Below, piece after piece: positions 1 through 64,000 of a stretch of 64,000 nucleotides of DNA. The DNA lies in NCBI RefSeq assembly GCF_024227715.1, contig NZ_CP100448.1, positions 2,129,655 to 2,193,654 of the forward strand, given 5' to 3'. The notes under the pieces are model-generated. The model worked only from the letters and a program-made list of their open reading frames with translations, was not told the origin of the DNA and made no database searches. This DNA is from Halomarina litorea (GTDB taxonomy: Archaea; Halobacteriota; Halobacteria; Halobacteriales; Haloarculaceae). The translations under genes and the position numbers were made by a program. Every line of letters begins with the position of its first letter. Position 1 is the first letter of the stretch.

Positions 1-1
1 C

Positions 2-178
2 TTCGCCGAGGACGCCGACCCCTGTGCGCTGACCGACCTCACGGCGACGGTCATCGACGGGGCGCACGTCCGCGCCGTCACGTTCGGGGAGTCGCCCGCG
101 GCGGCCCGCGAACTCCTCGCCACGCGCTTCGAGACGCACCTGTTCCGTGAGGCGGCCGAGCCGTGGGTGGCCGGATGA
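2..178 (+). CDS. C-terminal part of an unidentified protein (5' truncated)
   Basis: An open frame runs from the window edge to a TGA and gives 58 residues ending in EPWVAG. It overlaps the ATG of the following exporter by 4 bp (ATGA), an arrangement that usually means translational coupling, so it is very likely a genuine gene end. The visible part is soluble, Ala-rich and helical-looking (AAARELLATRFETHLFREAAE). No family can be named from this piece. It could be a regulator or accessory protein of the MATE transporter, but that is only inferred from the coupling. Confidence 0.6.
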   Translation, partial: FAEDADPCALTDLTATVIDGAHVRAVTFGESPAAARELLATRFETHLFREAAEPWVAG

Positions 179-1620
179 GCATCCGCGGTCGGCTCTCGGG
201 GCTGTTCTCCGTCGTCTTCAAGGGACGCGACGAGTTCGACCTCACCTCCGGCGGCATCGGCAAGCCGCTGTTCTATCTCTCCTTGCCCATCGTCATCACG
301 AACCTCCTCCAGACGGCGTACAACCTCGCGGACACGTTCTGGCTCGGGCAGTACTCCACGGAGGCGCTCGCGGCCATCAGCTTCGCCTTCCCGATGGTGT
401 TCCTGCTCATCTCGCTCGGCATCGGCCTCTCGACGGCGGGGAGCATCCTCGTCGCACAGAACACGGGTGCGGGTGACGACGAGGCCGCGGAGTACGCCGC
501 CTCCCAGACGGTGACGTTCTCGTTGCTCGTCTCCGTCGCCCTCGGCGTCGTCGGCTACTTCGGCGTCGGCCCGTTGCTGGCTGTCCTCGGCGCCTCAGCC
601 GATGTCCTCCCCCTCGCCACCGAGTACATGCAGGTCATCTCGCTCGGCCTGCCGTTCATGTTCGGGTTCTTCATCTTCATCTCGCTGATGCGCGGGTACG
701 GCGACACCGTGACGCCGATGCTCGTCATGTTCGGCACCGTCGTCTTCAACATCGTGCTGGACCCGTTCCTCATCTTCGGGTGGGGACCGTTCCCCGCACT
801 CGGCGTCGAGGGGGCCGCAGTCGCCACCGTCGTCTCGCGGGGACTGGCGATGGTCGTCGGCATGGCCATCATGTTCGCGGGGACGCGGGGCGTCGAGATC
901 CACCTCGCGGACATGCGCCCGGACCCCGTCTACCTCGGGAAGATAGTGAAACTGGGCGTGCCGGCCTCCATCGAGGGGACCGGACGGGCCGTCTCTGTCA
1001 ACGCCCTCCTCCTCATCGTCGGCCTGTTCCCGACGACGGTGGTGGCCGCCTTCGGCATCGGCATCCGCGTCTTCTCGGTCATCTTCATGCCCGCCATCGC
1101 CGTCGCCCGCGGGGTGGAGACGATGGCCGGCCAGAACATCGGCGCGGGCGAGGAGGACCGCGCCGCCGCGACGAGTCGCTTCGCCGCCAAGACGATGTTC
1201 GTCGTCCTCGGCGCGGCCGGCGTCGTGACGTGGGTGTTCGCGCCGGCCGTCGTCGGCGTGTTCACGCCCGACCCCGAGGTGGTCGAGGTGGGCGCGACGT
1301 TCCTGCGCTACGTCGCCCCCTCCTTCGCGTTCATCGGCGTGATGCGCTCGTACACCGGCGGGTTCCGCGGGGCGGGCAAGACGCTCACCGCCGCCGTCAT
1401 CGCCGTCGGGATGCTCGGCGTCGTCCGTCTCCCGGTCGCGTGGTTCGCCTCGCAGGACGTCGGTCTCGGCCTCGGGTCGTCGGGCATCTGGCTCTCGTTT
1501 CTCGTCTCGAACGTCCTCGGGGCGATACTGGCCTACGCGTGGTACCAGCGCGGGACGTGGCGCGGCGCGGACGTCGCCCGCGGACCGAAGGAGACGTACA
1601 CCGCGACCGACGACGACTGA
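175..1620 (+). CDS. MATE family multidrug/cation efflux transporter
   Basis: A 481-residue polytopic membrane protein with about 12 hydrophobic segments arranged as two homologous halves, as expected for MATE (NorM/DinF) proteins, which export cationic drugs or metabolites using a Na+ or H+ gradient. The first half carries the typical PIVITNLLQTAYNLADTFWLG-like helix (residues about 38-58) and the second half the VETMAGQNIGAG segment that mirrors ILVAQNTGAGDD in the first. I chose the ATG at 175, which overlaps the preceding stop; a GTG at 163 in frame would add four residues. Length is normal for the family. The substrate cannot be told from sequence. Confidence 0.93.
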   Translation: MSIRGRLSGLFSVVFKGRDEFDLTSGGIGKPLFYLSLPIVITNLLQTAYNLADTFWLGQYSTEALAAISFAFPMVFLLISLGIGLSTAGSILVAQNTGAGDDEAAEYAASQTVTFSLLVSVALGVVGYFGVGPLLAVLGASADVLPLATEYMQVISLGLPFMFGFFIFISLMRGYGDTVTPMLVMFGTVVFNIVLDPFLIFGWGPFPALGVEGAAVATVVSRGLAMVVGMAIMFAGTRGVEIHLADMRPDPVYLGKIVKLGVPASIEGTGRAVSVNALLLIVGLFPTTVVAAFGIGIRVFSVIFMPAIAVARGVETMAGQNIGAGEEDRAAATSRFAAKTMFVVLGAAGVVTWVFAPAVVGVFTPDPEVVEVGATFLRYVAPSFAFIGVMRSYTGGFRGAGKTLTAAVIAVGMLGVVRLPVAWFASQDVGLGLGSSGIWLSFLVSNVLGAILAYAWYQRGTWRGADVARGPKETYTATDDD

Positions 1621-1707
1621 GTCCGGGACGGCGACCTCGTCGGCCGACGGCGGGCCGACGTTGCGCGTATCACAACCGTTTTGCGTGTCTCACCCCCACG
1701 CAGGGCA

Positions 1708-2745
1708 ATGGCTGTCAGAGTCGGCGTCCTCGGCGCGACCGGTGCCGTAGGCCAGCGCCTCATCCAACTGCTCGACCCGCACCCCGACTTCGACCTCGCG
1801 TGCGTCACCGCGAGTGACGAGAGCGCGGGGAAGTCGTATCGGGAGGCCGCGAAGTGGCGAATCGAGATGGCCATCCCCGACGACGTGGCGGAGATGACCG
1901 TCCGGCGAACCGACGCCGACGACATCCCCGACGACGTGGACCTGTTGTTCTCCTCGCTGCCCTCCTCGGTCGGCGAGGCCGTCGAACCCGGCCTCTGCGA
2001 GGCGGGCTACGTCGTCTCCTCGAACTCCTCGAACGACAGAACCGCTGACGACGTCCCCCTCGTCATCCCCGAGGTCAACGGCGACCACGTCGACCTGCTC
2101 GAAGTCCAGCAGGACGAACGCGGCTGGGACGGTGCACTCCTGAAGAACCCGAACTGTTCGACCATCACGATGGTCCCGACGCTCGCCGCCCTCGACCGCG
2201 AGTTCGGTCTCGACGCCGTCCGCGTCTCCACCCTGCAGGCCGTCTCCGGCGCGGGCTACTCCGGCGTCTCCTCGATGGAGATCATCGACAACGCCATCCC
2301 GCACATCGGCGGCGAGGAGGAGAAGATGGAGACGGAAGCCCGGAAACTGCTCGGGTCGTTCGACGGTGCCGAGGTCCAGTGGCACGACGCCGACGTCGCC
2401 GCCTCGTGTAACCGCATCCCCACCCTCGACGGGCACCTCGAGAACGTCTGGGCCGACCTCTCGGGGGACGTCTCGACGGGCGAGGCGGCCGACGCGATGC
2501 GCGAGTTCCCGAGTCCCGACCTGCCGTCCTCGCCGGACCCGCTCATCCACGTCTTCGAGGAACCCGACCGCCCCCAACCACGACTCGACCGGATGCACGG
2601 CGACGGGATGGCCGTCACCGCCGGCGGGTTCCGCGAGACCAGCGGAGGCGTCCAGTACAACTGCCTCGCGCACAACACCCTGCGCGGGGCGGCGGGCGCG
2701 AGTGTCCTGAACGGCGAACTCCTCGCCGAGAAGGGCTGGGTCTGA
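1708..2745 (+). CDS. asd: Aspartate-semialdehyde dehydrogenase
   Basis: Predicted 345-residue cytoplasmic enzyme that reduces aspartyl phosphate to aspartate semialdehyde with NADPH, the branch point to lysine/diaminopimelate-derived compounds, threonine, methionine and homoserine. The N-terminus has the dinucleotide motif GATGAVGQRLIQLL. The nucleophilic cysteine is in KNPNCSTI (residue about 150), and the substrate-side segment SCNRIPTLDGH follows. The length and SGAGYSGVSSM segment match the archaeal/fungal-type ASADH. The start at ATG 1708 puts the glycine motif at the expected N-terminal position; an upstream in-frame start would add an unusual Arg-rich tail. It is monocistronic by spacing (87 bp upstream, 127 bp downstream). 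Confidence 0.95.
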   Translation: MAVRVGVLGATGAVGQRLIQLLDPHPDFDLACVTASDESAGKSYREAAKWRIEMAIPDDVAEMTVRRTDADDIPDDVDLLFSSLPSSVGEAVEPGLCEAGYVVSSNSSNDRTADDVPLVIPEVNGDHVDLLEVQQDERGWDGALLKNPNCSTITMVPTLAALDREFGLDAVRVSTLQAVSGAGYSGVSSMEIIDNAIPHIGGEEEKMETEARKLLGSFDGAEVQWHDADVAASCNRIPTLDGHLENVWADLSGDVSTGEAADAMREFPSPDLPSSPDPLIHVFEEPDRPQPRLDRMHGDGMAVTAGGFRETSGGVQYNCLAHNTLRGAAGASVLNGELLAEKGWV

Positions 2746-2779
2746 ACGGGAACGGGCGAAGAACGGCCGCGGACGCGGG

Positions 2780-2784
2780 TTTTA
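2780..2784 (+). promoter_or_regulatory. TATA element of the leader ORF-malic enzyme transcript
   Basis: A TTTAT element in a GC-rich context lies 27-31 bp upstream of the ATG at 2811. That is the distance expected for a leaderless haloarchaeal transcript beginning at or next to 2811. It is about 90 bp from the malic enzyme ATG at 2873, so the first ORF on the message would be the 21-codon ORF. Confidence 0.5.
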
Positions 2785-2810
2785 TGCGCGCTTTTTCCGA
2801 ACCCTCGACC

Positions 2811-2872
2811 ATGACAAGCGAGAGCCAGCGACGCGTGGAATCGATAGCCCGCGGGCCGACGGGGGGGACGCG

Positions 2873-2876
<4 letters not shown>
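2811..2876 (+). CDS. 21-residue leader ORF coupled to the malic enzyme gene
   Basis: A short [24 protein letters not shown], starts about 28 bp after a TATA-like element and ends in a TGA that overlaps the malic enzyme ATG by 4 bp (ATGA). Its start sits where a leaderless transcript would begin, so ribosomes would be expected to translate it first and reach the malic enzyme by reinitiation. No domain is recognisable. It may be a regulatory leader peptide or simply an upstream ORF; the coupling geometry is seen directly, the role is inferred. Confidence 0.45.
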
Positions 2877-5131
<2,255 letters not shown>

Positions 5132-5560
5132 CGCGGTTCGAGTGACCGAAGGGCACGAGAACCGCGACCGATGCGAGCGAGGAGCGGTGCGACCCGCGAG
5201 CAGCGTGGTCGAACGAAGTGAGACCGCGGAAGAGCGAGCGGCGACCAGCGGGAGCCGTGAGTAGGGCGGTCCGAAACGGGCAGCGACTCCACGAGTCCAC
5301 GGAACACCAGCGAGCGGACACGAGGGAGAGGAGTAGTGACTCGTAGGGTGGCGAACAGGCGACACGCTCCGCCAACGGGCCGACGTGTCGCACACCCTCG
5401 GGCGACGCCGACGGTGCCGGGGCGCGACGCCCCGCCTACTCGGACCGACCCGTCACGTCAGTCAGACCACGCCGTCGGGGGCCCCGTCTTCTGACATAAC
5501 GGCTCGCGCAGAATCCGCCGTCACCCGCCTGCTTATCCCTCCGCCGTCCGGTCCACGACC
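5132..5560. other. Gene-free spacer with degenerate GAGCGA-rich sequence
   Basis: This 429-bp spacer contains no ORF I would defend. It is built from degenerate haloarchaeal intergenic sequence with many GAGCGAG/GTGAGACC-like words and a perfect hairpin at 5418-5434 (CGGGGCG, CGA loop, CGCCCCG). The last 30 bp before 5561 (CTTATCCC about 30 bp upstream of the start) may hold the promoter of the VOC gene. Confidence 0.6.
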
Positions 5561-5929
5561 ATGGACCTCATCCACGTCCGACTGCACGTCGCGGACGCCG
5601 ACGAGAGCGCAGACTGGTACGTCGAGCAACTGGACTTCGAGCGCTCGTGGGAGTTCGAGAGCGACGGCGCGCGCCACGTCTACGTCGCCGACGGCAACGG
5701 CTTCGAACTCCAGTTGACCGACGAGGAGGGCGTCGACGTCATCAGCGAGGCCGACCAGTTCGACCACCTCGCCATCGGCGTCGAGGACGTCGACGAGGCG
5801 TTCGAGGACATCGAGAACCACGGCGTCATCAAGGAGCCGGCCGACCAGCCCGCGGCGAGCGCGCGCACCGCCTTCCTCGAGGACCCTGACGGCCACGTCG
5901 TCGAACTCGTCCAGCCGCTGGACGACTGA
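5561..5929 (+). CDS. VOC (glyoxalase/bleomycin-resistance/dioxygenase) family protein
   Basis: A 122-residue single-domain protein with the two beta-alpha-beta-beta-beta modules of the vicinal oxygen chelate superfamily. Module 1 begins MDLIHVRLHVADADESADWY and module 2 begins QFDHLAIGVEDVDEAFEDI. The histidines near the start of each module and the C-terminal glutamate in EDPDGHVVELVQP fit a metal-binding set of the lactoylglutathione-lyase type. Members act in methylglyoxal detoxification, thiol-linked resistance or aromatic ring metabolism. Haloarchaea lack glutathione, so the classical glyoxalase I substrate is unlikely. Stands alone between spacers. Confidence 0.85.
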   Translation: MDLIHVRLHVADADESADWYVEQLDFERSWEFESDGARHVYVADGNGFELQLTDEEGVDVISEADQFDHLAIGVEDVDEAFEDIENHGVIKEPADQPAASARTAFLEDPDGHVVELVQPLDD

Positions 5930-6010
5930 GGGAAGCCCCTTCTTCGACCCTGTTTCGCGGCGTCCACCAAGCGCCCGGTCCAGTCAGGAAGGGGACCGGA
6001 GGCGAGTATC

Positions 6011-6391
6011 CTACCGTCCCGGGTCGAGTTCCACCCGCACCGACGCGCCGCCGTCCACCTCCGAGAGTGCGCTCACGTCGTCGATTCGCGCGACGACGTT
6101 CACCGGCGAGGCGGCCCGCGGTTCGTCGCCCTCGCTCGCGGGCGTCGGCCCCCAGAACAGACAGAGCACCGAGCCGCCGGGCCAGTAGGCCACACTCCCG
6201 ACCTCGACGGCCTCGCGGCCGTTCTCGGTGGGTACGTCGACCGGCACGTCGAAGTACAGTTCGTCGCCCCAGCGAGAGGCGTCACCGGCGAGAGGGAGTG
6301 CCTCCTCGATGGCCGCGCGCGTCTCCGGGTTCTCGTCGGTCCACCGCGCGGTCAGCTGTCGGCCGTCGACGGTGAGTCTGAGGTCGGACAT
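6011..6391 (-). CDS. Cyclophilin-like fold protein (TM1367/DUF3830-like)
   Basis: A 126-residue soluble protein, MSDLRLTVDG..., whose pattern (LTARWTDENPETRAAIEEALPLAG, WGDELYFDVPV, SVAYWPGGSVLCLFWGPTPAS) matches small cyclophilin-like beta-barrel proteins of bacteria and archaea. These resemble peptidyl-prolyl isomerases in fold but mostly lack the catalytic residues; function is unknown. The ATG at 6391 lies only 52 bp downstream of the big dehydrogenase stop on the same strand, so it may be the last gene of that transcription unit. Family assignment is from motif pattern; no biochemical role is claimed. Confidence 0.72.
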   Translation of the reverse strand: MSDLRLTVDGRQLTARWTDENPETRAAIEEALPLAGDASRWGDELYFDVPVDVPTENGREAVEVGSVAYWPGGSVLCLFWGPTPASEGDEPRAASPVNVVARIDDVSALSEVDGGASVRVELDPGR

Positions 6392-6443
6392 CGCCGGAGC
6401 GTCGCGGGCGAGCGTGAAAAACAGTCGGCAGTCGTGGGCGGCG

Positions 6444-9400
6444 TTACTTCCCGAAGCCGAGCACGGACGCGACGCTGGCGGCGACGGACTGCGACTGGGC
6501 CGAGTTCGTCGTCGCCACCGGTTCGCCGTCGATGGCCGCGGCGACCATCTCGATGGGGTGGGGCGGCAGCTCCTCACCGGGCCGGTCGCCGAGCTGGGAG
6601 CGACAGGACGCGCCGGGGGCGGTCACCTGCTCGCCGTCGCTCGTCTCGACCTGCCGGAAGAGGATGCGGCCGATGGCCTGCGAGATGTCGTAGTGTTCGG
6701 CCTCGTAGCCGAACGACCCGGCCATCCCACAGCACCCGGAGTCGAGGGGGTCCACGTCGTAGCCCGAGCGTCGGAGGACGCCGACCGCGTGGTGGTCCTT
6801 GTTCGTGGCCTTCTGGTTGCAGTGGCCGTGGTAGGTCAGCGACGTCGCGGAGCCGGCGAAGTCCATCTCCTCGTCCAGCCGGTGCGTGTCGATGTACTCA
6901 CAGACGCCGTAGGCGCTGCCCGCGACGTCGACCACCTCGTCGCCGGTCAGCAGGTCGAGGTACTCGTCCTGGAACATCACGGCGTCCGAGGGTTCGATGA
7001 ACACCACGTCCCAGCCGTCCGCGACCCGGGCGTGGAGGGCGTCCACGTTGTGCCGGGCGCGGGCGCGGGACTTGTCGAGGAAGCCCTTCGAGTGGGCCGC
7101 CCGACCGGAGGGACCGACGTCGTCCGGGATGGCGACGTGACAGCCGGCGGCTTCGAGTGCCTTCACCGCGGCCTTGCCGGGTGCGGGGTAGCTGTAGTTC
7201 GTGTACGTGTCGGGGAACAGCAGCACCTTCTGCTCGGCGTCGCGGAGCGGGACGGTCGACCCGCCGCGGGCCTCGAGCCAGTCTTCCAGCGTGTCGCGCG
7301 TGAAGTGTGGGAGTTCGCGGTCGGCGGCGATGCCGAGCGTGTCCTCCATGAACTCGCGCGCGCCGGGCAGTTTCGGCGCGAGGTTCGCCAGCGGCGCGAA
7401 CGTGCTTCCGAGCTTCGAGAGGGTGTCTATCTCCGCGAACATCCGCGAGCGGGCGCTCGCGCCCTTCTCCTTGTGGTACTGGTGTTTGACCTCGGTCTTC
7501 AGCTTCGCCATGTCGACGCCCGTCGGGCAGTCCGATTGACAGCCCTTACAGCCGACACAGAGGTCGAGAACCTCCTCCTGGAACTGCTCGGAGTACATCT
7601 CCTCTTCGGGAATCTCGCCGGAGATGGCCGCGCGGAGCATGTTCGCCCGCCCGCGGGTGGTCTGAATCTCCTCCTTGGAGGCGCGGTAGGTCGGACACAT
7701 CGTGTCCGTGGTCGTCGTCCGGCAGGTCCCACAGCCGTTACAGAGTTCGACGAGGTGCGAGAAGCCGCCCTCGTCCGAGAAGTCCATCGTCGTCTGCGGT
7801 TCGAGCGACTGGTAGCCCGTGCCGTAGCGGAGGTTCTCGCGCATGTCCGCGCCGACGCCGCGGTCGCCCTCCGGCCCGACGTCCTCGGGGCCGTCGCGGT
7901 AGACGACGTTGCCGGGGTGCATCTGCCAGTCGGGGTCGAAGGCGGTCTTCAGCTCCTTGAACGCCGTCCAGAGCTGGTCGCCGTACATCTTCGGGTTGAA
8001 CTCGGTGCGGGCCATCCCGTCGCCGTGCTCGCCCGAGAACGACCCGTGGTGCTTGAGGACGAGGTCGGTGACGTCCTCGGTGATGGAGTGCATCTTCTCG
8101 ATGCCCTCGCCGTCCTTCAGGTTGAGGATGGGCCGGATGTGGAGTGTCCCCGCTCCGGCGTGCGCGAAGTACGCCGCGGAGGTGTCGTGGTCCTCCAGCA
8201 CCTGCTCGAACTCCATGACGTACTCGGCGAGTTCCTCGGGCGGGACGGTGGCGTCCTCGATGAACGGGTAGGGCTTGGGGTCGCCCTGCAGGCCCATCAG
8301 GAGCGGAATCGCGGCCTTTCGGAGCTTCCAGAGTTTGTCCTGGTCCTCCTCGGTGTACGCTTCGAGGACGTCGAAGGCGTCGCCGCTGTGGACGAAGTGG
8401 GCGTTGGCCTCCGCGACGGCCTCCTCGAAGTCGTCGCAGACCTCGGAGTCCCACTCCAGCATGAGGGCGGCGGCCGTCCCCTCGGGGATGGGTTCGGCGT
8501 ACTGGGCGTACTCGGTCGATTCGAGGGCGAGGCGGAACACCTCGTCGTCCATCAGTTCGACGGCGCTGGCCCCGTGGTCGAGGGCCTCGGGGACGGCCTT
8601 CATCGCGTCGACGAGGTTCTCGAAGCAGTAGAGCGCGAGCGCCGTCTCCTCGGGTTTCGTCACCAGCGAGACGGTGGCCTCGACGACGGTGCCGAGCGTC
8701 GCCTCCGCGCCGACGAACAGTTTCGAGAGGTTGATGACCTCCTCGCCGTCGTCGTTCTCGTAGACGACCTTGTGGAGGTTGTACCCCGAGACGGAGCGTT
8801 TCAGGGTGGGGAACTTGTCCTCGATCTCCTCCCGATTGTCCTCGACCAGTTCGCGCGTGGTCTCGTAGATGGCAGATTCGAGCGTGTCGCGCGAGACGAT
8901 GTCGTCCCACTCCTCGGAGTCGAGGACGACCTCGCGGGTGTGAATCAGGTCGCCGTTCGCGAGGACGACGCGCAGTTCCTCGGTGTAGGCGTCGGTGATA
9001 CCGTAGCGCACGGAGTGTGCGCCGGTCGAGTTGTTGCCGATGCCGCCGCCCACGGTCGACCGGCCCGACGACGCCGGGTCGGGGGCGAACTTCAGCCCGT
9101 ACTCCGCGAGTTCGTTGTCGAGGTGGTCCTGCACGAGACCGGGCTGGACCGTCGCCAACTGTTCGTCCGGGTCGATGTCGACGACGTCGTCCATGTGCCG
9201 CGTCATGTCCATGACGATGCAGCCGGGACCGACCGCCTGTCCGGCGAGCGACGACCCGGTGCCGCGAGGCATCAGGGGGACGCCGTGCTCGGCGGCGACG
9301 CGGGCCGTCGACTGCACGTCGGCGGTGTCCATCGGGTACACCACGCCGGCGGGCCGGGCCTGGTAGATGCTCCCGTCCGTAGCGTACAGGATCTGGGCGT

Positions 9401-9548
9401 ACTCGTCGAACTCGACGCCGCCTTTCACGTCGCGGCGGAGGTCCGCCGCGAGGTCGCGATACTCCTCGACGTCGGGGCGGTCGTGCCCCAGGGAGTCCGC
9501 AGACGTGTTCAAATCGTCAGGGTCGTAGTACCGGTCCTCGACAGCCAT
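6444..9548 (-). CDS. FAD-binding and (4Fe-4S) D-lactate/glycolate-type dehydrogenase, single-chain fusion
   Basis: A 1034-residue fusion of a GlcD-type flavin domain and a GlpC/GlcF-type iron-sulfur subunit. In order: FAD-binding PCMH domain (PRGTGSSLAGQ about residue 94, GGGIGNNSTGAHS about 168); FAD-oxidase C-terminal domain (HHGSFSGEHGDGMART, HAGAGTLHIRPI); two 4Fe-4S motifs (CNGCGTCR...CP about 604, CVGCKGCQSDCP about 668); and the CCG domain (GHCNQK about 906, SGCCGMAGSFGYE about 937). Proteins of this architecture oxidise D-lactate or other 2-hydroxyacids and pass electrons to the membrane quinone pool. A 2-hydroxyacid dehydrogenase and an amidase lie upstream on the same strand. Start at ATG 9548 has a TATA-like TTTAA about 30 bp upstream. 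Confidence 0.93.
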   Translation of the reverse strand: MAVEDRYYDPDDLNTSADSLGHDRPDVEEYRDLAADLRRDVKGGVEFDEYAQILYATDGSIYQARPAGVVYPMDTADVQSTARVAAEHGVPLMPRGTGSSLAGQAVGPGCIVMDMTRHMDDVVDIDPDEQLATVQPGLVQDHLDNELAEYGLKFAPDPASSGRSTVGGGIGNNSTGAHSVRYGITDAYTEELRVVLANGDLIHTREVVLDSEEWDDIVSRDTLESAIYETTRELVEDNREEIEDKFPTLKRSVSGYNLHKVVYENDDGEEVINLSKLFVGAEATLGTVVEATVSLVTKPEETALALYCFENLVDAMKAVPEALDHGASAVELMDDEVFRLALESTEYAQYAEPIPEGTAAALMLEWDSEVCDDFEEAVAEANAHFVHSGDAFDVLEAYTEEDQDKLWKLRKAAIPLLMGLQGDPKPYPFIEDATVPPEELAEYVMEFEQVLEDHDTSAAYFAHAGAGTLHIRPILNLKDGEGIEKMHSITEDVTDLVLKHHGSFSGEHGDGMARTEFNPKMYGDQLWTAFKELKTAFDPDWQMHPGNVVYRDGPEDVGPEGDRGVGADMRENLRYGTGYQSLEPQTTMDFSDEGGFSHLVELCNGCGTCRTTTTDTMCPTYRASKEEIQTTRGRANMLRAAISGEIPEEEMYSEQFQEEVLDLCVGCKGCQSDCPTGVDMAKLKTEVKHQYHKEKGASARSRMFAEIDTLSKLGSTFAPLANLAPKLPGAREFMEDTLGIAADRELPHFTRDTLEDWLEARGGSTVPLRDAEQKVLLFPDTYTNYSYPAPGKAAVKALEAAGCHVAIPDDVGPSGRAAHSKGFLDKSRARARHNVDALHARVADGWDVVFIEPSDAVMFQDEYLDLLTGDEVVDVAGSAYGVCEYIDTHRLDEEMDFAGSATSLTYHGHCNQKATNKDHHAVGVLRRSGYDVDPLDSGCCGMAGSFGYEAEHYDISQAIGRILFRQVETSDGEQVTAPGASCRSQLGDRPGEELPPHPIEMVAAAIDGEPVATTNSAQSQSVAASVASVLGFGK

Positions 9549-9572
9549 GACTGGACCCACAGGGTCGATAGG

Positions 9573-9578
9573 GTTAAA
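9573..9578 (-). promoter_or_regulatory. TATA-like element for the D-lactate dehydrogenase gene
   Basis: On the minus strand GTTTAA lies about 25-30 bp upstream of ATG 9548, the correct distance for a leaderless transcript. Two copies of a 10-bp word lie just upstream of it. Confidence 0.45.
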
Positions 9579-9597
9579 CTTGTGGTAGCGATTGACA

Positions 9598-9638
9598 TTC
9601 GCGGCAATCACCGTTCAGTAGCACACTTTTCGCGGCAA
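9598..9638. promoter_or_regulatory. Pair of direct repeats TTCGCGGCAA, candidate operator
   Basis: The word TTCGCGGCAA occurs exactly twice, at 9598-9607 and 9629-9638, a period of 31 bp (about three helical turns), directly upstream of the TATA-like element of the dehydrogenase gene. The first copy is also inside an imperfect palindrome GATTG-N10-CAATC (9590-9609). Placement and spacing suggest a regulator binding on one face of the DNA; the regulator is unknown. Confidence 0.4.
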
Positions 9639-9761
9639 CGGTATCCCCTATCTTCGGTAATCTACATTATCGTTGGATATGTATCGAACGGGTATCGGTA
9701 CCAGTCACCGTGGTGAGGAGCGCCACGACGCTCGGGTGGGAGAACCGGCGGGACGGGAGGG

Positions 9762-11303
9762 TTAGTCCTCCTGCCAGTCCCAGCCGACGCTCGCCTCGAA
9801 GGCCCGTCCGGCCCCGAGGACCGTCGCGTCCTCGAAGCGCTCCCCGACGAACATCAGTCCGACCGGCAACCCGTCCGATTCGCCCGCGGGCACCGAGATG
9901 GCCGGGTGGCCCGTCACGTCGAACGGCGCGGTGTTGTCGAGCATGTTCAGTGCGCGCTCGATGACCTCCAGTCGGGTGAGGTGGTCGCGGCGCTCGTGGG
10001 CCGTCTGCGGCGTCGTCGGCATCGCCAGTACGTCCACGTCCGCGAGCGCCTCGTCGTACCGTTCGGCCAGTTCGCGAGCGAGGTTCTGTGCCTTCGCGTA
10101 GTAGCGCCCGTGGTACTGCTCCGCGAGGTACTCGCCGAGGACGAGCGTGAGTTTGAGCGTCGTCAGGTAGTCGTCCGCCCCCGCTCGACGGGCGCGTCCG
10201 AACGTCTCCGCGAACTGCGTGTCGTAGTGGCCCTTCCCGAAGTGACCGACGCCCTCGTCGCGGACCAGCGCCCGCGTCTCCTCGATGACGACGCCGTTCC
10301 AGATGGCGAGGCCGTCGTCGTGCATCGGGACGGACACCTCCTCGACCGTCGCCCCTGCCGCCTCGAAGTCGTCCAGTGCATCCTGTACTCGCTCGTCGAC
10401 GCCCTCCTCGCTGGCCTCGTGGCCGAACCCCTCCGCGAGGACGCCCACGGTCACGTCCGAGGGGTCGTCGCCCAGGCCGTCGAGGTAGCCGCCCGCCTCC
10501 GTCGGGACGGCCCCCTGTCGCGGGTCGTCGGGGTCCTTCCCGGCGATCGCGTCGAGGACCCGCGCGCAGTCCGTGACGTCCCTCGCCATCGGCCCGACGT
10601 GGTCGTAGGTGTGGCCGAGGCCGACGACGCCCGTGTAGGGGACGAGACTGTGCGTTGGTTTGTGGCCGACACCGCCGCTCCACGACGCCGGGATGCGGAT
10701 GGACCCACCCTGGTCGCCGCCGATGGCAACGTCCACGTCGCCGTTCATCACGGCCGCGATGGAACCGCTGGACGACCCGCCGGCGATGTGGTCCTCGTCG
10801 TGCGGGTTGAGGACGGGACCCGTCGCGGAGAGTTCCCCGCTCCCCGAGAACGCCATGTCCTCCATGTTCAACTTGGCCGTGATGGTCGCCCCCGCCTCCA
10901 GCAGTCGGGTCACCACCGTCGCGTCGCGTTCGGGGACGTACCCGTCGAACAGCTTCGACCCGCAGGTCATCTCGACGCCCGCCAGCGAGACGTTGTCCTT
11001 CAGACCGACCTCGTACCCCGACAGCGGTCCCGTCGAGGCCCCCGGAACGCGGCACTTCCTGACGACGGCGTTCAGCGGGTCCTCCTCGTCGTCGGGCCGG
11101 TAGCCGGGGTCGCGCTCCGTGAACTGGCGGTCCTGCGTCGGTTCCGGCAGTGCGTCCAGTCGCTCGTATCCGTCGAGGGTGCCCTCGATGGCGGCGGCGA
11201 AGTCCTCCACCTCGGCCTCCGAGAGCGACATGAAGTGGGTCGCCGCGTGCTCGCGAATCTCCTCGGGCGTGGGCGGCCTGACGTTCGGTGGGAGTTCCGT
11301 CAT
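9762..11303 (-). CDS. Amidase (amidase-signature family)
   Basis: A 513-residue enzyme of the amidase-signature superfamily, which hydrolyses C-N bonds of amides with a Ser-cisSer-Lys triad. All three elements are visible: lysine 102 in GLKDNVSLAG, the Gly/Ser-rich loop GGSSSGSIAA (residues 175-184, cis-Ser 178), and the nucleophile in GGDQGGSIRIPAS (Ser201). This is not GatA of the Glu/Asp-tRNA amidotransferase: no GatC/GatB neighbours exist here and the N-terminus carries an extra helical domain (residues 1-80) as in bacterial/archaeal catabolic amidases. It sits 213 bp upstream of the D-lactate dehydrogenase gene and 53 bp downstream of a hydroxyacid dehydrogenase, all on the same strand. 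Confidence 0.9.
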   Translation of the reverse strand: MTELPPNVRPPTPEEIREHAATHFMSLSEAEVEDFAAAIEGTLDGYERLDALPEPTQDRQFTERDPGYRPDDEEDPLNAVVRKCRVPGASTGPLSGYEVGLKDNVSLAGVEMTCGSKLFDGYVPERDATVVTRLLEAGATITAKLNMEDMAFSGSGELSATGPVLNPHDEDHIAGGSSSGSIAAVMNGDVDVAIGGDQGGSIRIPASWSGGVGHKPTHSLVPYTGVVGLGHTYDHVGPMARDVTDCARVLDAIAGKDPDDPRQGAVPTEAGGYLDGLGDDPSDVTVGVLAEGFGHEASEEGVDERVQDALDDFEAAGATVEEVSVPMHDDGLAIWNGVVIEETRALVRDEGVGHFGKGHYDTQFAETFGRARRAGADDYLTTLKLTLVLGEYLAEQYHGRYYAKAQNLARELAERYDEALADVDVLAMPTTPQTAHERRDHLTRLEVIERALNMLDNTAPFDVTGHPAISVPAGESDGLPVGLMFVGERFEDATVLGAGRAFEASVGWDWQED

Positions 11304-11356
11304 ACGGTCACACGTGACGAGGCCCGCGACAAAACCCTAGCTCCCCGACAGGAGAA

Positions 11357-12325
11357 TTACTCGGGCGAGAGAACTTGGTTGCGGAGGTCGGTGTACGACC
11401 CCGTCCCGGCCACCCGCCGGAGGTTCTCCGCGACGATGTCGGCCAGTCGCTCGTAGTACTCCGGGGTGTGGCCCGAACTGTGTGGCGTGAGGAGGACGTT
11501 CGAGAGCGTCCACAGGGGGTGGTCCTCGGGGAGGGGTTCGGGGTCGGTCACGTCGAGGGCCGCCCCGCGGATCTCGCTGCCTCGAAGCGCGCTCACGAGT
11601 GCGTCGGTGTCGACGACGGGACCACGGGCGACGTTCACGAGGACGGCGGAGGGCGGGAGCGTCTCGAAGGCTGCCCCGTCTATCATCCCGCGCGTCTCGT
11701 CGGTCAGCGGGCAGGCCAGCACGAGGTAGTCGGTGCGGGCGAGCGCCTCGTGCAGGTCGTCGGAGCCGAACACCTCGTCCGTCGGACCGCCCTTCTCGGG
11801 ACTGTGGCGGACGCCGAGGGTGGTCACGTCGAACCCCGAGAGACGGCCGACCACCGTCTCGCCGATTCCCCCGAGGCCGACGACGGTGACCGTCGAGCCG
11901 GTCAGTTCGTGCGACTGCATGTGTCGCCACTCGCGGCGTTGCTGGCGGCGCCACGCCTCGGGGAACCGCCGGGCGAACGCGAGAATCGACCCGACGACGT
12001 GTTCGGCGATGTTCGGCCCGTGGACCCCCGAGGCGGTGGTCACGGCGACGTCGCGCGATTCGAGGGCGTCGACCGGGAGGTGACCGTAGCCGGCGTACGC
12101 ACACGCGAAGTAGCGCAGGGCGGGGGCGTCGGCGAGCAAGTCCGCGTCCAGCAGGCGACCCGTCGCCACCGGGGCGTCCGCGAGCAGTTCCCGTTCCTGT
12201 GCGGGGGTGTAGCCGACCCGAATCTCGTGGTCGGGGAGGCGTTCGCGCAGGGCGTCTGCGTAGTCGTCGACGGGCATCCCGTGGACGCCGTCGCGGAGGA
12301 CGACGACATCGGGCGTCTGACTCAT
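11357..12325 (-). CDS. D-isomer-specific 2-hydroxyacid dehydrogenase
   Basis: A 322-residue NAD(P)-dependent dehydrogenase that interconverts 2-oxoacids and D-2-hydroxyacids. The Rossmann motif VVGLGGIGETVVGRL is central, the substrate-binding arginine is in NVARGPVVDTDALV, and the catalytic histidine is in LTPHSSGHTPEYY near the C-terminus. It is closest in pattern to the glyoxylate/hydroxypyruvate reductase branch without an ACT domain, so it is not a full-length SerA. The ATG at 12325 follows a GC-rich hairpin-bearing divergent spacer. Clustering with a D-lactate-type dehydrogenase suggests a shared 2-hydroxyacid pool, an inference from position only. Confidence 0.9.
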   Translation of the reverse strand: MSQTPDVVVLRDGVHGMPVDDYADALRERLPDHEIRVGYTPAQERELLADAPVATGRLLDADLLADAPALRYFACAYAGYGHLPVDALESRDVAVTTASGVHGPNIAEHVVGSILAFARRFPEAWRRQQRREWRHMQSHELTGSTVTVVGLGGIGETVVGRLSGFDVTTLGVRHSPEKGGPTDEVFGSDDLHEALARTDYLVLACPLTDETRGMIDGAAFETLPPSAVLVNVARGPVVDTDALVSALRGSEIRGAALDVTDPEPLPEDHPLWTLSNVLLTPHSSGHTPEYYERLADIVAENLRRVAGTGSYTDLRNQVLSPE

Positions 12326-12442
12326 GCGGGGCGCTTCGCCCCCACCCCACATAGTCCCCGACGGCCGCGACGAGGCTTGCCTCCCGCCCGCCGACCGCCG
12401 CGACGGGAAACCGCTTTGTACCGGCACCCGGTAGCGCACCCC

Positions 12443-13015
12443 ATGCCAGCGGAGGAGTTCGAGGAGGGGTTCGTCGGCGACGGGCGGAAGAAACACCTCA
12501 CCGTCGTCACCAGCGACGGTCGGCGCCACGAACACGGCGAAGTGTACCTCAAGCACTCCGTCGACGCCTTCGTCGTCTCGCCGGACTTCGAGTTCCCCGA
12601 CGACGACTCCCACCGCTACGCGAAGGCGGACCTGTTGCGCGCCGAGATAAAACAGCACCACTCGGCGTGTTTCGTCACGACGGCCGCCGCCGGCGAGGGA
12701 CCGACGCTCGACGCCCTCCGGGGTTTCCGCGACGGGGCGATGACGCCGACGGCGACGGGCCGGGCGCTGGTCGCCGTCTACGAGCGCGTCAGTCCCCCCA
12801 TCGCCACCACCATCGCCGAACACCCCGACTCGCGGACCGCCCGGACGGTCCAGTGGCTGGTCGAGCGCTGTGCCACGCTGGCGCGTCGCCGAGAGGCGCA
12901 GTCGGGACTCGCCCGGCGTGCCCTCTCCGTGCTCCTGACGCTCCTGTACGTCGTCGGGGTGGCGCTGGCGCTCGCCGGGCACCTGCTGATTCGCGTCCGG
13001 GAGCGAGTCGAGTAG
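12443..13015 (+). CDS. CFI-box-CTERM type membrane protein
   Basis: A 190-residue protein with three parts: residues 1-70, a small beta-rich domain beginning MPAEEFEEGFVGDGRKKHLT; residues about 72-140, a segment with CFVTTAAAGEG followed by LDALRGFRDGAMTPTATGRA and YERVSPPIATTIAEHP, the pattern of the CFI-box-CTERM domain; and a transmembrane helix at about 163-185 (LSVLLTLLYVVGVALALAGHLLI) with a short basic tail. The invariant Cys-Phe start of the motif is at about residue 76. The domain's function is unknown; it occurs at the C-terminus of diverse bacterial and archaeal proteins. Here the box is mid-protein and followed by a membrane anchor. Start ATG 12443. Confidence 0.78.
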   Translation: MPAEEFEEGFVGDGRKKHLTVVTSDGRRHEHGEVYLKHSVDAFVVSPDFEFPDDDSHRYAKADLLRAEIKQHHSACFVTTAAAGEGPTLDALRGFRDGAMTPTATGRALVAVYERVSPPIATTIAEHPDSRTARTVQWLVERCATLARRREAQSGLARRALSVLLTLLYVVGVALALAGHLLIRVRERVE

Positions 13016-13029
13016 GTCGAGTAGCCCGG

Positions 13030-13632
13030 TCAGTACCGGACGAAGAAGCGCGCGAGGCTCTCTCTGAGCGAGAAGCCGACGCCCGACTTCCGGTCGACGG
13101 CGAAGCCGTGGCGCTCCCCGCAGGCTTCGAGGGAGGCGACGAACTCGTCGAACTCGTCCTCGTCGCCCTCGACGTCGTGGAGGCGGTAGGCGTGGGGCGG
13201 GCGTTCGGTGGTGTGGACGGCGAGGCGGGGCCGGCCCGTCCGCCCGCCGTCGTGGACGACGATTCGCTCGACGGCGGGGTAGCCGTACCAGAAGACGGTG
13301 TCGGCCTGCAGGAGCACCTCGTCGACCCCGTGGATGTCGAAGATTCGGCCCATCGCGTCTGCCTCGCGTTCGTGTTTCTTCATCCCGAGGCCGAACATCG
13401 GCGTCAGGTAGGCGTACTCCGCGACGTGGAGGCCGTCGTCCGCGAAGAACAGTTCCGCGAGGCGCAGCGGGAACGACCCGGTCATCCCGAAGTGGACGTG
13501 CAGGTCCACCTCGATGTCCGAGGTGGGCAGGTGCTCGAACTCCTCCGGTTCGGGGTCCGCGCCGAAGTCGCCGGGGTCGGTCCCGCGGGAGGGTTCGTCG
13601 TCCCCGGCGTCGGAGGGCGGCGAGTCGCTCAC
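13030..13632 (-). CDS. Haloarchaeal protein of unknown function, possibly PH-like beta domain
   Basis: A 200-residue soluble protein. Residues 1-45 are an acidic, Pro/Ser-rich disordered tail; the rest alternates beta-strands and has a final amphipathic helix (DEFDEFVASLEACGERHGFA). The order of strands and closing helix recalls pleckstrin-homology-like domains, but I cannot support this with a diagnostic motif. The start is GTG 13632, which overlaps the stop of the upstream membrane protein by 4 bp (GTGA), so the two are almost certainly translated as a coupled pair and may work together at the membrane. Confidence 0.68.
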   Translation of the reverse strand: MSDSPPSDAGDDEPSRGTDPGDFGADPEPEEFEHLPTSDIEVDLHVHFGMTGSFPLRLAELFFADDGLHVAEYAYLTPMFGLGMKKHEREADAMGRIFDIHGVDEVLLQADTVFWYGYPAVERIVVHDGGRTGRPRLAVHTTERPPHAYRLHDVEGDEDEFDEFVASLEACGERHGFAVDRKSGVGFSLRESLARFFVRY

Positions 13633-14033
13633 GCCTCCACCTCCTCGCCGCCGAAGGCGACGCGGGCGAACAGCAACGCCCCAGCGACGAACAGCAGTCC
13701 CAGTGCGAGGTCGACGGCGAGGAGGACGTAGATGCCGGCGGCGATGCCGAGGATGGTCATGACGGCGGCGAAGCGAGTGCGCCACGAGTAGGTGGCCCGC
13801 CCGTTCCCGACGGTGTCGATACCCCCCTCGCGCCCCTGGAACCGGCGCTCGCCAACGTAGGTGAGGACCATCAGGCCGAGGGCGACGACGACGACGGCGG
13901 TGCGGGCCTCGACGGGCACCGCCACGCCCGTCCGGGAGGCGAGCGAGAGCGCGGCGATGACGAGCAACCCGCCGAGGTACACCACCAATCGGTGGGCGAC
14001 CAGCAGTCCCAGCGCTCGCGCTCTCGCGTTCAT
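13629..14033 (-). CDS. Small four-helix membrane protein, unknown function
   Basis: A 134-residue protein with four hydrophobic segments in two hairpins: about 9-30 (LLVAHRLVVYLGGLLVIAAL), 42-60, 87-107 and 108-126. The connecting loop GERRFQGREGGIDTVGNG is polar and cytoplasmic by the positive-inside rule. No family is recognised. It starts at ATG 14033 and is coupled through a GTGA overlap to the downstream unknown gene, suggesting that the two form a two-gene unit. Confidence 0.72.
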   Translation of the reverse strand: MNARARALGLLVAHRLVVYLGGLLVIAALSLASRTGVAVPVEARTAVVVVALGLMVLTYVGERRFQGREGGIDTVGNGRATYSWRTRFAAVMTILGIAAGIYVLLAVDLALGLLFVAGALLFARVAFGGEEVEA

Positions 14034-14079
14034 GACCGTTCGCTTCGCACCGCCAAAGAAAAAGCCTCGGGTCCGCCGA

Positions 14080-15846
14080 TTACGAGAGGAAGCCGGACGC
14101 CTCGTCGGCACCGGCGACGGTTCCACTCGCGTCCATCTTCGCCCGCGCGGAGACGACCATCACGTAGATCTGGACGAGCAGGAATATCGCCCAGAGGACG
14201 TAGCCGCCCGCGTTGCTGCTGACGACGTCGACCGTCGTCTGCATGATGGGGAAGCTCAAGTTGTAGTCGGGGTTGTTCAGCACGCCGCCGATGAGCAGGA
14301 CGGTGAAGTAGCCGAAGAAGCCCGTCGCCCACCACATGGCGACGACGCGGCCCCACCCGGGCTGGGTGTGTTCGGGCAGTCGCGTCGTGTTCAGGATGGT
14401 CGTCAGGGCGTTGTACGGCCACATCATCGCGCCGGCGATGGCCGCGCCGATGACCAGCAGGAGCCACGGCTGACCGAACCCTTCGAGGGTACCGCTCGCG
14501 ACGATGATAGCGATGCCCCAGAGGGTGAACCCGGCGAGCAGTCCGAGGAACACCTTCGAGAGGTCCCAGCCGGCCCGGCGGCCGTACCCCTGGAAGAGGA
14601 TGTCGACGCTGTTGCGGACGAACGCCTCGACGATGGCGTACTGGGTGCTGAACAGCGCGACGAAGATGGTCGCGTACAGCATCGTCGCCGTCAGTCCCGG
14701 CAACTGCGGGATGACGACGTTGAGCCACATGTCGATGCCGCCGTCGAAGGAGGCGCCCTGTGCGAACTCCATCGAGATGGTCATCGCCACCGTCGCGACC
14801 ACGAGGAGACCGATGACGAACGTCAGGAAGTGCTCGCGCTGGGTGACCTTCCACCAGCCACGCCAGCGCTTGAGGTTCTTCTCGGTCGGTTCGAAGCTGT
14901 AGCCGTCGTGGACCTCCTCGGGGGTCGCCCCGCGCAGGGGGTTCTTCACGCGACCCTGGTAGGTCCCCATGCCGTAGCCCTTCTCGCGGGCCCAGACGCC
15001 CTGTGCGAGGTTGATGTACCCCCCGGCGCCCGCGTACGCGAGGCCGCCGAGGAAGGTGGCGATGTCGAGTTCGTCCGCGGGCGGCAGGGTGCCGAACTGC
15101 ACGGCACCGGCCGGGACGTTCGCCAGTTGGCCCGCCGACCCCACGATGAAGATGAGGACGACGGCGAACAGGATGGCGAGGAACATCAGGCCGATCTGTA
15201 TCTTCTCGATGATGTTGTACATCACCGGGCCGGCGAGGTACGACAGGAAGATGACGACCATCGACACGACGCCGATGATCCACCAGTCCCCCGTCGGGAC
15301 GATGCCGGTCCACGCTGCGAACACCTCGGCACCGCCCGCCGCCCACCCCGGCCATCCCAGGTGGAAGAACCCGGCGACGAGGAAGAACCACGGCCAGACG
15401 GCGTGGATGCGGTCGTAGCCGCGGAAGATGCTCTCGCCCGTCGCGATGGTCCAGCGCTGCAGTTCCGTGTTGATGAAGAACTGCGTCAGTACGCCGATCC
15501 AGAACGCCCAGTAGAGCGCCCAGCCGTAGTCGGCGATGATGGTCGGCCAGAACATCGTCTCGCCGCTGCCCAGCGACGCGCCGAGCATGATTGCGCTCGG
15601 CCCCACGATGTGGCTGACCTTCGGCACCTTCGGCAGGTCCGTCACCTTGAACCGCCCGAGCCGTCCGGTCTTCGGGTGGTCCGCGTTCTGTGGTGCCGAC
15701 TCCAGGCTCTCGTAGTTCTGGTCGCGATAGACCGACTCCCGATACTGTTCTCCGACCTCCGCCGTCGTGTAGATGTCGTCGTCCTCGCTGACGACACCCC
15801 CGTCGGTTTCGACGTCTGTTTCGTCCATTGGTGTATCGCCCGTCAT
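14080..15846 (-). CDS. Nramp-like divalent metal transporter (divergent branch)
   Basis: A 588-residue membrane protein with 11-12 helices. A long acidic cytoplasmic N-terminus (residues 1-75) precedes helix 1 with GPSAIMLGASLGSGETMFWP, the position that holds the DPGN motif in classic Nramp Mn/Fe transporters. The substitutions in this metal-site motif mean the transported ion cannot be assumed to be Mn2+ or Fe2+. A hydrophilic loop around residues 290-345 (about + strand 14820-14980) is long for the family. The gene is divergent from a 57-aa membrane protein at 16038. The ATG at 15846 was used; a second ATG six codons in is also possible. Confidence 0.8.
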   Translation of the reverse strand: MTGDTPMDETDVETDGGVVSEDDDIYTTAEVGEQYRESVYRDQNYESLESAPQNADHPKTGRLGRFKVTDLPKVPKVSHIVGPSAIMLGASLGSGETMFWPTIIADYGWALYWAFWIGVLTQFFINTELQRWTIATGESIFRGYDRIHAVWPWFFLVAGFFHLGWPGWAAGGAEVFAAWTGIVPTGDWWIIGVVSMVVIFLSYLAGPVMYNIIEKIQIGLMFLAILFAVVLIFIVGSAGQLANVPAGAVQFGTLPPADELDIATFLGGLAYAGAGGYINLAQGVWAREKGYGMGTYQGRVKNPLRGATPEEVHDGYSFEPTEKNLKRWRGWWKVTQREHFLTFVIGLLVVATVAMTISMEFAQGASFDGGIDMWLNVVIPQLPGLTATMLYATIFVALFSTQYAIVEAFVRNSVDILFQGYGRRAGWDLSKVFLGLLAGFTLWGIAIIVASGTLEGFGQPWLLLVIGAAIAGAMMWPYNALTTILNTTRLPEHTQPGWGRVVAMWWATGFFGYFTVLLIGGVLNNPDYNLSFPIMQTTVDVVSSNAGGYVLWAIFLLVQIYVMVVSARAKMDASGTVAGADEASGFLS

Positions 15847-16037
15847 GTCATCACACGTCCGTCATTTGTCGCCCCGTACCGTGCTACCACGGGACTCGTC
15901 CCTAGGTATCTACTACCAGTCAAAAATCTAGCGGTGGCTGCAACCCACAAACTGACAGAAACAAACAACGTTTCGGGTGGGCGAGAGGCGCGCACATCCC
16001 TCCGGGGTGTTATCCCCGTGGGTGAACTAGTGACGGT

Positions 16038-16211
16038 ATGACACTCGCCGGGCTCGCGCTCACCCGCGCCATCATCGTCGCCGCCGTCCTCCTCGCGCTC
16101 CTGTTCGTCCAGCAGGGGATGTACACCGTCGCGGCCGTGTTCGTCGTCTCGCTGGCCGCCTACGCCTACCTCCTGCAGTACGGCGACCGACCCTTCGAAC
16201 AGCGCATCTGA
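16038..16211 (+). CDS. 57-residue two-helix membrane protein
   Basis: A short ORF, MTLAGLALTRAIIVAAVLLA..., encodes two hydrophobic segments (about residues 10-27 and 32-48) and ends with a charged tail QYGDRPFEQRI. Codon use is GC3-rich like its neighbours. It starts 190 bp from the divergent Nramp-like gene and 97 bp upstream of the geranylgeranyl-reductase-type gene. No family is recognised. The hydrophobic pattern and clean start and stop favour a real small membrane protein. Confidence 0.6.
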   Translation: MTLAGLALTRAIIVAAVLLALLFVQQGMYTVAAVFVVSLAAYAYLLQYGDRPFEQRI

Positions 16212-16285
16212 GCGGGCCGGGGCACCCCGGTTGTCGGTCCACCGTGGGTCCGGACGGGTCGGTTCCCTGAGGTGAAGTCACGCCG

Positions 16286-16290
16286 TTTAA
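16286..16290 (+). promoter_or_regulatory. TATA-like element TTTAA
   Basis: TTTAA lies 29 bp upstream of ATG 16315 and 23 bp upstream of ATG 16309. Leaderless spacing favours the second ATG for the reductase gene. Confidence 0.45.
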
Positions 16291-16314
16291 GTCCGTTGCC
16301 CCGGGGCTATGGGT

Positions 16315-17667
16315 ATGCAACAGGTGGACGTGGCCGTCGTCGGTGGCGGCCCTGCCGGGGCCTCGGCAGCACGGGCGGCGGCAGTGGAGGGTGCGGACGC
16401 GGTGGTCATCGAGAAGGGGGTGCCGCGGGCCGACCGCGAGGGACTCGGTCCCGACTCGACGGACGCCGCCGGCATCCTCGACTACTGGGTCGACCTGATG
16501 GACCTCGACGAACCCATCCCCGAGTGGGTGAAAGCCCGCGAACTCCACGCGACCGAGTTCATCGGCCCCAACGAGTCGTTCACCATGGAGTCGACGGGCA
16601 TCGAGTCCTCTTACCCCAACTTCGGGTTCACGATGCACCGCACGAAGTTCGACGATTGGCTCCGCGTGCGGGCGGAGGACGCCGGCGCGGAGTACCGCGT
16701 CGGGACGGCCGTCAGCGACGTGGAGACGGACTTCATCGACGGCTCGCACGTCCTCACGCTCCGCGACGGGTCCCAACTGGAGGCGGAGTACCTCGTCCTC
16801 GCGGACGGCCCCCAGCGCACGGTGACCAGCAAGGTGCTCGACCCCCTCCTCCCGGACGGCTCCGTCGAGAACCTCGCGTCCACGCGGGCCAACCACATCG
16901 CCTACCAGGAATTCCGGGAGTTCCCCGAGGAACTGTTCGAACCCGACCGGCTCAAGTTCTGGTGGGGCTATATGCCCGGCCACACCGCCTATCCATGGGT
17001 GTTCCCGAACGACGGCACCGTCGCCCGCGTCGGCCTCACGATGCCCATCGGTCTCGACCTCTCGACGGTCGAACACCGCGACGAGTACGCCCTCATCGAC
17101 CCTGAGGACGAGCGCATCCCGCAGGGGAAGGTGTACATCCGGCGCCTGCTGGACCGCCTCCACCCCGAGTACGACCTCGATGACTTCCCGCTCGTGACCG
17201 ACCGGGGGAAACAGGGCGGCACCGAGACGTACCCCATCTCCTCGACCCGACCCATCGACTCCCCGACGGCCGCCAACATCGCCGTCGTCGGCGGCGCGAT
17301 GGGCGCGACCAGCGCCTTCCACGAGGGCGGCGACCACGTCGCCGTCCGGACGGGGAAGATCGCCGGGCGACTGGCCGCCCTCGGTGCCCTCCGCGCGTAC
17401 AACGACGAGTGGAAACGCGCCATCGGCGAGGAGGTCCGACGGAACGTCGGCCTCTCGGAACTCGTCCGAGGGCACGGCCCGCGCGACTGGGACCGAACGT
17501 TCGCCACCGCCGACAAGATCCTCCGTCGCGGCACCGACTACGGTCTCGCGAGTTCGCTGATGGCGGGTCTCTCCGGGGCGCGCCTGTTCGGACGCTACCG
17601 CCGCATCAAGTTCGGCCTCCGGAGCGACCGCTACGTCCAGATCCGCGAGGACGCCTACGCGGTGTAG
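16315..17667 (+). CDS. Geranylgeranyl reductase family FAD-dependent oxidoreductase
   Basis: A 450-residue flavoprotein with the N-terminal dinucleotide motif DVAVVGGGPAGASAAR. The family signature around YPWVFPNDGTVARVGL (the YxWxFPx8GxG type) and the second FAD motif VGGAMGATSAFHEGGDHVAV follow. Archaeal members saturate the geranylgeranyl chains of archaeol lipids or menaquinone side chains. The protein has an extended C-terminal part compared with the minimal lipid reductase, so its substrate is not certain. Two ATGs, 16309 and 16315, are possible; I chose 16315 because the TATA element then lies at the leaderless distance and the glycine motif is close to the N-terminus. Confidence 0.88.
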   Translation: MQQVDVAVVGGGPAGASAARAAAVEGADAVVIEKGVPRADREGLGPDSTDAAGILDYWVDLMDLDEPIPEWVKARELHATEFIGPNESFTMESTGIESSYPNFGFTMHRTKFDDWLRVRAEDAGAEYRVGTAVSDVETDFIDGSHVLTLRDGSQLEAEYLVLADGPQRTVTSKVLDPLLPDGSVENLASTRANHIAYQEFREFPEELFEPDRLKFWWGYMPGHTAYPWVFPNDGTVARVGLTMPIGLDLSTVEHRDEYALIDPEDERIPQGKVYIRRLLDRLHPEYDLDDFPLVTDRGKQGGTETYPISSTRPIDSPTAANIAVVGGAMGATSAFHEGGDHVAVRTGKIAGRLAALGALRAYNDEWKRAIGEEVRRNVGLSELVRGHGPRDWDRTFATADKILRRGTDYGLASSLMAGLSGARLFGRYRRIKFGLRSDRYVQIREDAYAV

Positions 17668-18077
17668 GGACACGCTTAACCGGAGCAGTCGTCTACTCCG
17701 GGTGCGTACCACAAGTCCCCGCCCCGAGTAGACCCGACAGGGTGCAATGAGGGTGCGGCGAACCCTGGTGCGCGACAGTTCGAGGCGACGGTGCCTCCGC
17801 CTGGCCGGCGTAACCGGCGCGGTACTTCGAGGTCCCGACGGACCTCGCGCTTCGGCGGCTTGCGCCATCACCAGAAATCGAAGATGTCTGGTTGGCTCGA
17901 GAGACGCTCCGCGTCTTTCGGCCGCCTCAGCATCCGGTCGCGCGTAGCGCGACCCGCCCGGCACGAGGGTTTCCCGACCGACGCGGCACGCCGCCACGGG
18001 ATGAGGTCGGACGTTAGTGTTCCGGGCGACACTCACGCTTCGACAGCGACGGCGTCGGGGTCTTCGGACCGGCGACT
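17668..18077. other. Gene-free block with dense perfect hairpins, candidate structured RNA
   Basis: This 410-bp block has no convincing ORF. It contains GCCGG/CCGGC (17804-17818), GAGGTCC-CGAC-GGACCTC (17829-17846), AGACGC-TCC-GCGTCT (17902-17916) and GGTCGCGC-GTA-GCGCGACC (17936-17954), all perfect stems with short loops inside 150 bp. Near its left edge a longer-range pairing CTACTC...GAGTAG (17693-17698 with 17726-17731) is seen. A TTAA element at about 17676 could serve as a promoter. The block could be a non-coding RNA or the relic of a mobile element; I cannot match it to RNase P, SRP or another named RNA. Confidence 0.5.
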
Positions 18078-18662
18078 TCACTCACGGGGTTCCCGCCGGA
18101 GGTCGAACCGCTCCCGCGAGTACCGGTCGGAGCCGTCCTCGACGAGACAGTAGCCGTAGGCGTGGGCTTCGTCGCTCGGGTAGACGTGCAGCGACCGACT
18201 CCTGACGGGACTGTAGACGGCGTGGACGCCGTTGACCCGCGGGTCCACGACGGCGGCGTCGCCGGGGCGGGCCACCGTCGTCCCGAGGGGCGTCAGTTCG
18301 TACAGACCGTCGCTCACCGGGTCGGCCCGCATGTCGACGACTGCGAGCAGGCCCTCCACCAGCACCTCGAAGCACGGACGGCCGTGGTGTTCGTGGGGGA
18401 GCAACGAGAACCCCGGCGGCCACTCCATGAACCGGACGACGTGTCGCCCCGGGTCGCCGACGACCCTTCGACGGGTGTACGACCCCGGCGGCGCGGGGTC
18501 GGTGGCGACGCCGTCGAAGAACGCCGGGTCCCGAATCGCCGCCTGCAGGAGGGCCGGACCCCGGCCGACGAAGGCGTCGTCGCCCTCCTCGAGGAGGCAC
18601 CCCAGTCGCTCGTAGCACTCACGGACGACCGGGTTCGCGTCGACGTACGCCTCGGAACTCAT
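18078..18662 (-). CDS. Cupin protein, cysteine-dioxygenase-like
   Basis: A 194-residue single-cupin protein. Cupin motif 1 is PHEHHGRPCFEVLVEGLLA, with clustered histidines and a glutamate for Fe(II); motif 2 is in RVNGVHAVYS. The N-terminal helical region (CYERLGCLLEEG...) and C-terminal SRSLHVYPSDEAHAYGYC resemble the cysteine dioxygenase family, which oxidises thiols to sulfinates. The substrate (cysteine, mercaptopropionate or another thiol) is not determined. Its start is ATG 18662; the 156 bp between it and the upstream ABM-type gene hold no recognisable gene. Confidence 0.75.
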   Translation of the reverse strand: MSSEAYVDANPVVRECYERLGCLLEEGDDAFVGRGPALLQAAIRDPAFFDGVATDPAPPGSYTRRRVVGDPGRHVVRFMEWPPGFSLLPHEHHGRPCFEVLVEGLLAVVDMRADPVSDGLYELTPLGTTVARPGDAAVVDPRVNGVHAVYSPVRSRSLHVYPSDEAHAYGYCLVEDGSDRYSRERFDLRREPRE

Positions 18663-18818
18663 CTGTGTACTACGCCGTGACAGGAGATGAACTCGCCGGC
18701 CTCACGGCGGCGACAGCGGCCCACAGACGGCGGCGTTCGGTGGAGCCGAGCGAGTCGACGTGGGGTACGTCGGCCTCCGCGGGGACGAGTGGCGAGAGCG
18801 CCGGGGCGCCGCGTCCGG

Positions 18819-19118
18819 CTAGGCGACCGGTTCGCCCGCCGTCTTCGCCTCCAGTTCGTCGAGGATGGCGACTTCGGGCGTGCCGAGGACGCCCGCCTCG
18901 TGCATCCGCTCTCGGAGGTCCTCGGATTCGAGGAACGCCCGCGCGTTGTCCCCCGTGTCCCACTCGAAGAGAATGACGACCTCGTTCGGGTCCTCGAACG
19001 TCCGGAAGAGCCGATAGCCCCGTTCGCCGCCCTCCGCGCGGACGCCCGCGTGGTCGTCGAAGTAGGGTTTCCACCGCTCGTAGTCCTCGACCGTGTGCCT
19101 GATGAGTACGTTCACCAT
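18819..19118 (-). CDS. ABM-type (antibiotic biosynthesis monooxygenase-like) small protein
   Basis: A 99-residue ferredoxin-like fold protein starting MVNVLIRHTVEDYERWKPYF, with YRLFRTFEDPNEVVILFEWDT and a helix ARAFLESEDLRERMHEAGV. The order beta-alpha-beta-beta-alpha-beta matches the dimeric alpha-beta barrel superfamily (ABM/DUF1330). Such proteins include quinol monooxygenases and haem-degrading enzymes, but many have no known activity. Catalytic residues cannot be assigned. It is divergent from the alpha/beta hydrolase gene at 19291, and the shared spacer holds a long inverted repeat. Confidence 0.75.
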   Translation of the reverse strand: MVNVLIRHTVEDYERWKPYFDDHAGVRAEGGERGYRLFRTFEDPNEVVILFEWDTGDNARAFLESEDLRERMHEAGVLGTPEVAILDELEAKTAGEPVA

Positions 19119-19190
19119 CGCGAATCGCGGGTACGATAGGGCATCGGAGGAGATAACACGTACCGTGGGACGTCGAGTTACAGTGCCACG

Positions 19191-19235
19191 ATGACGCTCC
19201 CGGCCGGAAGTTCGTCGCGGCCCGGAGAGCGTCAT
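19191..19235. promoter_or_regulatory. 9-bp inverted repeat in a divergent promoter region
   Basis: ATGACGCTC (19191-19199) and GAGCGTCAT (19227-19235) are perfect inverted arms separated by 27 bp, inside the 172-bp spacer between two divergent genes. Arm centres are 36 bp apart. The position suggests a bidirectional operator or an RNA hairpin in a 5' leader of the hydrolase message. Confidence 0.4.
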
Positions 19236-19290
19236 TCGTCCGGTCAGGATCCCGGTCAATTGACGTGTGTGCACTTTGTAAGAGGAGACG

Positions 19291-20136
19291 ATGACAACGG
19301 TAGCGCTCGACGACACGACGCTGTGGTACGACGAGACTGGTGAAGGACGGCCGCTGGTGTTCGTCCACGGGGGGTGGAGCAACGCTCACGCCTGGACCCC
19401 GCAGGTCGAGTCGTTCGCCGACGAGTACCGGGTCATCCGACTCGACGTCCGGGGACACGGTCGGACGGGCGCGACCGACGAGGAGCGCTACTCCATCGAC
19501 CTCTTCACGGACGACCTCGAACGCCTCCTCGACCACCTCAACGTCGAATCACCCCTCCTCTGTGGCCTCTCGCTCGGTGGGATGGTCGTCCAGAACTACC
19601 TCGACCGCCACCCCGACCGGGCGGCCGGAGCGCTGCTCGCCGGACCGGTCCGTTCGATGCCACCGGTCGACATGCCGACGTGGGTGAAGCCCTTCTGCTC
19701 GCCCCTGCCGGCGCTCGCTGGCTCGCTCGCGACGATGGGGTCGGAGGCGACGTTCCGGTCGATGCTCGCGGGGATCACCGTGACGACCGGTAGCCGGTGG
19801 CTCTCCATCGACCCGTCCGTCCGGCGGGCGGCGATAGCGACCGCCGGGGAGGTCGACCCCGACGAGTTCCACAAGGTGTTCGCGGCGCTCTACCGGTTCG
19901 ACCCGCCGGACCTCTCGCACGTCGAGACGCCGGTCGCGCTCGTCTTCGGCGACCACGAGGCGCCGCTGGTCAAGTACCAGGGGCGACGGCTCGCGGCGGA
20001 AGTGGGCGCGTCGGTGACGGAGATTCCCGACGCGGGCCACCTCGTCAACCTCGACGCGCCGTCCGCGTTCGACGAGACGCTGGCGGACCTCCTCGCCGAC
20101 CTCGACGCGCCACGGGCCGGGGCGGCGAGCGACTGA
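19291..20136 (+). CDS. Alpha/beta hydrolase
   Basis: A 281-residue alpha/beta-hydrolase with the oxyanion-hole motif FVHGGWSNAHAW, nucleophile elbow GLSLGG (Ser about 94), a cap region around residues 120-190, the acid in LVFGDHEAPLV, and the catalytic histidine in DAGHLVNLD. Sequence style resembles 3-oxoadipate enol-lactonase/haloperoxidase-like hydrolases, but the substrate is not decidable. AAGAGGAGACG immediately before ATG 19291 is a good Shine-Dalgarno match, which indicates a leadered message, unlike most genes here. Convergent with the HpaI aldolase gene. Confidence 0.87.
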   Translation: MTTVALDDTTLWYDETGEGRPLVFVHGGWSNAHAWTPQVESFADEYRVIRLDVRGHGRTGATDEERYSIDLFTDDLERLLDHLNVESPLLCGLSLGGMVVQNYLDRHPDRAAGALLAGPVRSMPPVDMPTWVKPFCSPLPALAGSLATMGSEATFRSMLAGITVTTGSRWLSIDPSVRRAAIATAGEVDPDEFHKVFAALYRFDPPDLSHVETPVALVFGDHEAPLVKYQGRRLAAEVGASVTEIPDAGHLVNLDAPSAFDETLADLLADLDAPRAGAASD

Positions 20137-20215
20137 CGGGACGGCGGGAGTCGGCGCTTCGCACGACCGCACCGCTCGCGACTCCGGGGGCATCGGCGCG
20201 CCCCTCTCGGCCCCG

Positions 20216-21004
20216 CTACCGGTCGCCGTCGAAGTCGTCGAACCAGCCGTTCACGACGCCCTGGAGCGCCCCCGTCGTGCTCCCGAGGTTCAACAGCCGG
20301 TAGCCGTCCGCCACCTTCCGGTTCACGTCGTCCATGCCGAACCCGAGACCGCCGAGGGGGACGTCCGCCTCGACGGCGGCGGCGCGAACCGTCTCGACGG
20401 CCTCCTCGACCTCCGAGTGGTCGAGTTCGCCGGGGTGGCCGTACGAGACCGAGAGGTCGAACGGGCCGACGAAGACGAAGCCGAGTTCCGACACGTCGAG
20501 GATGGCGTCGATGTCGGCGACCGCCTCGCGGGTTTCGATGGTCACGCCGACGACCGTCTCGCGATCCTCGCCCGCCACGTAGTCGTCCGCGAGACCCCAG
20601 CGCCGGGCGCGGGGGGCCGCGAGGCCGCGCTCGCCCGCCCCACCGTCGTAGCGGAACCGCGCGGACTGGACCGCCTCGCGGACCTCCTCGGCCCCCTCGA
20701 CGCGCGGGAGGAAGAGGTTCCTGACCCCCAGGTCGAGGGCCTTGCGGACGAGCGTCGGCTCCGTCGTCGGCAGGCGCGCCAGAATCTCGGTGCCCGTTCG
20801 CTCCGCGGCCCGGAGGAGGTCCTCCACCGCGGGGCCGTGCCAGGGACTCGGGCCGCCGTGTTCGAAGTCCAGCCAGACGAAGTCCAGCCCGAGTTCGCCG
20901 TAGAACTCCACGAGCGTCGGACTGTACGCGTTGTCGAGGACGCCGAGGGCGACGTCCCCCCCGTCGAGTCGCTCCCGCAGGCCGTTGGTACTGGTCCCGT
21001 TCAT
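20216..21004 (-). CDS. HpcH/HpaI family aldolase/citrate lyase-type protein
   Basis: A 262-residue class II, metal-dependent aldolase of the HpcH/HpaI family, which cleaves 2-keto-3-deoxy sugar acids or 2,4-dihydroxyhept-2-ene-1,7-dioate to pyruvate and an aldehyde. Visible elements are LGLDFVWLDFEHGG near residue 35, ILARLPTTEPTLVRKALDLG, the metal-site segment VVGVTIETREAVADIDAIL (Glu), and FVFVGPFDLSVSYG (Asp). Length is typical. Neighbouring hydrolases suggest a small catabolic cluster, but none of the genes are co-directional with tight spacing except the hydrolase upstream at 21059-21877 (54 bp). Confidence 0.87.
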   Translation of the reverse strand: MNGTSTNGLRERLDGGDVALGVLDNAYSPTLVEFYGELGLDFVWLDFEHGGPSPWHGPAVEDLLRAAERTGTEILARLPTTEPTLVRKALDLGVRNLFLPRVEGAEEVREAVQSARFRYDGGAGERGLAAPRARRWGLADDYVAGEDRETVVGVTIETREAVADIDAILDVSELGFVFVGPFDLSVSYGHPGELDHSEVEEAVETVRAAAVEADVPLGGLGFGMDDVNRKVADGYRLLNLGSTTGALQGVVNGWFDDFDGDR

Positions 21005-21058
21005 GTTCCTACAGACACAGGAAGTGACGAAAAGCGTGCCGGCGGTTCTCGAACGGCG

Positions 21059-21877
21059 CTACAGTCCCGCGACGAACTCGCGGAGTTCCTCGTTGAACCT
21101 GTCGGGGGCCTCCCAGAACGGACTGTGTCCGACTCCGCCGTAGTAGGACGTCTCCGCGGTGGGGATCCGTCGGGCGTGGTCCTCTGCCGCGTCCGGGAGG
21201 ACGACGACGTCCTCCTCGCCGTGTGTGACGAGGACAGGCACGTCGACGGCGGCGAGGTCCTCGTCGTGGACTACCTCTCGGCTGTGGAGACCCTCCCTGA
21301 CGTACGGGGGGACGACCACGTTGTATCCGAGGGCGAAGTAGAGGTCCTCCTCGTCGATGCCTCCGGCCACGCAGCGTTCGACGAGGCTCCGTACCGCTTC
21401 GACGCTCTCGGCGGTGTCCGTAGACTCGAAGCCCGGGACGAGTTCGAGGAACGCCTCGCCGATGACCGCGGTCGCCTCGTCGGTGCCGAGTTTCGAGATG
21501 GCACCGACGAGGTTGATTCCCCCGAGGTCGTCGTCACCGTACTCGCCGAGGTAGTCCGAGATGACCAGTCCCCCGTAGGACCACCCGACGAGAACGGGGT
21601 CGTCGAGGTCCAGCGTCTCGATGACCGCCCGGACGTCCTCGGCCCACAGCGAGGAGTCGCCGTAGGCGTCGCGGGGTTTGTCCGACAGCCCGTGCCCACG
21701 GTTGTCCATCGCGAGGAGACGGAACTCCTCGGCGAGGTCGGAGTTCATCTGGTTCGCCCACGCGTGTCGGGACTGCGAGTAGCCGTGGACGAACAGTATC
21801 GGCCGTCCGCCGGGGGACCCGGTCTCGTCCACGTGGATGTCGATGCCACTACCACCTGCCACAGTATGTTGTTTCAT
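21059..21877 (-). CDS. Alpha/beta hydrolase
   Basis: A 272-residue alpha/beta-hydrolase: oxyanion segment FVHGYSQSRHAW, nucleophile elbow GWSYGG (Ser about 103), acid in THGEEDVVVL and catalytic histidine in GGVGHSPFWEAP. The lid residues between are Glu/Asp-rich. It resembles the haloperoxidase/epoxide hydrolase/esterase branch; substrate unknown. Starts at ATG 21877, and its end lies 54 bp upstream of the HpaI aldolase start, so the two could be co-transcribed. It is distinct from the hydrolases at 19291 and 53810 and is not a recent duplicate of either. Confidence 0.87.
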   Translation of the reverse strand: MKQHTVAGGSGIDIHVDETGSPGGRPILFVHGYSQSRHAWANQMNSDLAEEFRLLAMDNRGHGLSDKPRDAYGDSSLWAEDVRAVIETLDLDDPVLVGWSYGGLVISDYLGEYGDDDLGGINLVGAISKLGTDEATAVIGEAFLELVPGFESTDTAESVEAVRSLVERCVAGGIDEEDLYFALGYNVVVPPYVREGLHSREVVHDEDLAAVDVPVLVTHGEEDVVVLPDAAEDHARRIPTAETSYYGGVGHSPFWEAPDRFNEELREFVAGL

Positions 21878-21966
21878 GACAATCACCACGAACGGAGGTC
21901 GGCTACCACATAGTAGTTCGGTGGTCGAGGTGCTATCGACCGATACGGCGGGCCGCGCTCGGTCCC

Positions 21967-22533
21967 TCAGAACCCAATCTTCCGGCAGGAGTCGAAGCGG
22001 TCGTCGGAGAGGAAAACTTGTCCGTCGCGCACCTCGACGAGGATGGCGTCGAGCGACTGGCCGCGACAGGGACCGCGGGTACAGAAGCCCTCGCCGCGGA
22101 CGAAGCGCGCACCGTGTTTGTGACAGACGATGTGGTCGTCGGTCACCCGCGCGCCGAAGCCCTCGTCGAGGCGCACGTCCGGTTCGTGCGGGCAGGAGTT
22201 GCGCCACGCCAGCGCCGAGTCACCCTCGCGGCGGACGATGAACTCCGTCCCGCGCCTGCCCGCGCGGGCCTCGTAGAGCTTCGTCCCGTCCTCGGGGAGG
22301 TCGTCGAGAGGGGCGACGTACCGGGGGTCGTCGCTCGGGTCCCCGGGACCTCTCGCGTCCTCGTTCGGGCCGTCGTCGCCCGCTCCCGTGTCGTCCCCTG
22401 TGGACGTCCCGATGTCGTCGACCGCGAACCGGAAGGTGGCGTCTCCGGCGCGGACCGTGCCCTCGGTGTCGTGGACCGTGACCGTCTCGTCCTCGTCGTC
22501 GGTCGTGACCGAGACGCGGATGCCCTCGCGCAT
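21967..22533 (-). CDS. Rieske (2Fe-2S) domain protein
   Basis: A 188-residue protein. Residues 1-40 form a small beta domain; 45-75 are an acidic Gly/Asp linker; the rest is a soluble Rieske domain whose ligands are visible as CPHEP and CHKHGARF, with the usual following FCTRGPCRGQSL. No membrane anchor or signal is present, so it is a cytoplasmic ferredoxin-like Rieske protein rather than a bc1 subunit. No oxygenase large subunit is adjacent. The partner is unknown. Starts at ATG 22533. Confidence 0.88.
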   Translation of the reverse strand: MREGIRVSVTTDDEDETVTVHDTEGTVRAGDATFRFAVDDIGTSTGDDTGAGDDGPNEDARGPGDPSDDPRYVAPLDDLPEDGTKLYEARAGRRGTEFIVRREGDSALAWRNSCPHEPDVRLDEGFGARVTDDHIVCHKHGARFVRGEGFCTRGPCRGQSLDAILVEVRDGQVFLSDDRFDSCRKIGF

Positions 22534-22585
22534 ACTCCCCCTATTTTTCGGCGGGCCTAAAAGATGCTGTCGCTGCGCGTGCGCC

Positions 22586-22798
22586 CTACTCGTCGACCTC
22601 GATTTCCGCCTCCACCTCGATGGTGAGGCCCTCGGCTTCGAGGACGGCCTCCGCCGTCTTCCTGTCCTCGACTTCGAACTCCAGTTCGTCGGTGTCCACC
22701 TCGACGTCGACTTCGACCTCGACGCTCACGTCGCGTTCGGTCGTCTGGTCTCGGTCCTCCGTGTCACTCGTCCCCTCCATCCCGTCAGTCTCGTCCAT
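22586..22798 (-). CDS. Small acidic beta-rich protein of unknown function
   Basis: A 70-residue protein with about 45% Asp+Glu. The N-terminal 23 residues are disordered (MDETDGMEGTSDTEDRDQ); then VSVEVEVDVEVD alternates hydrophobic and acidic residues, followed by a helix (DRKTAEAVLEAEG) and another alternating strand LTIEVEAEIEVDE. The strand-helix-strand pattern with one wet and one hydrophobic face looks like a designed-simple beta sheet. It lies 52 bp upstream of the Rieske gene on the same strand. Function not known. Confidence 0.6.
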   Translation of the reverse strand: MDETDGMEGTSDTEDRDQTTERDVSVEVEVDVEVDTDELEFEVEDRKTAEAVLEAEGLTIEVEAEIEVDE

Positions 22799-22905
22799 GT
22801 CCCCCTTTCCCGCCGTCCGAGCAAAGGGGTGACGGAACCCGCGGCCGTCGCCGGGGAACCGCGAGCGGTTTAGTGATCCGCCGCGTACGCCCACCAGCGT
22901 CGCCC

Positions 22906-23115
22906 ATGCGTCACCAGACCTACGGCAAACTGGCCGTGCTGGCGTTCGCTCTCGTCCTCGTGAGCTTCGTGATTCTCGGATTCACCCGTGCAATCGTGGG
23001 TTTCAGGACGGCGAGACTGCTCGCCGCGCCGACGACGCTGCTCGCGGCCTCGCTGGTCTGTCTCCTCTTCGTCCGCGGCCTGCTGGCGTGGTCGGGCCTG
23101 CGCCCGCTGGAGTGA
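22906..23115 (+). CDS. Small two-helix membrane protein
   Basis: A 69-residue protein MRHQTYGKLAVLAFALVLVS..., with hydrophobic segments at about 8-28 and 38-60 separated by a short RAIVGFRTAR loop. ATG 22906 was chosen because the upstream in-frame start adds a Pro/Arg-rich stretch. It is divergent from the small acidic gene. No family recognised. Confidence 0.6.
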   Translation: MRHQTYGKLAVLAFALVLVSFVILGFTRAIVGFRTARLLAAPTTLLAASLVCLLFVRGLLAWSGLRPLE

Positions 23116-23180
23116 GTCAACGGGTCGTTTGACCCACCTCAAACGGGGGTTTGTCCCATCCGAGGCGACAGTCCGGGAGG

Positions 23181-23198
23181 CTCAAAGCTCGCTTTGAG
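23181..23198. promoter_or_regulatory. 18-bp perfect palindrome upstream of the HTH regulator gene
   Basis: CTCAAAGCTCGCTTTGAG is a palindrome with 8-bp arms and a 2-bp centre. It lies about 15 bp upstream of a TTTAT element (23212-23216), which itself is about 25 bp upstream of ATG 23241. That is the position of an activator site or autoregulatory operator next to the BRE/TATA of a leaderless promoter. Confidence 0.45.
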
Positions 23199-23240
23199 GC
23201 ATGGGAAGGGGTTTATCTGCCTGTGCGATAGGGACACACG

Positions 23241-23933
23241 ATGAGTCTACTGCCGCTCCGGGGCGAGTCGGTGGCGGAACCCGACGAGCCGTGGGTGGTC
23301 GGGCTGGACGACGAGAACGCCGACGAGACGTTTCAGGCGCTCTCCTCCTCGACGACGCGCCGCGTCCTCGCCTTCCTCTACGAACAGCCGTCGACGCCGG
23401 CCGAGATCCGCGACGAGATCGGCACCTCGCTCCAGAACGTCCACTACCACCTCGGGAAACTGGAGGACGCCGACCTCATCGAGGGGGCCGGGACGGGCTA
23501 CTCCGAGAAGGGCACCGAGATGACGGTGTACGCGCCGACCAGCGAGGCCGTCGTCCTGTTCGCGGGCCGGGAGTCACAGCGTTCCGCGCTGCGCTCGCTC
23601 CTCGCGCGCGTGTTCGGCGTCGTCCTCGCACTCGGCCTCGCCACCGTCGCCCTGCGAACGTACCTGCAGGGGAGCCTCGGAGGTCTCACGGGCGCGGACG
23701 GGGACGCCGGGAGCGCCGACACCGCGCCGACCGAGTCTGGGGACGGAGGGGGCGGCATCGGGGCGCAGGACGTCGACGGCGGCGGGGCCGCACAGGCCAC
23801 CGCCGAGGCGACGCGAACCGCGAGCGAGGGGGCCGTCGACGCCGCGATGGCGCTCGATCCCGCGCTCGCGTTCTTCCTCGGGGGATTGTTCGTCCTCTGT
23901 GTCGGCCTCGGCGTGCTGTACGCCACCCGGTAG
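23241..23933 (+). CDS. ArsR-type winged-helix regulator with membrane-embedded C-terminus
   Basis: A 230-residue protein with an N-terminal winged helix (residues about 30-105: FQALSSSTTRRVLAFLYEQP, recognition helix SLQNVHYHLGKLEDADLI, wing TGYSEKGTEMTVYAP), then a hydrophobic helix around 122-142, a 45-residue Gly/Asp/Ala linker, and a second hydrophobic helix around 205-226. It would be a DNA-binding protein tethered to the membrane, a common haloarchaeal arrangement for sensing the envelope or redox state. A palindrome sits just upstream of its promoter. The hisD gene follows 45 bp later on the same strand. Confidence 0.8.
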   Translation: MSLLPLRGESVAEPDEPWVVGLDDENADETFQALSSSTTRRVLAFLYEQPSTPAEIRDEIGTSLQNVHYHLGKLEDADLIEGAGTGYSEKGTEMTVYAPTSEAVVLFAGRESQRSALRSLLARVFGVVLALGLATVALRTYLQGSLGGLTGADGDAGSADTAPTESGDGGGGIGAQDVDGGGAAQATAEATRTASEGAVDAAMALDPALAFFLGGLFVLCVGLGVLYATR

Positions 23934-23977
23934 CGCGGGTCGGAAACCGTTTTCAGCGCGCCTCCCGCAGTCGGCGT

Positions 23978-25264
23978 ATGGAGATTCAGGAACTGGCGGA
24001 CCTCGGTCCCGACGCCCGGCGCGCGCTGTTCGAGCGCGACGCGGGGGTCGAGGACGCCGCCGAGACGGCCCGCGACATCGTCGACCGGGTCCGGACCGAG
24101 GGCGACGTCGCCCTCCGTGAGTTCGCCCGCGAGTTCGACGACGTCGAGGTGGGGAACCTCGACATCGCCGACGAGGTGGAACGCGCCGCCGAGGAACTGG
24201 ACGAGGACCTCCTCGCGCACGTCGAACGGGCCGCCGCGAACGTCCGGGAGTTCCACGAGGCGCAGGTGCCCGAGGACTGGCGGCGCGAGTTCTCGCCGGG
24301 CCGCGAACTGGGCCGACGCTTTCGCCCCATCGAACGCGTCGGCGTCTACGTCCCCGGCGGGGCGGCCGCGTACCCCTCCAGCGCCCTGATGGGCGTCGTC
24401 CCCGCCAAGGTCGCGGGGGTGGACCACGTCGCCGTCTGTACGCCCCCCGCGGACGAACTGAACCCCGCCACGCTGGCGGCCATTCACGTCGCCGGGGCCG
24501 ACGCCGTCTACCAGGTCGGCGGCGCACAGGCCATCGGCGCCCTCGCCTACGGCACGGAGACGGTGTCGAGCGTCCAGAAGATCGTGGGGCCGGGAAACCG
24601 CTTCGTCACCGCCGCGAAGGCCGCCGTCCGCGGCGACGTGGAGATCGACTTCCTCGCCGGGCCGAGCGAGGTGGCCGTCCTCGCCGACGGCACCGCGGAC
24701 CCCGAGCTGGTCGCCGCCGAACTCGTCGCGCAGGCCGAACACGACCCGAACGCGTCGGTGGTCGCGGTGACGGACGACACCGACCTCGCGGAGGCGGTGG
24801 TCGAGGAGGTAGACGAGCAGGCTGCGGAACGCGACCGCGAGGACACCATCCGCGAGGCACTCGCCAACGACGCCAGCGCCGTCCTCCTCGCGCGGTCGAT
24901 GCCCGAGGCGGTGCTGTTCACCGAGGAGTACGCCGCCGAACACCTCGTGATACTCGCGGAGGACGACGAGGCCCTCCTCGAACGCATCACGAACGCCGGG
25001 AGCGTCTTCCTCGGACCGCACACGCCCGTCGCGGCGGGCGACTACGCCAGTGGGACGAACCACGTCCTCCCGACGGGCGGCGGCGCGCGCGTCACGGGCG
25101 GCCTCTCCGTGGAGACGTTCCTCCGGTCGACCACCGTCCAGCGGCTCTCCGAGGAGGGCCTGTCGGACCTCCGGGAAACCGTCACCGCCCTCGCGCGGAC
25201 GGAGGGACTGGACGCCCACGCCGAGAGCGTCGAGAAGCGCTTCGAGTCCGGCGACGGCGAGTAG
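23978..25264 (+). CDS. hisD: Histidinol dehydrogenase
   Basis: A 428-residue Zn-dependent enzyme that oxidises L-histidinol to L-histidine in two NAD+-dependent steps, the end of the histidine pathway. Family blocks are clear: RVGVYVPGGAAAYPSS, YQVGGAQAIGALAYGT, KIVGPGNRFVTAAK, DFLAGPSEVAVLADG, QAEHDPNASVVAVT, the catalytic EYAAEHLVIL (Glu-His pair), and AAGDYASGTNHVLPTGGGAR. No other his genes are nearby, so it is a stand-alone his locus. ATG 23978 is the first start after a 45-bp spacer. Confidence 0.96.
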   Translation: MEIQELADLGPDARRALFERDAGVEDAAETARDIVDRVRTEGDVALREFAREFDDVEVGNLDIADEVERAAEELDEDLLAHVERAAANVREFHEAQVPEDWRREFSPGRELGRRFRPIERVGVYVPGGAAAYPSSALMGVVPAKVAGVDHVAVCTPPADELNPATLAAIHVAGADAVYQVGGAQAIGALAYGTETVSSVQKIVGPGNRFVTAAKAAVRGDVEIDFLAGPSEVAVLADGTADPELVAAELVAQAEHDPNASVVAVTDDTDLAEAVVEEVDEQAAERDREDTIREALANDASAVLLARSMPEAVLFTEEYAAEHLVILAEDDEALLERITNAGSVFLGPHTPVAAGDYASGTNHVLPTGGGARVTGGLSVETFLRSTTVQRLSEEGLSDLRETVTALARTEGLDAHAESVEKRFESGDGE

Positions 25265-25269
25265 TCGAT

Positions 25270-25676
25270 TCAGAGCCGTCGTTCGTACACCGACCCCCAC
25301 TCCTCGTAGCCCTGCTCTCGTAGAACAGGCGGGCCACGTCGCGGTCCGCCCCGGTCGCCAGCGCCACGAGATCGCAGCCCTGCGCTCTCGCCCACGCCTC
25401 CACGTGGTCGAGCAGCAGTCGCCCGTGGCCCTCCCCCCGGTGCGGGTGGGCGACGACGAGGTCGTGGACCCAGACGTGCCGCTCGCGGTGCAGGACGGAC
25501 CGGACCGAGACGCCCGCGAGGCCGACGATTTCGCCCGACAGCGTGCGCGCGAACAGGTGGTCGTCCTCGAAGAACGACCGATACTGCTCGGCGGTGAGGT
25601 GCGGGAAGAGGTCCCGCATGACCGGCAACCCCCGCTGTCGGTCGGCCTCGGTCCTGAGTTCCGTGACGGCGGCCAT
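25270..25676 (-). pseudogene. GNAT N-acetyltransferase gene with a one-base deletion
   Basis: From ATG 25676 the frame gives a good GNAT domain: VWVHDLVVAHPHRGEGHGRL (acetyl-CoA P-loop RGEGHG) and GCDLVALATGADRDVARLFYES. It then goes out of frame near 25314. Reading on in the next frame restores a normal ending, QGYEEWGSVYERRL and stop at 25270. The junction reads LFYES-QGYEEW if one G is added in + strand CCTGCTCTC (CCTGGCTCTC expected). Total length is one base short of a codon multiple. The protein would be 135 residues if intact. Either a sequencing error or a very recent inactivation. Confidence 0.75.
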
Positions 25677-25779
25677 ACCGGCGTGAGGGGGCGGAGGCCC
25701 ATCGCTTCGAGGGTTGGACTGTCGACCACCCCGACCCGTACGAACGGTTATCCCCTCGGCTCGCCAACTTGTTCCGACC

Positions 25780-26234
25780 GTGAGAGCATCCGCCACCGTG
25801 GACATCGACAGGCCGATAGACGGCGTGTTCGCGTTCGTCGCCGACGCCGAGCGCATGGACCAGTGGATCGTGGGCGTCAGCGACGTGCGGCGACTGAGCG
25901 AGGAGGCGGGCGTCGGCGCGCGCTACGAGAGCCAGTACACCTACGGGCCGGGCACTCACCGGATGACCTACGAGGTGACGGCCTACGACCCGCCGACCCG
26001 GTACGGCATCCGGTCGGTGGAGGGGCCGTTCCCCTTCGAGGGGGTGCTCACCCTCGAACCCACCGCCACGGGGACGCGCGTCACGAACGCCCTTGACACG
26101 GCCCCCGACGGTCGGGCGACGGCGGCGATGTTCACCGTCCTCCGGCCCTGATGCGTCGCCTGATGGCCCGTCGCCTGCGCGAGGAACTGGTGGAACTGAG
26201 GGCGCGCCTCGAATCGGAACCCGTCGCCGCGTGA
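25780..26234 (+). pseudogene. SRPBCC (START-like) family gene with a one-base deletion near the 3' end
   Basis: The GTG at 25780 opens a frame VRASATVDIDRPIDGVFAFVADAERM..., a typical polyketide-cyclase/START-like ligand-binding domain. It reaches a stop at 26149-26151 right after MFTVLRP. If one C is added in GGCCCTGATG the frame continues LMRRLMARRLREELVELRAR... to the TGA at 26232-26234, giving the long amphipathic C-terminal helix characteristic of the family. The present length is one base short of a codon multiple. It is the second such lesion within 900 bp. Confidence 0.72.
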
Positions 26235-26292
26235 GCGACGAGTTCCTCGGATCGGCGTCAGGGTTAACACGTCGGAGTGGGTACGTCCGGGT

Positions 26293-26655
26293 ATGAGTAG
26301 CACGACCGCCGAGGCCGCCGACCCGACCATCGAGGTGACGGAGACGGCGGCCCAGCAAGCTCTCGACCTTCTCGACGGCGAGGGCCTCGACTCGGGCGTC
26401 GCCGGTCTCCGTCTGTTCGTCCAGCAGGGAGGCTGCGCGGGCCTCTCCTACGGGATGCGCTTCGACGACGAACCGGAAGCCGACGACACCATCTACGAAC
26501 ACCACGGCCTGCGCGTGTTCGTCGACCCCGCCAGCATGAACTACATCGGCGGGTCGCGCCTCGACTTCGAGTCGGGGCTGCAGGGCGCGGGCTTCCACGT
26601 CGAGAACCCGAACGTCGTCAGCGAGTGTGGCTGCGGCGAGTCGTTCAGGACGTAG
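26293..26655 (+). CDS. HesB/IscA family iron-sulfur cluster assembly protein
   Basis: A 120-residue A-type carrier. The three conserved cysteines are present: one in QQGGCAGLSYG (about residue 48) and two in ECGCGESF near the C-terminus (about 112 and 114). Family blocks LRLFVQQGGCAGLSYGM and ASMNYIGGSRLDFES are clear. A-type carriers hold Fe-S clusters or iron and deliver them to apoproteins. An acidic N-terminal extension of about 12 residues is typical for halophiles. No SufBCD genes are adjacent. Confidence 0.92.
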   Translation: MSSTTAEAADPTIEVTETAAQQALDLLDGEGLDSGVAGLRLFVQQGGCAGLSYGMRFDDEPEADDTIYEHHGLRVFVDPASMNYIGGSRLDFESGLQGAGFHVENPNVVSECGCGESFRT

Positions 26656-26685
26656 TCCGGAAAAATCGGCTGTTCTACGGGTGGG

Positions 26686-26895
26686 CTACTCGTCGTGGTC
26701 TTCGAGACGGAACGCCACCTCGACGGTCGCCTGATACTCGTGACCGTCGGCGCTCGCCACCTCCACGCCGAGTTCCTTCACTTCCATCCAGGCGACGTTG
26801 TCGAGCGTGCTCTTCGCCCGGTCGAGGGCGTCGTCGGTCGCCGCGTCGAAGCTCTCTGAACTGGACCCGATGAGCGTGATCTTCTTGTATACCAT
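26686..26895 (-). CDS. Dodecin (flavin-storage protein)
   Basis: A 69-residue protein, MVYKKITLIGSSSESFDAAT..., with the dodecin layout: strand, helix (ATDDALDRAKSTLDNVAWMEV), then two strands KELGVEVASAD and YQATVEVAFRLED. Trp36 in the VAWMEV segment is the residue that stacks on flavin isoalloxazine rings in Halobacterium dodecin. Twelve copies assemble into a hollow sphere that stores riboflavin or lumichrome and quenches it. Convergent with the IscA gene. Confidence 0.93.
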   Translation of the reverse strand: MVYKKITLIGSSSESFDAATDDALDRAKSTLDNVAWMEVKELGVEVASADGHEYQATVEVAFRLEDHDE

Positions 26896-26961
26896 CGCAC
26901 CGGCGGTACTCCCGCACGACCCATAAGTGTGGTCGCCCCGGGACTGGCTCGCCGCTATCGC

Positions 26962-27657
26962 TCAGCCCGACGCGGAGAGTCGCTGGCCGATGGCGTCGGC
27001 GACGTCCGTGAGGTAGGCGGTGCCCCAGACGGCGACGACGAGCCCGCCGAGGAGGTTGAACACGAGGTCGAGCATCGTGTCCGCGAGGCCGTACTGGGTG
27101 AGCACCGACCCCATCCCGAAGTGGACGGCGGCCTCGCCGATGACGAACTCGATGACCTCCCAGAGGACGCCGAAGGCGACGACGAACAGGAGCAGGTAGA
27201 CGAACATGAACTCCGGTGGGAGGTCGACGCCCTCGGAGTGTTCGTCGAACGCCCGCGCCGTAGCGTAGCCCACACCGGCGACGATGGACGCCGACAGCGA
27301 GTGAGTGAGGTGGTCCCACCAGCCACCCGAACTGTACAGCGTCGCGTACGCCACCCCTTCGGGGGCAGCCCCGACGAACTCGACGAACCAGGCCGGGAGA
27401 GGTACCGTCCCGAGCGCGTGGAGGAAGACGGCCGTCGTTATCCAGAGCGTGACTCCCACGTCCATCGGAATGTGGTAGTCCCGTTCGAGAATCGGGGGCA
27501 ACTGGGCGACGAGGAGCGCGATACCCGCGTTGACGATGATACCGGTGTTCCCGAGCCAGATTCCGGCGGCGAGGATGGCGACGAGTCCCACCTCCATCGC
27601 CCACGTCAGGCGGTGTTGCGCCCGCTCGCTCAGCCCGAGCGCCTCGCGGACCCTCAC
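26962..27657 (-). CDS. Multispan membrane protein, DUF2238/YjdF-like
   Basis: A 231-residue protein with 6-7 hydrophobic helices. The conserved polar cluster GGWWDHLTHSLSASIVAGVG and the LWEVIEFVIGE helix followed by DTMLDLVFNLLGG resemble the YjdF (DUF2238) family of unknown function: charged Asp, His and Glu residues inside helices suggest a binding site. The start is GTG 27657, overlapping the stop of the upstream membrane gene by 4 bp (GTGA), so the two are coupled. Confidence 0.72.
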   Translation of the reverse strand: MRVREALGLSERAQHRLTWAMEVGLVAILAAGIWLGNTGIIVNAGIALLVAQLPPILERDYHIPMDVGVTLWITTAVFLHALGTVPLPAWFVEFVGAAPEGVAYATLYSSGGWWDHLTHSLSASIVAGVGYATARAFDEHSEGVDLPPEFMFVYLLLFVVAFGVLWEVIEFVIGEAAVHFGMGSVLTQYGLADTMLDLVFNLLGGLVVAVWGTAYLTDVADAIGQRLSASG

Positions 27658-28241
27658 AGCTCCACCTCCAGTCGCTCCTCGCCGTGGACGTAGCGCCGGA
27701 AGTAGAACTCGAAGACGACGCCGGCGCCGACGCCCGCGACGGTGGAGGCGACGAACTCCAGCATGAGCGCCCGTTCGTCGAGGGCGAACCCCGTCCCGAG
27801 GTAGATGTCCGCCGTCCAGCGGACGACGGCCCAGATGCCCGCCGTGGCCATCGTCGCCACGACGACGAAGAAGACGGCGAAGGAGTGGGTCATCTCGACG
27901 GGGGTGAAGACGTGCAACTCGACGGCGACGAGCAGCGCGATGGCCGCCACCGAGAGGTAGGTGGCGACGTCGCTGACGCCGGGGCCGCCGAACGGGCGGG
28001 CGAGCAACGGGAAGGCCGCGAGGACGAGCACCTCCCACGGGAGCATCGACCGCGGCGAGCGCAAGAAGAGCGCCGGGACGACGGCGACGAGGGCGACACA
28101 GAGCGCGAACCCGGCCCAGAGGCGGTCACCGTTGGCGAGGTTCACGCCGGCGGCCACGAGGACGAGCGCCACCAGTATCCAGCCGAGTGCGGCGTTCAGT
28201 CGGGCGTCCTCGACGATACGCCCGATGTCCGACCGGTCCAT
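27654..28241 (-). CDS. Multispan membrane protein coupled to the YjdF-like gene
   Basis: A 195-residue protein with five to six predicted helices: about 18-36, 43-62, 68-84, 92-112, 122-140 and 160-180. The last loop ends in a charged tail FRRYVHGEERLEVEL. No family recognised. Because its stop overlaps the GTG of the YjdF-like gene, and both are membrane proteins of similar size, they probably form one complex or a two-step system. Starts at ATG 28241. Confidence 0.72.
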   Translation of the reverse strand: MDRSDIGRIVEDARLNAALGWILVALVLVAAGVNLANGDRLWAGFALCVALVAVVPALFLRSPRSMLPWEVLVLAAFPLLARPFGGPGVSDVATYLSVAAIALLVAVELHVFTPVEMTHSFAVFFVVVATMATAGIWAVVRWTADIYLGTGFALDERALMLEFVASTVAGVGAGVVFEFYFRRYVHGEERLEVEL

Positions 28242-28265
28242 ACTTCCTCTCCGCGCGCCGGACTA

Positions 28266-29213
28266 CTAAAGCCACGCGACGATGAGATACGCCGTCGCGT
28301 AGGCGAACGTGGCGACGGTGACGGCCGCGAGCGAGGTCAGCACCGCCGACAGCGCGAGCGCCCGGCGCGCCCGGCCGTACACCCGCCCGTGGCCGGCGAC
28401 GAGGACGGCACAGCCCACGCCGAGGCCGAGGACGGTGAAGACGAACGGGTACGAGAGGCCGAGCGTCGGGGCGGGGACGGCGAGGACCGCCCCGGCGTAG
28501 CCCACGCCGAGCGCCGCCGACCGACCGAGGTGGGTCCGGACGGCCCGGCCCGTCAGGTCGAAGTAGACGACCGCGGCGGCCCAGAACGTCGCCAGTTCGA
28601 GTGCCATCGCCCCCAGCAGGTGGACCGTCGGGTCGCCGCTGAGCGTCACGCGCGTCGCGAACAGCGTCGCGTCGAACGGGTAGAGAAAGGCGGGCGGGTG
28701 GCCGGTGAACAGGTCGCCGAAGGGGTGGCCGACGAGACCAACGAACCCCGCCGCGAACACCGGCCACGGGGAGACGTCGAGCCGTCCGGCGTAGCCCGTC
28801 ACGAGGAGGCCGGCGACGACGAACGCCCCCATCGCGACGGCACCCAGAAAGCCGCTCTCGGCGCCGGCGACGAGGACCAGCGCCGACAGGAGCGCCAGCG
28901 CGACGGCGCGTCCGGGGGCGTCGGTTCGTCGCCACGCGGCGAACCCGACGGCGGCGACGAGGGCGACGGGGAGCGAGTGGGTCACGGCGCGGTGGACGAG
29001 CGTGCTGGCCGCCCAGAACCCTTCCGCGAGCGCCAGCGGCCCGCCGTCGGCGGCGAGCAGTCCGACCGGCGCGTACACCATGTCCACGTCCGGGAGGAGG
29101 CCGAACAGGGCGGCGACGAGGCCGAGTGCGAGCGCTCGCTCGCGGGGCCACCCGACCCGCGCGGCGGCGGCCGCGACGAGCGCGAACGCCACCAGTCCGT
29201 GCCCGAGGAACAC
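28266..29213 (-). CDS. Membrane-bound metal-dependent hydrolase, YdjM-like
   Basis: A 315-residue protein with 8-9 helices. The N-terminal part VFLGHGLVAFALVAAAAARV, GLLPDVDMVY and LVHRAVTHSLPVALVA follows the YdjM/PF04307 family, in which His/Asp residues of GH, PDxD and HRxxTHS motifs are thought to bind metal. The C-terminal half repeats a HPFGDLFTGHPPAFLYP segment. A GTG at 29246 would add 11 residues, but a TTAT element lies about 28 bp upstream of the GTG at 29213, the leaderless distance, so I chose 29213. Confidence 0.78.
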   Translation of the reverse strand: MFLGHGLVAFALVAAAAARVGWPRERALALGLVAALFGLLPDVDMVYAPVGLLAADGGPLALAEGFWAASTLVHRAVTHSLPVALVAAVGFAAWRRTDAPGRAVALALLSALVLVAGAESGFLGAVAMGAFVVAGLLVTGYAGRLDVSPWPVFAAGFVGLVGHPFGDLFTGHPPAFLYPFDATLFATRVTLSGDPTVHLLGAMALELATFWAAAVVYFDLTGRAVRTHLGRSAALGVGYAGAVLAVPAPTLGLSYPFVFTVLGLGVGCAVLVAGHGRVYGRARRALALSAVLTSLAAVTVATFAYATAYLIVAWL

Positions 29214-29294
29214 GGCTCCCCTAACGACTTCCGGAGCATAAGCCACTCGCCGCGTCCGGCGGTAGCACGCCGCTCACCCGTCGTCGAGTTCCCC

Positions 29295-29807
29295 CTACTC
29301 CCCGCGGCGCAGGCGTTCGACGACGCGAGCGCCCTCCTCGCGGGCCGTTCCCTCCAGAATCTCGATTTCGTCGCCGACGCGCAGGACGCCCGGCGTCACC
29401 ACGTCGGCGCAGATACCCCCGCGCCGGTTCGAGAGCGCTCGCGTGACGCCCTCCTCGTCCGCCACGTCCTCGACGTGCGCACACGGCGGGCGGGGGCGGG
29501 TGCCCCGGAACGCCACCTCGCCGACGCGGAACGTCGTCCCGAGGAGGTCGTGGAGGGTGACGCCGCGCGTGACGACGTTCCGCCGGTGCCGACCGTCGGA
29601 GAGGTCGATGTCGAACTCCTCGCGGATGGCGTCGAGTGCCTCACCCTCGACGAACGTGACCTCGCAGACGTCGAACGGGGAGTAGTAGCCCGTCCCGAGG
29701 AGGTAGCGGTCGCCCGCCAGTCCGCCCTCGACGGCCTCACTTCGCTCGTGTCGCTCCATCGGTGCCGAGTCCTCGCTCGCGGTGAACACCGCTTCGACGC
29801 GTCCCAT
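29295..29807 (-). CDS. MOSC domain protein
   Basis: A 170-residue protein with the MOSC fold (molybdenum cofactor sulfurase C-terminal): GGLAGDRYLLGTGYYSP, the RRNVVTRGVTLHDLLG segment and CAHVEDVADEEG with the conserved cysteine (about residue 110) that in the family carries or transfers sulfur. Stand-alone MOSC proteins (YiiM, YuaD, MosC-type) act in N-hydroxylated base reduction or Mo-cofactor sulfuration; which applies is not clear. The ATG at 29807 is favoured over 29825. Next gene on the strand is the E1-alpha subunit upstream. Confidence 0.88.
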   Translation of the reverse strand: MGRVEAVFTASEDSAPMERHERSEAVEGGLAGDRYLLGTGYYSPFDVCEVTFVEGEALDAIREEFDIDLSDGRHRRNVVTRGVTLHDLLGTTFRVGEVAFRGTRPRPPCAHVEDVADEEGVTRALSNRRGGICADVVTPGVLRVGDEIEILEGTAREEGARVVERLRRGE

Positions 29808-29864
29808 ACCCACCGGAGGTGACACGTCGGCAAAGCCCTCGCGCCCGGGCTCGGGTGTCGGACG

Positions 29865-30986
29865 CTACTCGTCGCGTAGGAGGGCGTCGTCGCCGTGGCG
29901 CTCCCGGAGTCGTTCGAGGTACTCCCGCTGTTCGCGGATTCGCGGCGTCTCCTCGGCGTAGGCGTCCGCGAAGAGATCCGCTGGGTCCGGTTCCACGTCC
30001 TCGGCCTCGCGGACCACGGCGGCGACTTCCTCCTCGATTTCGTCCTCGATGGTCGCGACTCGCTCGTCGTCCAGCAGGTCCCGGTCACGGAGGAACGCCT
30101 CGAAGCGCGGGATGGGGTCCTTCTCGCGCCACGCCTCGACCTCCGCCTCGTCGCGGTAGGCCGTCGGGTCGTCGGCGGTGGTGTGCGCCCCGAAGCGATA
30201 GAGGAGGGTCTCCACGAGGGTGGGGCGGGCCTCGCCGTCCGCCGGATTTCGGGCCTTCTCGACCGCGGCGCGCGAGACGGCGTAGGAGGCGAGCGGGTCC
30301 ATCCCGTCGACCTGCACACCGTTGAATCCGTAGGCGTCCGCCTTCTGGGCGATGGTCGCACTCGCCGTCTGGCGATCGCGGGGGACCGAGATGGCCCACT
30401 GGTTGTTGTGACAGAAGAACACCGAGGGGGTGTCGAAGACGCCCGCGAAGTTCAGCCCCTCGTGGAAGTCGCCCTCGCTCGTCGCGCCGTCCCCGAAGTG
30501 ACAGGCCACGACCCGGTCGTCGCCCTTCAGCTTCGCGGCCCACGCCATCCCCGTCGCGTGCGGGATGTGCCCCGCGATGGAGATGTTCAGCGGGACGATG
30601 TGCTGGTCGACGAGGGAGGCGTTCCCTTCCTCGTAGCCCATCCAGTAGCGGACGTACTCCGGCGTGAGGCCGCGGACGACCACCGCGCCGTGTTCGCGGT
30701 ACTGGTAGGAGATCCAGTCGTCCTCGCGGAGGGCGTGCGTCGAGGCGACCTGTGCCGCCTCCTGTCCCGCGAGCGGCGAGTACGTCCCGATGCGGCCCTG
30801 TCGCTGGAGGCTGACCATCCGCTCGTCGAAGTGTCGCGCCGTCCGCATCTCGCGGTACATCGCGAGGAGTTGCTCGTCGGCGAGGTCCGGGACCGTCGCA
30901 CCGTCGACGACCCGCCCGTCCTCGTCGAGGACGCGGTACGGGTCGCCCGGAGCGCGGTCGAAAAGCGACTGCTCGGTCGTGGCCAT
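29865..30986 (-). CDS. Thiamine-pyrophosphate dehydrogenase E1 alpha subunit, orphan
   Basis: A 373-residue alpha subunit of a 2-oxoacid dehydrogenase E1 component (pyruvate or branched-chain type). The ThDP/Mg motif GDGATSEGDFHEGLNF...NNQWAIS is intact (residues about 165-195), and the substrate-channel segment ADDPTAYRDEAEV is present. An E1 beta subunit, E2 and E3 normally follow this gene in haloarchaeal pdh/oadh operons, but none is next to it: MOSC and small unknown proteins flank it. It may be a paralog pairing with a distant beta subunit. Start ATG 30986. Confidence 0.9.
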   Translation of the reverse strand: MATTEQSLFDRAPGDPYRVLDEDGRVVDGATVPDLADEQLLAMYREMRTARHFDERMVSLQRQGRIGTYSPLAGQEAAQVASTHALREDDWISYQYREHGAVVVRGLTPEYVRYWMGYEEGNASLVDQHIVPLNISIAGHIPHATGMAWAAKLKGDDRVVACHFGDGATSEGDFHEGLNFAGVFDTPSVFFCHNNQWAISVPRDRQTASATIAQKADAYGFNGVQVDGMDPLASYAVSRAAVEKARNPADGEARPTLVETLLYRFGAHTTADDPTAYRDEAEVEAWREKDPIPRFEAFLRDRDLLDDERVATIEDEIEEEVAAVVREAEDVEPDPADLFADAYAEETPRIREQREYLERLRERHGDDALLRDE

Positions 30987-31016
30987 GCCGTGAACTCACA
31001 CGGCGCTATGGTATCA

Positions 31017-31334
31017 CTATGTCGGGAGCGCCTGACTCGCCTGCGGGTGGAGTATCTCGTAGGTCCCGCTACCGTCGAGACTCATCACCGCCCAGTCGTA
31101 GTCGGGCGCCCTATCGAGCAGGTCGTCGCGCAGACGTGTCGCGCGATTCGCGCTCGCCACGAAACAGCGGAGGTCGACGTCCTCGGACACCTCGTCCGGG
31201 GCGTCGGCCGTGATATAGACGATGCGCCACTTGCGCTCGGCCCGGAGTTCGGACCCGAGTTCGGTTACGGTGTAACCGAGGTCGGTGAAGATCGAACGCG
31301 CTTCGTCCAACAGCGGTGTGCTAACGACCCCCAT
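31017..31334 (-). CDS. Small haloarchaeal protein, likely DUF7116 family
   Basis: A 105-residue soluble protein starting MGVVSTPLLDEARSIFTDLG. The pattern (ARSIFTDLGYTVTELGSELRAERKWRIVYITADAP, ATRLRDDLLDR, YDWAVMSLDGSGTYEIL) matches a short haloarchaeal-only family that I believe is DUF7116; no function is known. The TATTTAT element about 26 bp before the start on the minus strand fits a leaderless message. It is separated by 30 bp from the E1-alpha start and by 134 bp from the next gene. Confidence 0.65.
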   Translation of the reverse strand: MGVVSTPLLDEARSIFTDLGYTVTELGSELRAERKWRIVYITADAPDEVSEDVDLRCFVASANRATRLRDDLLDRAPDYDWAVMSLDGSGTYEILHPQASQALPT

Positions 31335-31468
31335 TCGTATGGGGATACCACATCCCTGGATAAATACTTTGGCACAGTGTGGCATGACTTCGCCGCCGCC
31401 GGACGTGTCACTCGAACGCTCTTTCTCACAGGCGACGACGTGGCGGGGAGACGGGCCCGACCGCGAAC

Positions 31469-31705
31469 CTACTCGTGGGCGGCGTCCCACTCCTCGGCCT
31501 TGTGGAGGTTCGCACAGTCGTTACACTGGATGCGGCCCATCGCGTCGACGGCGGTGTCGAAGGTGTCGCAGTTCGAGCAGAAGAAGCCCCAGCGTCGCTG
31601 GGCGTCGTCGGTTCGGTAGACCACGTAGAAGGGTCCCTTCGACCCGCGTTCGGGTTCGTTCGGGGCCACGTAGAGCGTCTCGCCGTCGTAGGTACGCGCC
31701 TCCAT
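31469..31705 (-). CDS. DUF5816 family zinc-ribbon protein
   Basis: A 78-residue protein with two CxxC pairs, CSNC (about residue 43) and CNDC (about 61), making one zinc ribbon. The conserved GSKGPFYVVYRTDDAQRRWGFF and terminal EEWDAAHE match the haloarchaeal DUF5816 family. Function unknown; the ribbon suggests nucleic-acid or protein binding. Divergent from the 5'-nucleotidase gene, whose promoter shares the 76-bp spacer. Confidence 0.78.
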   Translation of the reverse strand: MEARTYDGETLYVAPNEPERGSKGPFYVVYRTDDAQRRWGFFCSNCDTFDTAVDAMGRIQCNDCANLHKAEEWDAAHE

Positions 31706-31781
31706 GGCCCCACTCGCGCGCCGCGGGATAAATGCTCCTCGGTCGATGTGTCTTTAGGACCCCCGGCCGTCGCACGAGCCA

Positions 31782-33167
31782 ATGACTCCGCGGGTCCTCC
31801 ACTACTCGGACATCGAGGGCGTCTACGACCACCCGGACCGCCTCGCCCGGTTGGCGGGCCGCATCGCCGAACTGCGCGACGACCGCACGCTCGTCTGCGG
31901 GTCCGGCGACAACACCGCGCCGGGCGTGCTCTCGCTCGTCTCGCGGGGCCGACAGGCGCTCCCGTTCTTCGAGCGAGTGCGTCCGGACGCCGACACCTTC
32001 GGCAACCACGACTTCGACTACGGACCGGACAGGACCCGCGAACTCGTCCGCGAGTCCCCCCAGCGGTGGGTGAGCGCGAACCTCTCCGTCGAGGGCGACC
32101 CGTTCGGTGCGGCGGCGGGCGTCGAACGCTCCGTCGTCGTCGAGTGTGACGGCGCGCGCGTCGGCCTCACGGGCGTCATCGACCCCGCCGCGACGGACCT
32201 CACCACGGAGGTGGGCACCGTGCGCGCGACCGACCCCGTCGAGGCGGTGGGGCGCGAGATCGGCCGGATGCGAGAGCGGGGGGCGGAGTACCTCGTCGTC
32301 CTCTCGCACCTCGGGGCGGGCGACGACGAACTCGCCCGTCGCTTCGACCTGGACGCCGTCCTCGGCGGGCACGTCCACGCCGAGCGGGCCGAGGTAGTGG
32401 CGGGGACGCCCTGTACCCGACCCGGCCCCAACGGCCACCGGGTGATGGAAGTCGACCTCGCCACCGGCGAGACGACCGTCCACCCCGTCGCCGACGCCAC
32501 GCCCGACACGGACCTGCTCGCAGAGTTCGAGCGCCTGGCGGGCGAGACGGGACTGGACGAGGTGGTCGGACACGTCGACCCCGACTGGCCCGTCGAGCGC
32601 ACCCGCGAACTGCGCACGTCGGGCGAGTGTCGCATCGGGAACGTCGTCGCGGACGCCTACCGCTGGGCCGCCGGGAGCGACGTGGGCCTCCACAACGCCG
32701 GGGGCATCCGCGACGGCCCACCGCTGGTGGGCGAGGTGACCGTCGCCGACCTCGTCAGCGTCGTGCCGTTCGGCGAACCCGTCTCCGTGGCCGAACTCTC
32801 GGGGCGCGCCCTCCGGGGCCTGTTCGAGGAGGCCTACCGCGCCCCCCACGGTGAGGACCGCTGGACGGCTCACGTCAGCGGCTGTTCCGTCACCTACGAC
32901 ACCGACGCCCGCGAACTGTGCGGGGTGACCGTCGGCGGCGACCCCCTCGACCCGGACGCCACCTACACCGTCGCGACGAACGACTTCCTGCTCCGGACGC
33001 CCGCGGAGTTCCCGACGCTCGTCCCCGAACACCGCATCGGGACCCTCGACACGCAGTACGAGGTGCTGGCCGCCTACGCGCGGGAGGAGGGTATCGACCC
33101 CGAACTGTCGGGACGCATCGACCTCGCGGGGCGGGCCGAACCGGCCCCCCGGACGGAGGGACGATGA
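31782..33167 (+). CDS. 5'-nucleotidase/2',3'-cyclic phosphodiesterase family metallophosphatase
   Basis: A 461-residue two-domain phosphatase. Residues 1 to about 235 form the calcineurin-like domain with SGDN, FGNHDFDYGP, LSHLGAGDDELA and GGHVHAER metal motifs; the first motif is HYSDIEG where the family usually has DxHG. Residues about 255-450 are the 5'-nucleotidase C-terminal domain with NAGGIRDGP and VPFGEPV. There is no signal peptide, so it should act in the cytoplasm on nucleotides or related phosphates. The downstream UspA gene overlaps it by 4 bp (ATGA). A TTTAG element 30 bp upstream fits a leaderless start. Confidence 0.88.
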   Translation: MTPRVLHYSDIEGVYDHPDRLARLAGRIAELRDDRTLVCGSGDNTAPGVLSLVSRGRQALPFFERVRPDADTFGNHDFDYGPDRTRELVRESPQRWVSANLSVEGDPFGAAAGVERSVVVECDGARVGLTGVIDPAATDLTTEVGTVRATDPVEAVGREIGRMRERGAEYLVVLSHLGAGDDELARRFDLDAVLGGHVHAERAEVVAGTPCTRPGPNGHRVMEVDLATGETTVHPVADATPDTDLLAEFERLAGETGLDEVVGHVDPDWPVERTRELRTSGECRIGNVVADAYRWAAGSDVGLHNAGGIRDGPPLVGEVTVADLVSVVPFGEPVSVAELSGRALRGLFEEAYRAPHGEDRWTAHVSGCSVTYDTDARELCGVTVGGDPLDPDATYTVATNDFLLRTPAEFPTLVPEHRIGTLDTQYEVLAAYAREEGIDPELSGRIDLAGRAEPAPRTEGR

Positions 33168-33562
33168 CGCTCGTCGTCGTCCCGGTCCGGTACCCGCTGT
33201 CGGAGCACTCGAAGGAGACGCTCAGCGAGGGGTGGCGCATCGCCCAGGAGCGCGACGCGGAACTCACCGTCCTCCACGTCAACCTCTATCAGAACAACGA
33301 ACACGTCACCCGGAGCGAACTGAAGCGCGCCGCCGAGGCGGTCATCGGCCGCCAGTCGCACGCCCGCTATGTCGTCCGGTCGGGCTTTCTCGTCGAGGAG
33401 TCCATCCTCGACGAGGTGGCCGCCGAGGACGCCGACGTGGTCGTCATCGGGCGCAAGCAGGCCTCGCGCTGGCGGCGGATGTTCCGCCGCCTGACCGACG
33501 ACCCCGACGTCGAGCGGTTCCTGAAGGAGTCCCTCGACTGCGAGGTCGTCACCGTCGGGTAG
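33164..33562 (+). CDS. Universal stress protein (UspA-type)
   Basis: A 132-residue UspA-fold protein: VVVPVRYPLSEHSKETL at the N-terminus, LTVLHVNLY, and VVVIGRKQASRW followed by RFLKESLDCEVVTVG. The ATP-binding GxxGxxxxGS(S/T) stretch of classic Usps is not obvious: GRKQASRWRRMFR occupies its place, so it may not bind ATP. Its ATG at 33164 overlaps the phosphatase TGA, indicating coupled translation. A start further upstream in the same frame would lie inside the phosphatase. Confidence 0.83.
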   Translation: MTLVVVPVRYPLSEHSKETLSEGWRIAQERDAELTVLHVNLYQNNEHVTRSELKRAAEAVIGRQSHARYVVRSGFLVEESILDEVAAEDADVVVIGRKQASRWRRMFRRLTDDPDVERFLKESLDCEVVTVG

Positions 33563-33564
33563 GC

Positions 33565-34785
33565 TCACTCGTCGCCGAGGTCGGTCGCACTCGGCGGGGG
33601 CGACCGAGACCCGCCCGACGACTCCCCGTCGCGGTCGTCCCCACTACCGGACGTTCGCGTGCTCCCCGCCGTCGTTGGCTCGTCCGATACGTCCCCCTCG
33701 GGTCGTCCCGCGCCGTTCGGGGCCGGGAGGCCCTCCGTGGAGGGGTCGAGGCGCGGCGGGAGCGACCGTCCGTCGTTCCGGTCGTCCATCGCCACCCGCA
33801 ACTGCCCGCTCGTGTCGTCGAAGACGACGTGCGAGTGGGGGTAGGCGATGGTCACGTCCGCGTCGTCGAGGCGCTCCCAGACCTTCTCCTGGACGCGCGA
33901 GCGCATCGTCAGCAGTTTGTACGGTTCGCGGACCCAGTAGCGCAGGCGCAGGAGGATGCCGTGGTCCGCGAACGACTCGATGTAGCAGGTCGGCGCGGCG
34001 GGGTAGCGGGCGCTCCCGATGCGGATGTCCGGGCCGCCCTCGATGACGCTCTCGCACTCGCGGGCGGCGTCCTCGATGAGTTTGCGCGCCTCGTCTAAGT
34101 CACCCTCGTAGGTGACCTGCACGTCGAGGCGGAGACGAACGCGGGGGTCCTCCGCCGAGAAGTTCACCACGTCGCGCTCGCGCATCGACCCGTTCGGGAC
34201 GACGAGGAACGTGTTGTCGAGCGTGAATATCTTCGTGTAGCGGAGCGTGATGTCCTCGACGAACCCGGTGGTGTCCCGGTCGACCAGTTGGATCATGTCG
34301 CCCACCTCGTAGGGCTGGTCCGCGAGGACGAACAGCCCCGAGATGATGCTCCCGACGATGGGCGCGAGGACGACACCGATGACGGCGGAGAACACCGTCA
34401 CCGAGAGGGCGACGTTGCCGAGCCCCAGTCCGAACACCGTCCCGAAGATGATGGAGAAGGCGACGAGGAAGATGCCGAGGCGGATGAGCCGCAGGATGGT
34501 CCGCGAGACGCTCGGCCGCTTGAACCGGCGGGCGATGCGCCGGCCGAGCATCTGGTTGACGTACCGGGAGGCGTACCACGCCAGCAGGAGGATGAGCGCG
34601 GAGAGGCCGAGTTGGATGACGAGTTGGGGGATCTGGAACCACTCGGGGAGCAACTGGTTTACCTCGTCCGTGACGTTGCCGCCGACCGAGGCGTTCGGGG
34701 GGTCCTCGACGGTGACTGCCCCGGACCCGTTCCCGGGCGTCCCCGTCCCGTTCCCGGTCGCGGTACCGTTCCCCTCCTGTCCCAT
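33565..34785 (-). CDS. MscS-type mechanosensitive channel
   Basis: A 406-residue membrane protein: a Gly/Asn-rich N-terminus (residues 1-40), three helices (about 60-80, 105-125, 130-155), with TM3 containing the Gly/Ala-rich pore helix ALSVTVFSAVIGVVLAPIVG, the MscS beta domain (FVEDITLRYTKIFTLDNTFLVVPNG) and the alpha-beta C-terminal domain. A 60-residue acidic, disordered tail follows. Such channels release osmolytes at hypo-osmotic shock, an important danger for halophiles. Convergent with the Usp gene (2 bp apart), divergent from the PAC2 gene. Confidence 0.92.
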   Translation of the reverse strand: MGQEGNGTATGNGTGTPGNGSGAVTVEDPPNASVGGNVTDEVNQLLPEWFQIPQLVIQLGLSALILLLAWYASRYVNQMLGRRIARRFKRPSVSRTILRLIRLGIFLVAFSIIFGTVFGLGLGNVALSVTVFSAVIGVVLAPIVGSIISGLFVLADQPYEVGDMIQLVDRDTTGFVEDITLRYTKIFTLDNTFLVVPNGSMRERDVVNFSAEDPRVRLRLDVQVTYEGDLDEARKLIEDAARECESVIEGGPDIRIGSARYPAAPTCYIESFADHGILLRLRYWVREPYKLLTMRSRVQEKVWERLDDADVTIAYPHSHVVFDDTSGQLRVAMDDRNDGRSLPPRLDPSTEGLPAPNGAGRPEGDVSDEPTTAGSTRTSGSGDDRDGESSGGSRSPPPSATDLGDE

Positions 34786-34860
34786 ACTCGGCGCTCTCCC
34801 GACGGGGGAAAAAGGGTTGCGACCCGCGAAACTAAGGCCGCGGCCCGCGCTCTCTCAGGC

Positions 34861-35601
34861 ATGCCCGCGACTCCGCCCGAGCAGTCGACCTTCGACGTGC
34901 GCCACGAGGAGACGCCCGGCGACGTCCTCTTGTGTGGGTTCGCCGAGTACGGACTGGCCGGCCTCACGGCCGCCGACTACCTCGTCAAGCAACTGGGCTT
35001 GGAACAGACGGGCCACATCACCGCCGGTGAACTGCCCGCCATCACTCCCTTCGAGGACGGGCGGCCGCGCCACCACACGCGCATCTTCTCGTCGGACGAC
35101 GCCGACCTCAGCGTCCTCGTCGGCGAACTGTTCATCCCGCGCCAGATGGCGAAACCATTCAGCGACAGCGTCCTCGACTGGGCCGAGCGCTCCGTCGAGG
35201 AACTCGCGGTGCTCTCGGGAGTCCCCACCGCCCACGGCCCCGAGGAACACCAGACGTACTTCGTCGCCACCGACGACTACCGCGAGCACCGACTGGCCGA
35301 CCACGACATCCCTCCGATGGGCGGCGGGTTCCTCGACGGAGTGAACGCGGCGCTGGTCCAGCGCGGCCTCGACACCGCGCTCCGCGTCGGCGTCTTCGCA
35401 ACCCCCGCCCACGCCCAGACGCCGGACGTCGAGGCCGCACTCCGCCTGCTCGACGCCGCCGCGACCGTCTACGACCTCGACGTCGACGTCGAACCACTGG
35501 AGTCGTTCGCCAGCGAGGTCCAGCGGTACTACGCGGACCTCGCCGAGCGCATGCAACGGGACGACCCGACGCCACAGCCGGACGACCGGATGTACATGTG
35601 A
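34861..35601 (+). CDS. PAC2 family protein (proteasome assembly chaperone-like)
   Basis: A 246-residue protein of the archaeal PAC2 family. Family elements include DVLLCGFAEYGLAGLTAADYLVKQL near the N-terminus, HHTRIFSSDDADLSVLVGELFIP, and the segment LADHDIPPMGGGFLDGVNAALVQRG. Archaeal members resemble the yeast proteasome-assembly chaperone Add66/PAC2 in sequence, though the archaeal role is unproven. Length is standard. The start ATG 34861 lies 75 bp from the divergent MscS start. It has no proteasome genes next to it in this window; the Cdc48 ATPase is 16 kb away. Confidence 0.87.
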   Translation: MPATPPEQSTFDVRHEETPGDVLLCGFAEYGLAGLTAADYLVKQLGLEQTGHITAGELPAITPFEDGRPRHHTRIFSSDDADLSVLVGELFIPRQMAKPFSDSVLDWAERSVEELAVLSGVPTAHGPEEHQTYFVATDDYREHRLADHDIPPMGGGFLDGVNAALVQRGLDTALRVGVFATPAHAQTPDVEAALRLLDAAATVYDLDVDVEPLESFASEVQRYYADLAERMQRDDPTPQPDDRMYM

Positions 35602-35759
35602 CGACCCGTAGGCCGACCCTGCACCCCCTCACACGGCCGTCGAACCGCGATGCGTGAGCACGATTCGAACCCCGGAACACTCCTCGATGAGAATCGCTCC
35701 CAACCTATATGTATAGCGCATGTTGTACCTTTGCATCAAGGCGTAATCTGCCATTGACC

Positions 35760-36437
35760 ATGATAATCATCGAGTTCTCCATCGACCACCCGCTCCTGCG
35801 TGAGACGCTGAACGAGGCACCCGGAGTGACGCTCTCCTGGGAGCAGACGGACGCGCTCGGGGACGGCCGCATCGTCACGCTCCTGTGGGCGGAAGGGGGT
35901 GACATCGAGATCCTGGAAGCGGGGATGGCGTCGGACCCGACGGTGAACCGGTGGTCGGAGACCGCCGAGGTGGGTGGTCGTCGTCTCTACCAGGTGGAGA
36001 TGGTGGGCGACGCCCTCGACGGGACCTACCTGCTGCTGGTCGAACTGGGCTGTCTCCTCCAGTCACTCGCGGGGACCGCGGAGGGGTGGGAGGCGCGGGT
36101 CGCCTTCCCCGAGCAGACCACGGTGGACCACTTCTTCGACCACTGCCGGACGACGGGCCTCGGCTACACCATCCATCGCGTCTACGAGGAGCGACCCGGA
36201 CGCGACGGCGAGCAGTTCGGCCTGACCACGGAGCAACTGGAGACGCTCCGTGCGGCGGTCGAACTCGGCTACCTCGACGTCCCCCGCGAGAACACGCTTC
36301 AGGACCTCGGGCGGGAACTCGACGTCTCCGACACCGCGGCCTCACAGCGGTTCCGGCGCGGGGTGAAGCGCCTCGTCGAGAACACGCTCAACCCCGACAC
36401 CAAAGCGCGGCCGCCGCCGGTCGGGAGGCCCCGCTGA
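35760..36437 (+). CDS. HTH_10 (Bat-type) transcriptional regulator
   Basis: A 225-residue regulator. Residues 1-155 are an alpha/beta ligand-sensing region without a recognised PAS/GAF domain (MIIIEFSIDHPLLRETL...). Residues about 160-215 form the HTH_10 domain: LTTEQLETLRAAVELGYLDVPRENTLQDLGRELDVSDTAASQRFRRGVKRLV, the same layout as bacterio-opsin activator (Bat) paralogs. TATATGTATAG at about 35704-35714 is the likely TATA, leaving a leader of about 25 nt to ATG 35760. Target genes unknown. Confidence 0.87.
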   Translation: MIIIEFSIDHPLLRETLNEAPGVTLSWEQTDALGDGRIVTLLWAEGGDIEILEAGMASDPTVNRWSETAEVGGRRLYQVEMVGDALDGTYLLLVELGCLLQSLAGTAEGWEARVAFPEQTTVDHFFDHCRTTGLGYTIHRVYEERPGRDGEQFGLTTEQLETLRAAVELGYLDVPRENTLQDLGRELDVSDTAASQRFRRGVKRLVENTLNPDTKARPPPVGRPR

Positions 36438-36595
36438 CCCCGACCCGCGCCACCCGGTGTCGGGATAACCGGTGGCGAGACGGTCCGTGACGCGAACGCC
36501 GACCACGTGCGAGAGAGTCGCTAACGGTCGATGATGGTCGATATTACCGTGTGGAGTCACCAGACATTTACCGATTCGTGGCGTAGTTCGAGCTA

Positions 36596-36805
36596 ATGAG
36601 TTCGACGCGCCTCCGCCGACGGTCCCCCGACAGCGACGGGCGGCCGAAGGCGACGCTGTTCTGCCCGACCTGCGGCCACGAGAGCCTCGCGGGCGACGAG
36701 GGGGACTGGGAGGTCAGCCCCCGACGCGAGAGCGACCGACGTGCGCTCGCCTACGAGTGTCCGGTCTGCGGGACGACGCTGACCGTCCAGCCGGTTTTCG
36801 AGTGA
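36596..36805 (+). CDS. Small zinc-ribbon protein
   Basis: A 69-residue protein with CPTCGHES (about residue 23) and YECPVCGTTL (about 54), a single four-cysteine zinc ribbon. The N-terminus is basic (STRLRRRSPDSDGRPK). Haloarchaeal genomes carry many such short ribbon proteins of unknown function; this one resembles the DUF8106 group, an assignment made from pattern only. The stop is followed by 38 bp to the convergent eIF2B-like gene. Confidence 0.65.
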   Translation: MSSTRLRRRSPDSDGRPKATLFCPTCGHESLAGDEGDWEVSPRRESDRRALAYECPVCGTTLTVQPVFE

Positions 36806-36843
36806 CGGGCGCACTGGCGTCGGCGGGCGTCAGCTGGTGAGGG

Positions 36844-37677
36844 TCAGTCGGTGACGACGTCGCTGACGAGGCGCATCGGCGTCTCGTCGTAGGCGGGATT
36901 CTCGATGGTGAACCCCTCGGCGGGTTCGCGCATCACCTCGCTCGGCGAGCGGAACTCGTTCTCGAAGACGAAGCCATCCTCAATGATCTTCGCGCCGGAC
37001 CCGACGACGGTGACGGGGACGCCCACCTCCTCCGCGGTGGCGGCGAGCGGGAACGTCCCGATGCGGTTGTAGAGGGTGTCGCCGACGATGCAGTCCATGC
37101 CGATGACGACGTGGTCGCACTCGGGGAGGACGAACCCGTTGGCGCTGTCGATGAGGAGGTGCGTCTCGACGCGGTCCATCCCGGCGAGCGTCCGCGCCGC
37201 CTTCCGACCGAGGTACCGCGGGCGGGCCTCGGTGACGTACACCGTCAAGTGCGCCCCGTCGCGGGCGGCGAGTTCGACGGCCTCGATGACCGTCGAGGAG
37301 TAGTCGTGGGTGAGGATGGTCGTCCCGTCCTCGAGCAGGGCCGCACCGTTCTCCGCGGCGCGGTGTTTCGCCGTCTCGACCCGCTCGACGACCGCCTCGG
37401 CGGCCTCCGCGGTGAGGCGCTTCGCCTCCTCGACGCTCTCCGGGTCGGCGTCGATGACGGTCTCGACGATTTCACGCTGTGTCGTGTACAGTGAGGCGTG
37501 GGAGGGGTTCGCCCGCCGGAGGACGCTGGAGTTGCGTTCGAGGTCACGGACGTACTCCTCGACGGTGGTGGCCTCGCGGTCGACCAGCGACGCCAGCGCC
37601 CGTGCGGCCTTCACGGCGACGACGGACGAACTGTGCGTCTGCATCTCGCGTATCTCCTCGACGGTCTCGTCTATCAT
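36844..37677 (-). CDS. eIF2B alpha/beta/delta-like protein (ribose-1,5-bisphosphate isomerase paralog)
   Basis: A 277-residue protein of the eIF2B/MtnA/ribose-1,5-bisphosphate isomerase superfamily. N-terminal helices (residues 1-110) precede a Rossmann-like domain with ILTHDYSSTVIEAV, YVTEARPRYLGRKAARTL, LIDSANGF and VVIGMDCIVGDTLYNRIGTFPLA. In isomerases of the superfamily a catalytic cysteine sits where this protein has THDYSS; Asp in GMDCIVGD is kept. It is about 45 residues shorter than the haloarchaeal isomerase. It is more likely a regulatory or nucleotide-binding eIF2B-like protein than a pentose-bisphosphate isomerase. Confidence 0.78.
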   Translation of the reverse strand: MIDETVEEIREMQTHSSSVVAVKAARALASLVDREATTVEEYVRDLERNSSVLRRANPSHASLYTTQREIVETVIDADPESVEEAKRLTAEAAEAVVERVETAKHRAAENGAALLEDGTTILTHDYSSTVIEAVELAARDGAHLTVYVTEARPRYLGRKAARTLAGMDRVETHLLIDSANGFVLPECDHVVIGMDCIVGDTLYNRIGTFPLAATAEEVGVPVTVVGSGAKIIEDGFVFENEFRSPSEVMREPAEGFTIENPAYDETPMRLVSDVVTD

Positions 37678-37729
37678 TGGGCCTACCTCGCCCGTTCGGG
37701 GGAAAGCCCTTCTGGGTCTGCCCGTCCCG

Positions 37730-38389
37730 TCACCCCGTGGAGGGCGTGATGCTCGTGAACACCGCCGACTCCGCCTTCCGCAGGTGTTCGCCGACGGTCC
37801 CCGGCGCGATACCCAGTTCCTCGGCGATGTCCCGGTAGGTCACCCGTCGTGGCTCCTCGTAGTAGCCCGCGGCGACGGCCGCCCGGAGCGTCTCCTGTTG
37901 GCGCTCCGTGAGCTGTGCGTACAGCTCCCCGCCGTCGGGGGTGTACTCGCCGGTCTGCAGGAGGCGCAGGCCGACGCCGTCGGGTATCTGTCGGGTCGCC
38001 TCACGGAACGTGGCCAGTTCGCCGATGGCCGTCATCCGCAACGCCCCCCGGTCGGTGTAGCGGATGGGCATGTCGAGGACGAGGTCGTTCGTCTGGGCGA
38101 CGCCGTACACGCGTCCGGTCAGGTCGTTCGGGTCGAACCGGACGTGACAGTACAGTCGGTCGCCCGACGCCGAGACGTCGTGTGCGTGCACGGAGGGACA
38201 CCCGCCGACGACGGCGTCGGCCCGGTCCCGGTCGCCCGCGAGTTCGTACAGGGTGACCGCCGTGCCGTCGTCGAGCATCCTGAAGTGGTGGATGGCGCGC
38301 CGTTCGATGGCCGGGGCGTCCGCGATGGCCCCCTCGATAGGATGGAGTTCCCCGTCCAGCGGGATGAGCAGGTAGGTGACGAACCGCAT
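37730..38389 (-). CDS. HTH_10 (Bat-type) transcriptional regulator
   Basis: A 219-residue regulator: N-terminal beta-rich sensing region (MRFVTYLLIPLDGELHPIEG..., residues 1-155) and a C-terminal HTH_10 domain with LTERQQETLRAAVAAGYYEEPRRVTYRDIAEELGIAPGTVGEHLRKAESAVF. It is divergent from the acyl-CoA synthetase/SCP2/acyl-CoA dehydrogenase operon, with a 226-bp spacer, so that operon is its most obvious target. The start is ATG 38389. Confidence 0.87.
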   Translation of the reverse strand: MRFVTYLLIPLDGELHPIEGAIADAPAIERRAIHHFRMLDDGTAVTLYELAGDRDRADAVVGGCPSVHAHDVSASGDRLYCHVRFDPNDLTGRVYGVAQTNDLVLDMPIRYTDRGALRMTAIGELATFREATRQIPDGVGLRLLQTGEYTPDGGELYAQLTERQQETLRAAVAAGYYEEPRRVTYRDIAEELGIAPGTVGEHLRKAESAVFTSITPSTG

Positions 38390-38615
38390 GGTACTCCGTC
38401 CGGCCAGCGGGAGTTGACTCCGGTGCCGCCGATAGCCGGGCGTACTTGTCGCGCCCGCCCCGTCGCCGGTAAATAGCCCCACAGATGTGACGCGAAACCG
38501 GCTTGCCACGGACGCTCGACTCACCGACGATGCGACACGGTACCGACCGGCGGGGGGAGGAATCGACGGCGAACACGACGGCGCGGGCGGGCGTCCCGCG
38601 CGGGGGGGACTGACC

Positions 38616-40625
38616 GTGGCGTCCCGACAGTGGCGGACGCCGGACGCGAACTGGCGGGCCGCCGAACGGGCGTACACCGACGAGGTCACCGGCGACGACA
38701 CCCTCCCCGAGATGTTCGAGGCGAGCGTCGACCGGAACGCCGGCGCGAACGCCCAGTGGTACAAGGGAGGGGTGTACGACCGGTCGCTCGCGGACGTGGC
38801 GTTCCCGTCGGCCCCGGACGGCGAGTTCGCGGCGCTCACCTACCGGCGGATGGGCGAGGTTGTCCACCACCTCGCGGCGGGGTTCCGGGAACTGGGCGTC
38901 TCGTCCGGGGACCGGGTGGGCCTCTGTGCGGACACCCGGGTGGAGTGGGCGCAGTGTGACTTCGCCCTGCTCGCGGCGGGCGGCGTCGTCTCGACGGTGT
39001 ACACCGAGTCGCCGCCCGAGCGCGCTCGATATCTCCTCTCGGACCCGGGCGCGACGGGCGTGGTGGTGGAGAACGCCGAGTTGCTCGACCGGGTGCTCGA
39101 AGTCGAGGACGACCTCGACCTCTCCTTCGTCGTCGTGATGGACGAGGCGAACGAGGTCGAGGAGTCCGATCGCGACGACGTCGTCTCGCTGCGGGCGGTG
39201 TACGAACGGGGCCGGGAGGCGTTCGACCACGACGCGTACGCGTCGTGGCTCGACGAGCGCTCGCCCGGGGACCTCGCGAGTCTCATCTACACCTCGGGGA
39301 CGACAGGTAAGCCCAAGGGCGTCGAACTCACCCACCGCAACCTCAAGTCGAACGTCGACCAGTTGCGCAGGCGCTTCGGGCCACGTCCCGACAAGCCCGC
39401 GGACATGCCCGTCGTGGACAGCGACGGCCGGACGCTCTCCTTCCTCCCGCTGGCGCACGTCTACGAGCGGACGGCGGGACACTTCCTCCCGCTGGCTTCG
39501 GGGGCCACGGTCGCCTACGCCGAGTCGACCGACACCGTCGCGGAGGACCTGAAAGCCGTCTCGCCCGACACCGTCACCAGCGTCCCGCGGGTGTACGAGC
39601 GCATCTACGACCGGGTGCACGAGGAGGCCAGCGGGTCCGCCGTGAAGGAGCGAGTCGTCGAGTGGGCGCTGGACGTCGCCCGCGAGTTCACCCGCACCGA
39701 GGACCCTGGAGTGGGCCTCCGGGCGCGCCACGCCGTCGCGGACCGCCTCGTCTACTCGCAGGTCCGCGAGGACCTCGGCGGCGAGATTCAGGCGTTCATG
39801 AGCGGCGGCGGGGCCATCGCCCGCGAACTGACCGAACTGTTCGACGGGATGGCCGTCCCCATCAACCAGGGGTACGGCCTGACGGAGACGTCGCCCGTCG
39901 TCGCCGTGAACCCCGCCGAGGACCCCCGACACGGGACGCTCGGCCCGCCCGTCGTCGGCTGCGAGGTGCGACTCGACGAGTCCGTCGTCGGCGAGGAGCG
40001 CCGGACGGCGGCCGACGACCCGGTCGGCGAACTGCTCGTGAAGGGACCGAACGTGACGCGGGGGTACTGGAACCGCCCCGACGCGACGGCGGCGGCGTTC
40101 ACCGACGACGGCTACTTCCGGACCGGCGACATCGTCGAGCGGAGCCCCGACGGCTACCTGACCTACCACGACCGGTTGAAGCAGGTGCTCGTGCTCTCGA
40201 CGGGGAAGAACGTCGCGCCACAGCCGATAGAGAGCGCCTTCGCCACCAGCGACCGGGTCGAGCAGGTGATGGTCGTCGGCGACGACCGGAAGTTCCTCGG
40301 TGCGCTGGTCGTCCCGGACTGGGAGGCCGTCGAGCGGTGGGCCGACCGGGAGGGACTCGACCTCCCCGCGGACCCCGAGGCGCGCTGTGACGACGAGCGA
40401 GTCCGGTCGTGGATACGCGAGGAGGTCGACCGCGTCAACGAGGGCCGCCCGAAACACGAGCGCATCGGGGCGTTCGAACTCGTCCCCGTGGAGTGGACGG
40501 CCGAGAACGACCTCCTCACGCCCTCGATGAAGACCAAGCGCCGGAACGTCCGCGAGCAGTTCGCCGACCGCATCGACCGCCTCTACGGCGAGGACCGACG
40601 CGCCGCACCCGAGGCCGCCACTTAA
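38616..40625 (+). CDS. Long-chain fatty-acid-CoA ligase (AMP-forming)
   Basis: A 669-residue adenylate-forming enzyme that activates a fatty acid with ATP and CoA. Signature blocks: LIYTSGTTGKPKGVELTHRN (P-loop, residues about 222-241), INQGYGLTETSPVVAVNP (A5 Y-GLTE), YFRTGDIVE (Asp), and LSTGKNVAPQPIESAF with the catalytic-lysine region. It begins with GTG 38616 (VASRQWRTPD); ATG 38487 would add 43 residues of low-complexity Gly/Arg. A TAAATAG-like element at 38471-38477 suggests a leader. First gene of a three-gene operon. Confidence 0.92.
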   Translation: MASRQWRTPDANWRAAERAYTDEVTGDDTLPEMFEASVDRNAGANAQWYKGGVYDRSLADVAFPSAPDGEFAALTYRRMGEVVHHLAAGFRELGVSSGDRVGLCADTRVEWAQCDFALLAAGGVVSTVYTESPPERARYLLSDPGATGVVVENAELLDRVLEVEDDLDLSFVVVMDEANEVEESDRDDVVSLRAVYERGREAFDHDAYASWLDERSPGDLASLIYTSGTTGKPKGVELTHRNLKSNVDQLRRRFGPRPDKPADMPVVDSDGRTLSFLPLAHVYERTAGHFLPLASGATVAYAESTDTVAEDLKAVSPDTVTSVPRVYERIYDRVHEEASGSAVKERVVEWALDVAREFTRTEDPGVGLRARHAVADRLVYSQVREDLGGEIQAFMSGGGAIARELTELFDGMAVPINQGYGLTETSPVVAVNPAEDPRHGTLGPPVVGCEVRLDESVVGEERRTAADDPVGELLVKGPNVTRGYWNRPDATAAAFTDDGYFRTGDIVERSPDGYLTYHDRLKQVLVLSTGKNVAPQPIESAFATSDRVEQVMVVGDDRKFLGALVVPDWEAVERWADREGLDLPADPEARCDDERVRSWIREEVDRVNEGRPKHERIGAFELVPVEWTAENDLLTPSMKTKRRNVREQFADRIDRLYGEDRRAAPEAAT

Positions 40626-40718
40626 ACCACCGTTCATGTGACGGGCCAGTCCGATGGCCCTCCCGTCCCCACAATCAGTCGTCGGAACCCCACCGCACGC
40701 GGGGTCCGGCGACCCACC

Positions 40719-41288
40719 ATGACAGACGACACCGTCACGCGACTCGAGAGCGCACTCGACCAGTCCGACGAGAAACTCGCCGACGACCTGCCCAACCTGC
40801 TCGAATCGATGGAGGGGCGGACGGAGGACCTGGTGCGCGAGCACCCCGCGATCTTCGGGCGACTCGTCCGCCGGATGGAGACGATGGACATCGCGGGGTT
40901 CGTCGACGACCACCCCGAGGTGGCAGACCAGTTCCAGGAACTGCTCTGGACGGGGATGGAGGTGCTCGTCCGGGAGTCCCCGGAGGTCCAGGAGAGCATC
41001 GGGGAGGACATCACCGTCAACTTCCGGGCGACCGACTGCGAGATGGACGGCCACCTCACCGTCGACGGGGACGAACAGGTCATCACGGGCGGTGCGGGGC
41101 TGCTCGACGACCCGACGCTCGAAATCGACGGCCCGGCTGACGTCCTCGTCGGCCTCGTCACGGGGAGCGTCGACCCCATCCAGGGCTTCCTCACCCAGCA
41201 GTACCAGATGGACGGCCCGGTCCAGAAGGGCACCCGCCTCGCCCCCATCATGAACGACCTCGCCGACAACATCCCCCAGTCCGGGTAA
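40719..41288 (+). CDS. SCP2-like sterol/lipid-transfer domain protein
   Basis: A 189-residue protein. Residues 1-85 are a helical segment (VTRLESALDQSDEKLADDLP...). Residues about 95-185 resemble the SCP-2 sterol transfer fold: ITVNFRATDCEMDGHLTVDG, LEIDGPADVLVGLVTGSVDP and IQGFLTQQYQMDGPVQKG. In lipid catabolism such proteins bind fatty acyl-CoA and hand it on. It sits between the acyl-CoA ligase and acyl-CoA dehydrogenase, and its TAA shares a base with the next ATG, which supports a direct metabolic link. Confidence 0.8.
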   Translation: MTDDTVTRLESALDQSDEKLADDLPNLLESMEGRTEDLVREHPAIFGRLVRRMETMDIAGFVDDHPEVADQFQELLWTGMEVLVRESPEVQESIGEDITVNFRATDCEMDGHLTVDGDEQVITGGAGLLDDPTLEIDGPADVLVGLVTGSVDPIQGFLTQQYQMDGPVQKGTRLAPIMNDLADNIPQSG

Positions 41289-42496
41289 TGCGCCTGACCG
41301 ACGACCAGCGGGCGTTCCGCGACGACCTCAGCGGGTATCTGGAGCGCGAAATCGACCCCGTCGTGGACGAACGCGACGCGAACGGACCGATGAGCCGTGC
41401 GGAGTTGCTCGGCTACCTCGACGACCTGCGGGACCTCGGGGTGGGCTTCGACCCCGAGACGGCCCCCGAGTACTTCGGGGACGTGTGGCGCTTCGCCATC
41501 GCGAGCGAGGAACTCTCGCGGGTGTGGCCCTCGCTCAACGTCGCCATCCAGATGTCGTTTCCCGCGCTGTTCGTCCGCTTCGCGAGCGAGCACACCCGCG
41601 AAGCGCACCTCCCCGCACTCGAAGCCGGCGAGTGTCTGGGCTGTCTCGGCGTCACCGAACCGAGCGGCGGGAGCGACACGGCGCGCCCCCGGACGACCGC
41701 CCGACGCGACGGCGACGAGTTCGTCGTCGACGGCGCGAAGACGTGGGTGGGCAACGGCGGCATCGCGGACGTCGCCCTCGTCGTCGCCCACGACGAGGAG
41801 TCGGGCGCACAGGACATGTTCCTCCTCGACACCGAGTACGACGGCTTCGAGACGGAGACGCTCTCGAAACTCGGCTGGAAGGGCGTCCCGAACGCCCTGA
41901 TGGAGTTCGACGGGGTCCGCGTCCCCGCCGAGAACCGCTTCTCGACGATGGTGTCGAACGCCATCCGCGAGGGAAACGACATGGACGACATCGTCCCGTT
42001 CCCGCCGAGCGTCACCCAGCTGTTCATGGAGCAGAAACCGCTCAACGCGACGTTCTCGTTCATGCGGACGGGGATGGCGTTCATGGCCGTCGGCATCATG
42101 CGGGCGGCCTTCGAGGAGGCGCTCGACTACACCACCGAGCGCGAGACGTTCGGGAGCCCCATCGCGGGCCACCAGCTCGTCCAGCGGAAACTGTACGAGA
42201 TGAACGCGGGCCTCGAATCGTCGCGCGGACTGGCCCGCAGGGCCGCCGAGGCGCTGGAAGATGGCGACTCCGACGCCCGGCGCCTCTCCTCGCTGGCGAA
42301 GGGCTACTGCTGTGAAACCGCCAAGGAGGTGACCGACGAGGCAATCCAGGTGTTCGGCGGCGAGGGCCTGAAGACCGAGAACCGTCTCGAACGCTACTAC
42401 CGGGACGCCCGTGTGCTGACCATCCCGGACGGCACCACCGAGATTCAGCAACTCGTCGTCGGCAAGGAACTGACCGGCGTGAGCGCCTACGACTGA
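41288..42496 (+). CDS. Acyl-CoA dehydrogenase
   Basis: A 402-residue flavoenzyme that oxidises acyl-CoA to enoyl-CoA. Signature blocks: GCLGVTEPSGGSD (FAD/substrate region, about residue 118), VVDGAKTWVGNGGIADVALV, RVPAENRF, REGNDMDD, QVFGGEGLKTENRLERYYRDAR and LTIPDGTTEIQQLVVGKEL. The catalytic Glu region is the LFMEQKPLNATF/EGLKTENRLER area. The ATG overlaps the SCP2 stop by 1 bp. Electrons would go to an ETF outside this window. A second, unlinked paralog lies at 60085. Confidence 0.93.
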   Translation: MRLTDDQRAFRDDLSGYLEREIDPVVDERDANGPMSRAELLGYLDDLRDLGVGFDPETAPEYFGDVWRFAIASEELSRVWPSLNVAIQMSFPALFVRFASEHTREAHLPALEAGECLGCLGVTEPSGGSDTARPRTTARRDGDEFVVDGAKTWVGNGGIADVALVVAHDEESGAQDMFLLDTEYDGFETETLSKLGWKGVPNALMEFDGVRVPAENRFSTMVSNAIREGNDMDDIVPFPPSVTQLFMEQKPLNATFSFMRTGMAFMAVGIMRAAFEEALDYTTERETFGSPIAGHQLVQRKLYEMNAGLESSRGLARRAAEALEDGDSDARRLSSLAKGYCCETAKEVTDEAIQVFGGEGLKTENRLERYYRDARVLTIPDGTTEIQQLVVGKELTGVSAYD

Positions 42497-42545
42497 CCCG
42501 ACTTCCGGACGTGCGGTTTACCTCCCCCGACGTCGTAGTTCGGGC

Positions 42546-42869
42546 GTGAGCTTCCCGGTCCGCTACACCTGTCCCTACTGCGATGTGGTCGTCACGCTGG
42601 CCCGCGAGGGCTACCTCGCGGACAAGTCGGTCACCGAGGACCCCCTGACGGGGTGGGAGTACGTCCCCGCCTACGACTTCACGGACGTGGACGACGGGGA
42701 ACCGGACGCCGACGGCGTCGAGTTCGTCTGCGGGGCCAGCGAGACCGAGGGCGAGGGCTGTGGGAACACGTTCTACCTGAGCTTCGTCAGGTACGAGGAG
42801 GGCCGTGAGGTGCCCGGCGACGCCCCCCTTCGCCCGGAGGACGCGCCGAACTTCGACTTCCGGCGGTGA
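42546..42869 (+). CDS. Haloarchaeal cysteine-rich protein of unknown function
   Basis: A 107-residue protein, VSFPVRYTCPYCDVVVTLARE..., with CPYC at residues about 9-12 and CGASETEGEGCGNTFYLSF, a plausible zinc ribbon with a long insertion. The middle segment LTGWEYVPAYDFTDVDDGEPDAD is acidic. Starts at GTG 42546, 49 bp downstream of the acyl-CoA dehydrogenase gene, and could be a terminal member of that operon. No family recognised. Confidence 0.62.
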   Translation: MSFPVRYTCPYCDVVVTLAREGYLADKSVTEDPLTGWEYVPAYDFTDVDDGEPDADGVEFVCGASETEGEGCGNTFYLSFVRYEEGREVPGDAPLRPEDAPNFDFRR

Positions 42870-42936
42870 CCCGACCGGTCGGCCCGCGGGACGGGCAGCC
42901 ACGTCACATTAGTCCGGGCGGCCCGTCGGTCGGGGC

Positions 42937-43599
42937 ATGGGAGACGGAATCCACGTCCAACTCGCCGTCGACGGCGTCGAGACCTGCCCGGCGGCCGCGC
43001 TGAGCGAGGAGGTCACCGTCGAGTCGGTGACCACCGCCGCGCGCACGACGGCGGGCGACAGCGTCGGGGAGGCGACGGTACGCGGCCCCGTCGCCGACGA
43101 GTCGCTTCCCAACGAGGTCGAACGCGTGTTCGCAGACGGCGACCGGACGGTCTACCGCTTCGAGAGTGACGGCGAGTGCCCGTGTACCCGACTCCCGGCG
43201 CGTGGCTGTCCGGTTCGCGAGACGCGCGCCGAGGACGGCACGCTCCGCCTCTCGTTCATCGTCCCGTCGGTGGCGTCGATACGGCCCATCGTCGCCGACC
43301 TCCGGGCCTGCTGTGAGTGCGTCCGGGTGCAACGGCTCACCCGGTCGACCGACGGCGACGACCGCAGACTGGTCGTCGTGGACCGCTCGGCGTTCACCGA
43401 GCGCCAGTACGAGGTGTTCCGGACCGCCCACGAGATGGGGTACTTCGACCGGCCTCGGGGGGCAACCGCCACCGACGTCGCGGCGGCACTCGACATCGCG
43501 GTGGCGACGTTCGGCGAACACCTCGCGACGGCGCAGGCGAAGCTCCTCGACCAGTTTCTCGACGAGGGGACGCCGGACGACGCGCCGCGGGAGGCGTGA
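42937..43599 (+). CDS. HTH_10 (Bat-type) regulator with Cys-rich sensor region
   Basis: A 220-residue regulator with the same two-part layout as those at 35760 and 37730: a sensing region with an unusual number of cysteines (C17, CPCTRLPARGCP, and CCEC at about 127) and the C-terminal HTH_10 domain (FTERQYEVFRTAHEMGYFDRP... ATATDVAAALDIAVATFGEHLATAQAKLLDQFL). The cysteine pairs could bind a metal or respond to redox state, as in DmsR-type and related haloarchaeal regulators. It lies upstream of the truncated haemoglobin gene on the same strand. Confidence 0.85.
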   Translation: MGDGIHVQLAVDGVETCPAAALSEEVTVESVTTAARTTAGDSVGEATVRGPVADESLPNEVERVFADGDRTVYRFESDGECPCTRLPARGCPVRETRAEDGTLRLSFIVPSVASIRPIVADLRACCECVRVQRLTRSTDGDDRRLVVVDRSAFTERQYEVFRTAHEMGYFDRPRGATATDVAAALDIAVATFGEHLATAQAKLLDQFLDEGTPDDAPREA

Positions 43600-43668
43600 C
43601 CCCACTTATAGACCCACAGGAGCTAGCGACAGGGGGTATGCCGCGCTCGCCCGGAGTCCCACTCGAGA

Positions 43669-44028
43669 ATGGCAGAGTCCATCTACCGAGAGATTGGCGG
43701 TCGTGAGGCGGTCGAAGCCGTCGTCGACGACTTCTACGACCGGGTGCTGTCGGACGACGACCTCGTCGGCTACTTCGAGGGGTACGACATGCAGGAACTC
43801 CGCGCCCACCAGGTGCAGTTCGTCAGTTCCGTCGCCGGCGGTCCCGCCGACTACTCCGGCCAGGACATGCGCGAGGCGCACGACCACCTCGACATCGCGG
43901 AGGCGGACTTCGACGCCGTCGCGACGTACCTCGAAGGGGCACTCCGTGACAACGGCGTCGGGGAGGAGAACGTCGATGCCATCATGACGGAGGTGGCCGC
44001 GCTGAAGGCCCCCGTCCTCGACCGGTAG
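43669..44028 (+). CDS. Group I truncated haemoglobin
   Basis: A 119-residue trHbN-type globin: MAESIYREIGGREAVEAVVDDFYDRVLSDDDL... includes a helix B Tyr/Phe region (DDFYDRV), and the proximal histidine is likely in DMREAHDHLDIAEADFDAV (F8). The distal site residues around YDMQELRAHQVQFVSSVAGG fit the family. Such globins bind O2 or NO and act in NO detoxification or oxygen scavenging. The gene lies 69 bp after the HTH_10 regulator, which has cysteine-rich sensing features. Confidence 0.88.
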   Translation: MAESIYREIGGREAVEAVVDDFYDRVLSDDDLVGYFEGYDMQELRAHQVQFVSSVAGGPADYSGQDMREAHDHLDIAEADFDAVATYLEGALRDNGVGEENVDAIMTEVAALKAPVLDR

Positions 44029-44030
44029 GG

Positions 44031-44852
44031 CTACTCCGCTCGCTCGCCGGGGTCCTGCTGTGGGACCTGGTCGGTCGCGTCGGCGTCGCCGTCGTGCCCG
44101 ACGAGGCCGCTGTTCCCCGCCGAGAGCCCCATCGACCGGAGGCGTTCCGGGGAGAGTTCCCGGGCCGACTGGTCGCCGTTGACGGTCACCCCGCTGGTGA
44201 CGATGGACTGGACGCCCTCCTCGACGGTCATGTCGATGTCGACGACCCGGGAGCGGTCGACGTGGAGGACGTACCCACCCATCACCGGGTTCGGGGCCAT
44301 CGGCATGAACAGCGTCACCATGTCCGGGTGACCCGCCGCCTGTTCGACGTTGCTCGGCGTGTCGGCCGTGACGAACGCGATGGTATACGACCCCTTGGTG
44401 GGGAACTCGACGAGTTTCACGTCCTGAAAGCTGTCCACGTCGCTCTCGACGACCACCTCGCTCATCTGGCGGAACCCGGAGTAGATGGAACCGACGGCGG
44501 GGATGCGCTCCATCCCCTCGTGGAACACGTCGGCGAACCTGCCGTTCGTGGGTTCGGTGTTGGCGACGACGCCGACGACCAGCGTCGCCCCGAACACCAC
44601 GACGATGGCGGCAACCTTCACGAACGCCCGGTCGACCTGCGTGTCGGCCTTGACAAACCCGAGCGACGTCGCGAGGACGTTCACCATCGGGTCCATCGTC
44701 TTCGAGACGAAGTTGACGATGGCCGCGAGGACGACCACCGTCACCAGAATCGGGATGACCAGCGCCGCGCCCGTGACCATCCAGTCCCGGACGCGCTGGC
44801 GCATCCCCTTCCGTAACTCCACAGTCCCGACATCACCGTCGTCCAGCCCCAT
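44031..44852 (-). CDS. DUF502 family membrane protein
   Basis: A 273-residue protein with two N-terminal transmembrane helices (about 25-50 and 75-100) and a soluble C-terminal domain; the blocks ERIPAVGSIYSGFRQMSEVV and MGGYVLHVDRSRVVDIDMTVEEGVQSIVTSG are typical of DUF502. These proteins occur in bacteria, plants and archaea; function is unknown. A 35-residue acidic C-terminal tail follows. A TTTTA element lies 27-30 bp upstream of ATG 44852 on the minus strand, so the transcript should be leaderless. Convergent with the haemoglobin gene, 2 bp apart. Confidence 0.88.
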   Translation of the reverse strand: MGLDDGDVGTVELRKGMRQRVRDWMVTGAALVIPILVTVVVLAAIVNFVSKTMDPMVNVLATSLGFVKADTQVDRAFVKVAAIVVVFGATLVVGVVANTEPTNGRFADVFHEGMERIPAVGSIYSGFRQMSEVVVESDVDSFQDVKLVEFPTKGSYTIAFVTADTPSNVEQAAGHPDMVTLFMPMAPNPVMGGYVLHVDRSRVVDIDMTVEEGVQSIVTSGVTVNGDQSARELSPERLRSMGLSAGNSGLVGHDGDADATDQVPQQDPGERAE

Positions 44853-44922
44853 GTACGTCGTATTCCAGTGCACAGACTAAAAGTCGTAGGGCCTGCAATC
44901 GGGGTTCCACACCCCGGTGGAA

Positions 44923-44929
44923 TTATATT
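44923..44929 (+). promoter_or_regulatory. TATA element TTATATT
   Basis: TTATATT lies 24-30 bp upstream of GTG 44953 and decides its start: an upstream GTG at 44917 would overlap this element. Confidence 0.5.
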
Positions 44930-44952
44930 CGAGCGACGGAATACGTATCCTA

Positions 44953-45426
44953 GTGAGCGTCAACGTCGAGTCCCGCGTCGTCGCCCCCGGCCACGACGCC
45001 TACGTGGACGAAGCCTGGGACCTGAAAGAGCGCATTCGCACGGGGGAGGGGGTCCTCAAGCAGCGACGCGGGTTCTTCACCGACGCCTACCGCCGCTCGA
45101 CGGTCTACTGCTACGTCTGCGAGGACGAACTGGTCGCGTTCGCCGCCACCCGTCGCGACGGCTACATCCTCTTTCTCGCCGTCACCCCCGAGTACCGCGG
45201 CAGCGGCTACGGGAAACGCCTCGTGGCCACCGTCGCCGACAACCACTCCTCGGTGACCTGCCACGCCCGGACCACGAACCACAACGCCCTCGACTTCTAC
45301 GAACACCTCGGCTTCGAGGTCAAGCGCCGCGTCAACGGCTACTACGAGGACGGCGGCGACGCCTACTACCTCAGCCTCGGCGAGGCCGGCTTCCGCGACA
45401 AGCTCTCGCGGTTCATGGGCTTCTAG
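44953..45426 (+). CDS. GNAT acetyltransferase, RimI-like
   Basis: A 157-residue acetyltransferase starting VSVNVESRVVAPGHDAYVDEAW. The acetyl-CoA site is YILFLAVTPEYRGSGYGKRL (RGSGYGK, residues about 83-89 from the GTG), with NHNALDFYEHLGFEVKRRVNGYYEDGGDAYYL after it. The layout is that of RimI/Ard1-type N-alpha-acetyltransferases, which acetylate protein N-termini, but the target is not established. GTG 44953 was chosen because of the TATTA-type promoter 25 bp upstream. Confidence 0.88.
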   Translation: MSVNVESRVVAPGHDAYVDEAWDLKERIRTGEGVLKQRRGFFTDAYRRSTVYCYVCEDELVAFAATRRDGYILFLAVTPEYRGSGYGKRLVATVADNHSSVTCHARTTNHNALDFYEHLGFEVKRRVNGYYEDGGDAYYLSLGEAGFRDKLSRFMGF

Positions 45427-45594
45427 AACGCACCGTTTTCCTCGTCGGGAGTTGAGCGCGAGCCCCTCGGTTTCGAGCGCACCCGAGAGGCTCTTGAAGA
45501 CGTAGTCGGGCCGGGCGTACCCCTCGGCGTCCGCGAGTGCGACGGTGTGCATCTCGAGGAGGGACGCCGCTGGCGCCGATGAGGGTGCCGAGGG
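45427..45594. other. Spacer with possible gene remnant on the minus strand
   Basis: In the minus-strand reading from about 45552, MHTVALADAEGYARPDYVFKS is a coding-looking segment with no stop. It is interrupted by a stretch antisense to the GNAT gene and lacks an acceptable end. It may be a relic of a gene lost here, or chance in GC-rich DNA. I cannot name a family. Confidence 0.25.
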
Positions 45595-47877
45595 TCAGAA
45601 CAGGCCGCGGAGCGACGCGGCGAGGTCGGCGAAGAAGTGCTCGATGCCGCCCGTGTCCGCCGTCGGGTCGGTGCCGATGTCGTCCTCGTGGGCGTCGTCG
45701 TACCCGTCGCCGTCGGTGTCAGTCACGGCGAGGTCCGTGTCGAGGCCGTCCTCGATGCCGTCCGGGAGGCCGTCGCCGTCCGTGTCCACGCGCAGTGGGT
45801 CGCTCCCCCGCGTGGTCTCGTTACCGTCCGAGAGGCCGTCACCGTCCGTGTCGTCCGCCAGCGGGTCCGTCGGACCGTCGCGCTCGGTACCGTCGTCGAG
45901 GCCGTCGCCGTCCGTGTCCGTCTCCGTCGGGTCAGTGCCGACGTCCACCTCGCGGCCGTCGTCGAGGCCGTCGCCGTCCGTGTCCACGCGCAGTGGGTCG
46001 CTCCCGATGTCGACCTCCTCGCCGTCGGGCAGGCCGTCGCCGTCCGTGTCCGCGACGACGGGGTCCGTCCCGCGGTCGAGTTCCGCTCCGTCGTCCAGAC
46101 CGTCACCGTCCGTGTCCGCGCGGGTCGTACTGGTCGGGCCGGCGGACTCCGCGGCGTCGTCGAGGCCGTCGTCGTCCGTGTCCGCCGCGGTCGGGTCGGT
46201 GCCGACGTCCGCCTCGAACGCGTCGTCCAGACCGTCGCCGTCCGTGTCGGTCTTCCTTGGGTTGCTCCCCCGGTCGACCTCGTCGCCGTCCGGGAGGCCG
46301 TCACCGTCCGTGTCCGGCGTGAGCGGGTCCAGTTCCATCCGGACTTCGCTCCCGTCGTTCAGCCCGTCGCCGTCCGTATCGTTCGAGGTGGGGTCGGTCC
46401 CGCGGTCGTACTCGTCGCGGTCGGTGAGCGTGTCGTCGTCCGTGTCGCCGACGAGCGGGTCGCTCCCGATCTCGACCTCGGTGCCGTCGCTCAGGTCGTC
46501 GCCGTCCGTGTCGGGCGTCAGTGCGTCGGTCCCGAGGGCGCGCTCCTCGGTGTCGGGGAGGCCGTCGCTGTCGCTGTCCGCGACGACGGTCGAGGTGAAC
46601 AGCGAGCGGTCGTCGGGGACGGGCGGGGCGTCGCTCCCGTCGACGTACCGGTCCAGCCACGGGCCGAAGGAGTCCCCGCCCACGTCGACGACGATGCCGC
46701 GGAAGGCGTCGTAGGTGAGCACCTCGTCGTGGGTGTTCATCCGGTAGAAGACGTCCTGGAAGGAGGCCTCGCCCCCGGTCTCCTCGCGGAGGCGGGCGTC
46801 GAGCGCCGCGACGACGCGACGACCCTTGGTGTACTTCGTGTGCCAGTCCGCCCACGTGTCCGGGTCGGTGAGCGTCGCGCCCGCGTCCCGGTCGGTCGTC
46901 ACGCGTCGGTGGAACTCCGCGTACGAGATGTCACCGTTGTGGAGGCCGATGAGGTACTCGTAGTAGTCGGCGCTCCCCTCGACGACCCAGCCCATCTCGC
47001 CGGTGTGGGCGAACGCCTGGCGCGTGTGGACGTACTCGTGGACGGTGACCAGTTTCCAGACGCCGGCCTCGACGGTGACGTCGTGTTCGCCGCCGGTCGG
47101 GTTCCCGCTCGCCCAGCCCGCGTACCGGGGGATGGAGGGGACGTAGAAGAGGTTCACCCGGTCGTCGCGGGCTCCGACGGCCAGCCCCTCGTTGGCGGCG
47201 TGCAGGACGTCGAACAGTTCGTCGGTCCCGTGTCGCATACCGGCCTCGTCCGAGACGACGACGCGGAACTCCTGGTCGGTCGACCGGTCGCTCGTCTCGG
47301 TGGTCTCCCCGAGCAGTGCCATCGTCGACCCGACGGTCCCGGACTGGTTCGGGCCGAGCGCTACCTGTGCGTCGTAGTCGGGGGCGCTCCCCCAGTAAGA
47401 CCAGCTGAGGTAGCCGCTGACGTCCCAGCGGTCGACGAGCATCCAGTCGGGGCCGGAGGGGACGTCCGGGTCGCTCCCCAGGTCGACGACGTACGTGATG
47501 GACGACGGCGACCCGCCGGACCACTCGTAGGTCCCCTCGCCCGTGCGCCCGAACCCGTCGGTCGACTCGACCCGGACGCCGTCCGGGAGGTCCGCGGTCA
47601 GGCTGGCGAGGTTCGACGGGGTCCGGACGACCATGCGGACGCGGACCGCCCCGCCGTCGACCCGCGTGACCTCGTACCGGGCCGCGATTGTCCCGCCGCT
47701 CGTCCCGACAGGGGCGAGCGAGGCCGTCTCTGGCGCGGCCGTGCTGAAGCCACTAGCTGTCGACGCGTTCGAGAGCGGGGAGGCCGCCGGGGCAGCGCCG
47801 GACGCCGCCACCGGGACGGCCGCCCCGCTGGTCACGAGGAGGAGTACGAGGAGATACGTGGCCGCCGAACGAATCAT
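45595..47877 (-). CDS. Secreted gluzincin-type metallopeptidase with 14 calcium-binding repeats
   Basis: A 760-residue protein with a signal peptide (residues 1-27, [18 protein letters not shown]..., cleavage near VPVAASG). A beta-rich domain (about 50-200) and a catalytic domain with HEYVH at about 278-282 and [12 protein letters not shown] follow; the HExxH and downstream Glu (15 residues after the second His) make a peptidase-MA/gluzincin-like zinc site. The C-terminal half, from about residue 432, is 14 tandem repeats of about 22 residues with DTDGDGLxDGxE consensus, thrombospondin type-3-like, each of which can bind Ca2+. It should be exported across the membrane and could act on extracellular proteins or the surface layer. 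No sortase or PGF-CTERM motif is seen at the C-terminus. Confidence 0.87.
45655..46581 (-). repeat. 14 tandem 66-bp coding repeats (thrombospondin type-3 calcium motif)
   Basis: Each unit encodes about 22 residues with a core DTDGDGLxDGxE, followed by a turn such as VDRGSDP. Units are near-identical in the core and vary in the linker. The consensus is the calcium-binding EF-hand-like loop of TSP type-3 repeats, in which the Asp residues coordinate Ca2+. At the DNA level the core GTCGCCGTCCGTGTC repeats at 66-bp intervals and could recombine to change repeat number. I counted 14 units in the translation. Confidence 0.85.
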
Positions 47878-47962
47878 TGGTCTATCGTATAATCACAGAT
47901 TCCTGAATGTTTCGGCTATGAACCCGACGCCTTCATACCGCCTCGCCCGGACGGATTGATAG

Positions 47963-49150
47963 ATGGACCAGCGGACGCGCGAGTACCTCCGGGGACGCTT
48001 CGGCGACCACTACCGGCGGGGCTCGGTCGACCTGCCGCCCGCCGCCGACGAACGCGAGTGGGGGCACATCCCCTTCACGGCGGGCGAGGGGACGACGATG
48101 GTCCGCCACCAGTCGCACCTCGACATCGGGGCGCTCGACGCCTTCCTCGCCAGCGAGCGCCCCCGCCACGTCTACTTCTCCGCGGGCCGGTACGCCGACC
48201 CGAGCGCCGGGTCGATGGACGAGAAGGGCTGGCGCGAGTCGGACCTCGTCTTCGACCTCGACGCCGACCATCTGCCGGGGGTCGACCCGGAGGCCGACTC
48301 CTACGCGTCGATGCTCGCGACGTGCAAGGACGCCCTCTACGCCCTGCTGGACTTCCTCGAGGACGACTTCGCCTTCGAGGACCTCACCGTCGTCTTCTCG
48401 GGCGGACGGGGCTACCACGTCCACGTCCGCGACGAGTCGATACGGGGGCTGGGTCGCGACCAGCGCCGCGAAATCGTCGACTACGTGCGCGGCATCGGCC
48501 TGGACGACGTGACCCAACTCACCCGCACCGAGACGGTGTCGGGGATGGGCCTGAAGAACCCCGTCGAGAAGCGCACCCTCCACACCGACGGCGGGTGGGG
48601 CCGGCGGGTCCACCGCCGACTGCTCGCCGTCGCCGACGAGGTGCGCGAACTGGACGAGGACGAGGGGGTCGCCCGCCTCCGCGAGTACGACGGCATCGGC
48701 GAGAAGGGCGCGACGACGCTCCAGAAGGCGATGACGGACAACTACGACGCGCTGCGAGCGGGCAACCTCGAAGCCGCGGGGCAGTACACCCGGAAGCTCG
48801 CGGGGCTGCTGTTCGAGGACGCCATCGCCGAGGAGGGCGCGCCCATCGACGAGCCCGTGACGACGGACATCAACCGGCTCATCCGCCTACCCGGGAGCCT
48901 CCACGGAGGGAGCGGCCTCGCGGTGCGCCACATCGAGCGCGACGAACTGGACGACTTCGACCCGCTGGTCGACGCCGTCCCCGAGACGTTCCGCGGGCAC
49001 GACATCACCGTCGAGACGGACGCGGCGCGGGTGGTCGAACTCGACGGGGAAACGTATAATATCTCGGAGGGAATCAACACCGTGAAGGAGAGCGTGGGCG
49101 TCTTCCTGATGGCACGCGGTCACGCGCGGAAGTCCACCGAAGCGGAGTAA
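47963..49150 (+). CDS. priS: DNA primase small (catalytic) subunit
   Basis: A 395-residue archaeo-eukaryotic primase subunit that makes RNA primers for DNA replication together with PriL. The metal-binding DxD motif is in DLVFDLDADHL (about residues 95-100). The SGGRGYHVHV segment (about 145) and the late DINRLIRLPGSLHGGSG (about 301) are family hallmarks, and the C-terminal EGINTVKESVGVFLMARGHARK is typical. Start ATG 47963. The next gene, GINS, follows 18 bp later, so they are probably one replication operon. Confidence 0.96.
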   Translation: MDQRTREYLRGRFGDHYRRGSVDLPPAADEREWGHIPFTAGEGTTMVRHQSHLDIGALDAFLASERPRHVYFSAGRYADPSAGSMDEKGWRESDLVFDLDADHLPGVDPEADSYASMLATCKDALYALLDFLEDDFAFEDLTVVFSGGRGYHVHVRDESIRGLGRDQRREIVDYVRGIGLDDVTQLTRTETVSGMGLKNPVEKRTLHTDGGWGRRVHRRLLAVADEVRELDEDEGVARLREYDGIGEKGATTLQKAMTDNYDALRAGNLEAAGQYTRKLAGLLFEDAIAEEGAPIDEPVTTDINRLIRLPGSLHGGSGLAVRHIERDELDDFDPLVDAVPETFRGHDITVETDAARVVELDGETYNISEGINTVKESVGVFLMARGHARKSTEAE

Positions 49151-49167
49151 CCAGTGTACCACACCCA

Positions 49168-50172
49168 ATGAACCTCGACGAACTCCAATCGGTCCAGAGC
49201 CGGGAGCGACAGACCGACAGCCTCCAGCAACTCCGCGAGTCGTTCTACGAGGAGGCCGGCCGCTTCATCGCTCAGCTCCGCGAGGAGCGCGAGCGGGCCG
49301 CGGAGGCCGCCGAGGACCCCTTCGACGCCCCCGAGGTGCGGCGGCTCACCGACGACATCAAGACCGCAGAGCGCACCGTCGAGGCCATCTACGAGCGCCG
49401 TATCGGCAAGCTCGTCAAACAGGCGAGCCTCGACGCCGCGGGCATGGCCGCCGACGCGTCGGGACTCACCACCGAGGAACTGGACGTGTTCGAGCGACTG
49501 GTCGACACCATCGAGGCCAACCGCGCGCACGTCCTCGACGAAGTCGTCGCGGGCGACCCCACCGAATCGACGGACCGGTCGTCGGAGGGGACGGCGACGG
49601 AGGCGGACGACACCTCGCCGGTCGACTCCGTGGAGGGCGACCCCTCGCGGAAGGCCGGGCGGCCCCCCGAGACGCCGAGCGACGCGAGCGACGTCGGAGC
49701 CGACGCCGGGGCGGACCCCTCGGACGAACCGACCACTGAGAGCGTCAGCGCGGCGGACGTGATGGGTGGCGACGTGCCGAGCGACCCCACGGGGTCGGAG
49801 GAAGGCACCGACCCGTCCCCCGCCGAGGTACCGCCGGATGCGGGGGCCGACCCGACGGGGCAGGCGGCCCGCGACAGCGAGAGCCGGCAGGTGCCCCCGG
49901 ACACGCCGTCGGAGACGGACGCCGCACGCGCGCCCACCGCCGCGCCGGAGACGCCCGACGACGGACGGACGCCCGACGTGGAGGGCGATTCGGACGAACC
50001 CGACCAACGGGACGCCGTCGAACGGACGACGGTTCGCATCACGCAGGACGTCGGCGAGATTCTCGGCATCGACGAGCGCTCCTACACCCTCGCGAGCGAG
50101 GACGTGGTGACGCTCCCGAGCGCCAACGCCGAACCTCTCCTCCAGCGGAACGCCGCCGAACGGCTGGACTGA
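49168..50172 (+). CDS. GINS complex subunit (haloarchaeal GINS51-type)
   Basis: A 334-residue protein whose N-terminal 120 residues are helical (MNLDELQSVQSRERQTDSLQQLRESFYEEAG...), matching the A domain of archaeal GINS. Residues about 125-280 are a long, acidic, Ser/Thr/Pro/Asp-rich linker. Residues about 285-334 (TTVRITQDVGEILGIDERSYTLASEDVVTLP...) form the small B domain. GINS binds MCM and Cdc45/RecJ to form the replicative helicase. Placement 18 bp after priS is the conserved archaeal arrangement. The linker is much longer than in non-halophilic archaea. Confidence 0.9.
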   Translation: MNLDELQSVQSRERQTDSLQQLRESFYEEAGRFIAQLREERERAAEAAEDPFDAPEVRRLTDDIKTAERTVEAIYERRIGKLVKQASLDAAGMAADASGLTTEELDVFERLVDTIEANRAHVLDEVVAGDPTESTDRSSEGTATEADDTSPVDSVEGDPSRKAGRPPETPSDASDVGADAGADPSDEPTTESVSAADVMGGDVPSDPTGSEEGTDPSPAEVPPDAGADPTGQAARDSESRQVPPDTPSETDAARAPTAAPETPDDGRTPDVEGDSDEPDQRDAVERTTVRITQDVGEILGIDERSYTLASEDVVTLPSANAEPLLQRNAAERLD

Positions 50173-50218
50173 GCGGCGGACTTCCGCTGGATAGCCCGGG
50201 CGCCGCTTTCCGAGCCAC

Positions 50219-50761
50219 CTATTCGACGTATCGGGCGGGACGCGAGAGACCGAACTCGCCGGCCGACTCCGCCACGACACCCTTCTTCGTGTAGATGTCG
50301 GGTTTGTAGCACAGTTTGTGGGTCACCCGGTGTTCGTCCCGGAGGTGGTCCCGTACTCGACCGACGTCGTCCCTGTCGAAGTAGTTGGGCGTATAGACCG
50401 TCAGAACGTAGTCGTCGTACACCGAGAGCGCCTCGTACCCGAACCCGGTCATCGCTTTCACCGCCCAGATGGTGCCGGCTTCGGCGTCGGCGACGAGTTT
50501 GGGCCACAGTTCGTCGACTCGTTCCGCGGACCCGGTGACCTGCCACTTGCCGATGGTGAGTTCCCTGTCGAGTGCCTCCCGGTCGAGTTCCCGGACGGCC
50601 TCGGTCTCCGCCGGCGGGAGGTCCTCGGCCGTGAGTTCCTCTGCTGGCGTGACGTCGTGTTCGGCGAAGTACGCCTCGCCTCCAACCGTCGACGAATCGC
50701 TGACGTCACGACTCCGGAGCCAGTACTCCCCCTCTTCGGTGATTTCGAGCGGTGATCGCAT
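50219..50761 (-). CDS. DUF1917/Bles03-like protein (putative phosphothreonine-lyase-type domain)
   Basis: A 180-residue protein of the group annotated in haloarchaea as putative phosphothreonine lyase domain or DUF1917 (Bles03-like). Visible blocks: GKWQVTGSAERVDELWPKLVADAEAGTIWAVKAM, VLTVYTPNYFDRDDVGRVRDHL, and VTHKLCYKPDIYTKKGVV. It should be soluble and cytoplasmic. No enzyme activity has been shown for this group, so function is not asserted. Starts at ATG 50761. Convergent with GINS. Confidence 0.76.
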   Translation of the reverse strand: MRSPLEITEEGEYWLRSRDVSDSSTVGGEAYFAEHDVTPAEELTAEDLPPAETEAVRELDREALDRELTIGKWQVTGSAERVDELWPKLVADAEAGTIWAVKAMTGFGYEALSVYDDYVLTVYTPNYFDRDDVGRVRDHLRDEHRVTHKLCYKPDIYTKKGVVAESAGEFGLSRPARYVE

Positions 50762-51140
50762 CTCCGGTCGACGCTCTCGCGGGCGAAACGACAACCTTCG
50801 CCAGACGGGGCGAAAGTGAAACTGTAGTTGCCGTCGTCGGACCCTCCTCCCGGCCCCTCGAATGGCGAGCGACTCTCAACGCGTGTCCAACAGTGGCTCG
50901 AACGAATCGCGGACTATCAGAATCCCGCGGGCCGATACTCGGTCGGGACGACCCGAAGGGATCGATCGTCCGATACCAGCGTCCGACAGGTTCGATAGGG
51001 AGTCAGCGTCCGCGCGAACGAGCGAAGCGAGTGAGTGCGGTTCACCGGTTCCGAGCGTAAGCGAGGAACCGGCCCTTTTTCGTGGAGGGTTTTGCGCCGA
51101 GCGGTGGCGGCGAAGCCGCCACCCGAGGCGTAAAACGGTC
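50762..51140. other. Gene-free spacer with terminator-like hairpins
   Basis: This 379-bp spacer contains no credible gene. It holds a perfect hairpin GGTGGCGGC-GAA-GCCGCCACC (51103-51123) 17 bp downstream of the cdc48 stop, a candidate transcription end for cdc48. A second hairpin GGTTCC...GGAACC (51047-51070) is followed by a T-run on the plus strand. Degenerate GAGCGAAGCGAG words typical of haloarchaeal spacers lie at about 51020-51035. Confidence 0.55.
51103..51123 (-). terminator. Hairpin downstream of cdc48
   Basis: GGTGGCGGC-GAA-GCCGCCACC is a perfect 9-bp stem with a three-base loop ending 17 bp from the cdc48 stop codon. No U-tract follows on the minus strand, so termination is a guess from position. 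Confidence 0.4.
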
Positions 51141-53408
51141 CTATTGGAAGGTCCGACTGACCTGTTCGCGGTCCTCGGGGCTCTCGCCGCGGTTGAACCG
51201 TTCCTCGATTTCGGCGTAGCGCTGGCGGGTCTCCTCGGTGACGCTCGCCTGCACTTCGTCCAGCGCCTCCTCGAAGTGGTCCATCGTGATGCGGACGTTG
51301 CCGACGGTGCCCTCGATGTCGTCGTCGTCGACCGACCGGATGAACTCGCGGGTGGCGACGAGTGCCGCCTCGCGGCAGACGGCCTCGATGTCCGCGCCGA
51401 CGTAGCCCTCCGTTCGCCGCGCGAGCTGATCGAGGTCGATGCCGTCTGCGAGGGGTTTGTTGCGCGTGTGAACCTCGAAGATCTTCTTGCGCGCGTCCTC
51501 GTCGGGAACGGGCACGTGGACGTGCCGGTCGAGTCGCCCGGGGCGCAGGAGCGCCGAGTCGATGAGGTCCGGTCGGTTCGTCGCCGCGACGATGACCACG
51601 TCCTCCAACTCTTCGAGGCCGTCGAGTTCCGTCAGGAGTTGTGAGACGACGCGTTCGCCGACGCCCGAGTCGCTCATGTTGCGGCCGCGCTGGCCCGCGA
51701 TGGAGTCGATCTCGTCGAAGAACACCACCGTGGGGGCGTTCGCGCGGGCCTTCTCGAAGACGTCGCGGACGCCCTTCTCCGACTCGCCGACGAACTTGTT
51801 CAGCAGTTCGGGCCCTTTGATGGAGATGAAGTTCGAGTTCGCCTCGTTGGCCACCGCTTTGGCGAGCAGCGTCTTCCCCGTCCCCGGCGGGCCGTAGAGG
51901 AGGACGCCCTTCGCGGCCTCCATGTCCATGGCCTCGAAGACCTCGGGGTAGTCGAGCGGCCACTGGATGGTCTCGCGGAGGCGCTCTTTGGTGTCTCCGA
52001 GTCCGCCGACGTCCTCCCACGTCACGTCCGGGACCTCCACGAACACCTCGCGGAGCGCACTGGGCGTGATGCCCTTCAGCGCGTTGCGGAAGTCCTCCTC
52101 GGTGACCCGCAGCGAGTCGAGCACCTCGGCGTCGATCTCGTCCTGTTCGAGGTCGATCTCGGGGCGGATGCGCCGGAGCGCGTTCATCGCGCTCTCCTTG
52201 GCGAGCGACTCGAGGTCGGCCCCGACGAACCCGTGGGTGTTCTCGGCGTACATGTCGAGGTCCACGTCGTCGGTCAGGGGCATCCCGCGCGTGTGGACCT
52301 GCAGGACTTCCTTGCGGCCGTCCTTGTCGGGGACGCCGATCTCGATCTCGCGGTCGAAGCGCCCGCCGCGGCGCAGCGCCGGGTCGAGGGCGTCGAGGCG
52401 GTTGGTCGCGCCGATGACCGTGACCTGCCCGCGCTCTTCGAGGCCGTCCATCAGCGAGAGGAGCTGGGCGACGACGCGGCGTTCCACGTCACCGCTCGTC
52501 TCGCCGCGCTTGGGCGCGATGGAGTCGATCTCGTCGATGAAGACGATGGCGGGGGCGTTGTCGGCTGCCTCCTCGAAGATCTCGCGGAGCTGTTCTTCGG
52601 ACTCCCCGTAGTACTTCGACATGATCTCCGGCCCGGAGATGTCCGTGAAGTAGGCGTCTATCTCGTTGGCGACGGCCTTCGCCATCAGCGTCTTGCCGGT
52701 GCCGGGCGGGCCGTGGAGCAGGACGCCCTTCGGCGGTTCGATGCCCAGCTGGCGGAACAGCTCCGGGTGGCGCATCGGGAGTTCGATCATCTCCCGGACC
52801 TGCTCGAGTTCGTCGTCGAGGCCGCCGATGTCCTCGTAGGTGATGGAGGGGCCGCCCTCCGCACCGCCCACGGTCCGGCCCGCGGCGATCTGCTCGGCGG
52901 GCTTCTCGCTGACGTGAACCTCCGTCGTGTCGGTGACGACGACGGTCCCCTTGGGTTCGGTCTCCGCGACCTTCAGGGGGATGCGCTGGCCCGACATGCT
53001 CGACAGGGGGCCGAGGCCGAGCGAGAAGGGGACCGTCTGGCCCTTCGTGACGGCCTGCCCGCTGAGTTTGTCGCGGATGTGGCCGCCGATGTTGCCCCGG
53101 ATGCGCAGGCTCTGGGGGAGGGCGACGGTGACGCTCTTCGCGGGTTTCACGTCGGCCTTCTCGACTTCGACGCGGTCGTCGATGCCGACGCCGGCCTCCT
53201 GCCGGAGGCGGCCGTCGATGCGGATGACTTCCTCACCCTCGTCCTCCGGGTAGCCCGGCCAGACGCGCGCGACGGCACGTCCGTCGCCGCCGCTGATGAG
53301 GATGTAGTCACCGTTCTCCAGGTCGAGGTCGGCCATCGCGCCGCGCGCGATGGCGGCGAGGCCGCGGCCCGCGTCCTTCTGCTTGAGTGGTTTGACGGTG
53401 AGCTTCAT
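51141..53408 (-). CDS. Cdc48/VCP-type double AAA+ ATPase
   Basis: A 755-residue protein with the Cdc48 layout: N-domain (residues 1-190, with double-psi barrel [16 protein letters not shown]), AAA D1 with Walker [14 protein letters not shown] (about 237) and Walker [14 protein letters not shown], and AAA D2 with Walker [14 protein letters not shown] (about 509) and Walker [15 protein letters not shown] plus [17 protein letters not shown]. The pore-loop in D1 and D2 is conserved. It unfolds proteins and feeds the archaeal proteasome. Its start overlaps the upstream small gene stop (ATGA), so expression is coupled to that protein. Confidence 0.96.
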
Positions 53409-53638
53409 TGTCGTACTTCGACGGTGACGACGCCGTTTTTGATAAACGCTTCCGCGTCACCCTCGGGAACCTCGAACTCGTACTGCTGGTCGCCGACCAC
53501 GAGCATGACCGTCCCGTCGACGACGTCCACGTGCGCGTCGCTCGCCGACCCGAGGTCGATGGCGAACACCACCGTGTCGTCGTAGTCGTACCGGGAGATC
53601 GGCCCATCGCTCTCGACGAACCGCTGCTGACTGCTCAT
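53405..53638 (-). CDS. DUF7127 family protein, Hsp20/CS-like beta partner of Cdc48
   Basis: A 77-residue protein made almost only of beta-strands ([45 protein letters not shown]), which looks like the alpha-crystallin/CS fold core. It resembles the haloarchaeal DUF7127 family. It overlaps cdc48 by 4 bp and is read first, so the two are made in a fixed ratio. This suggests it is a cofactor or adaptor of Cdc48; that link is inferred from coupling. Confidence 0.72.
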
Positions 53639-53640
53639 AT

Positions 53641-53657
53641 ACTAACCCCATGTTAGT
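53641..53657. promoter_or_regulatory. Inverted repeat ACTAAC-CCCAT-GTTAGT at the cdc48 operon start
   Basis: A perfect 6-bp inverted repeat with a 5-bp centre lies between a minus-strand TATA-like TTTATATTC (about 53665-53673) and the ATG at 53638, just before and around the expected transcription start. It is in a good position to block RNA polymerase or TFB, so it may be a repressor operator of the DUF7127-cdc48 operon. Confidence 0.45.
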
Positions 53658-53809
53658 CCGCTTAGAATATAAACCTTCGCCACGCAAACCGCACGACTGC
53701 GGTGGGCCGGCCGAATTTCGGTCGAAATGCAGTTCCGGCGTGCGGTTCCCTCCCGCGACGGGGTGCGACCCGTCCGCGCGTTTAAGTCGGTCGTGGCCGC
53801 AGACCGGGC

Positions 53810-54580
53810 ATGGAGACGGTGTCACACCACGGGCGGACGACGGCGTACCGGCGGACCGACTTCGGCGACGGCGACCCGGTGGTGTACGTCCACGGTAGCG
53901 GCGGGATCCACGAGATATGGGTCCACCAGTACGGGAATCGGGGGGACCGGCCCGCTGTCGCCCTCGACCTGAGCGGCCACGGCGAGAGCGACGACGTCGA
54001 CACCCCCGCCGGGCCGGAGACCCTCGACGCGTACGCCGAGGACGTCGTCGCCGTCGCCCGCGAGACGGGCGCGACGGCTCTCGTCGGTAACTCGCTCGGG
54101 GGAGCGGTGATTCAGCACGTCGCCCTCGAACGCGACTTCGACGCCGAGGCCCTCGTCCTCTGTGGCACGGGCGCGAAACTCGGCGTCCACGACGAGTTGA
54201 AACGCCGACTCGCGGACGACTTCGACGCCGCCATCGAGATGGTCCACGGCGACGACATGCTCTTTCACGACGCCGGCCCGCAGGCCGTCGCGGACTCGAA
54301 GGAGACGATGCGCGCTGTCGGGCGCGAGGTGACCGAGCGGGACTTCCTGACCTGTGACGCCTTCGACGTGCGCGACCGAGTGGGCGACATCGACACCCCC
54401 TCGCTCGCCATCACGGGCGAACACGACCGGCTGACGCCCGTGAAGTACCACGAGTACCTCGCCGAGCACCTCCCGGACTGCGAACTCGCCGTCGTCGAGG
54501 GCGCCGCACACCTCTCGATGCTCGAACGGGGCGAGTCGTGGAACGAGGCCGTCGACGGATTCCTCGCCGGGCTGGAGTGA
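53810..54580 (+). CDS. Alpha/beta hydrolase
   Basis: A 256-residue alpha/beta-hydrolase: VVYVHGSGGIHEIW (oxyanion), GNSLGGAVIQH (nucleophile Ser, about 93), ITGEHDRLTPVKYH (acid) and GAAHLSMLERG (catalytic His, about 237). The N-terminus METVSHHGRTTAYRRTDFG is normal. Substrate not determined; the layout is like esterases/lactonases. It is divergent from the cdc48 operon and convergent with the TauE gene. Confidence 0.87.
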   Translation: METVSHHGRTTAYRRTDFGDGDPVVYVHGSGGIHEIWVHQYGNRGDRPAVALDLSGHGESDDVDTPAGPETLDAYAEDVVAVARETGATALVGNSLGGAVIQHVALERDFDAEALVLCGTGAKLGVHDELKRRLADDFDAAIEMVHGDDMLFHDAGPQAVADSKETMRAVGREVTERDFLTCDAFDVRDRVGDIDTPSLAITGEHDRLTPVKYHEYLAEHLPDCELAVVEGAAHLSMLERGESWNEAVDGFLAGLE

Positions 54581-54590
54581 GGGTCAGCCC

Positions 54591-55358
54591 TCAGCGAAGG
54601 GCGAGGTACGGCCCCAGCGCGACCAGCAGTGCCGCCAGCGCACGCTTCAGTCGAATCGCGTCGACCGAGTGGGCCACCCGCCAGCCCACGACCACCCCGA
54701 CGAGTTCGGGGACGCCGACGAGCACCGCGAGTTCCGGCGAGACGGCCCCCCGGACCAGATAGCCCGCCGTGGCGAACGCCGCGATGAACACCGACTGCAC
54801 CTGCGCGATGGCCACCGACTGGAGCATCGGCGCCCCGACGGCGACGAGGAGGGGGACGGCGAGGACGGGGCCGCCGACGCCGAGCAGACCGCTCAGGACG
54901 CCGACGCCGAACCCGAGCGTGCCGACGACTACCATCCCGGGCGTCGAACCGTCGGTCCCGCCCCCCGGCGAGACCCGCGAGCGCCACCAGACGAGGACCC
55001 CCGAGAGCGCCACGACGATGCCGAGGAGGACGCCGTAGCCCTCCGTCGAGACGAATCCATTGAGCCAGACGCCGACGAGGGCACCGACGATACCCGCGAC
55101 GCTCAGGGCGACGGCCGCCCGCCGGCCCCACGGGTCGGCGAGTTCTCCCGAGCGTGCGTACGCGAGGGCACCGAGGACGCCCGTGGCGACGAACGTGGCG
55201 CTGGCCGTCCCGGCGACCGTCGCCGGGTCGGCACTCGTCAGCGCGTAGAGCGCGATGGTGACGAAGACGCCGCCCGGTCCGACGGCCGTGATGCCGACTC
55301 CCCCGAGGAGGGCGACGACGACCAGTACGACCGCGACGGGGGCGGGCGGCAGCGTCAT
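54591..55358 (-). CDS. TauE/SafE family sulfite/anion exporter-like permease
   Basis: A 255-residue permease with eight hydrophobic helices. GGVGITAVGPGGVFVTIALYALT near the N-terminus and GFGVGVLSGLLGVGGPVLAVPLLVAVG in the middle are the paired signature motifs of the TauE/SafE family, which exports sulfite, sulfoacetate or other organosulfur anions. Its ATG follows the Nramp-like gene stop with no spacer, so the two are translated from one message. The substrate is not certain. Confidence 0.85.
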   Translation of the reverse strand: MTLPPAPVAVVLVVVALLGGVGITAVGPGGVFVTIALYALTSADPATVAGTASATFVATGVLGALAYARSGELADPWGRRAAVALSVAGIVGALVGVWLNGFVSTEGYGVLLGIVVALSGVLVWWRSRVSPGGGTDGSTPGMVVVGTLGFGVGVLSGLLGVGGPVLAVPLLVAVGAPMLQSVAIAQVQSVFIAAFATAGYLVRGAVSPELAVLVGVPELVGVVVGWRVAHSVDAIRLKRALAALLVALGPYLALR

Positions 55359-56639
55359 CTAGAACCCGCCGCCGAGGATGGCGCTGAAGACGCCCTCGGC
55401 CGAGGAGACGGCGAGGTACACCGACAGCACGACCAGCAGGACGTTCGCCGCGTTCAGCCACCTGCCGTTCCGGTGTTCGCCCATCGTATCGCGGTCGTTG
55501 ACCGCCCAGAACAACAGTGCGGCGGTGATGGGCAGGCCGACGACGCCGTTGTACGCCGGGAAGAGGATGATCATGTCCACCACGCTCAGGCCGAAGACGG
55601 CGTGGACCACCGGCGAGAGACTGCCGATGGCCACGAGCGCGACGTAGACGAGTTTGAAGCGCTTGTCGTCGGCGGAGACGTCCATCCCCATCGCCTGCGG
55701 AATCATGTACGCGGGCGTCCACATGATGGGGACGATGCTGTTGAACGCGGCGGCGAGTGCGCCGACGAGGAACAGCACGAGCGCCCACTCGCCGAGTATC
55801 TCCGCGAGCACCAGTCCGGGCGTGATGAACGTGTCCAGTTGCGTGACGCCCGCGGGTCGCAGGACGGCCGCGGTCGCCACGATGATGGCGATGGTCGTGA
55901 TGCCGCCGACGATGTAGCCCACCGTCAGGTCACGGCGCATCGTGGGAATCGCCGACGCGTCCACCCAGCCCTTCTGGCGGACGAGGATGGACTCGAGGAA
56001 GAAGTTGGGCCACAGCGCGGTGGTCCCGAGGATGGCCGCCGCGAGCGTCAGCGCGCCCGGTCCCGGAATCGACGGGACCGCCCCGGCGACGATGCCGCCG
56101 ATGTCGGGCGCGGAGATGCCGGCGACGAGGACGTACGCGACTAGCAGACCGATCATCATGCCGGTCATCAGCTTCTCGATCCAGTCGTAGCCGACGATGC
56201 CGACAACGATGGCGGCCGCGCCGGTGACGAGTGCGAGCGGTTGCCAGCCGACGGCCCCGCCGATGAGCACCTCGATGCCCTTGCCGACCGCCGCGGTCAG
56301 TTCCAGACACCACGCGACACACCCCACCGAGAGCAACACGGCGATACCCGTCGCCGGGCCGCGTCCCAGTTTCCGTCTGACGAACACCATCAGCGGTTCG
56401 CCGAAGATGCCGAGGCGGGCGCTCATGTCCTGGGCCATGAAGCCGAGCAGGACCGCCCCGCCGACCGCCCAGATGAGCGCGTAGCCGAACTGCACGCCCG
56501 CGGAACTCGCGATGAACACGGACCCCGAGCCGAAGTAGCTCGCGACCATGACGAACCCGAGTCCGTACTTCTCGAAGAACTCCGAGACCGATGCGACACC
56601 GAATCCCCGTGAGGAGGACGTGACGTTGTCTCCTACCAT
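55359..56639 (-). CDS. Nramp-like divalent metal transporter
   Basis: A 426-residue membrane protein with 11 helices in the SLC11/LeuT-like arrangement. Helix 1 has FVMVASYFGSGSVFIASSAGVQFGYA, where the classic DPGN should be. Helix 6 reads AAILGTTALWPNFFLESI, where the family usually has MPH or similar. So the metal site is different from MntH. The same divergence is seen in the other paralog at 14080. The gene abuts TauE/SafE on the same strand, suggesting a shared role. Start ATG 56639. Confidence 0.82.
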   Translation of the reverse strand: MVGDNVTSSSRGFGVASVSEFFEKYGLGFVMVASYFGSGSVFIASSAGVQFGYALIWAVGGAVLLGFMAQDMSARLGIFGEPLMVFVRRKLGRGPATGIAVLLSVGCVAWCLELTAAVGKGIEVLIGGAVGWQPLALVTGAAAIVVGIVGYDWIEKLMTGMMIGLLVAYVLVAGISAPDIGGIVAGAVPSIPGPGALTLAAAILGTTALWPNFFLESILVRQKGWVDASAIPTMRRDLTVGYIVGGITTIAIIVATAAVLRPAGVTQLDTFITPGLVLAEILGEWALVLFLVGALAAAFNSIVPIMWTPAYMIPQAMGMDVSADDKRFKLVYVALVAIGSLSPVVHAVFGLSVVDMIILFPAYNGVVGLPITAALLFWAVNDRDTMGEHRNGRWLNAANVLLVVLSVYLAVSSAEGVFSAILGGGF

Positions 56640-56792
56640 ATGATAGATGAATCTCCGTAGTCGTGACGTCGCTCGCGTCGGCAGTCGTCTGCCGGTCGGG
56701 TCGGTTGGCGGGACCCGCCGCCGACCACAGTCACGTCGTTACCCACTCGTGGCTCCCGGATACGAGCCTAGCTTGCGAACTCTCCACCCCCC

Positions 56793-57683
56793 CTATCGGT
56801 CGATGACGAGGTCCTCGTCGCGTCGCGCGGCCCACACGTCGATGTAGTGCGCCCAGTACCCGGACAGCGGTTCGTAGCGGTCCGCCAGTCGGTCGAGTGC
56901 CTCGGCCGTCGGGTCGTCCCCGTGCCCGTAGAGGTCCCCGACGGTCGACCGGAGTTCGTACTCGTCGGCCGGGGGGCGTTCCATCCGACCGAACCCGCGG
57001 AGGGCGACGAACTCGGCCATCCGCGCGTCGAACCCCCAGAGGTCCTCCAGTCGGGAGACGAGTCGCGACGTCGGGAGCGTCGAGAGGGGTTCCTCGGCGA
57101 ACGCCTCGGTGGCCGCGAGCACCGTCCGCGCCTTCGTCCCGTCCAGAAGCGATCCGACCGCCTCGCTGCGCGCGCGAACCATCTCCGGGGCGGGGAACAG
57201 CGCCAGCCTGTCCCCCCCGTCCCGGTCGACCATCCGCCCGCAGGCCGCGACGAGGTCGCGTTTCTGGGCCCGAGCTACCGTCGTCGGGGTCCGCTTCGAG
57301 AGCGCCGCCCACACCGCCGCCGCGTAGGGCGAGGGGAACCGGACCTGGTGGTACCCCCACAGTTCCTCGACGACCGGGCCGAACACGGCGTCCTCGTCTG
57401 CCGCGGCGTACAGCGGACCGAGGTCGTCGGCCAGCGAGAGGAACGCCCCGACGGCGTCCGCGACGATGCGCTCGTCGCCCGATGACTCCAGCCACTCTAC
57501 CTCCCCGACGAGTCGGTTTCCGACCCCCTCCCGGACCGTGACGACGTACGGGTAGCCGTCGGCGTACCCGCCGGTGACGAGTCGGTCGTCCCGGCACCGG
57601 ACGTCGTCCGCACAACACGGCGACCGCGCGAGGACGGCCAGCGACTGCCGGAGGTCGAACGGTTCTGTCGCCCGCAGTTCCAT
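56793..57683 (-). CDS. DNA-3-methyladenine glycosylase 2 family protein (AlkA-like)
   Basis: A 296-residue protein with the layout of AlkA/Ogg-type DNA glycosylases: an N-terminal beta domain (MELRATEPFDLRQSL...VTVREGVGNRLVGEVEWLES) and a helical domain with a helix-hairpin-helix-like region around ALRGFGRMERPPADEYELRSTVGDL. Within it, Asp/Glu of PADEYEL is in the position of the catalytic Asp. It would excise alkylated bases. Start MELRA at 57683; MGDS four residues upstream is an alternative. Confidence 0.8.
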   Translation of the reverse strand: MELRATEPFDLRQSLAVLARSPCCADDVRCRDDRLVTGGYADGYPYVVTVREGVGNRLVGEVEWLESSGDERIVADAVGAFLSLADDLGPLYAAADEDAVFGPVVEELWGYHQVRFPSPYAAAVWAALSKRTPTTVARAQKRDLVAACGRMVDRDGGDRLALFPAPEMVRARSEAVGSLLDGTKARTVLAATEAFAEEPLSTLPTSRLVSRLEDLWGFDARMAEFVALRGFGRMERPPADEYELRSTVGDLYGHGDDPTAEALDRLADRYEPLSGYWAHYIDVWAARRDEDLVIDR

Positions 57684-57788
57684 ACTGTCACCCACACCGG
57701 GTCACAACTTAGGTCCTCGCCTCGGGGTTGGGGAGTCAGAAAATCGGGGAACCTGTGGGAGTCCCCACCCGCCGCCTTCAGTGAACCG

Positions 57789-57809
57789 CCTCGGGGTCAA
57801 GCCCCGAGG
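57789..57809. other. Perfect hairpin CCTCGGGG-TCAAG-CCCCGAGG downstream of panB
   Basis: An 8-bp perfect stem with a 5-nt loop lies 17 bp after the panB stop. A weaker hairpin GTGGG-GACT-CCCAC is adjacent at about 57755-57770. Hairpins of this kind flank haloarchaeal IS200/IS605-type elements, but no transposase is here. It could be a terminator or an insertion relic. Confidence 0.45.
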
Positions 57810-57825
57810 CACTCGCCTTGTCACT

Positions 57826-58638
57826 TCAGTAGAGGCCCTCCAGGTCCGCCTCGACGTGGCTGTGTTCGTCGGCGGGGAACGCCCCCGACTCGACGGCCTC
57901 GAGGTACGACTCGACCGCCCGCGTCATCTCCGCCCGGGCGTCCCCGAACTGTCGGGCGAACGGCGGCGTCCACGTCGAGAGACCCACGACGTCGTGGAAG
58001 ACCAGTACCTGCCCGTCGCAGTCCGGGCCGGCCCCGATGCCGATGGTCGGGACGTCGAGTTCCTCGGTGAGCGCCGCCGCGAGGTTCGCGGGGACGTGTT
58101 CGAGGACGAGGGCGAACGCACCCGCCGCCTCGTGTGCGCCCGCGAGGTCGACAATCTCATCGGCGGCCGCCTCGGTGGTTCCCTGCCGGGTGTACCCGCC
58201 GAGTTGGTTCACCCGCTGTGGGGTGAGACCGAGATGGGCCATCACGGGGATGCCCAACTGGACCAGTCGCTCGGTCAGGGCGACGGTGTGCGGTCCCGAT
58301 TCGAGTTTCACCGCGTCCGCGCCCGCCTCCTTCAGCATCCGCCCGCAGTTCCTGACGGACTCCGCCTCGTCGACGCCCACCGAGAGGAAGGGCATGTCGG
58401 CGACGACGAGTGCCTCGTCGACGCCCCGCGCCACGCTGGCGGTGTGACTCGCCATCTCGTCGACGGTGACGGGGAGCGTCGTCTCGTGGCCGAGGACGGC
58501 GTTCCCGAGGCTGTCGCCGACCAGAATCACGTCGACGCCTGCCTCGTCCACGAGGGCGGCGGTGGGCGCGTCGTAGGCGGTCAGCATCGTGATGGGGGCA
58601 GACCCCGCCTTCGCACGGAGGTCCGTGACAGAGGGCAT
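57826..58638 (-). CDS. panB: 3-methyl-2-oxobutanoate hydroxymethyltransferase
   Basis: A 270-residue TIM-barrel enzyme that adds a hydroxymethyl group from 5,10-methylene-tetrahydropterin to ketoisovalerate, giving ketopantoate for CoA synthesis. The family blocks are clear: ITMLTAYDAPTAAL, VILVGDSLGNAVLGHETTLPVT, GADAVKLESG, PVMAHLGLTPQ, VLEHVPANLA and PTIGIGAGPDCDGQVLVFHDVVGL. Catalytic Glu is in LEHVPA. MPSVTD at 58638 is the natural start. Divergent from a small membrane gene at 58725. Confidence 0.95.
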   Translation of the reverse strand: MPSVTDLRAKAGSAPITMLTAYDAPTAALVDEAGVDVILVGDSLGNAVLGHETTLPVTVDEMASHTASVARGVDEALVVADMPFLSVGVDEAESVRNCGRMLKEAGADAVKLESGPHTVALTERLVQLGIPVMAHLGLTPQRVNQLGGYTRQGTTEAAADEIVDLAGAHEAAGAFALVLEHVPANLAAALTEELDVPTIGIGAGPDCDGQVLVFHDVVGLSTWTPPFARQFGDARAEMTRAVESYLEAVESGAFPADEHSHVEADLEGLY

Positions 58639-58724
58639 AGTGACCGTCCAGCACACGTGGAGTAAACGCCACCGGTCCGCGCCCGTAACGAACGGTTCTT
58701 GCCCCCACCCGCCGAACCCCGGGT

Positions 58725-58979
58725 GTGCCGGACGTACAACGGACGGACCCCGACGGCGTGGACTTCGGGTGGGTGATGCAGACGACGTTCGTCCTCACCA
58801 TCGTCGTCGGCGCGCCCGTCGTCGCCACCCTCTCGCTGTTCGGCCCGCCGCTCCCGACGTGGCCGGCCCGCGCCGAGTTCGCCGTCCGCGTCGGTGCAGT
58901 CGTCTGGATTCTCGTCGCCCTCGGCGTCTTCCTCTACGCGCGCTCCCGACAGGACCGCCCCTCGACGGACCCCGAGTGA
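58725..58979 (+). CDS. Small membrane protein, likely DUF5822
   Basis: An 84-residue protein starting with GTG 58725 (VPDVQRTDPDGVDFGWVMQT), with two hydrophobic helices at about 17-40 and 50-70. The DPDGVDFGWVMQTTFVLTIVVGAPVV pattern resembles the haloarchaeal DUF5822 family of unknown function. Divergent from panB. Confidence 0.66.
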   Translation: MPDVQRTDPDGVDFGWVMQTTFVLTIVVGAPVVATLSLFGPPLPTWPARAEFAVRVGAVVWILVALGVFLYARSRQDRPSTDPE

Positions 58980-59050
58980 GCGGGGACGCGGCCCGCACCG
59001 CCCGTGACCAGCGAGCGACGCTCCCTGCCCTAAAGCGAGTCGGTGTCGGT

Positions 59051-59569
59051 TCAGACGTACCGGAAGGCCGTTCCGGCCCGCTCGGCAGTCACCTCGTCGC
59101 GCTCGGAGTCGCCGACGAACAGCGTCCGCTCGGGGGCGACGCCGAGTTCCCGGACCGCCGCGAGCAGGGGTTCGGGGTCGGGTTTCTCCGTCCCAACCGA
59201 GTCCCGTCCGACGACGACGCTCACGGCCTCGGTCAGCCCGTGAGTCTCCAGCGCGATTCGACAGGCCGCCTCGCAGTTGAGCGAGCAGACGCCGACGGGC
59301 ATCCCGTGTGGGACGCCGTCCGCGTGCGCCAGTCGCTCGGAGTTGCGCGCGCCCTCCGTCTCGTGGGCCGCGATGGCCTCCTCGACGGCCGCGCGGTGGC
59401 CCGTCTCGTCGCTCCGTTCGAGCATCTCCCAGAGGTCGCGGGGGGCGTCTACCCCCCGGGCTTCGAGCACCTCGCTGACGTCGCGTGCCACGGCGTCCCA
59501 GTCGACGGCGAGGCGCACCAGCGTCCCGTCGAGGTCGTAGACGACGGCGTCGTAGTCGTCGATTCGCAT
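59051..59569 (-). CDS. HAD family hydrolase
   Basis: A 172-residue haloacid-dehalogenase-type phosphatase: motif I VVYDLDGTLV with nucleophile Asp, a helical cap, and motifs III/IV in GTEKPDPEPLLAAV (Lys) and LFVGDSERDEVTAERAG. It is of the small phosphoglycolate phosphatase-like (Gph/HAD-IA) subgroup. Substrate unknown. ATG 59569 was used; a GTG one codon upstream is possible. Confidence 0.88.
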   Translation of the reverse strand: MRIDDYDAVVYDLDGTLVRLAVDWDAVARDVSEVLEARGVDAPRDLWEMLERSDETGHRAAVEEAIAAHETEGARNSERLAHADGVPHGMPVGVCSLNCEAACRIALETHGLTEAVSVVVGRDSVGTEKPDPEPLLAAVRELGVAPERTLFVGDSERDEVTAERAGTAFRYV

Positions 59570-59608
59570 CACTCGCTCTACGGGCGAGCGAGTGAAAGCC
59601 TCCCGGGT

Positions 59609-60013
59609 CTACCGGATGATGCCCTCGACCAGTTCGACGAGTTCCGTGACGGGCGTCCCCGGCACGGCGGAGAGGAACAGCCCCTCCGTCTCCCGGACGA
59701 CGCGGATGGCGACGAGGTTCACCATGTAGGTGACGAACGCGCGCGTCCCGCCCGACTCGATGAACAGGTCCTCGAACAGTTCGCGTTCGGTGAAATCGAG
59801 GTAGACGTACGCGTGGATGCCCGCGAAGTGCTCCTGCATCGCCCCCTCGTCGGGGTAGAGCGCGCGGATTACGTCCGCGACGTACAGCGTGTTGAATCCG
59901 TCGCGGTCGTACTCGACGACGACGAGGAGGTCGTCACCCAACGTCTCCCGGAGGACCTCCATCGCTCGGTTCGCGTCGAAACTCACGAGGGACGGTTCGT
60001 TGACCACCGGCAT
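59609..60013 (-). CDS. Haloarchaeal protein of unknown function, likely DUF7522
   Basis: A 134-residue soluble alpha/beta protein: DDLLVVVEYDRDGFNTLYVADVIRALYPDEGA, HAYVYLDFTERELFEDLFI, RAFVTYMVNLVAIRVVRETEGLFLS. It has the same build as sensory or HalX-associated small haloarchaeal proteins, likely the DUF7522 family. No catalytic motif. Next gene downstream on the strand is the HAD hydrolase, 39 bp away. Confidence 0.66.
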   Translation of the reverse strand: MPVVNEPSLVSFDANRAMEVLRETLGDDLLVVVEYDRDGFNTLYVADVIRALYPDEGAMQEHFAGIHAYVYLDFTERELFEDLFIESGGTRAFVTYMVNLVAIRVVRETEGLFLSAVPGTPVTELVELVEGIIR

Positions 60014-60084
60014 ACGATAGCTACCGCAGGTACCGAGATAACAGTTCGTCGCAGAGGTTCGGCCCCGACCGACTGGTAGGAGAG

Positions 60085-61206
60085 TCAGTCGAGCAGTCCG
60101 CGCGCGATGACCGTCTTCTGAATCTGCGTCGTCCCCTCGTAGATGGTCGTTATCTTCGCGTCGCGGTAGAGGCGCTCCACGTCGAACTCGCTCGTGTAGC
60201 CGTACCCGCCGTGAAGCTGGATGGCCTCGTTGGTTACGTCCATCGCGCCCTCGCTGGCCACGCGCTTGGCCATGCTCGCGAAGTGCGCCGTGTCGGGGCT
60301 CCCCTCACCCTTCTTGCGGGCGGCCTCGCGCGTGAGCAGGCGACCCGACTGCGTCGTCGTCTCCATGTCAGCGAGTTTGTGGCGCACCGCCTGAATCTCG
60401 CCGATGGGCTGGCCGAACTGCTCGCGCTCCTTGACGTACTCGACGGTGCGGTCCAGTGCGTCCTGCGCGACGCCCACCGCCTGCGCCGCGATGCCGATGC
60501 GCCCGCCAGTGAGGATGGAGAGCGCCGCCGACAGCCCCCGCCCCTCCTCGGTGAGGCGGTTGCCCTCGGGGATGCGCACGCCGTCGAACGTGAGGCTCGT
60601 CGTGTCGCTGGCGCGCAGGCCCATCTTGTCCTCCTTCGGCCCGACGGTGAGGCCGTCGGCCTCGCCCGGGACGACGAACTGCGTTATGGCGTCCTCACCC
60701 GTCTTCGCGAAGACGATGTAGACACCCGCCCGCGAGCCGTTGGTGATCCACTGCTTGTCGCCGTCGATGACCCACTCGTCGCCGTCTCGCTCGGCGGTGG
60801 TGGTCATCTGCGCCGGGTTCGACCCCGCGCCGGGTTCCGAGAGGCAGAACGCGCCGACGGGCCGTCCCGAGACCATCTCCGGGAGCCACCGCTCTCTCTG
60901 CTCCTCGTCGCCGAACCCGGCGATGCAGGAGGTGGCGAGGCAGTGGACCGAGAGCGCCGTGGCGACGGCGAGGGTGCCGTACGCGACCTGTTCGTTGACG
61001 ACGGCGTAGGTGACCGGGTCGGCGTCGAACCCGCCGTACTCCTCGGGGACGGTCATCCCCGTCAGGTCGAGGTCGGCGAGGCCGTCCCACACCTCCTCGG
61101 GGAAACGGGCCTCCTCGTCGCACTCGCGGGCGATTGGCTGTAACTCCTCGACCGCGAAGTCGCGGACGGCCTTCCGGATGGCCTCCTGCTCGCCGGACAG
61201 TTGCAT
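60085..61206 (-). CDS. Acyl-CoA dehydrogenase
   Basis: A 373-residue flavoenzyme of the short-chain/butyryl-CoA dehydrogenase type. Family blocks: AFCLSEPGAGSNPAQMTTTAE, WVIDGDKQWITNGSRAGVYIV, DKMGLRASDTTSLTFDGVRIP, AQAVGVAQDALDRTVEYV, QLHGGYGYTSEFDVERLYRDAKITTIYEGTTQIQ. The catalytic Glu is in TIYEGTT. It is not adjacent to other fatty-acid genes, unlike the paralog at 41288. Length and blocks are standard. Confidence 0.95.
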   Translation of the reverse strand: MQLSGEQEAIRKAVRDFAVEELQPIARECDEEARFPEEVWDGLADLDLTGMTVPEEYGGFDADPVTYAVVNEQVAYGTLAVATALSVHCLATSCIAGFGDEEQRERWLPEMVSGRPVGAFCLSEPGAGSNPAQMTTTAERDGDEWVIDGDKQWITNGSRAGVYIVFAKTGEDAITQFVVPGEADGLTVGPKEDKMGLRASDTTSLTFDGVRIPEGNRLTEEGRGLSAALSILTGGRIGIAAQAVGVAQDALDRTVEYVKEREQFGQPIGEIQAVRHKLADMETTTQSGRLLTREAARKKGEGSPDTAHFASMAKRVASEGAMDVTNEAIQLHGGYGYTSEFDVERLYRDAKITTIYEGTTQIQKTVIARGLLD

Positions 61207-61270
61207 GAGAGAGGGTTACGGGCCGGGTGCAAAAATTGCGCGCTTGTCGCCCCGTCCGCACCCCCGGGGA

Positions 61271-62530
61271 CTACTCCCCGCGGAGGAACGCGACCACCTC
61301 GTCGTCGCTCGCACCGAGGCCACCGCCCTGCGCGACGGTCGGACTCCCGCCACCGCCGCCGCCGAACTCGTCCGTGACCGCCTCGACCACGTCCCCGGCG
61401 TCCGTCTCGCCGTCCGTCGCCACCGCGAGTGCGCCGTCGTCGACGAGAGCGACCACGCCCGCGCCGTCCCCCGCGAGTTCTCGGGCGCGGTCGGCGAGGG
61501 CGTTCGCGTCCAGCCCCTCGACGCGGCCGACCAGCCACGTCGCCCCGTCCCGGGTGACCGTCTCCTCCCGGAGTTCGGCGATGCGGGCGTCGACGAGTCG
61601 TCCGCGCAGGTCGGCCAGTTCCGAGGCGTACTCGTCGCGTTCGTCGCGCAGGCGGGCGACGGCGTCGGGTACGTCCGCGAGGTTCGTCCCGAGGTCGCGG
61701 GCCGCGGCAAGGGCGACGCCCTTCTCCTCGCCGCGGCGGTCGATGCCCGCCTCGCCGACGGCGAACTCGACGCGCGTGAGGCCCTCGCCGGGGTTCGAGC
61801 GCTCCAGGACCGTCACGGGACCGATTTCCCGCGTGTTCGAGACGTGCGTGCCGCCGCAGGCGGCCACGTCCCACGGGTCGGCGTCGGCGTCCGCCCCGGC
61901 GGCGGCCCCGACGGTCACCACGCGGACCGTCTCCGCGCCCAGTCCCTCCTCGGTCTTGGTGTTGAACGCGATGCCGTCCAGTTCGAGGGCCTCCGCCTTC
62001 GGGTACGTCTCCCACGAGACGGGTCGGGACTCCCAGACCGCCCGGTTGACGAGCCGCTCCAGTTCGATTAGCGTGTCGTCGTCGATGTCGGTGGGCGTCG
62101 TGAAGTCCACGCGGACCTTCCCGCGGACGCTCGCGGGGCCGCCGTCGCCCGGGACGGGATCGGCGCCGATGCCGAACCCGCCGTAGCCGAGGTCGTCCAG
62201 CAGTCGGCGGCCCGCGCCGTAGAGGACGTGACTCGCCGTGTGCGCCCGCATGCAGTAGGTGCGAAACCGCTGGTCGACGGCGCAGGCCACGGTCGAACCG
62301 GGGTCGACCTCGCTCGCGTCCGCGTCGGGAGCGAGCGTGTGGACCACCCGGTCGTCGCGGTACTGGACGTCGACGACGGGGACGCCGCCGAGGACGCCCC
62401 GGTCGGCGGGTTGGCCGCCGCCCTCGGGGTAGAAGTAAGTCGTGTCGAGGACCACCTCGCGGCCCTCCCGCGTCTCGACGGTGGCGTCGAAGTCGGTCCG
62501 CTCCGGCTCTACCGCGGCGCGCGATGGCAT
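61271..62530 (-). CDS. Alanyl-tRNA editing protein AlaX (long form)
   Basis: A 419-residue protein homologous to the editing and C-terminal parts of alanyl-tRNA synthetase, which removes serine or glycine from mischarged tRNA-Ala. The Zn site is visible: RAHTASHVLY (HxxxH, about 117) and CGGTHVSN (CxxxH, about 215). The C-terminal DHHA1 domain ends GGGGGGSPTVAQGGG. This is the long AlaX form with all three elements. Coiled-coil region at about 275-305 (ARLRDERDEYASELADLRGRL). Next gene on the strand is acyl-CoA dehydrogenase, 64 bp away. Confidence 0.93.
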   Translation of the reverse strand: MPSRAAVEPERTDFDATVETREGREVVLDTTYFYPEGGGQPADRGVLGGVPVVDVQYRDDRVVHTLAPDADASEVDPGSTVACAVDQRFRTYCMRAHTASHVLYGAGRRLLDDLGYGGFGIGADPVPGDGGPASVRGKVRVDFTTPTDIDDDTLIELERLVNRAVWESRPVSWETYPKAEALELDGIAFNTKTEEGLGAETVRVVTVGAAAGADADADPWDVAACGGTHVSNTREIGPVTVLERSNPGEGLTRVEFAVGEAGIDRRGEEKGVALAAARDLGTNLADVPDAVARLRDERDEYASELADLRGRLVDARIAELREETVTRDGATWLVGRVEGLDANALADRARELAGDGAGVVALVDDGALAVATDGETDAGDVVEAVTDEFGGGGGGSPTVAQGGGLGASDDEVVAFLRGE

Positions 62531-62584
62531 ACCACGAGCGTCGGCGGGCGGCCGGAAAGGTCGTTCGGGTTCGGCGACCCGTGA

Positions 62585-63103
62585 CTACTCGTCGGCGAGT
62601 TCGACGTTCAGTCGCTCCTCCAGCGCGGTGATGAGTGACCCGCCGACGCCGGCGCTGGTCGCCCGGCCCTGTTCGACGGCGAGGACGTCGGCCTCGCGGA
62701 CGCCGAGTTCGCCCGCCAGGTCGCCCGTGCTGAGGCCCGCGTCCTCGCGCGCCTCGGCGAGTCGGTCGCCGTAGCCCTTCACGAGGTACGGGAGCGGGTC
62801 GTCCTCGTAGTCGCCGCCCTCGACCCAGCGGTCGGCGTCGCCCTTGCGGGCGTCGTCGAGGCGGGCCTGCGCGCGGACGGCTCTGAGCTTCCGGTCGCGT
62901 TCCTCGCTGTGCTCGTCGTCCTGTCGGGAGCGACGCTCCCCGCCGCCGCCACCGCCGCCCTCGGCGTGTCGTCGGCACTCCGAACAGACCAGCAGCCGCG
63001 CCCCGGCCACGTTCGCTTCCTCCAGCGAGCGCCCCTCCGCACCGCAGAGTTCGCAGGAGTCGCTCTCGCCGGAGCTGACGCCGCCGGTCGAGTACTTCGC
63101 CAT
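62585..63103 (-). CDS. Multiprotein bridging factor aMBF1 family protein
   Basis: A 172-residue protein with the archaeal MBF1 layout. An N-terminal zinc ribbon has CELCGAEG and LLVCSECRRHAE; a Gly/Arg/Glu-rich linker (GGGGGGGERRSRQDDEHSEERD) follows; and the C-terminal helix-turn-helix reads YGDRLAEAREDAGLSTGDLAGELGVREADVLAVEQGR. aMBF1 binds the small ribosomal subunit and connects it with transcription/translation. The length is typical. Starts at ATG 63103; the AlaX gene is 54 bp downstream. Confidence 0.9.
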   Translation of the reverse strand: MAKYSTGGVSSGESDSCELCGAEGRSLEEANVAGARLLVCSECRRHAEGGGGGGGERRSRQDDEHSEERDRKLRAVRAQARLDDARKGDADRWVEGGDYEDDPLPYLVKGYGDRLAEAREDAGLSTGDLAGELGVREADVLAVEQGRATSAGVGGSLITALEERLNVELADE

Positions 63104-63215
63104 ACCCGTCGTACCGTACCGCGAGTATTTCAAACGTCCGCATGGTGACGTGTCGTCCCCGCCACGCCGCCACCCTCGTGTGGAACCGTCTCACTGCGGA
63201 GCGAAACGGAAGGGC

Positions 63216-63224
63216 TTTTAATAG
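63216..63224 (+). promoter_or_regulatory. TATA-like element TTTTAATAG of the tRNA-Leu gene
   Basis: TTTTAATAG lies about 40 bp before the mature tRNA 5' end, suggesting a primary transcript with a leader of about 15 nt. Confidence 0.5.
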
Positions 63225-63260
63225 CCCGCGGGGTACATTGGAGTGCGTACGACACAGCGT

Positions 63261-63345
63261 GCGTGGGTAGCCAAGCCAGGCCAACGGCGCAGCGTTGAGG
63301 GCGCTGTCCTGTAGAGGTCCGCCGGTTCAAATCCGGTCCCACGCA
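63261..63345 (+). tRNA. tRNA-Leu (GAG anticodon)
   Basis: An 85-base class II tRNA fold: acceptor GCGTGGG (63261-63267) pairs with CCCACGC (63338-63344), discriminator A at 63345. The anticodon stem CAGCG/CGCTG encloses loop TTGAGGG with anticodon GAG, decoding CUC leucine codons. The long variable arm CCT-GTAG-AGG is typical of tRNA-Leu. T arm GCCGG-TTCAAAT-CCGGT. No CCA in DNA and no intron. Confidence 0.95.
63324..63343 (+). repeat. tRNA-Leu 3'-end copy 1 of a 20-bp direct repeat
   Basis: GGTTCAAATCCGGTCCCACG, within the T arm and acceptor 3' strand of tRNA-Leu, is repeated identically at 63526-63545. Downstream flanks also match (63365-63416 with 63547-63596). Confidence 0.9.
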
Positions 63346-63653
63346 CTGACGGCGGCACACCCGCCGTTCACGTGCAGGTGCTGATTAGGACAGCACCCAC
63401 GCATCATCCTTCACGAAGCCACCATCGACGAGCGATAGCTCCGTGCCACGTCGCACCCGGGGTCCGCCGGTGAGCAATCGGCTCGCCGATTGCGAACGTC
63501 GTCGCGAGCGAGCGCGAGCAACCGAGGTTCAAATCCGGTCCCACGTCGTTCACTGCGGGTGTCGCTAGGACAGCACCCGTACATCGTCCTTCGCGACGTA
63601 CCGACCCGGGAGCGACGGGTCCTCCGCAGTCTCCGGGTCCGGGGGCGGTCCAC
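63346..63653. other. Spacer with duplicated tRNA 3' end, no gene
   Basis: This 308-bp stretch has no credible ORF. It contains the second copy of the tRNA 3' end and of the flanking TAGGACAGCACCC element (63386-63398 and 63566-63578). The spacing of the tRNA repeats is 202 bp and of the flanks 180 bp. Copy 1 flank can fold GTGCTG-N7-CAGCAC. It looks like a duplication or a scar of an integrative element. Confidence 0.7.
63526..63545 (+). repeat. Duplicate of the tRNA-Leu 3' end, att-like
   Basis: An exact copy of the last 20 bp of the tRNA-Leu gene, with no 5' half able to pair with its acceptor strand upstream, so it is not a functional tRNA. Integrases of archaeal elements use the 3' half of a tRNA gene as attachment site and leave this kind of partial copy. 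Confidence 0.75.
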
Positions 63654-64000
63654 TCAGCCGTCGGGACGGACGACGGCGTCGAACAGCGGCCCGAACACCG
63701 ACACCGTCCGGTCGCTCACCGCCTCGGGCGCGAGGCGGACGTAGGTGTCGACGCCCGCCGCCTCGAACTGACCGAGGAGGACGTTCAGGAACCGGTAGGC
63801 AGTCCGCTCGTCGACGTACTGGAGGAGGACGGTCAGCGAGTCGAAGATGGCGACGTCGCGTTCGTCGACGGAGCGGTCCGACACGAACGTCCCGGCGTGG
63901 ATTCCCATCCCCGTCAGGTCCTCCGGGGATGTGACCGTCTCCACCGACGCGTCCGCGGCGGCGACCCCGCCCGCCCGTCGTGGTCGGAGGTGAGAACCAG
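63654..64000 (-). CDS. DUF7504-like protein, truncated by the window end
   Basis: The frame is open to the window edge. It gives the C-terminal 114 residues, including AAADASVETVTSPEDLTGMGIHAG, DVAIFDSLTVLLQYVDERTAYRFLNVLLGQFEAAGV and SVFGPLFDAVVRPDG. The Walker-B-like VAIFDSLTVLLQYVD and the order of elements match haloarchaeal DUF7504/KaiC-like proteins, in which a regulatory P-loop-type domain appears in signalling proteins. The N-terminal part is outside the window, so the Walker A cannot be checked. Confidence 0.65.
   Translation of the reverse strand, partial: GSHLRPRRAGGVAAADASVETVTSPEDLTGMGIHAGTFVSDRSVDERDVAIFDSLTVLLQYVDERTAYRFLNVLLGQFEAAGVDTYVRLAPEAVSDRTVSVFGPLFDAVVRPDG

Follow-up and report, generated by a model that had tools for sequence, protein, structure and literature searches.

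The window analysed here, a 64,000-nucleotide stretch of the Halomarina litorea genome (contig NZ_CP100448.1, positions 2,129,655 to 2,193,654 of the forward strand; position 1 is its first letter), contains a 410-bp gap at 17668-18077 bordered by a gene for an FAD-dependent oxidoreductase and by a 194-aa ORF (Table 1). No Pfam hit at E ≤ 0.001 was obtained for the 194-aa ORF, nor for two ORFs of 66 and 120 aa inside the gap, which is taken to be gene-free. The gap had been singled out for four perfect stems, given as 5, 7, 6 and 8 bp, that seemed more crowded than expected by chance. All four were present (17804-17818, 5 bp; 17828-17847, 8 bp; 17902-17916, 6 bp; 17936-17954, 8 bp), the stem given as 7 bp being in fact one of 8 bp. 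The crowding was also real: the segment 17800-17955 gave seven hairpin calls (at least 6 bp, loops of 3-8, nested calls of one stem included) against a mean of 0.53 in dinucleotide shuffles, none of 500 reaching seven. The RNA fold of the 410-bp block had a z-score of -3.3 on the plus strand and -4.7 on the minus strand; in neither case was it equalled by any of 100 shuffles. On the hairpin score, the gap was outranked by two further clusters in the window, at 33340-33540 and 53200-53400 (peaks near 33350 and 53220); both are within long open frames.

Table 1. Features in and around the 410-bp gap (window coordinates)
Feature	Position	Strand	Remarks
FAD-dependent oxidoreductase gene	16309-17667		Stop codon at the left edge of the gap
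CTTAA, putative promoter element	17675-17679	+	23-27 nt before HP1, at the TATA position
HP1, first H/ACA guide hairpin	17702-17777	+	Matches Hvo1; predicted target 23S U2610
Small spacer hairpin	17782-17797	+	5 bp
Spacer module 1	17799-17847	+	Alpha 17799-17823, linker 17824-17827, beta 17828-17847; follows the strict grammar
Spacer module 2, split by insert	17849-17954	+	Beta 17936-17954 abuts HP2
Insert, dispersed two-hairpin palindrome	17867-17923	+	57 nt, with a single copy of a 3-nt repeat (GCC) included
HP2, second H/ACA guide hairpin	17955-18031	+	Matches Hvo2; predicted targets 23S U1947 and U1945 (alternative pairing)
194-aa ORF	18078-18662	-	Its end marks the right edge of the gap

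A search of the genus with the 410-bp block gave matches in all eight genomes, the source genome included. A 77-nt block corresponding to HP2 was 97-99% identical in the seven other genomes, and a second conserved block, corresponding to HP1, was more variable. The conserved part of the gap thus consists of these two blocks and not of the four stems first noticed, which form the spacer between the conserved hairpins and are not functional guide hairpins. In the family, the segment 17920-18060 found matches in 91 of 96 genomes and in all 22 genera, one of the matches (G088) being just 21 nt long. The 90 family loci carried onward (the window and L075-L163) amount to 89 distinct ones, since L114 and L163 (G030, G085) come from the same contig. 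An HMM for HP1, built from 68 of the 90 family loci, placed HP1 ahead of HP2 in 89 of them; at the remaining locus the contig runs out after 42 nt. The profile upstream of HP1 is promoter-like in the family: among 89 loci, position -24 is always A or T, -25 is T in 67, and -8 is one of these two bases in 81. When four TATA-like words were looked for literally, however, only 25 of the 89 loci had a hit.

In the window, both HP1 and HP2 fold as a lower stem, an internal pocket and an upper stem, and each ends in ACA directly 3′ of the lower stem. The box is mostly ACA or ATA in relatives, often following one extra base in the case of HP2. Alignments drawn from the family set (34 loci for HP1, 29 for HP2) showed an invariant UGA in the upper stem of HP1; in that of HP2, UG was invariant and the A present in at least 90% of the rows, with a GA on the opposite side read by eye. 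The guide elements GAACCC of HP1 and GAGGGTT and CGTTAGTGT of HP2 were invariant in the same rows, and three loci (L100, L106, L125) carry GATCCC in place of GAACCC. Pairing in HP2 was examined in 52 of 86 aligned rows, mostly picked for the stem abutting HP2 described below and with some gaps misplaced by MAFFT: 99.7% of the cells of the lower stem were paired, with both-sided changes at four of its seven pairs, and 91.0% of those of the upper stem, with such changes at three of six. The compensatory changes that had been proposed as a check were therefore seen in the HP2 helices, and they recur in the stems of the spacer modules of relatives.

This arrangement matches an RNA described earlier. 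Two haloarchaeal H/ACA hairpins ‘separated by a long spacer’ were predicted by Grosjean et al. in 2008 (PMC2584109), with pseudouridine 2621 as the target of HP1 and 1956 and 1958 as those of HP2. Their folds were refined as Hvo1 and Hvo2 in PMC4652768, which lists H. volcanii among the organisms with full experimental validation. The window has the same hairpin order, three 23S rRNA targets at one offset and the long spacer: U2610, U1947 and U1945 of the organism's own 23S rRNA are the published 2621, 1958 and 1956 minus 11. The suggestion of a new non-coding RNA is therefore supported as regards a structured RNA, given two conserved blocks with compensatory changes, and not as regards its novelty.

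The available text of PMC7991803 gives 14-16 nt from the pocket to ACA in archaeal H/ACA RNAs. With this ruler, and with pocket ranges that were set after the hairpins and the published sites were known, HP1 had a single candidate among the 527 U residues of the own 23S rRNA, U2610, and HP2 had 17, of which U1947 came first, one point ahead of U2225. The pocket-ACA distance is 14 nt for both U2610 and U1947. U1945 was absent from the HP2 candidates under the strict ruler filter; it would require UAAC to pair with GUUA instead. The sequences permit this alternative, in which the pocket is 16 nt from ACA, as read from the sequence. The 5′ guide of HP1 pairs with its target over 3 bp only. In an unconstrained guide-target scan of the 23S rRNA, other sites scored first, and U2610 was not among the sites listed. 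The genome encodes Cbf5 (265 bits) and L7Ae (179 bits), both above their cut-offs. Rfam gave no match for the 410-bp block at the gathering score, nor at E ≤ 1.

The position, the conservation, the pairing, the ACA ruler, the guide complementarity and the presence of genes for Cbf5 and L7Ae are the computed grounds for a guide gene, from which we infer transcription, RNP assembly and modification. The block is very probably a double H/ACA guide RNA gene, HP1 and HP2, with a hairpin-array spacer between them. The guide RNA is a further member of the described H/ACA RNA, which we take to be sR-h45, and its core is ordinary. Transcription would probably proceed rightwards from its own promoter, just 3′ of the oxidoreductase gene; HP1 and HP2 would each bind L7Ae and Cbf5, HP1 presenting U2610 and HP2 presenting U1947/U1945 of the 23S rRNA for pseudouridylation. 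Three pseudouridines, all in functional regions of the 23S rRNA, are thus probably owed to a gene that has no Rfam match. The two options offered originally, an unrelated new structured RNA or the remnant of an IS element, would fit the lack of an Rfam match and the dispersed palindrome found within the block (see below), but the guide complementarity, the ACA ruler, the UGA of a putative K-turn or K-loop in the upper stem, the conservation and the 2008 description all fit an H/ACA RNA, leaving either option very improbable. Further, over its length the block is single-copy in its own genome, the next match being 33 bp long, so that neither an IS-element end nor an IS remnant is supported.

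An exact-pattern search was also made in a genome collection, and HP1 was found in 113 of the 118 loci listed. L211, one of the five listed loci without HP1, comes from a bacterial MAG and is probably a chance match. A single scaffold of Haloquadratum walsbyi J07HQW1 matches the HP2 pattern in two stretches (L214 and L216), representing either a duplicated guide gene or overlapping stretches. The R2 search across the phylum gave matches in 60 of 196 genomes, many of them weak. Inspection of 15 such loci led to HP1 being called in six: the HMM detected it in L346 and L356, and it was recognised by eye in L348, L349, L354 and L357. All six are outside the haloarchaea proper or basal, and HP1 and HP2 lie 0-7 nt apart in them, which suggests that a hairpin array between the two is a derived state.

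In the family, the length of the HP1-HP2 spacer ranged from 0 to 261 nt (89 loci); in seven loci, counting L114 and L163 from the same contig, it was just 0-2 nt. A perfect stem of 7-9 bp ending between -2 and +3 nt from the start of HP2 was present in 60 of the 90 family loci and in 1.3% of 1800 shuffles, the background rate of such a stem at other positions being 0.75%. Where the spacer was 30 nt or longer, 59 of 75 loci had such a stem at HP2; none of the 14 loci with a shorter spacer did. With the requirement lowered to at least 5 bp, a stem at HP2 was present in 99 of the 118 exact-pattern loci listed, compared with about 10% of shuffles. One reading of the precise position is that the spacer hairpins of this same H/ACA gene are processing signals, with a cut at the junction of the last hairpin and HP2 that would yield two one-hairpin guide RNAs. 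In many loci the last stem does end at the first base of HP2 (offset 0 or -1), and most archaeal H/ACA sRNAs are of the one-hairpin type according to the available text of PMC7991803. However, the loci with 0-2 nt between the hairpins require no such signal, and we consider this reading unlikely.

Folding of the spacers revealed a repeated unit of about 50 nt, the module, made up of an alpha hairpin, a 4-nt linker and a beta hairpin of 8-9 bp. The alpha hairpin has 9 bp, arranged as 3+6 or 4+5 around a 2x2 internal loop that is usually TC/TC. Applied to the 74 loci whose spacer is 40 nt or longer, a strict grammar of this layout recognized 64 modules in 44 of them, compared with 1.5% of 1480 shuffled spacers, and the distance between the starts of neighbouring modules was 49-53 nt in 19 of 20 cases. 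Seventeen modules picked for perfect geometry were used for an alignment and a covariance model, R1; both-sided changes were present at 13 of 17 pairs, a count biased by that choice. In the 90 family loci, R1 gave 110 matches, 106 sense and four antisense, all in the spacer and none outside it. By this measure, 60 of the 90 loci hold one to five modules, one of which ends at HP2 in 57. Twelve spacers of at least 48 nt were without a module, counting L129 and L155, which have antisense matches.

R1 was also applied to 78 further listed loci (576,902 bases). All 12 matches, in nine loci, were sense and in the HP1-HP2 spacer, and seven of them ended exactly at HP2. The module-bearing loci include those of Halobacterium salinarum, Halobacterium bonnevillei, Haladaptatus halobius and a Halococcaceae MAG; the 78 were hand-picked as non-family among the 118 listed, for 80 of which names were available, so some may belong to the family. 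A module search of 16 chosen whole genomes gave matches in 14; at E ≤ 0.01, with E-values that are rough, 32 fell within the spacer, while 15, all weaker, lay elsewhere. In the source genome, only the spacer matched below an E-value of 0.01. Module-like hairpin pairs (alpha, 4-6 nt, beta) were seen far from the H/ACA locus in L307, L310, L311 and L361-L365 and might be dispersed relatives. Another hairpin, resembling GTCCGnn...AAAG...CGGAC, recurs in the spacers of Haloferax and Halobellus and, at some loci of the family, close to HP1; it follows HP1 in L077, L081 and L088 and precedes HP2 in L172, L206 and L239, and it may be an older spacer hairpin.

The spacer is thus a modular hairpin array, often tandem in related haloarchaea, whose last hairpin usually abuts HP2. 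What the available text of PMC2584109 calls only ‘long’ is here resolved into two-hairpin modules, with zero to five copies across the family and a palindrome inserted in the window; the stems show paired substitutions and the lengths are fixed. No description of the array was found in the literature searched, although the spacer may be shown in Blaby 2011 or in the supplementary figures to PMC2584109, both outside that search. As homologues of HP1 and HP2, the part of PMC2584109 available names stems II and III of Pf7 / Pab40 (Thermococcales) and Afu-4 (Archaeoglobus), with adjacent hairpins. Going by that text, and for Pf7 by description only, these RNAs are without the module array. The natural series of zero to five modules, mostly sense and at least one inverted, bears on why haloarchaea separate guide hairpins that other archaea keep adjacent.

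In the window, module 1 is the weaker of the two modules and had no R1 match at E ≤ 0.01. Module 2 was scored by R1 at 55.7 bits across the insert (L001:1682-1787, equivalent to window 17849-17954), and its flanks joined without the insert make a 49-nt module, the commonest geometry. The insert follows the pattern TCACCAGA...TCTGGTTNGC plus a second hairpin; its ends are constant, and its stems vary between copies and stay paired. Six copies, that of the window included, are present in the source genome, and 17 (L366-L382) in five of the eight genomes of the genus, with none for a reversed-pattern control. An end tag reads CGTC in eight of the 17 copies and CATC in nine; neither GTAG nor CGTC thus tags one end uniformly across the 17. 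In one frame or another, all 17 copies lie in stretches of 137 or more codons free of stops, a weak hint that they are in genes, because the DNA is GC-rich and the window copy scores 572 yet lies outside genes.

Short palindromic DNA of this general kind is known from other systems. REPs associated with RAYTs are recognised as single strands and can sit inside genes (PMC3733652), and the PATEs or IS605-type ends of Haloquadratum include a 52-bp element of fused ends only (PMC3119063). The spacer modules are similar in being short palindromic DNA and differ in being tandem and concentrated in one locus. The dispersed copies with constant ends are a feature that REP, PATE and IS605-end palindromes share with the insert.

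The modules carry a marked strand signature. Their alpha tetraloops (49 modules) were TNNC in 37, GNNA in none and other in 12; counting the 4-nt loops of all spacer hairpins, 57 were TNNC, seven GNNA and 24 other. The internal loops were TC/TC in 39 of 61 modules. Read on the antisense strand, these loops and internal loops become GNNA loops and tandem G-A mismatches, which stabilise both RNA and DNA hairpins. The beta triloops have the opposite polarity (sense GNA in 12, TNC in five). In L155 and L129, R1 matched in antisense and the array is inverted relative to HP1/HP2; in L155 the loop motifs turn along with the array. RNA energies favoured the antisense strand in 47 of 69 spacers, a group to which the window spacer does not belong. 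The antisense signature and the inversion in L155 suggest that the module owns its polarity, and a DNA-level origin is plausible; both points count against a purely sense-RNA role.

The module may have arrived as a palindromic DNA element and then been multiplied by recombination, the array being kept because locally folding hairpins would hold the guide hairpins apart without interfering. A selected spacer of palindromic-DNA origin is the most likely nature of the array, at about even odds with a passive one. In the latter case, the H/ACA gene would be the same and the array no more than a site where mobile palindromic DNA resembling REPs or IS605 ends has landed, which would fold as bottom-strand single-stranded DNA and have no RNA role; the two explanations differ in the role of the array alone. 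A passive array, which we hold to be a serious possibility if not a probable one, would account for TNNC and TC/TC loops that read GNNA and G-A on the antisense strand, for the inversion in L155, for the 15 weaker matches elsewhere in the 16 genomes against the 32 in the spacer, for the other palindrome inserted in the module of the window and for the seven loci with a 0-2 nt spacer. It sits less well with matches that are all in one locus (110 of 110 in the family, 12 of 12 in the further listed loci) and with beta triloops of reversed polarity. Further, a hairpin placed precisely at HP2 in most haloarchaeal loci, as in the 99 of 118 listed, is not easily accounted for unless the RNA gene is under selection.

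If the array is a selected spacer, the module could tentatively be seen as a tandem structural repeat of a new, strand-polar class: a hairpin pair of about 50 nt with fixed geometry, in which the internal loop reads GA/GA on one strand and the GNNA loop lies on that same strand. It would have been captured early in haloarchaeal evolution in an rRNA-modification RNA gene, reached up to five copies and now serve as a selected spacer or cap for HP2. The array also bears on whether palindromic DNA can enter an RNA gene. Elsewhere in the window, 13 copies of a sequence recur every 66 nt at 45620-46648; leaving aside the reference copy, they are 60-75% alike, and they are probably a protein repeat.
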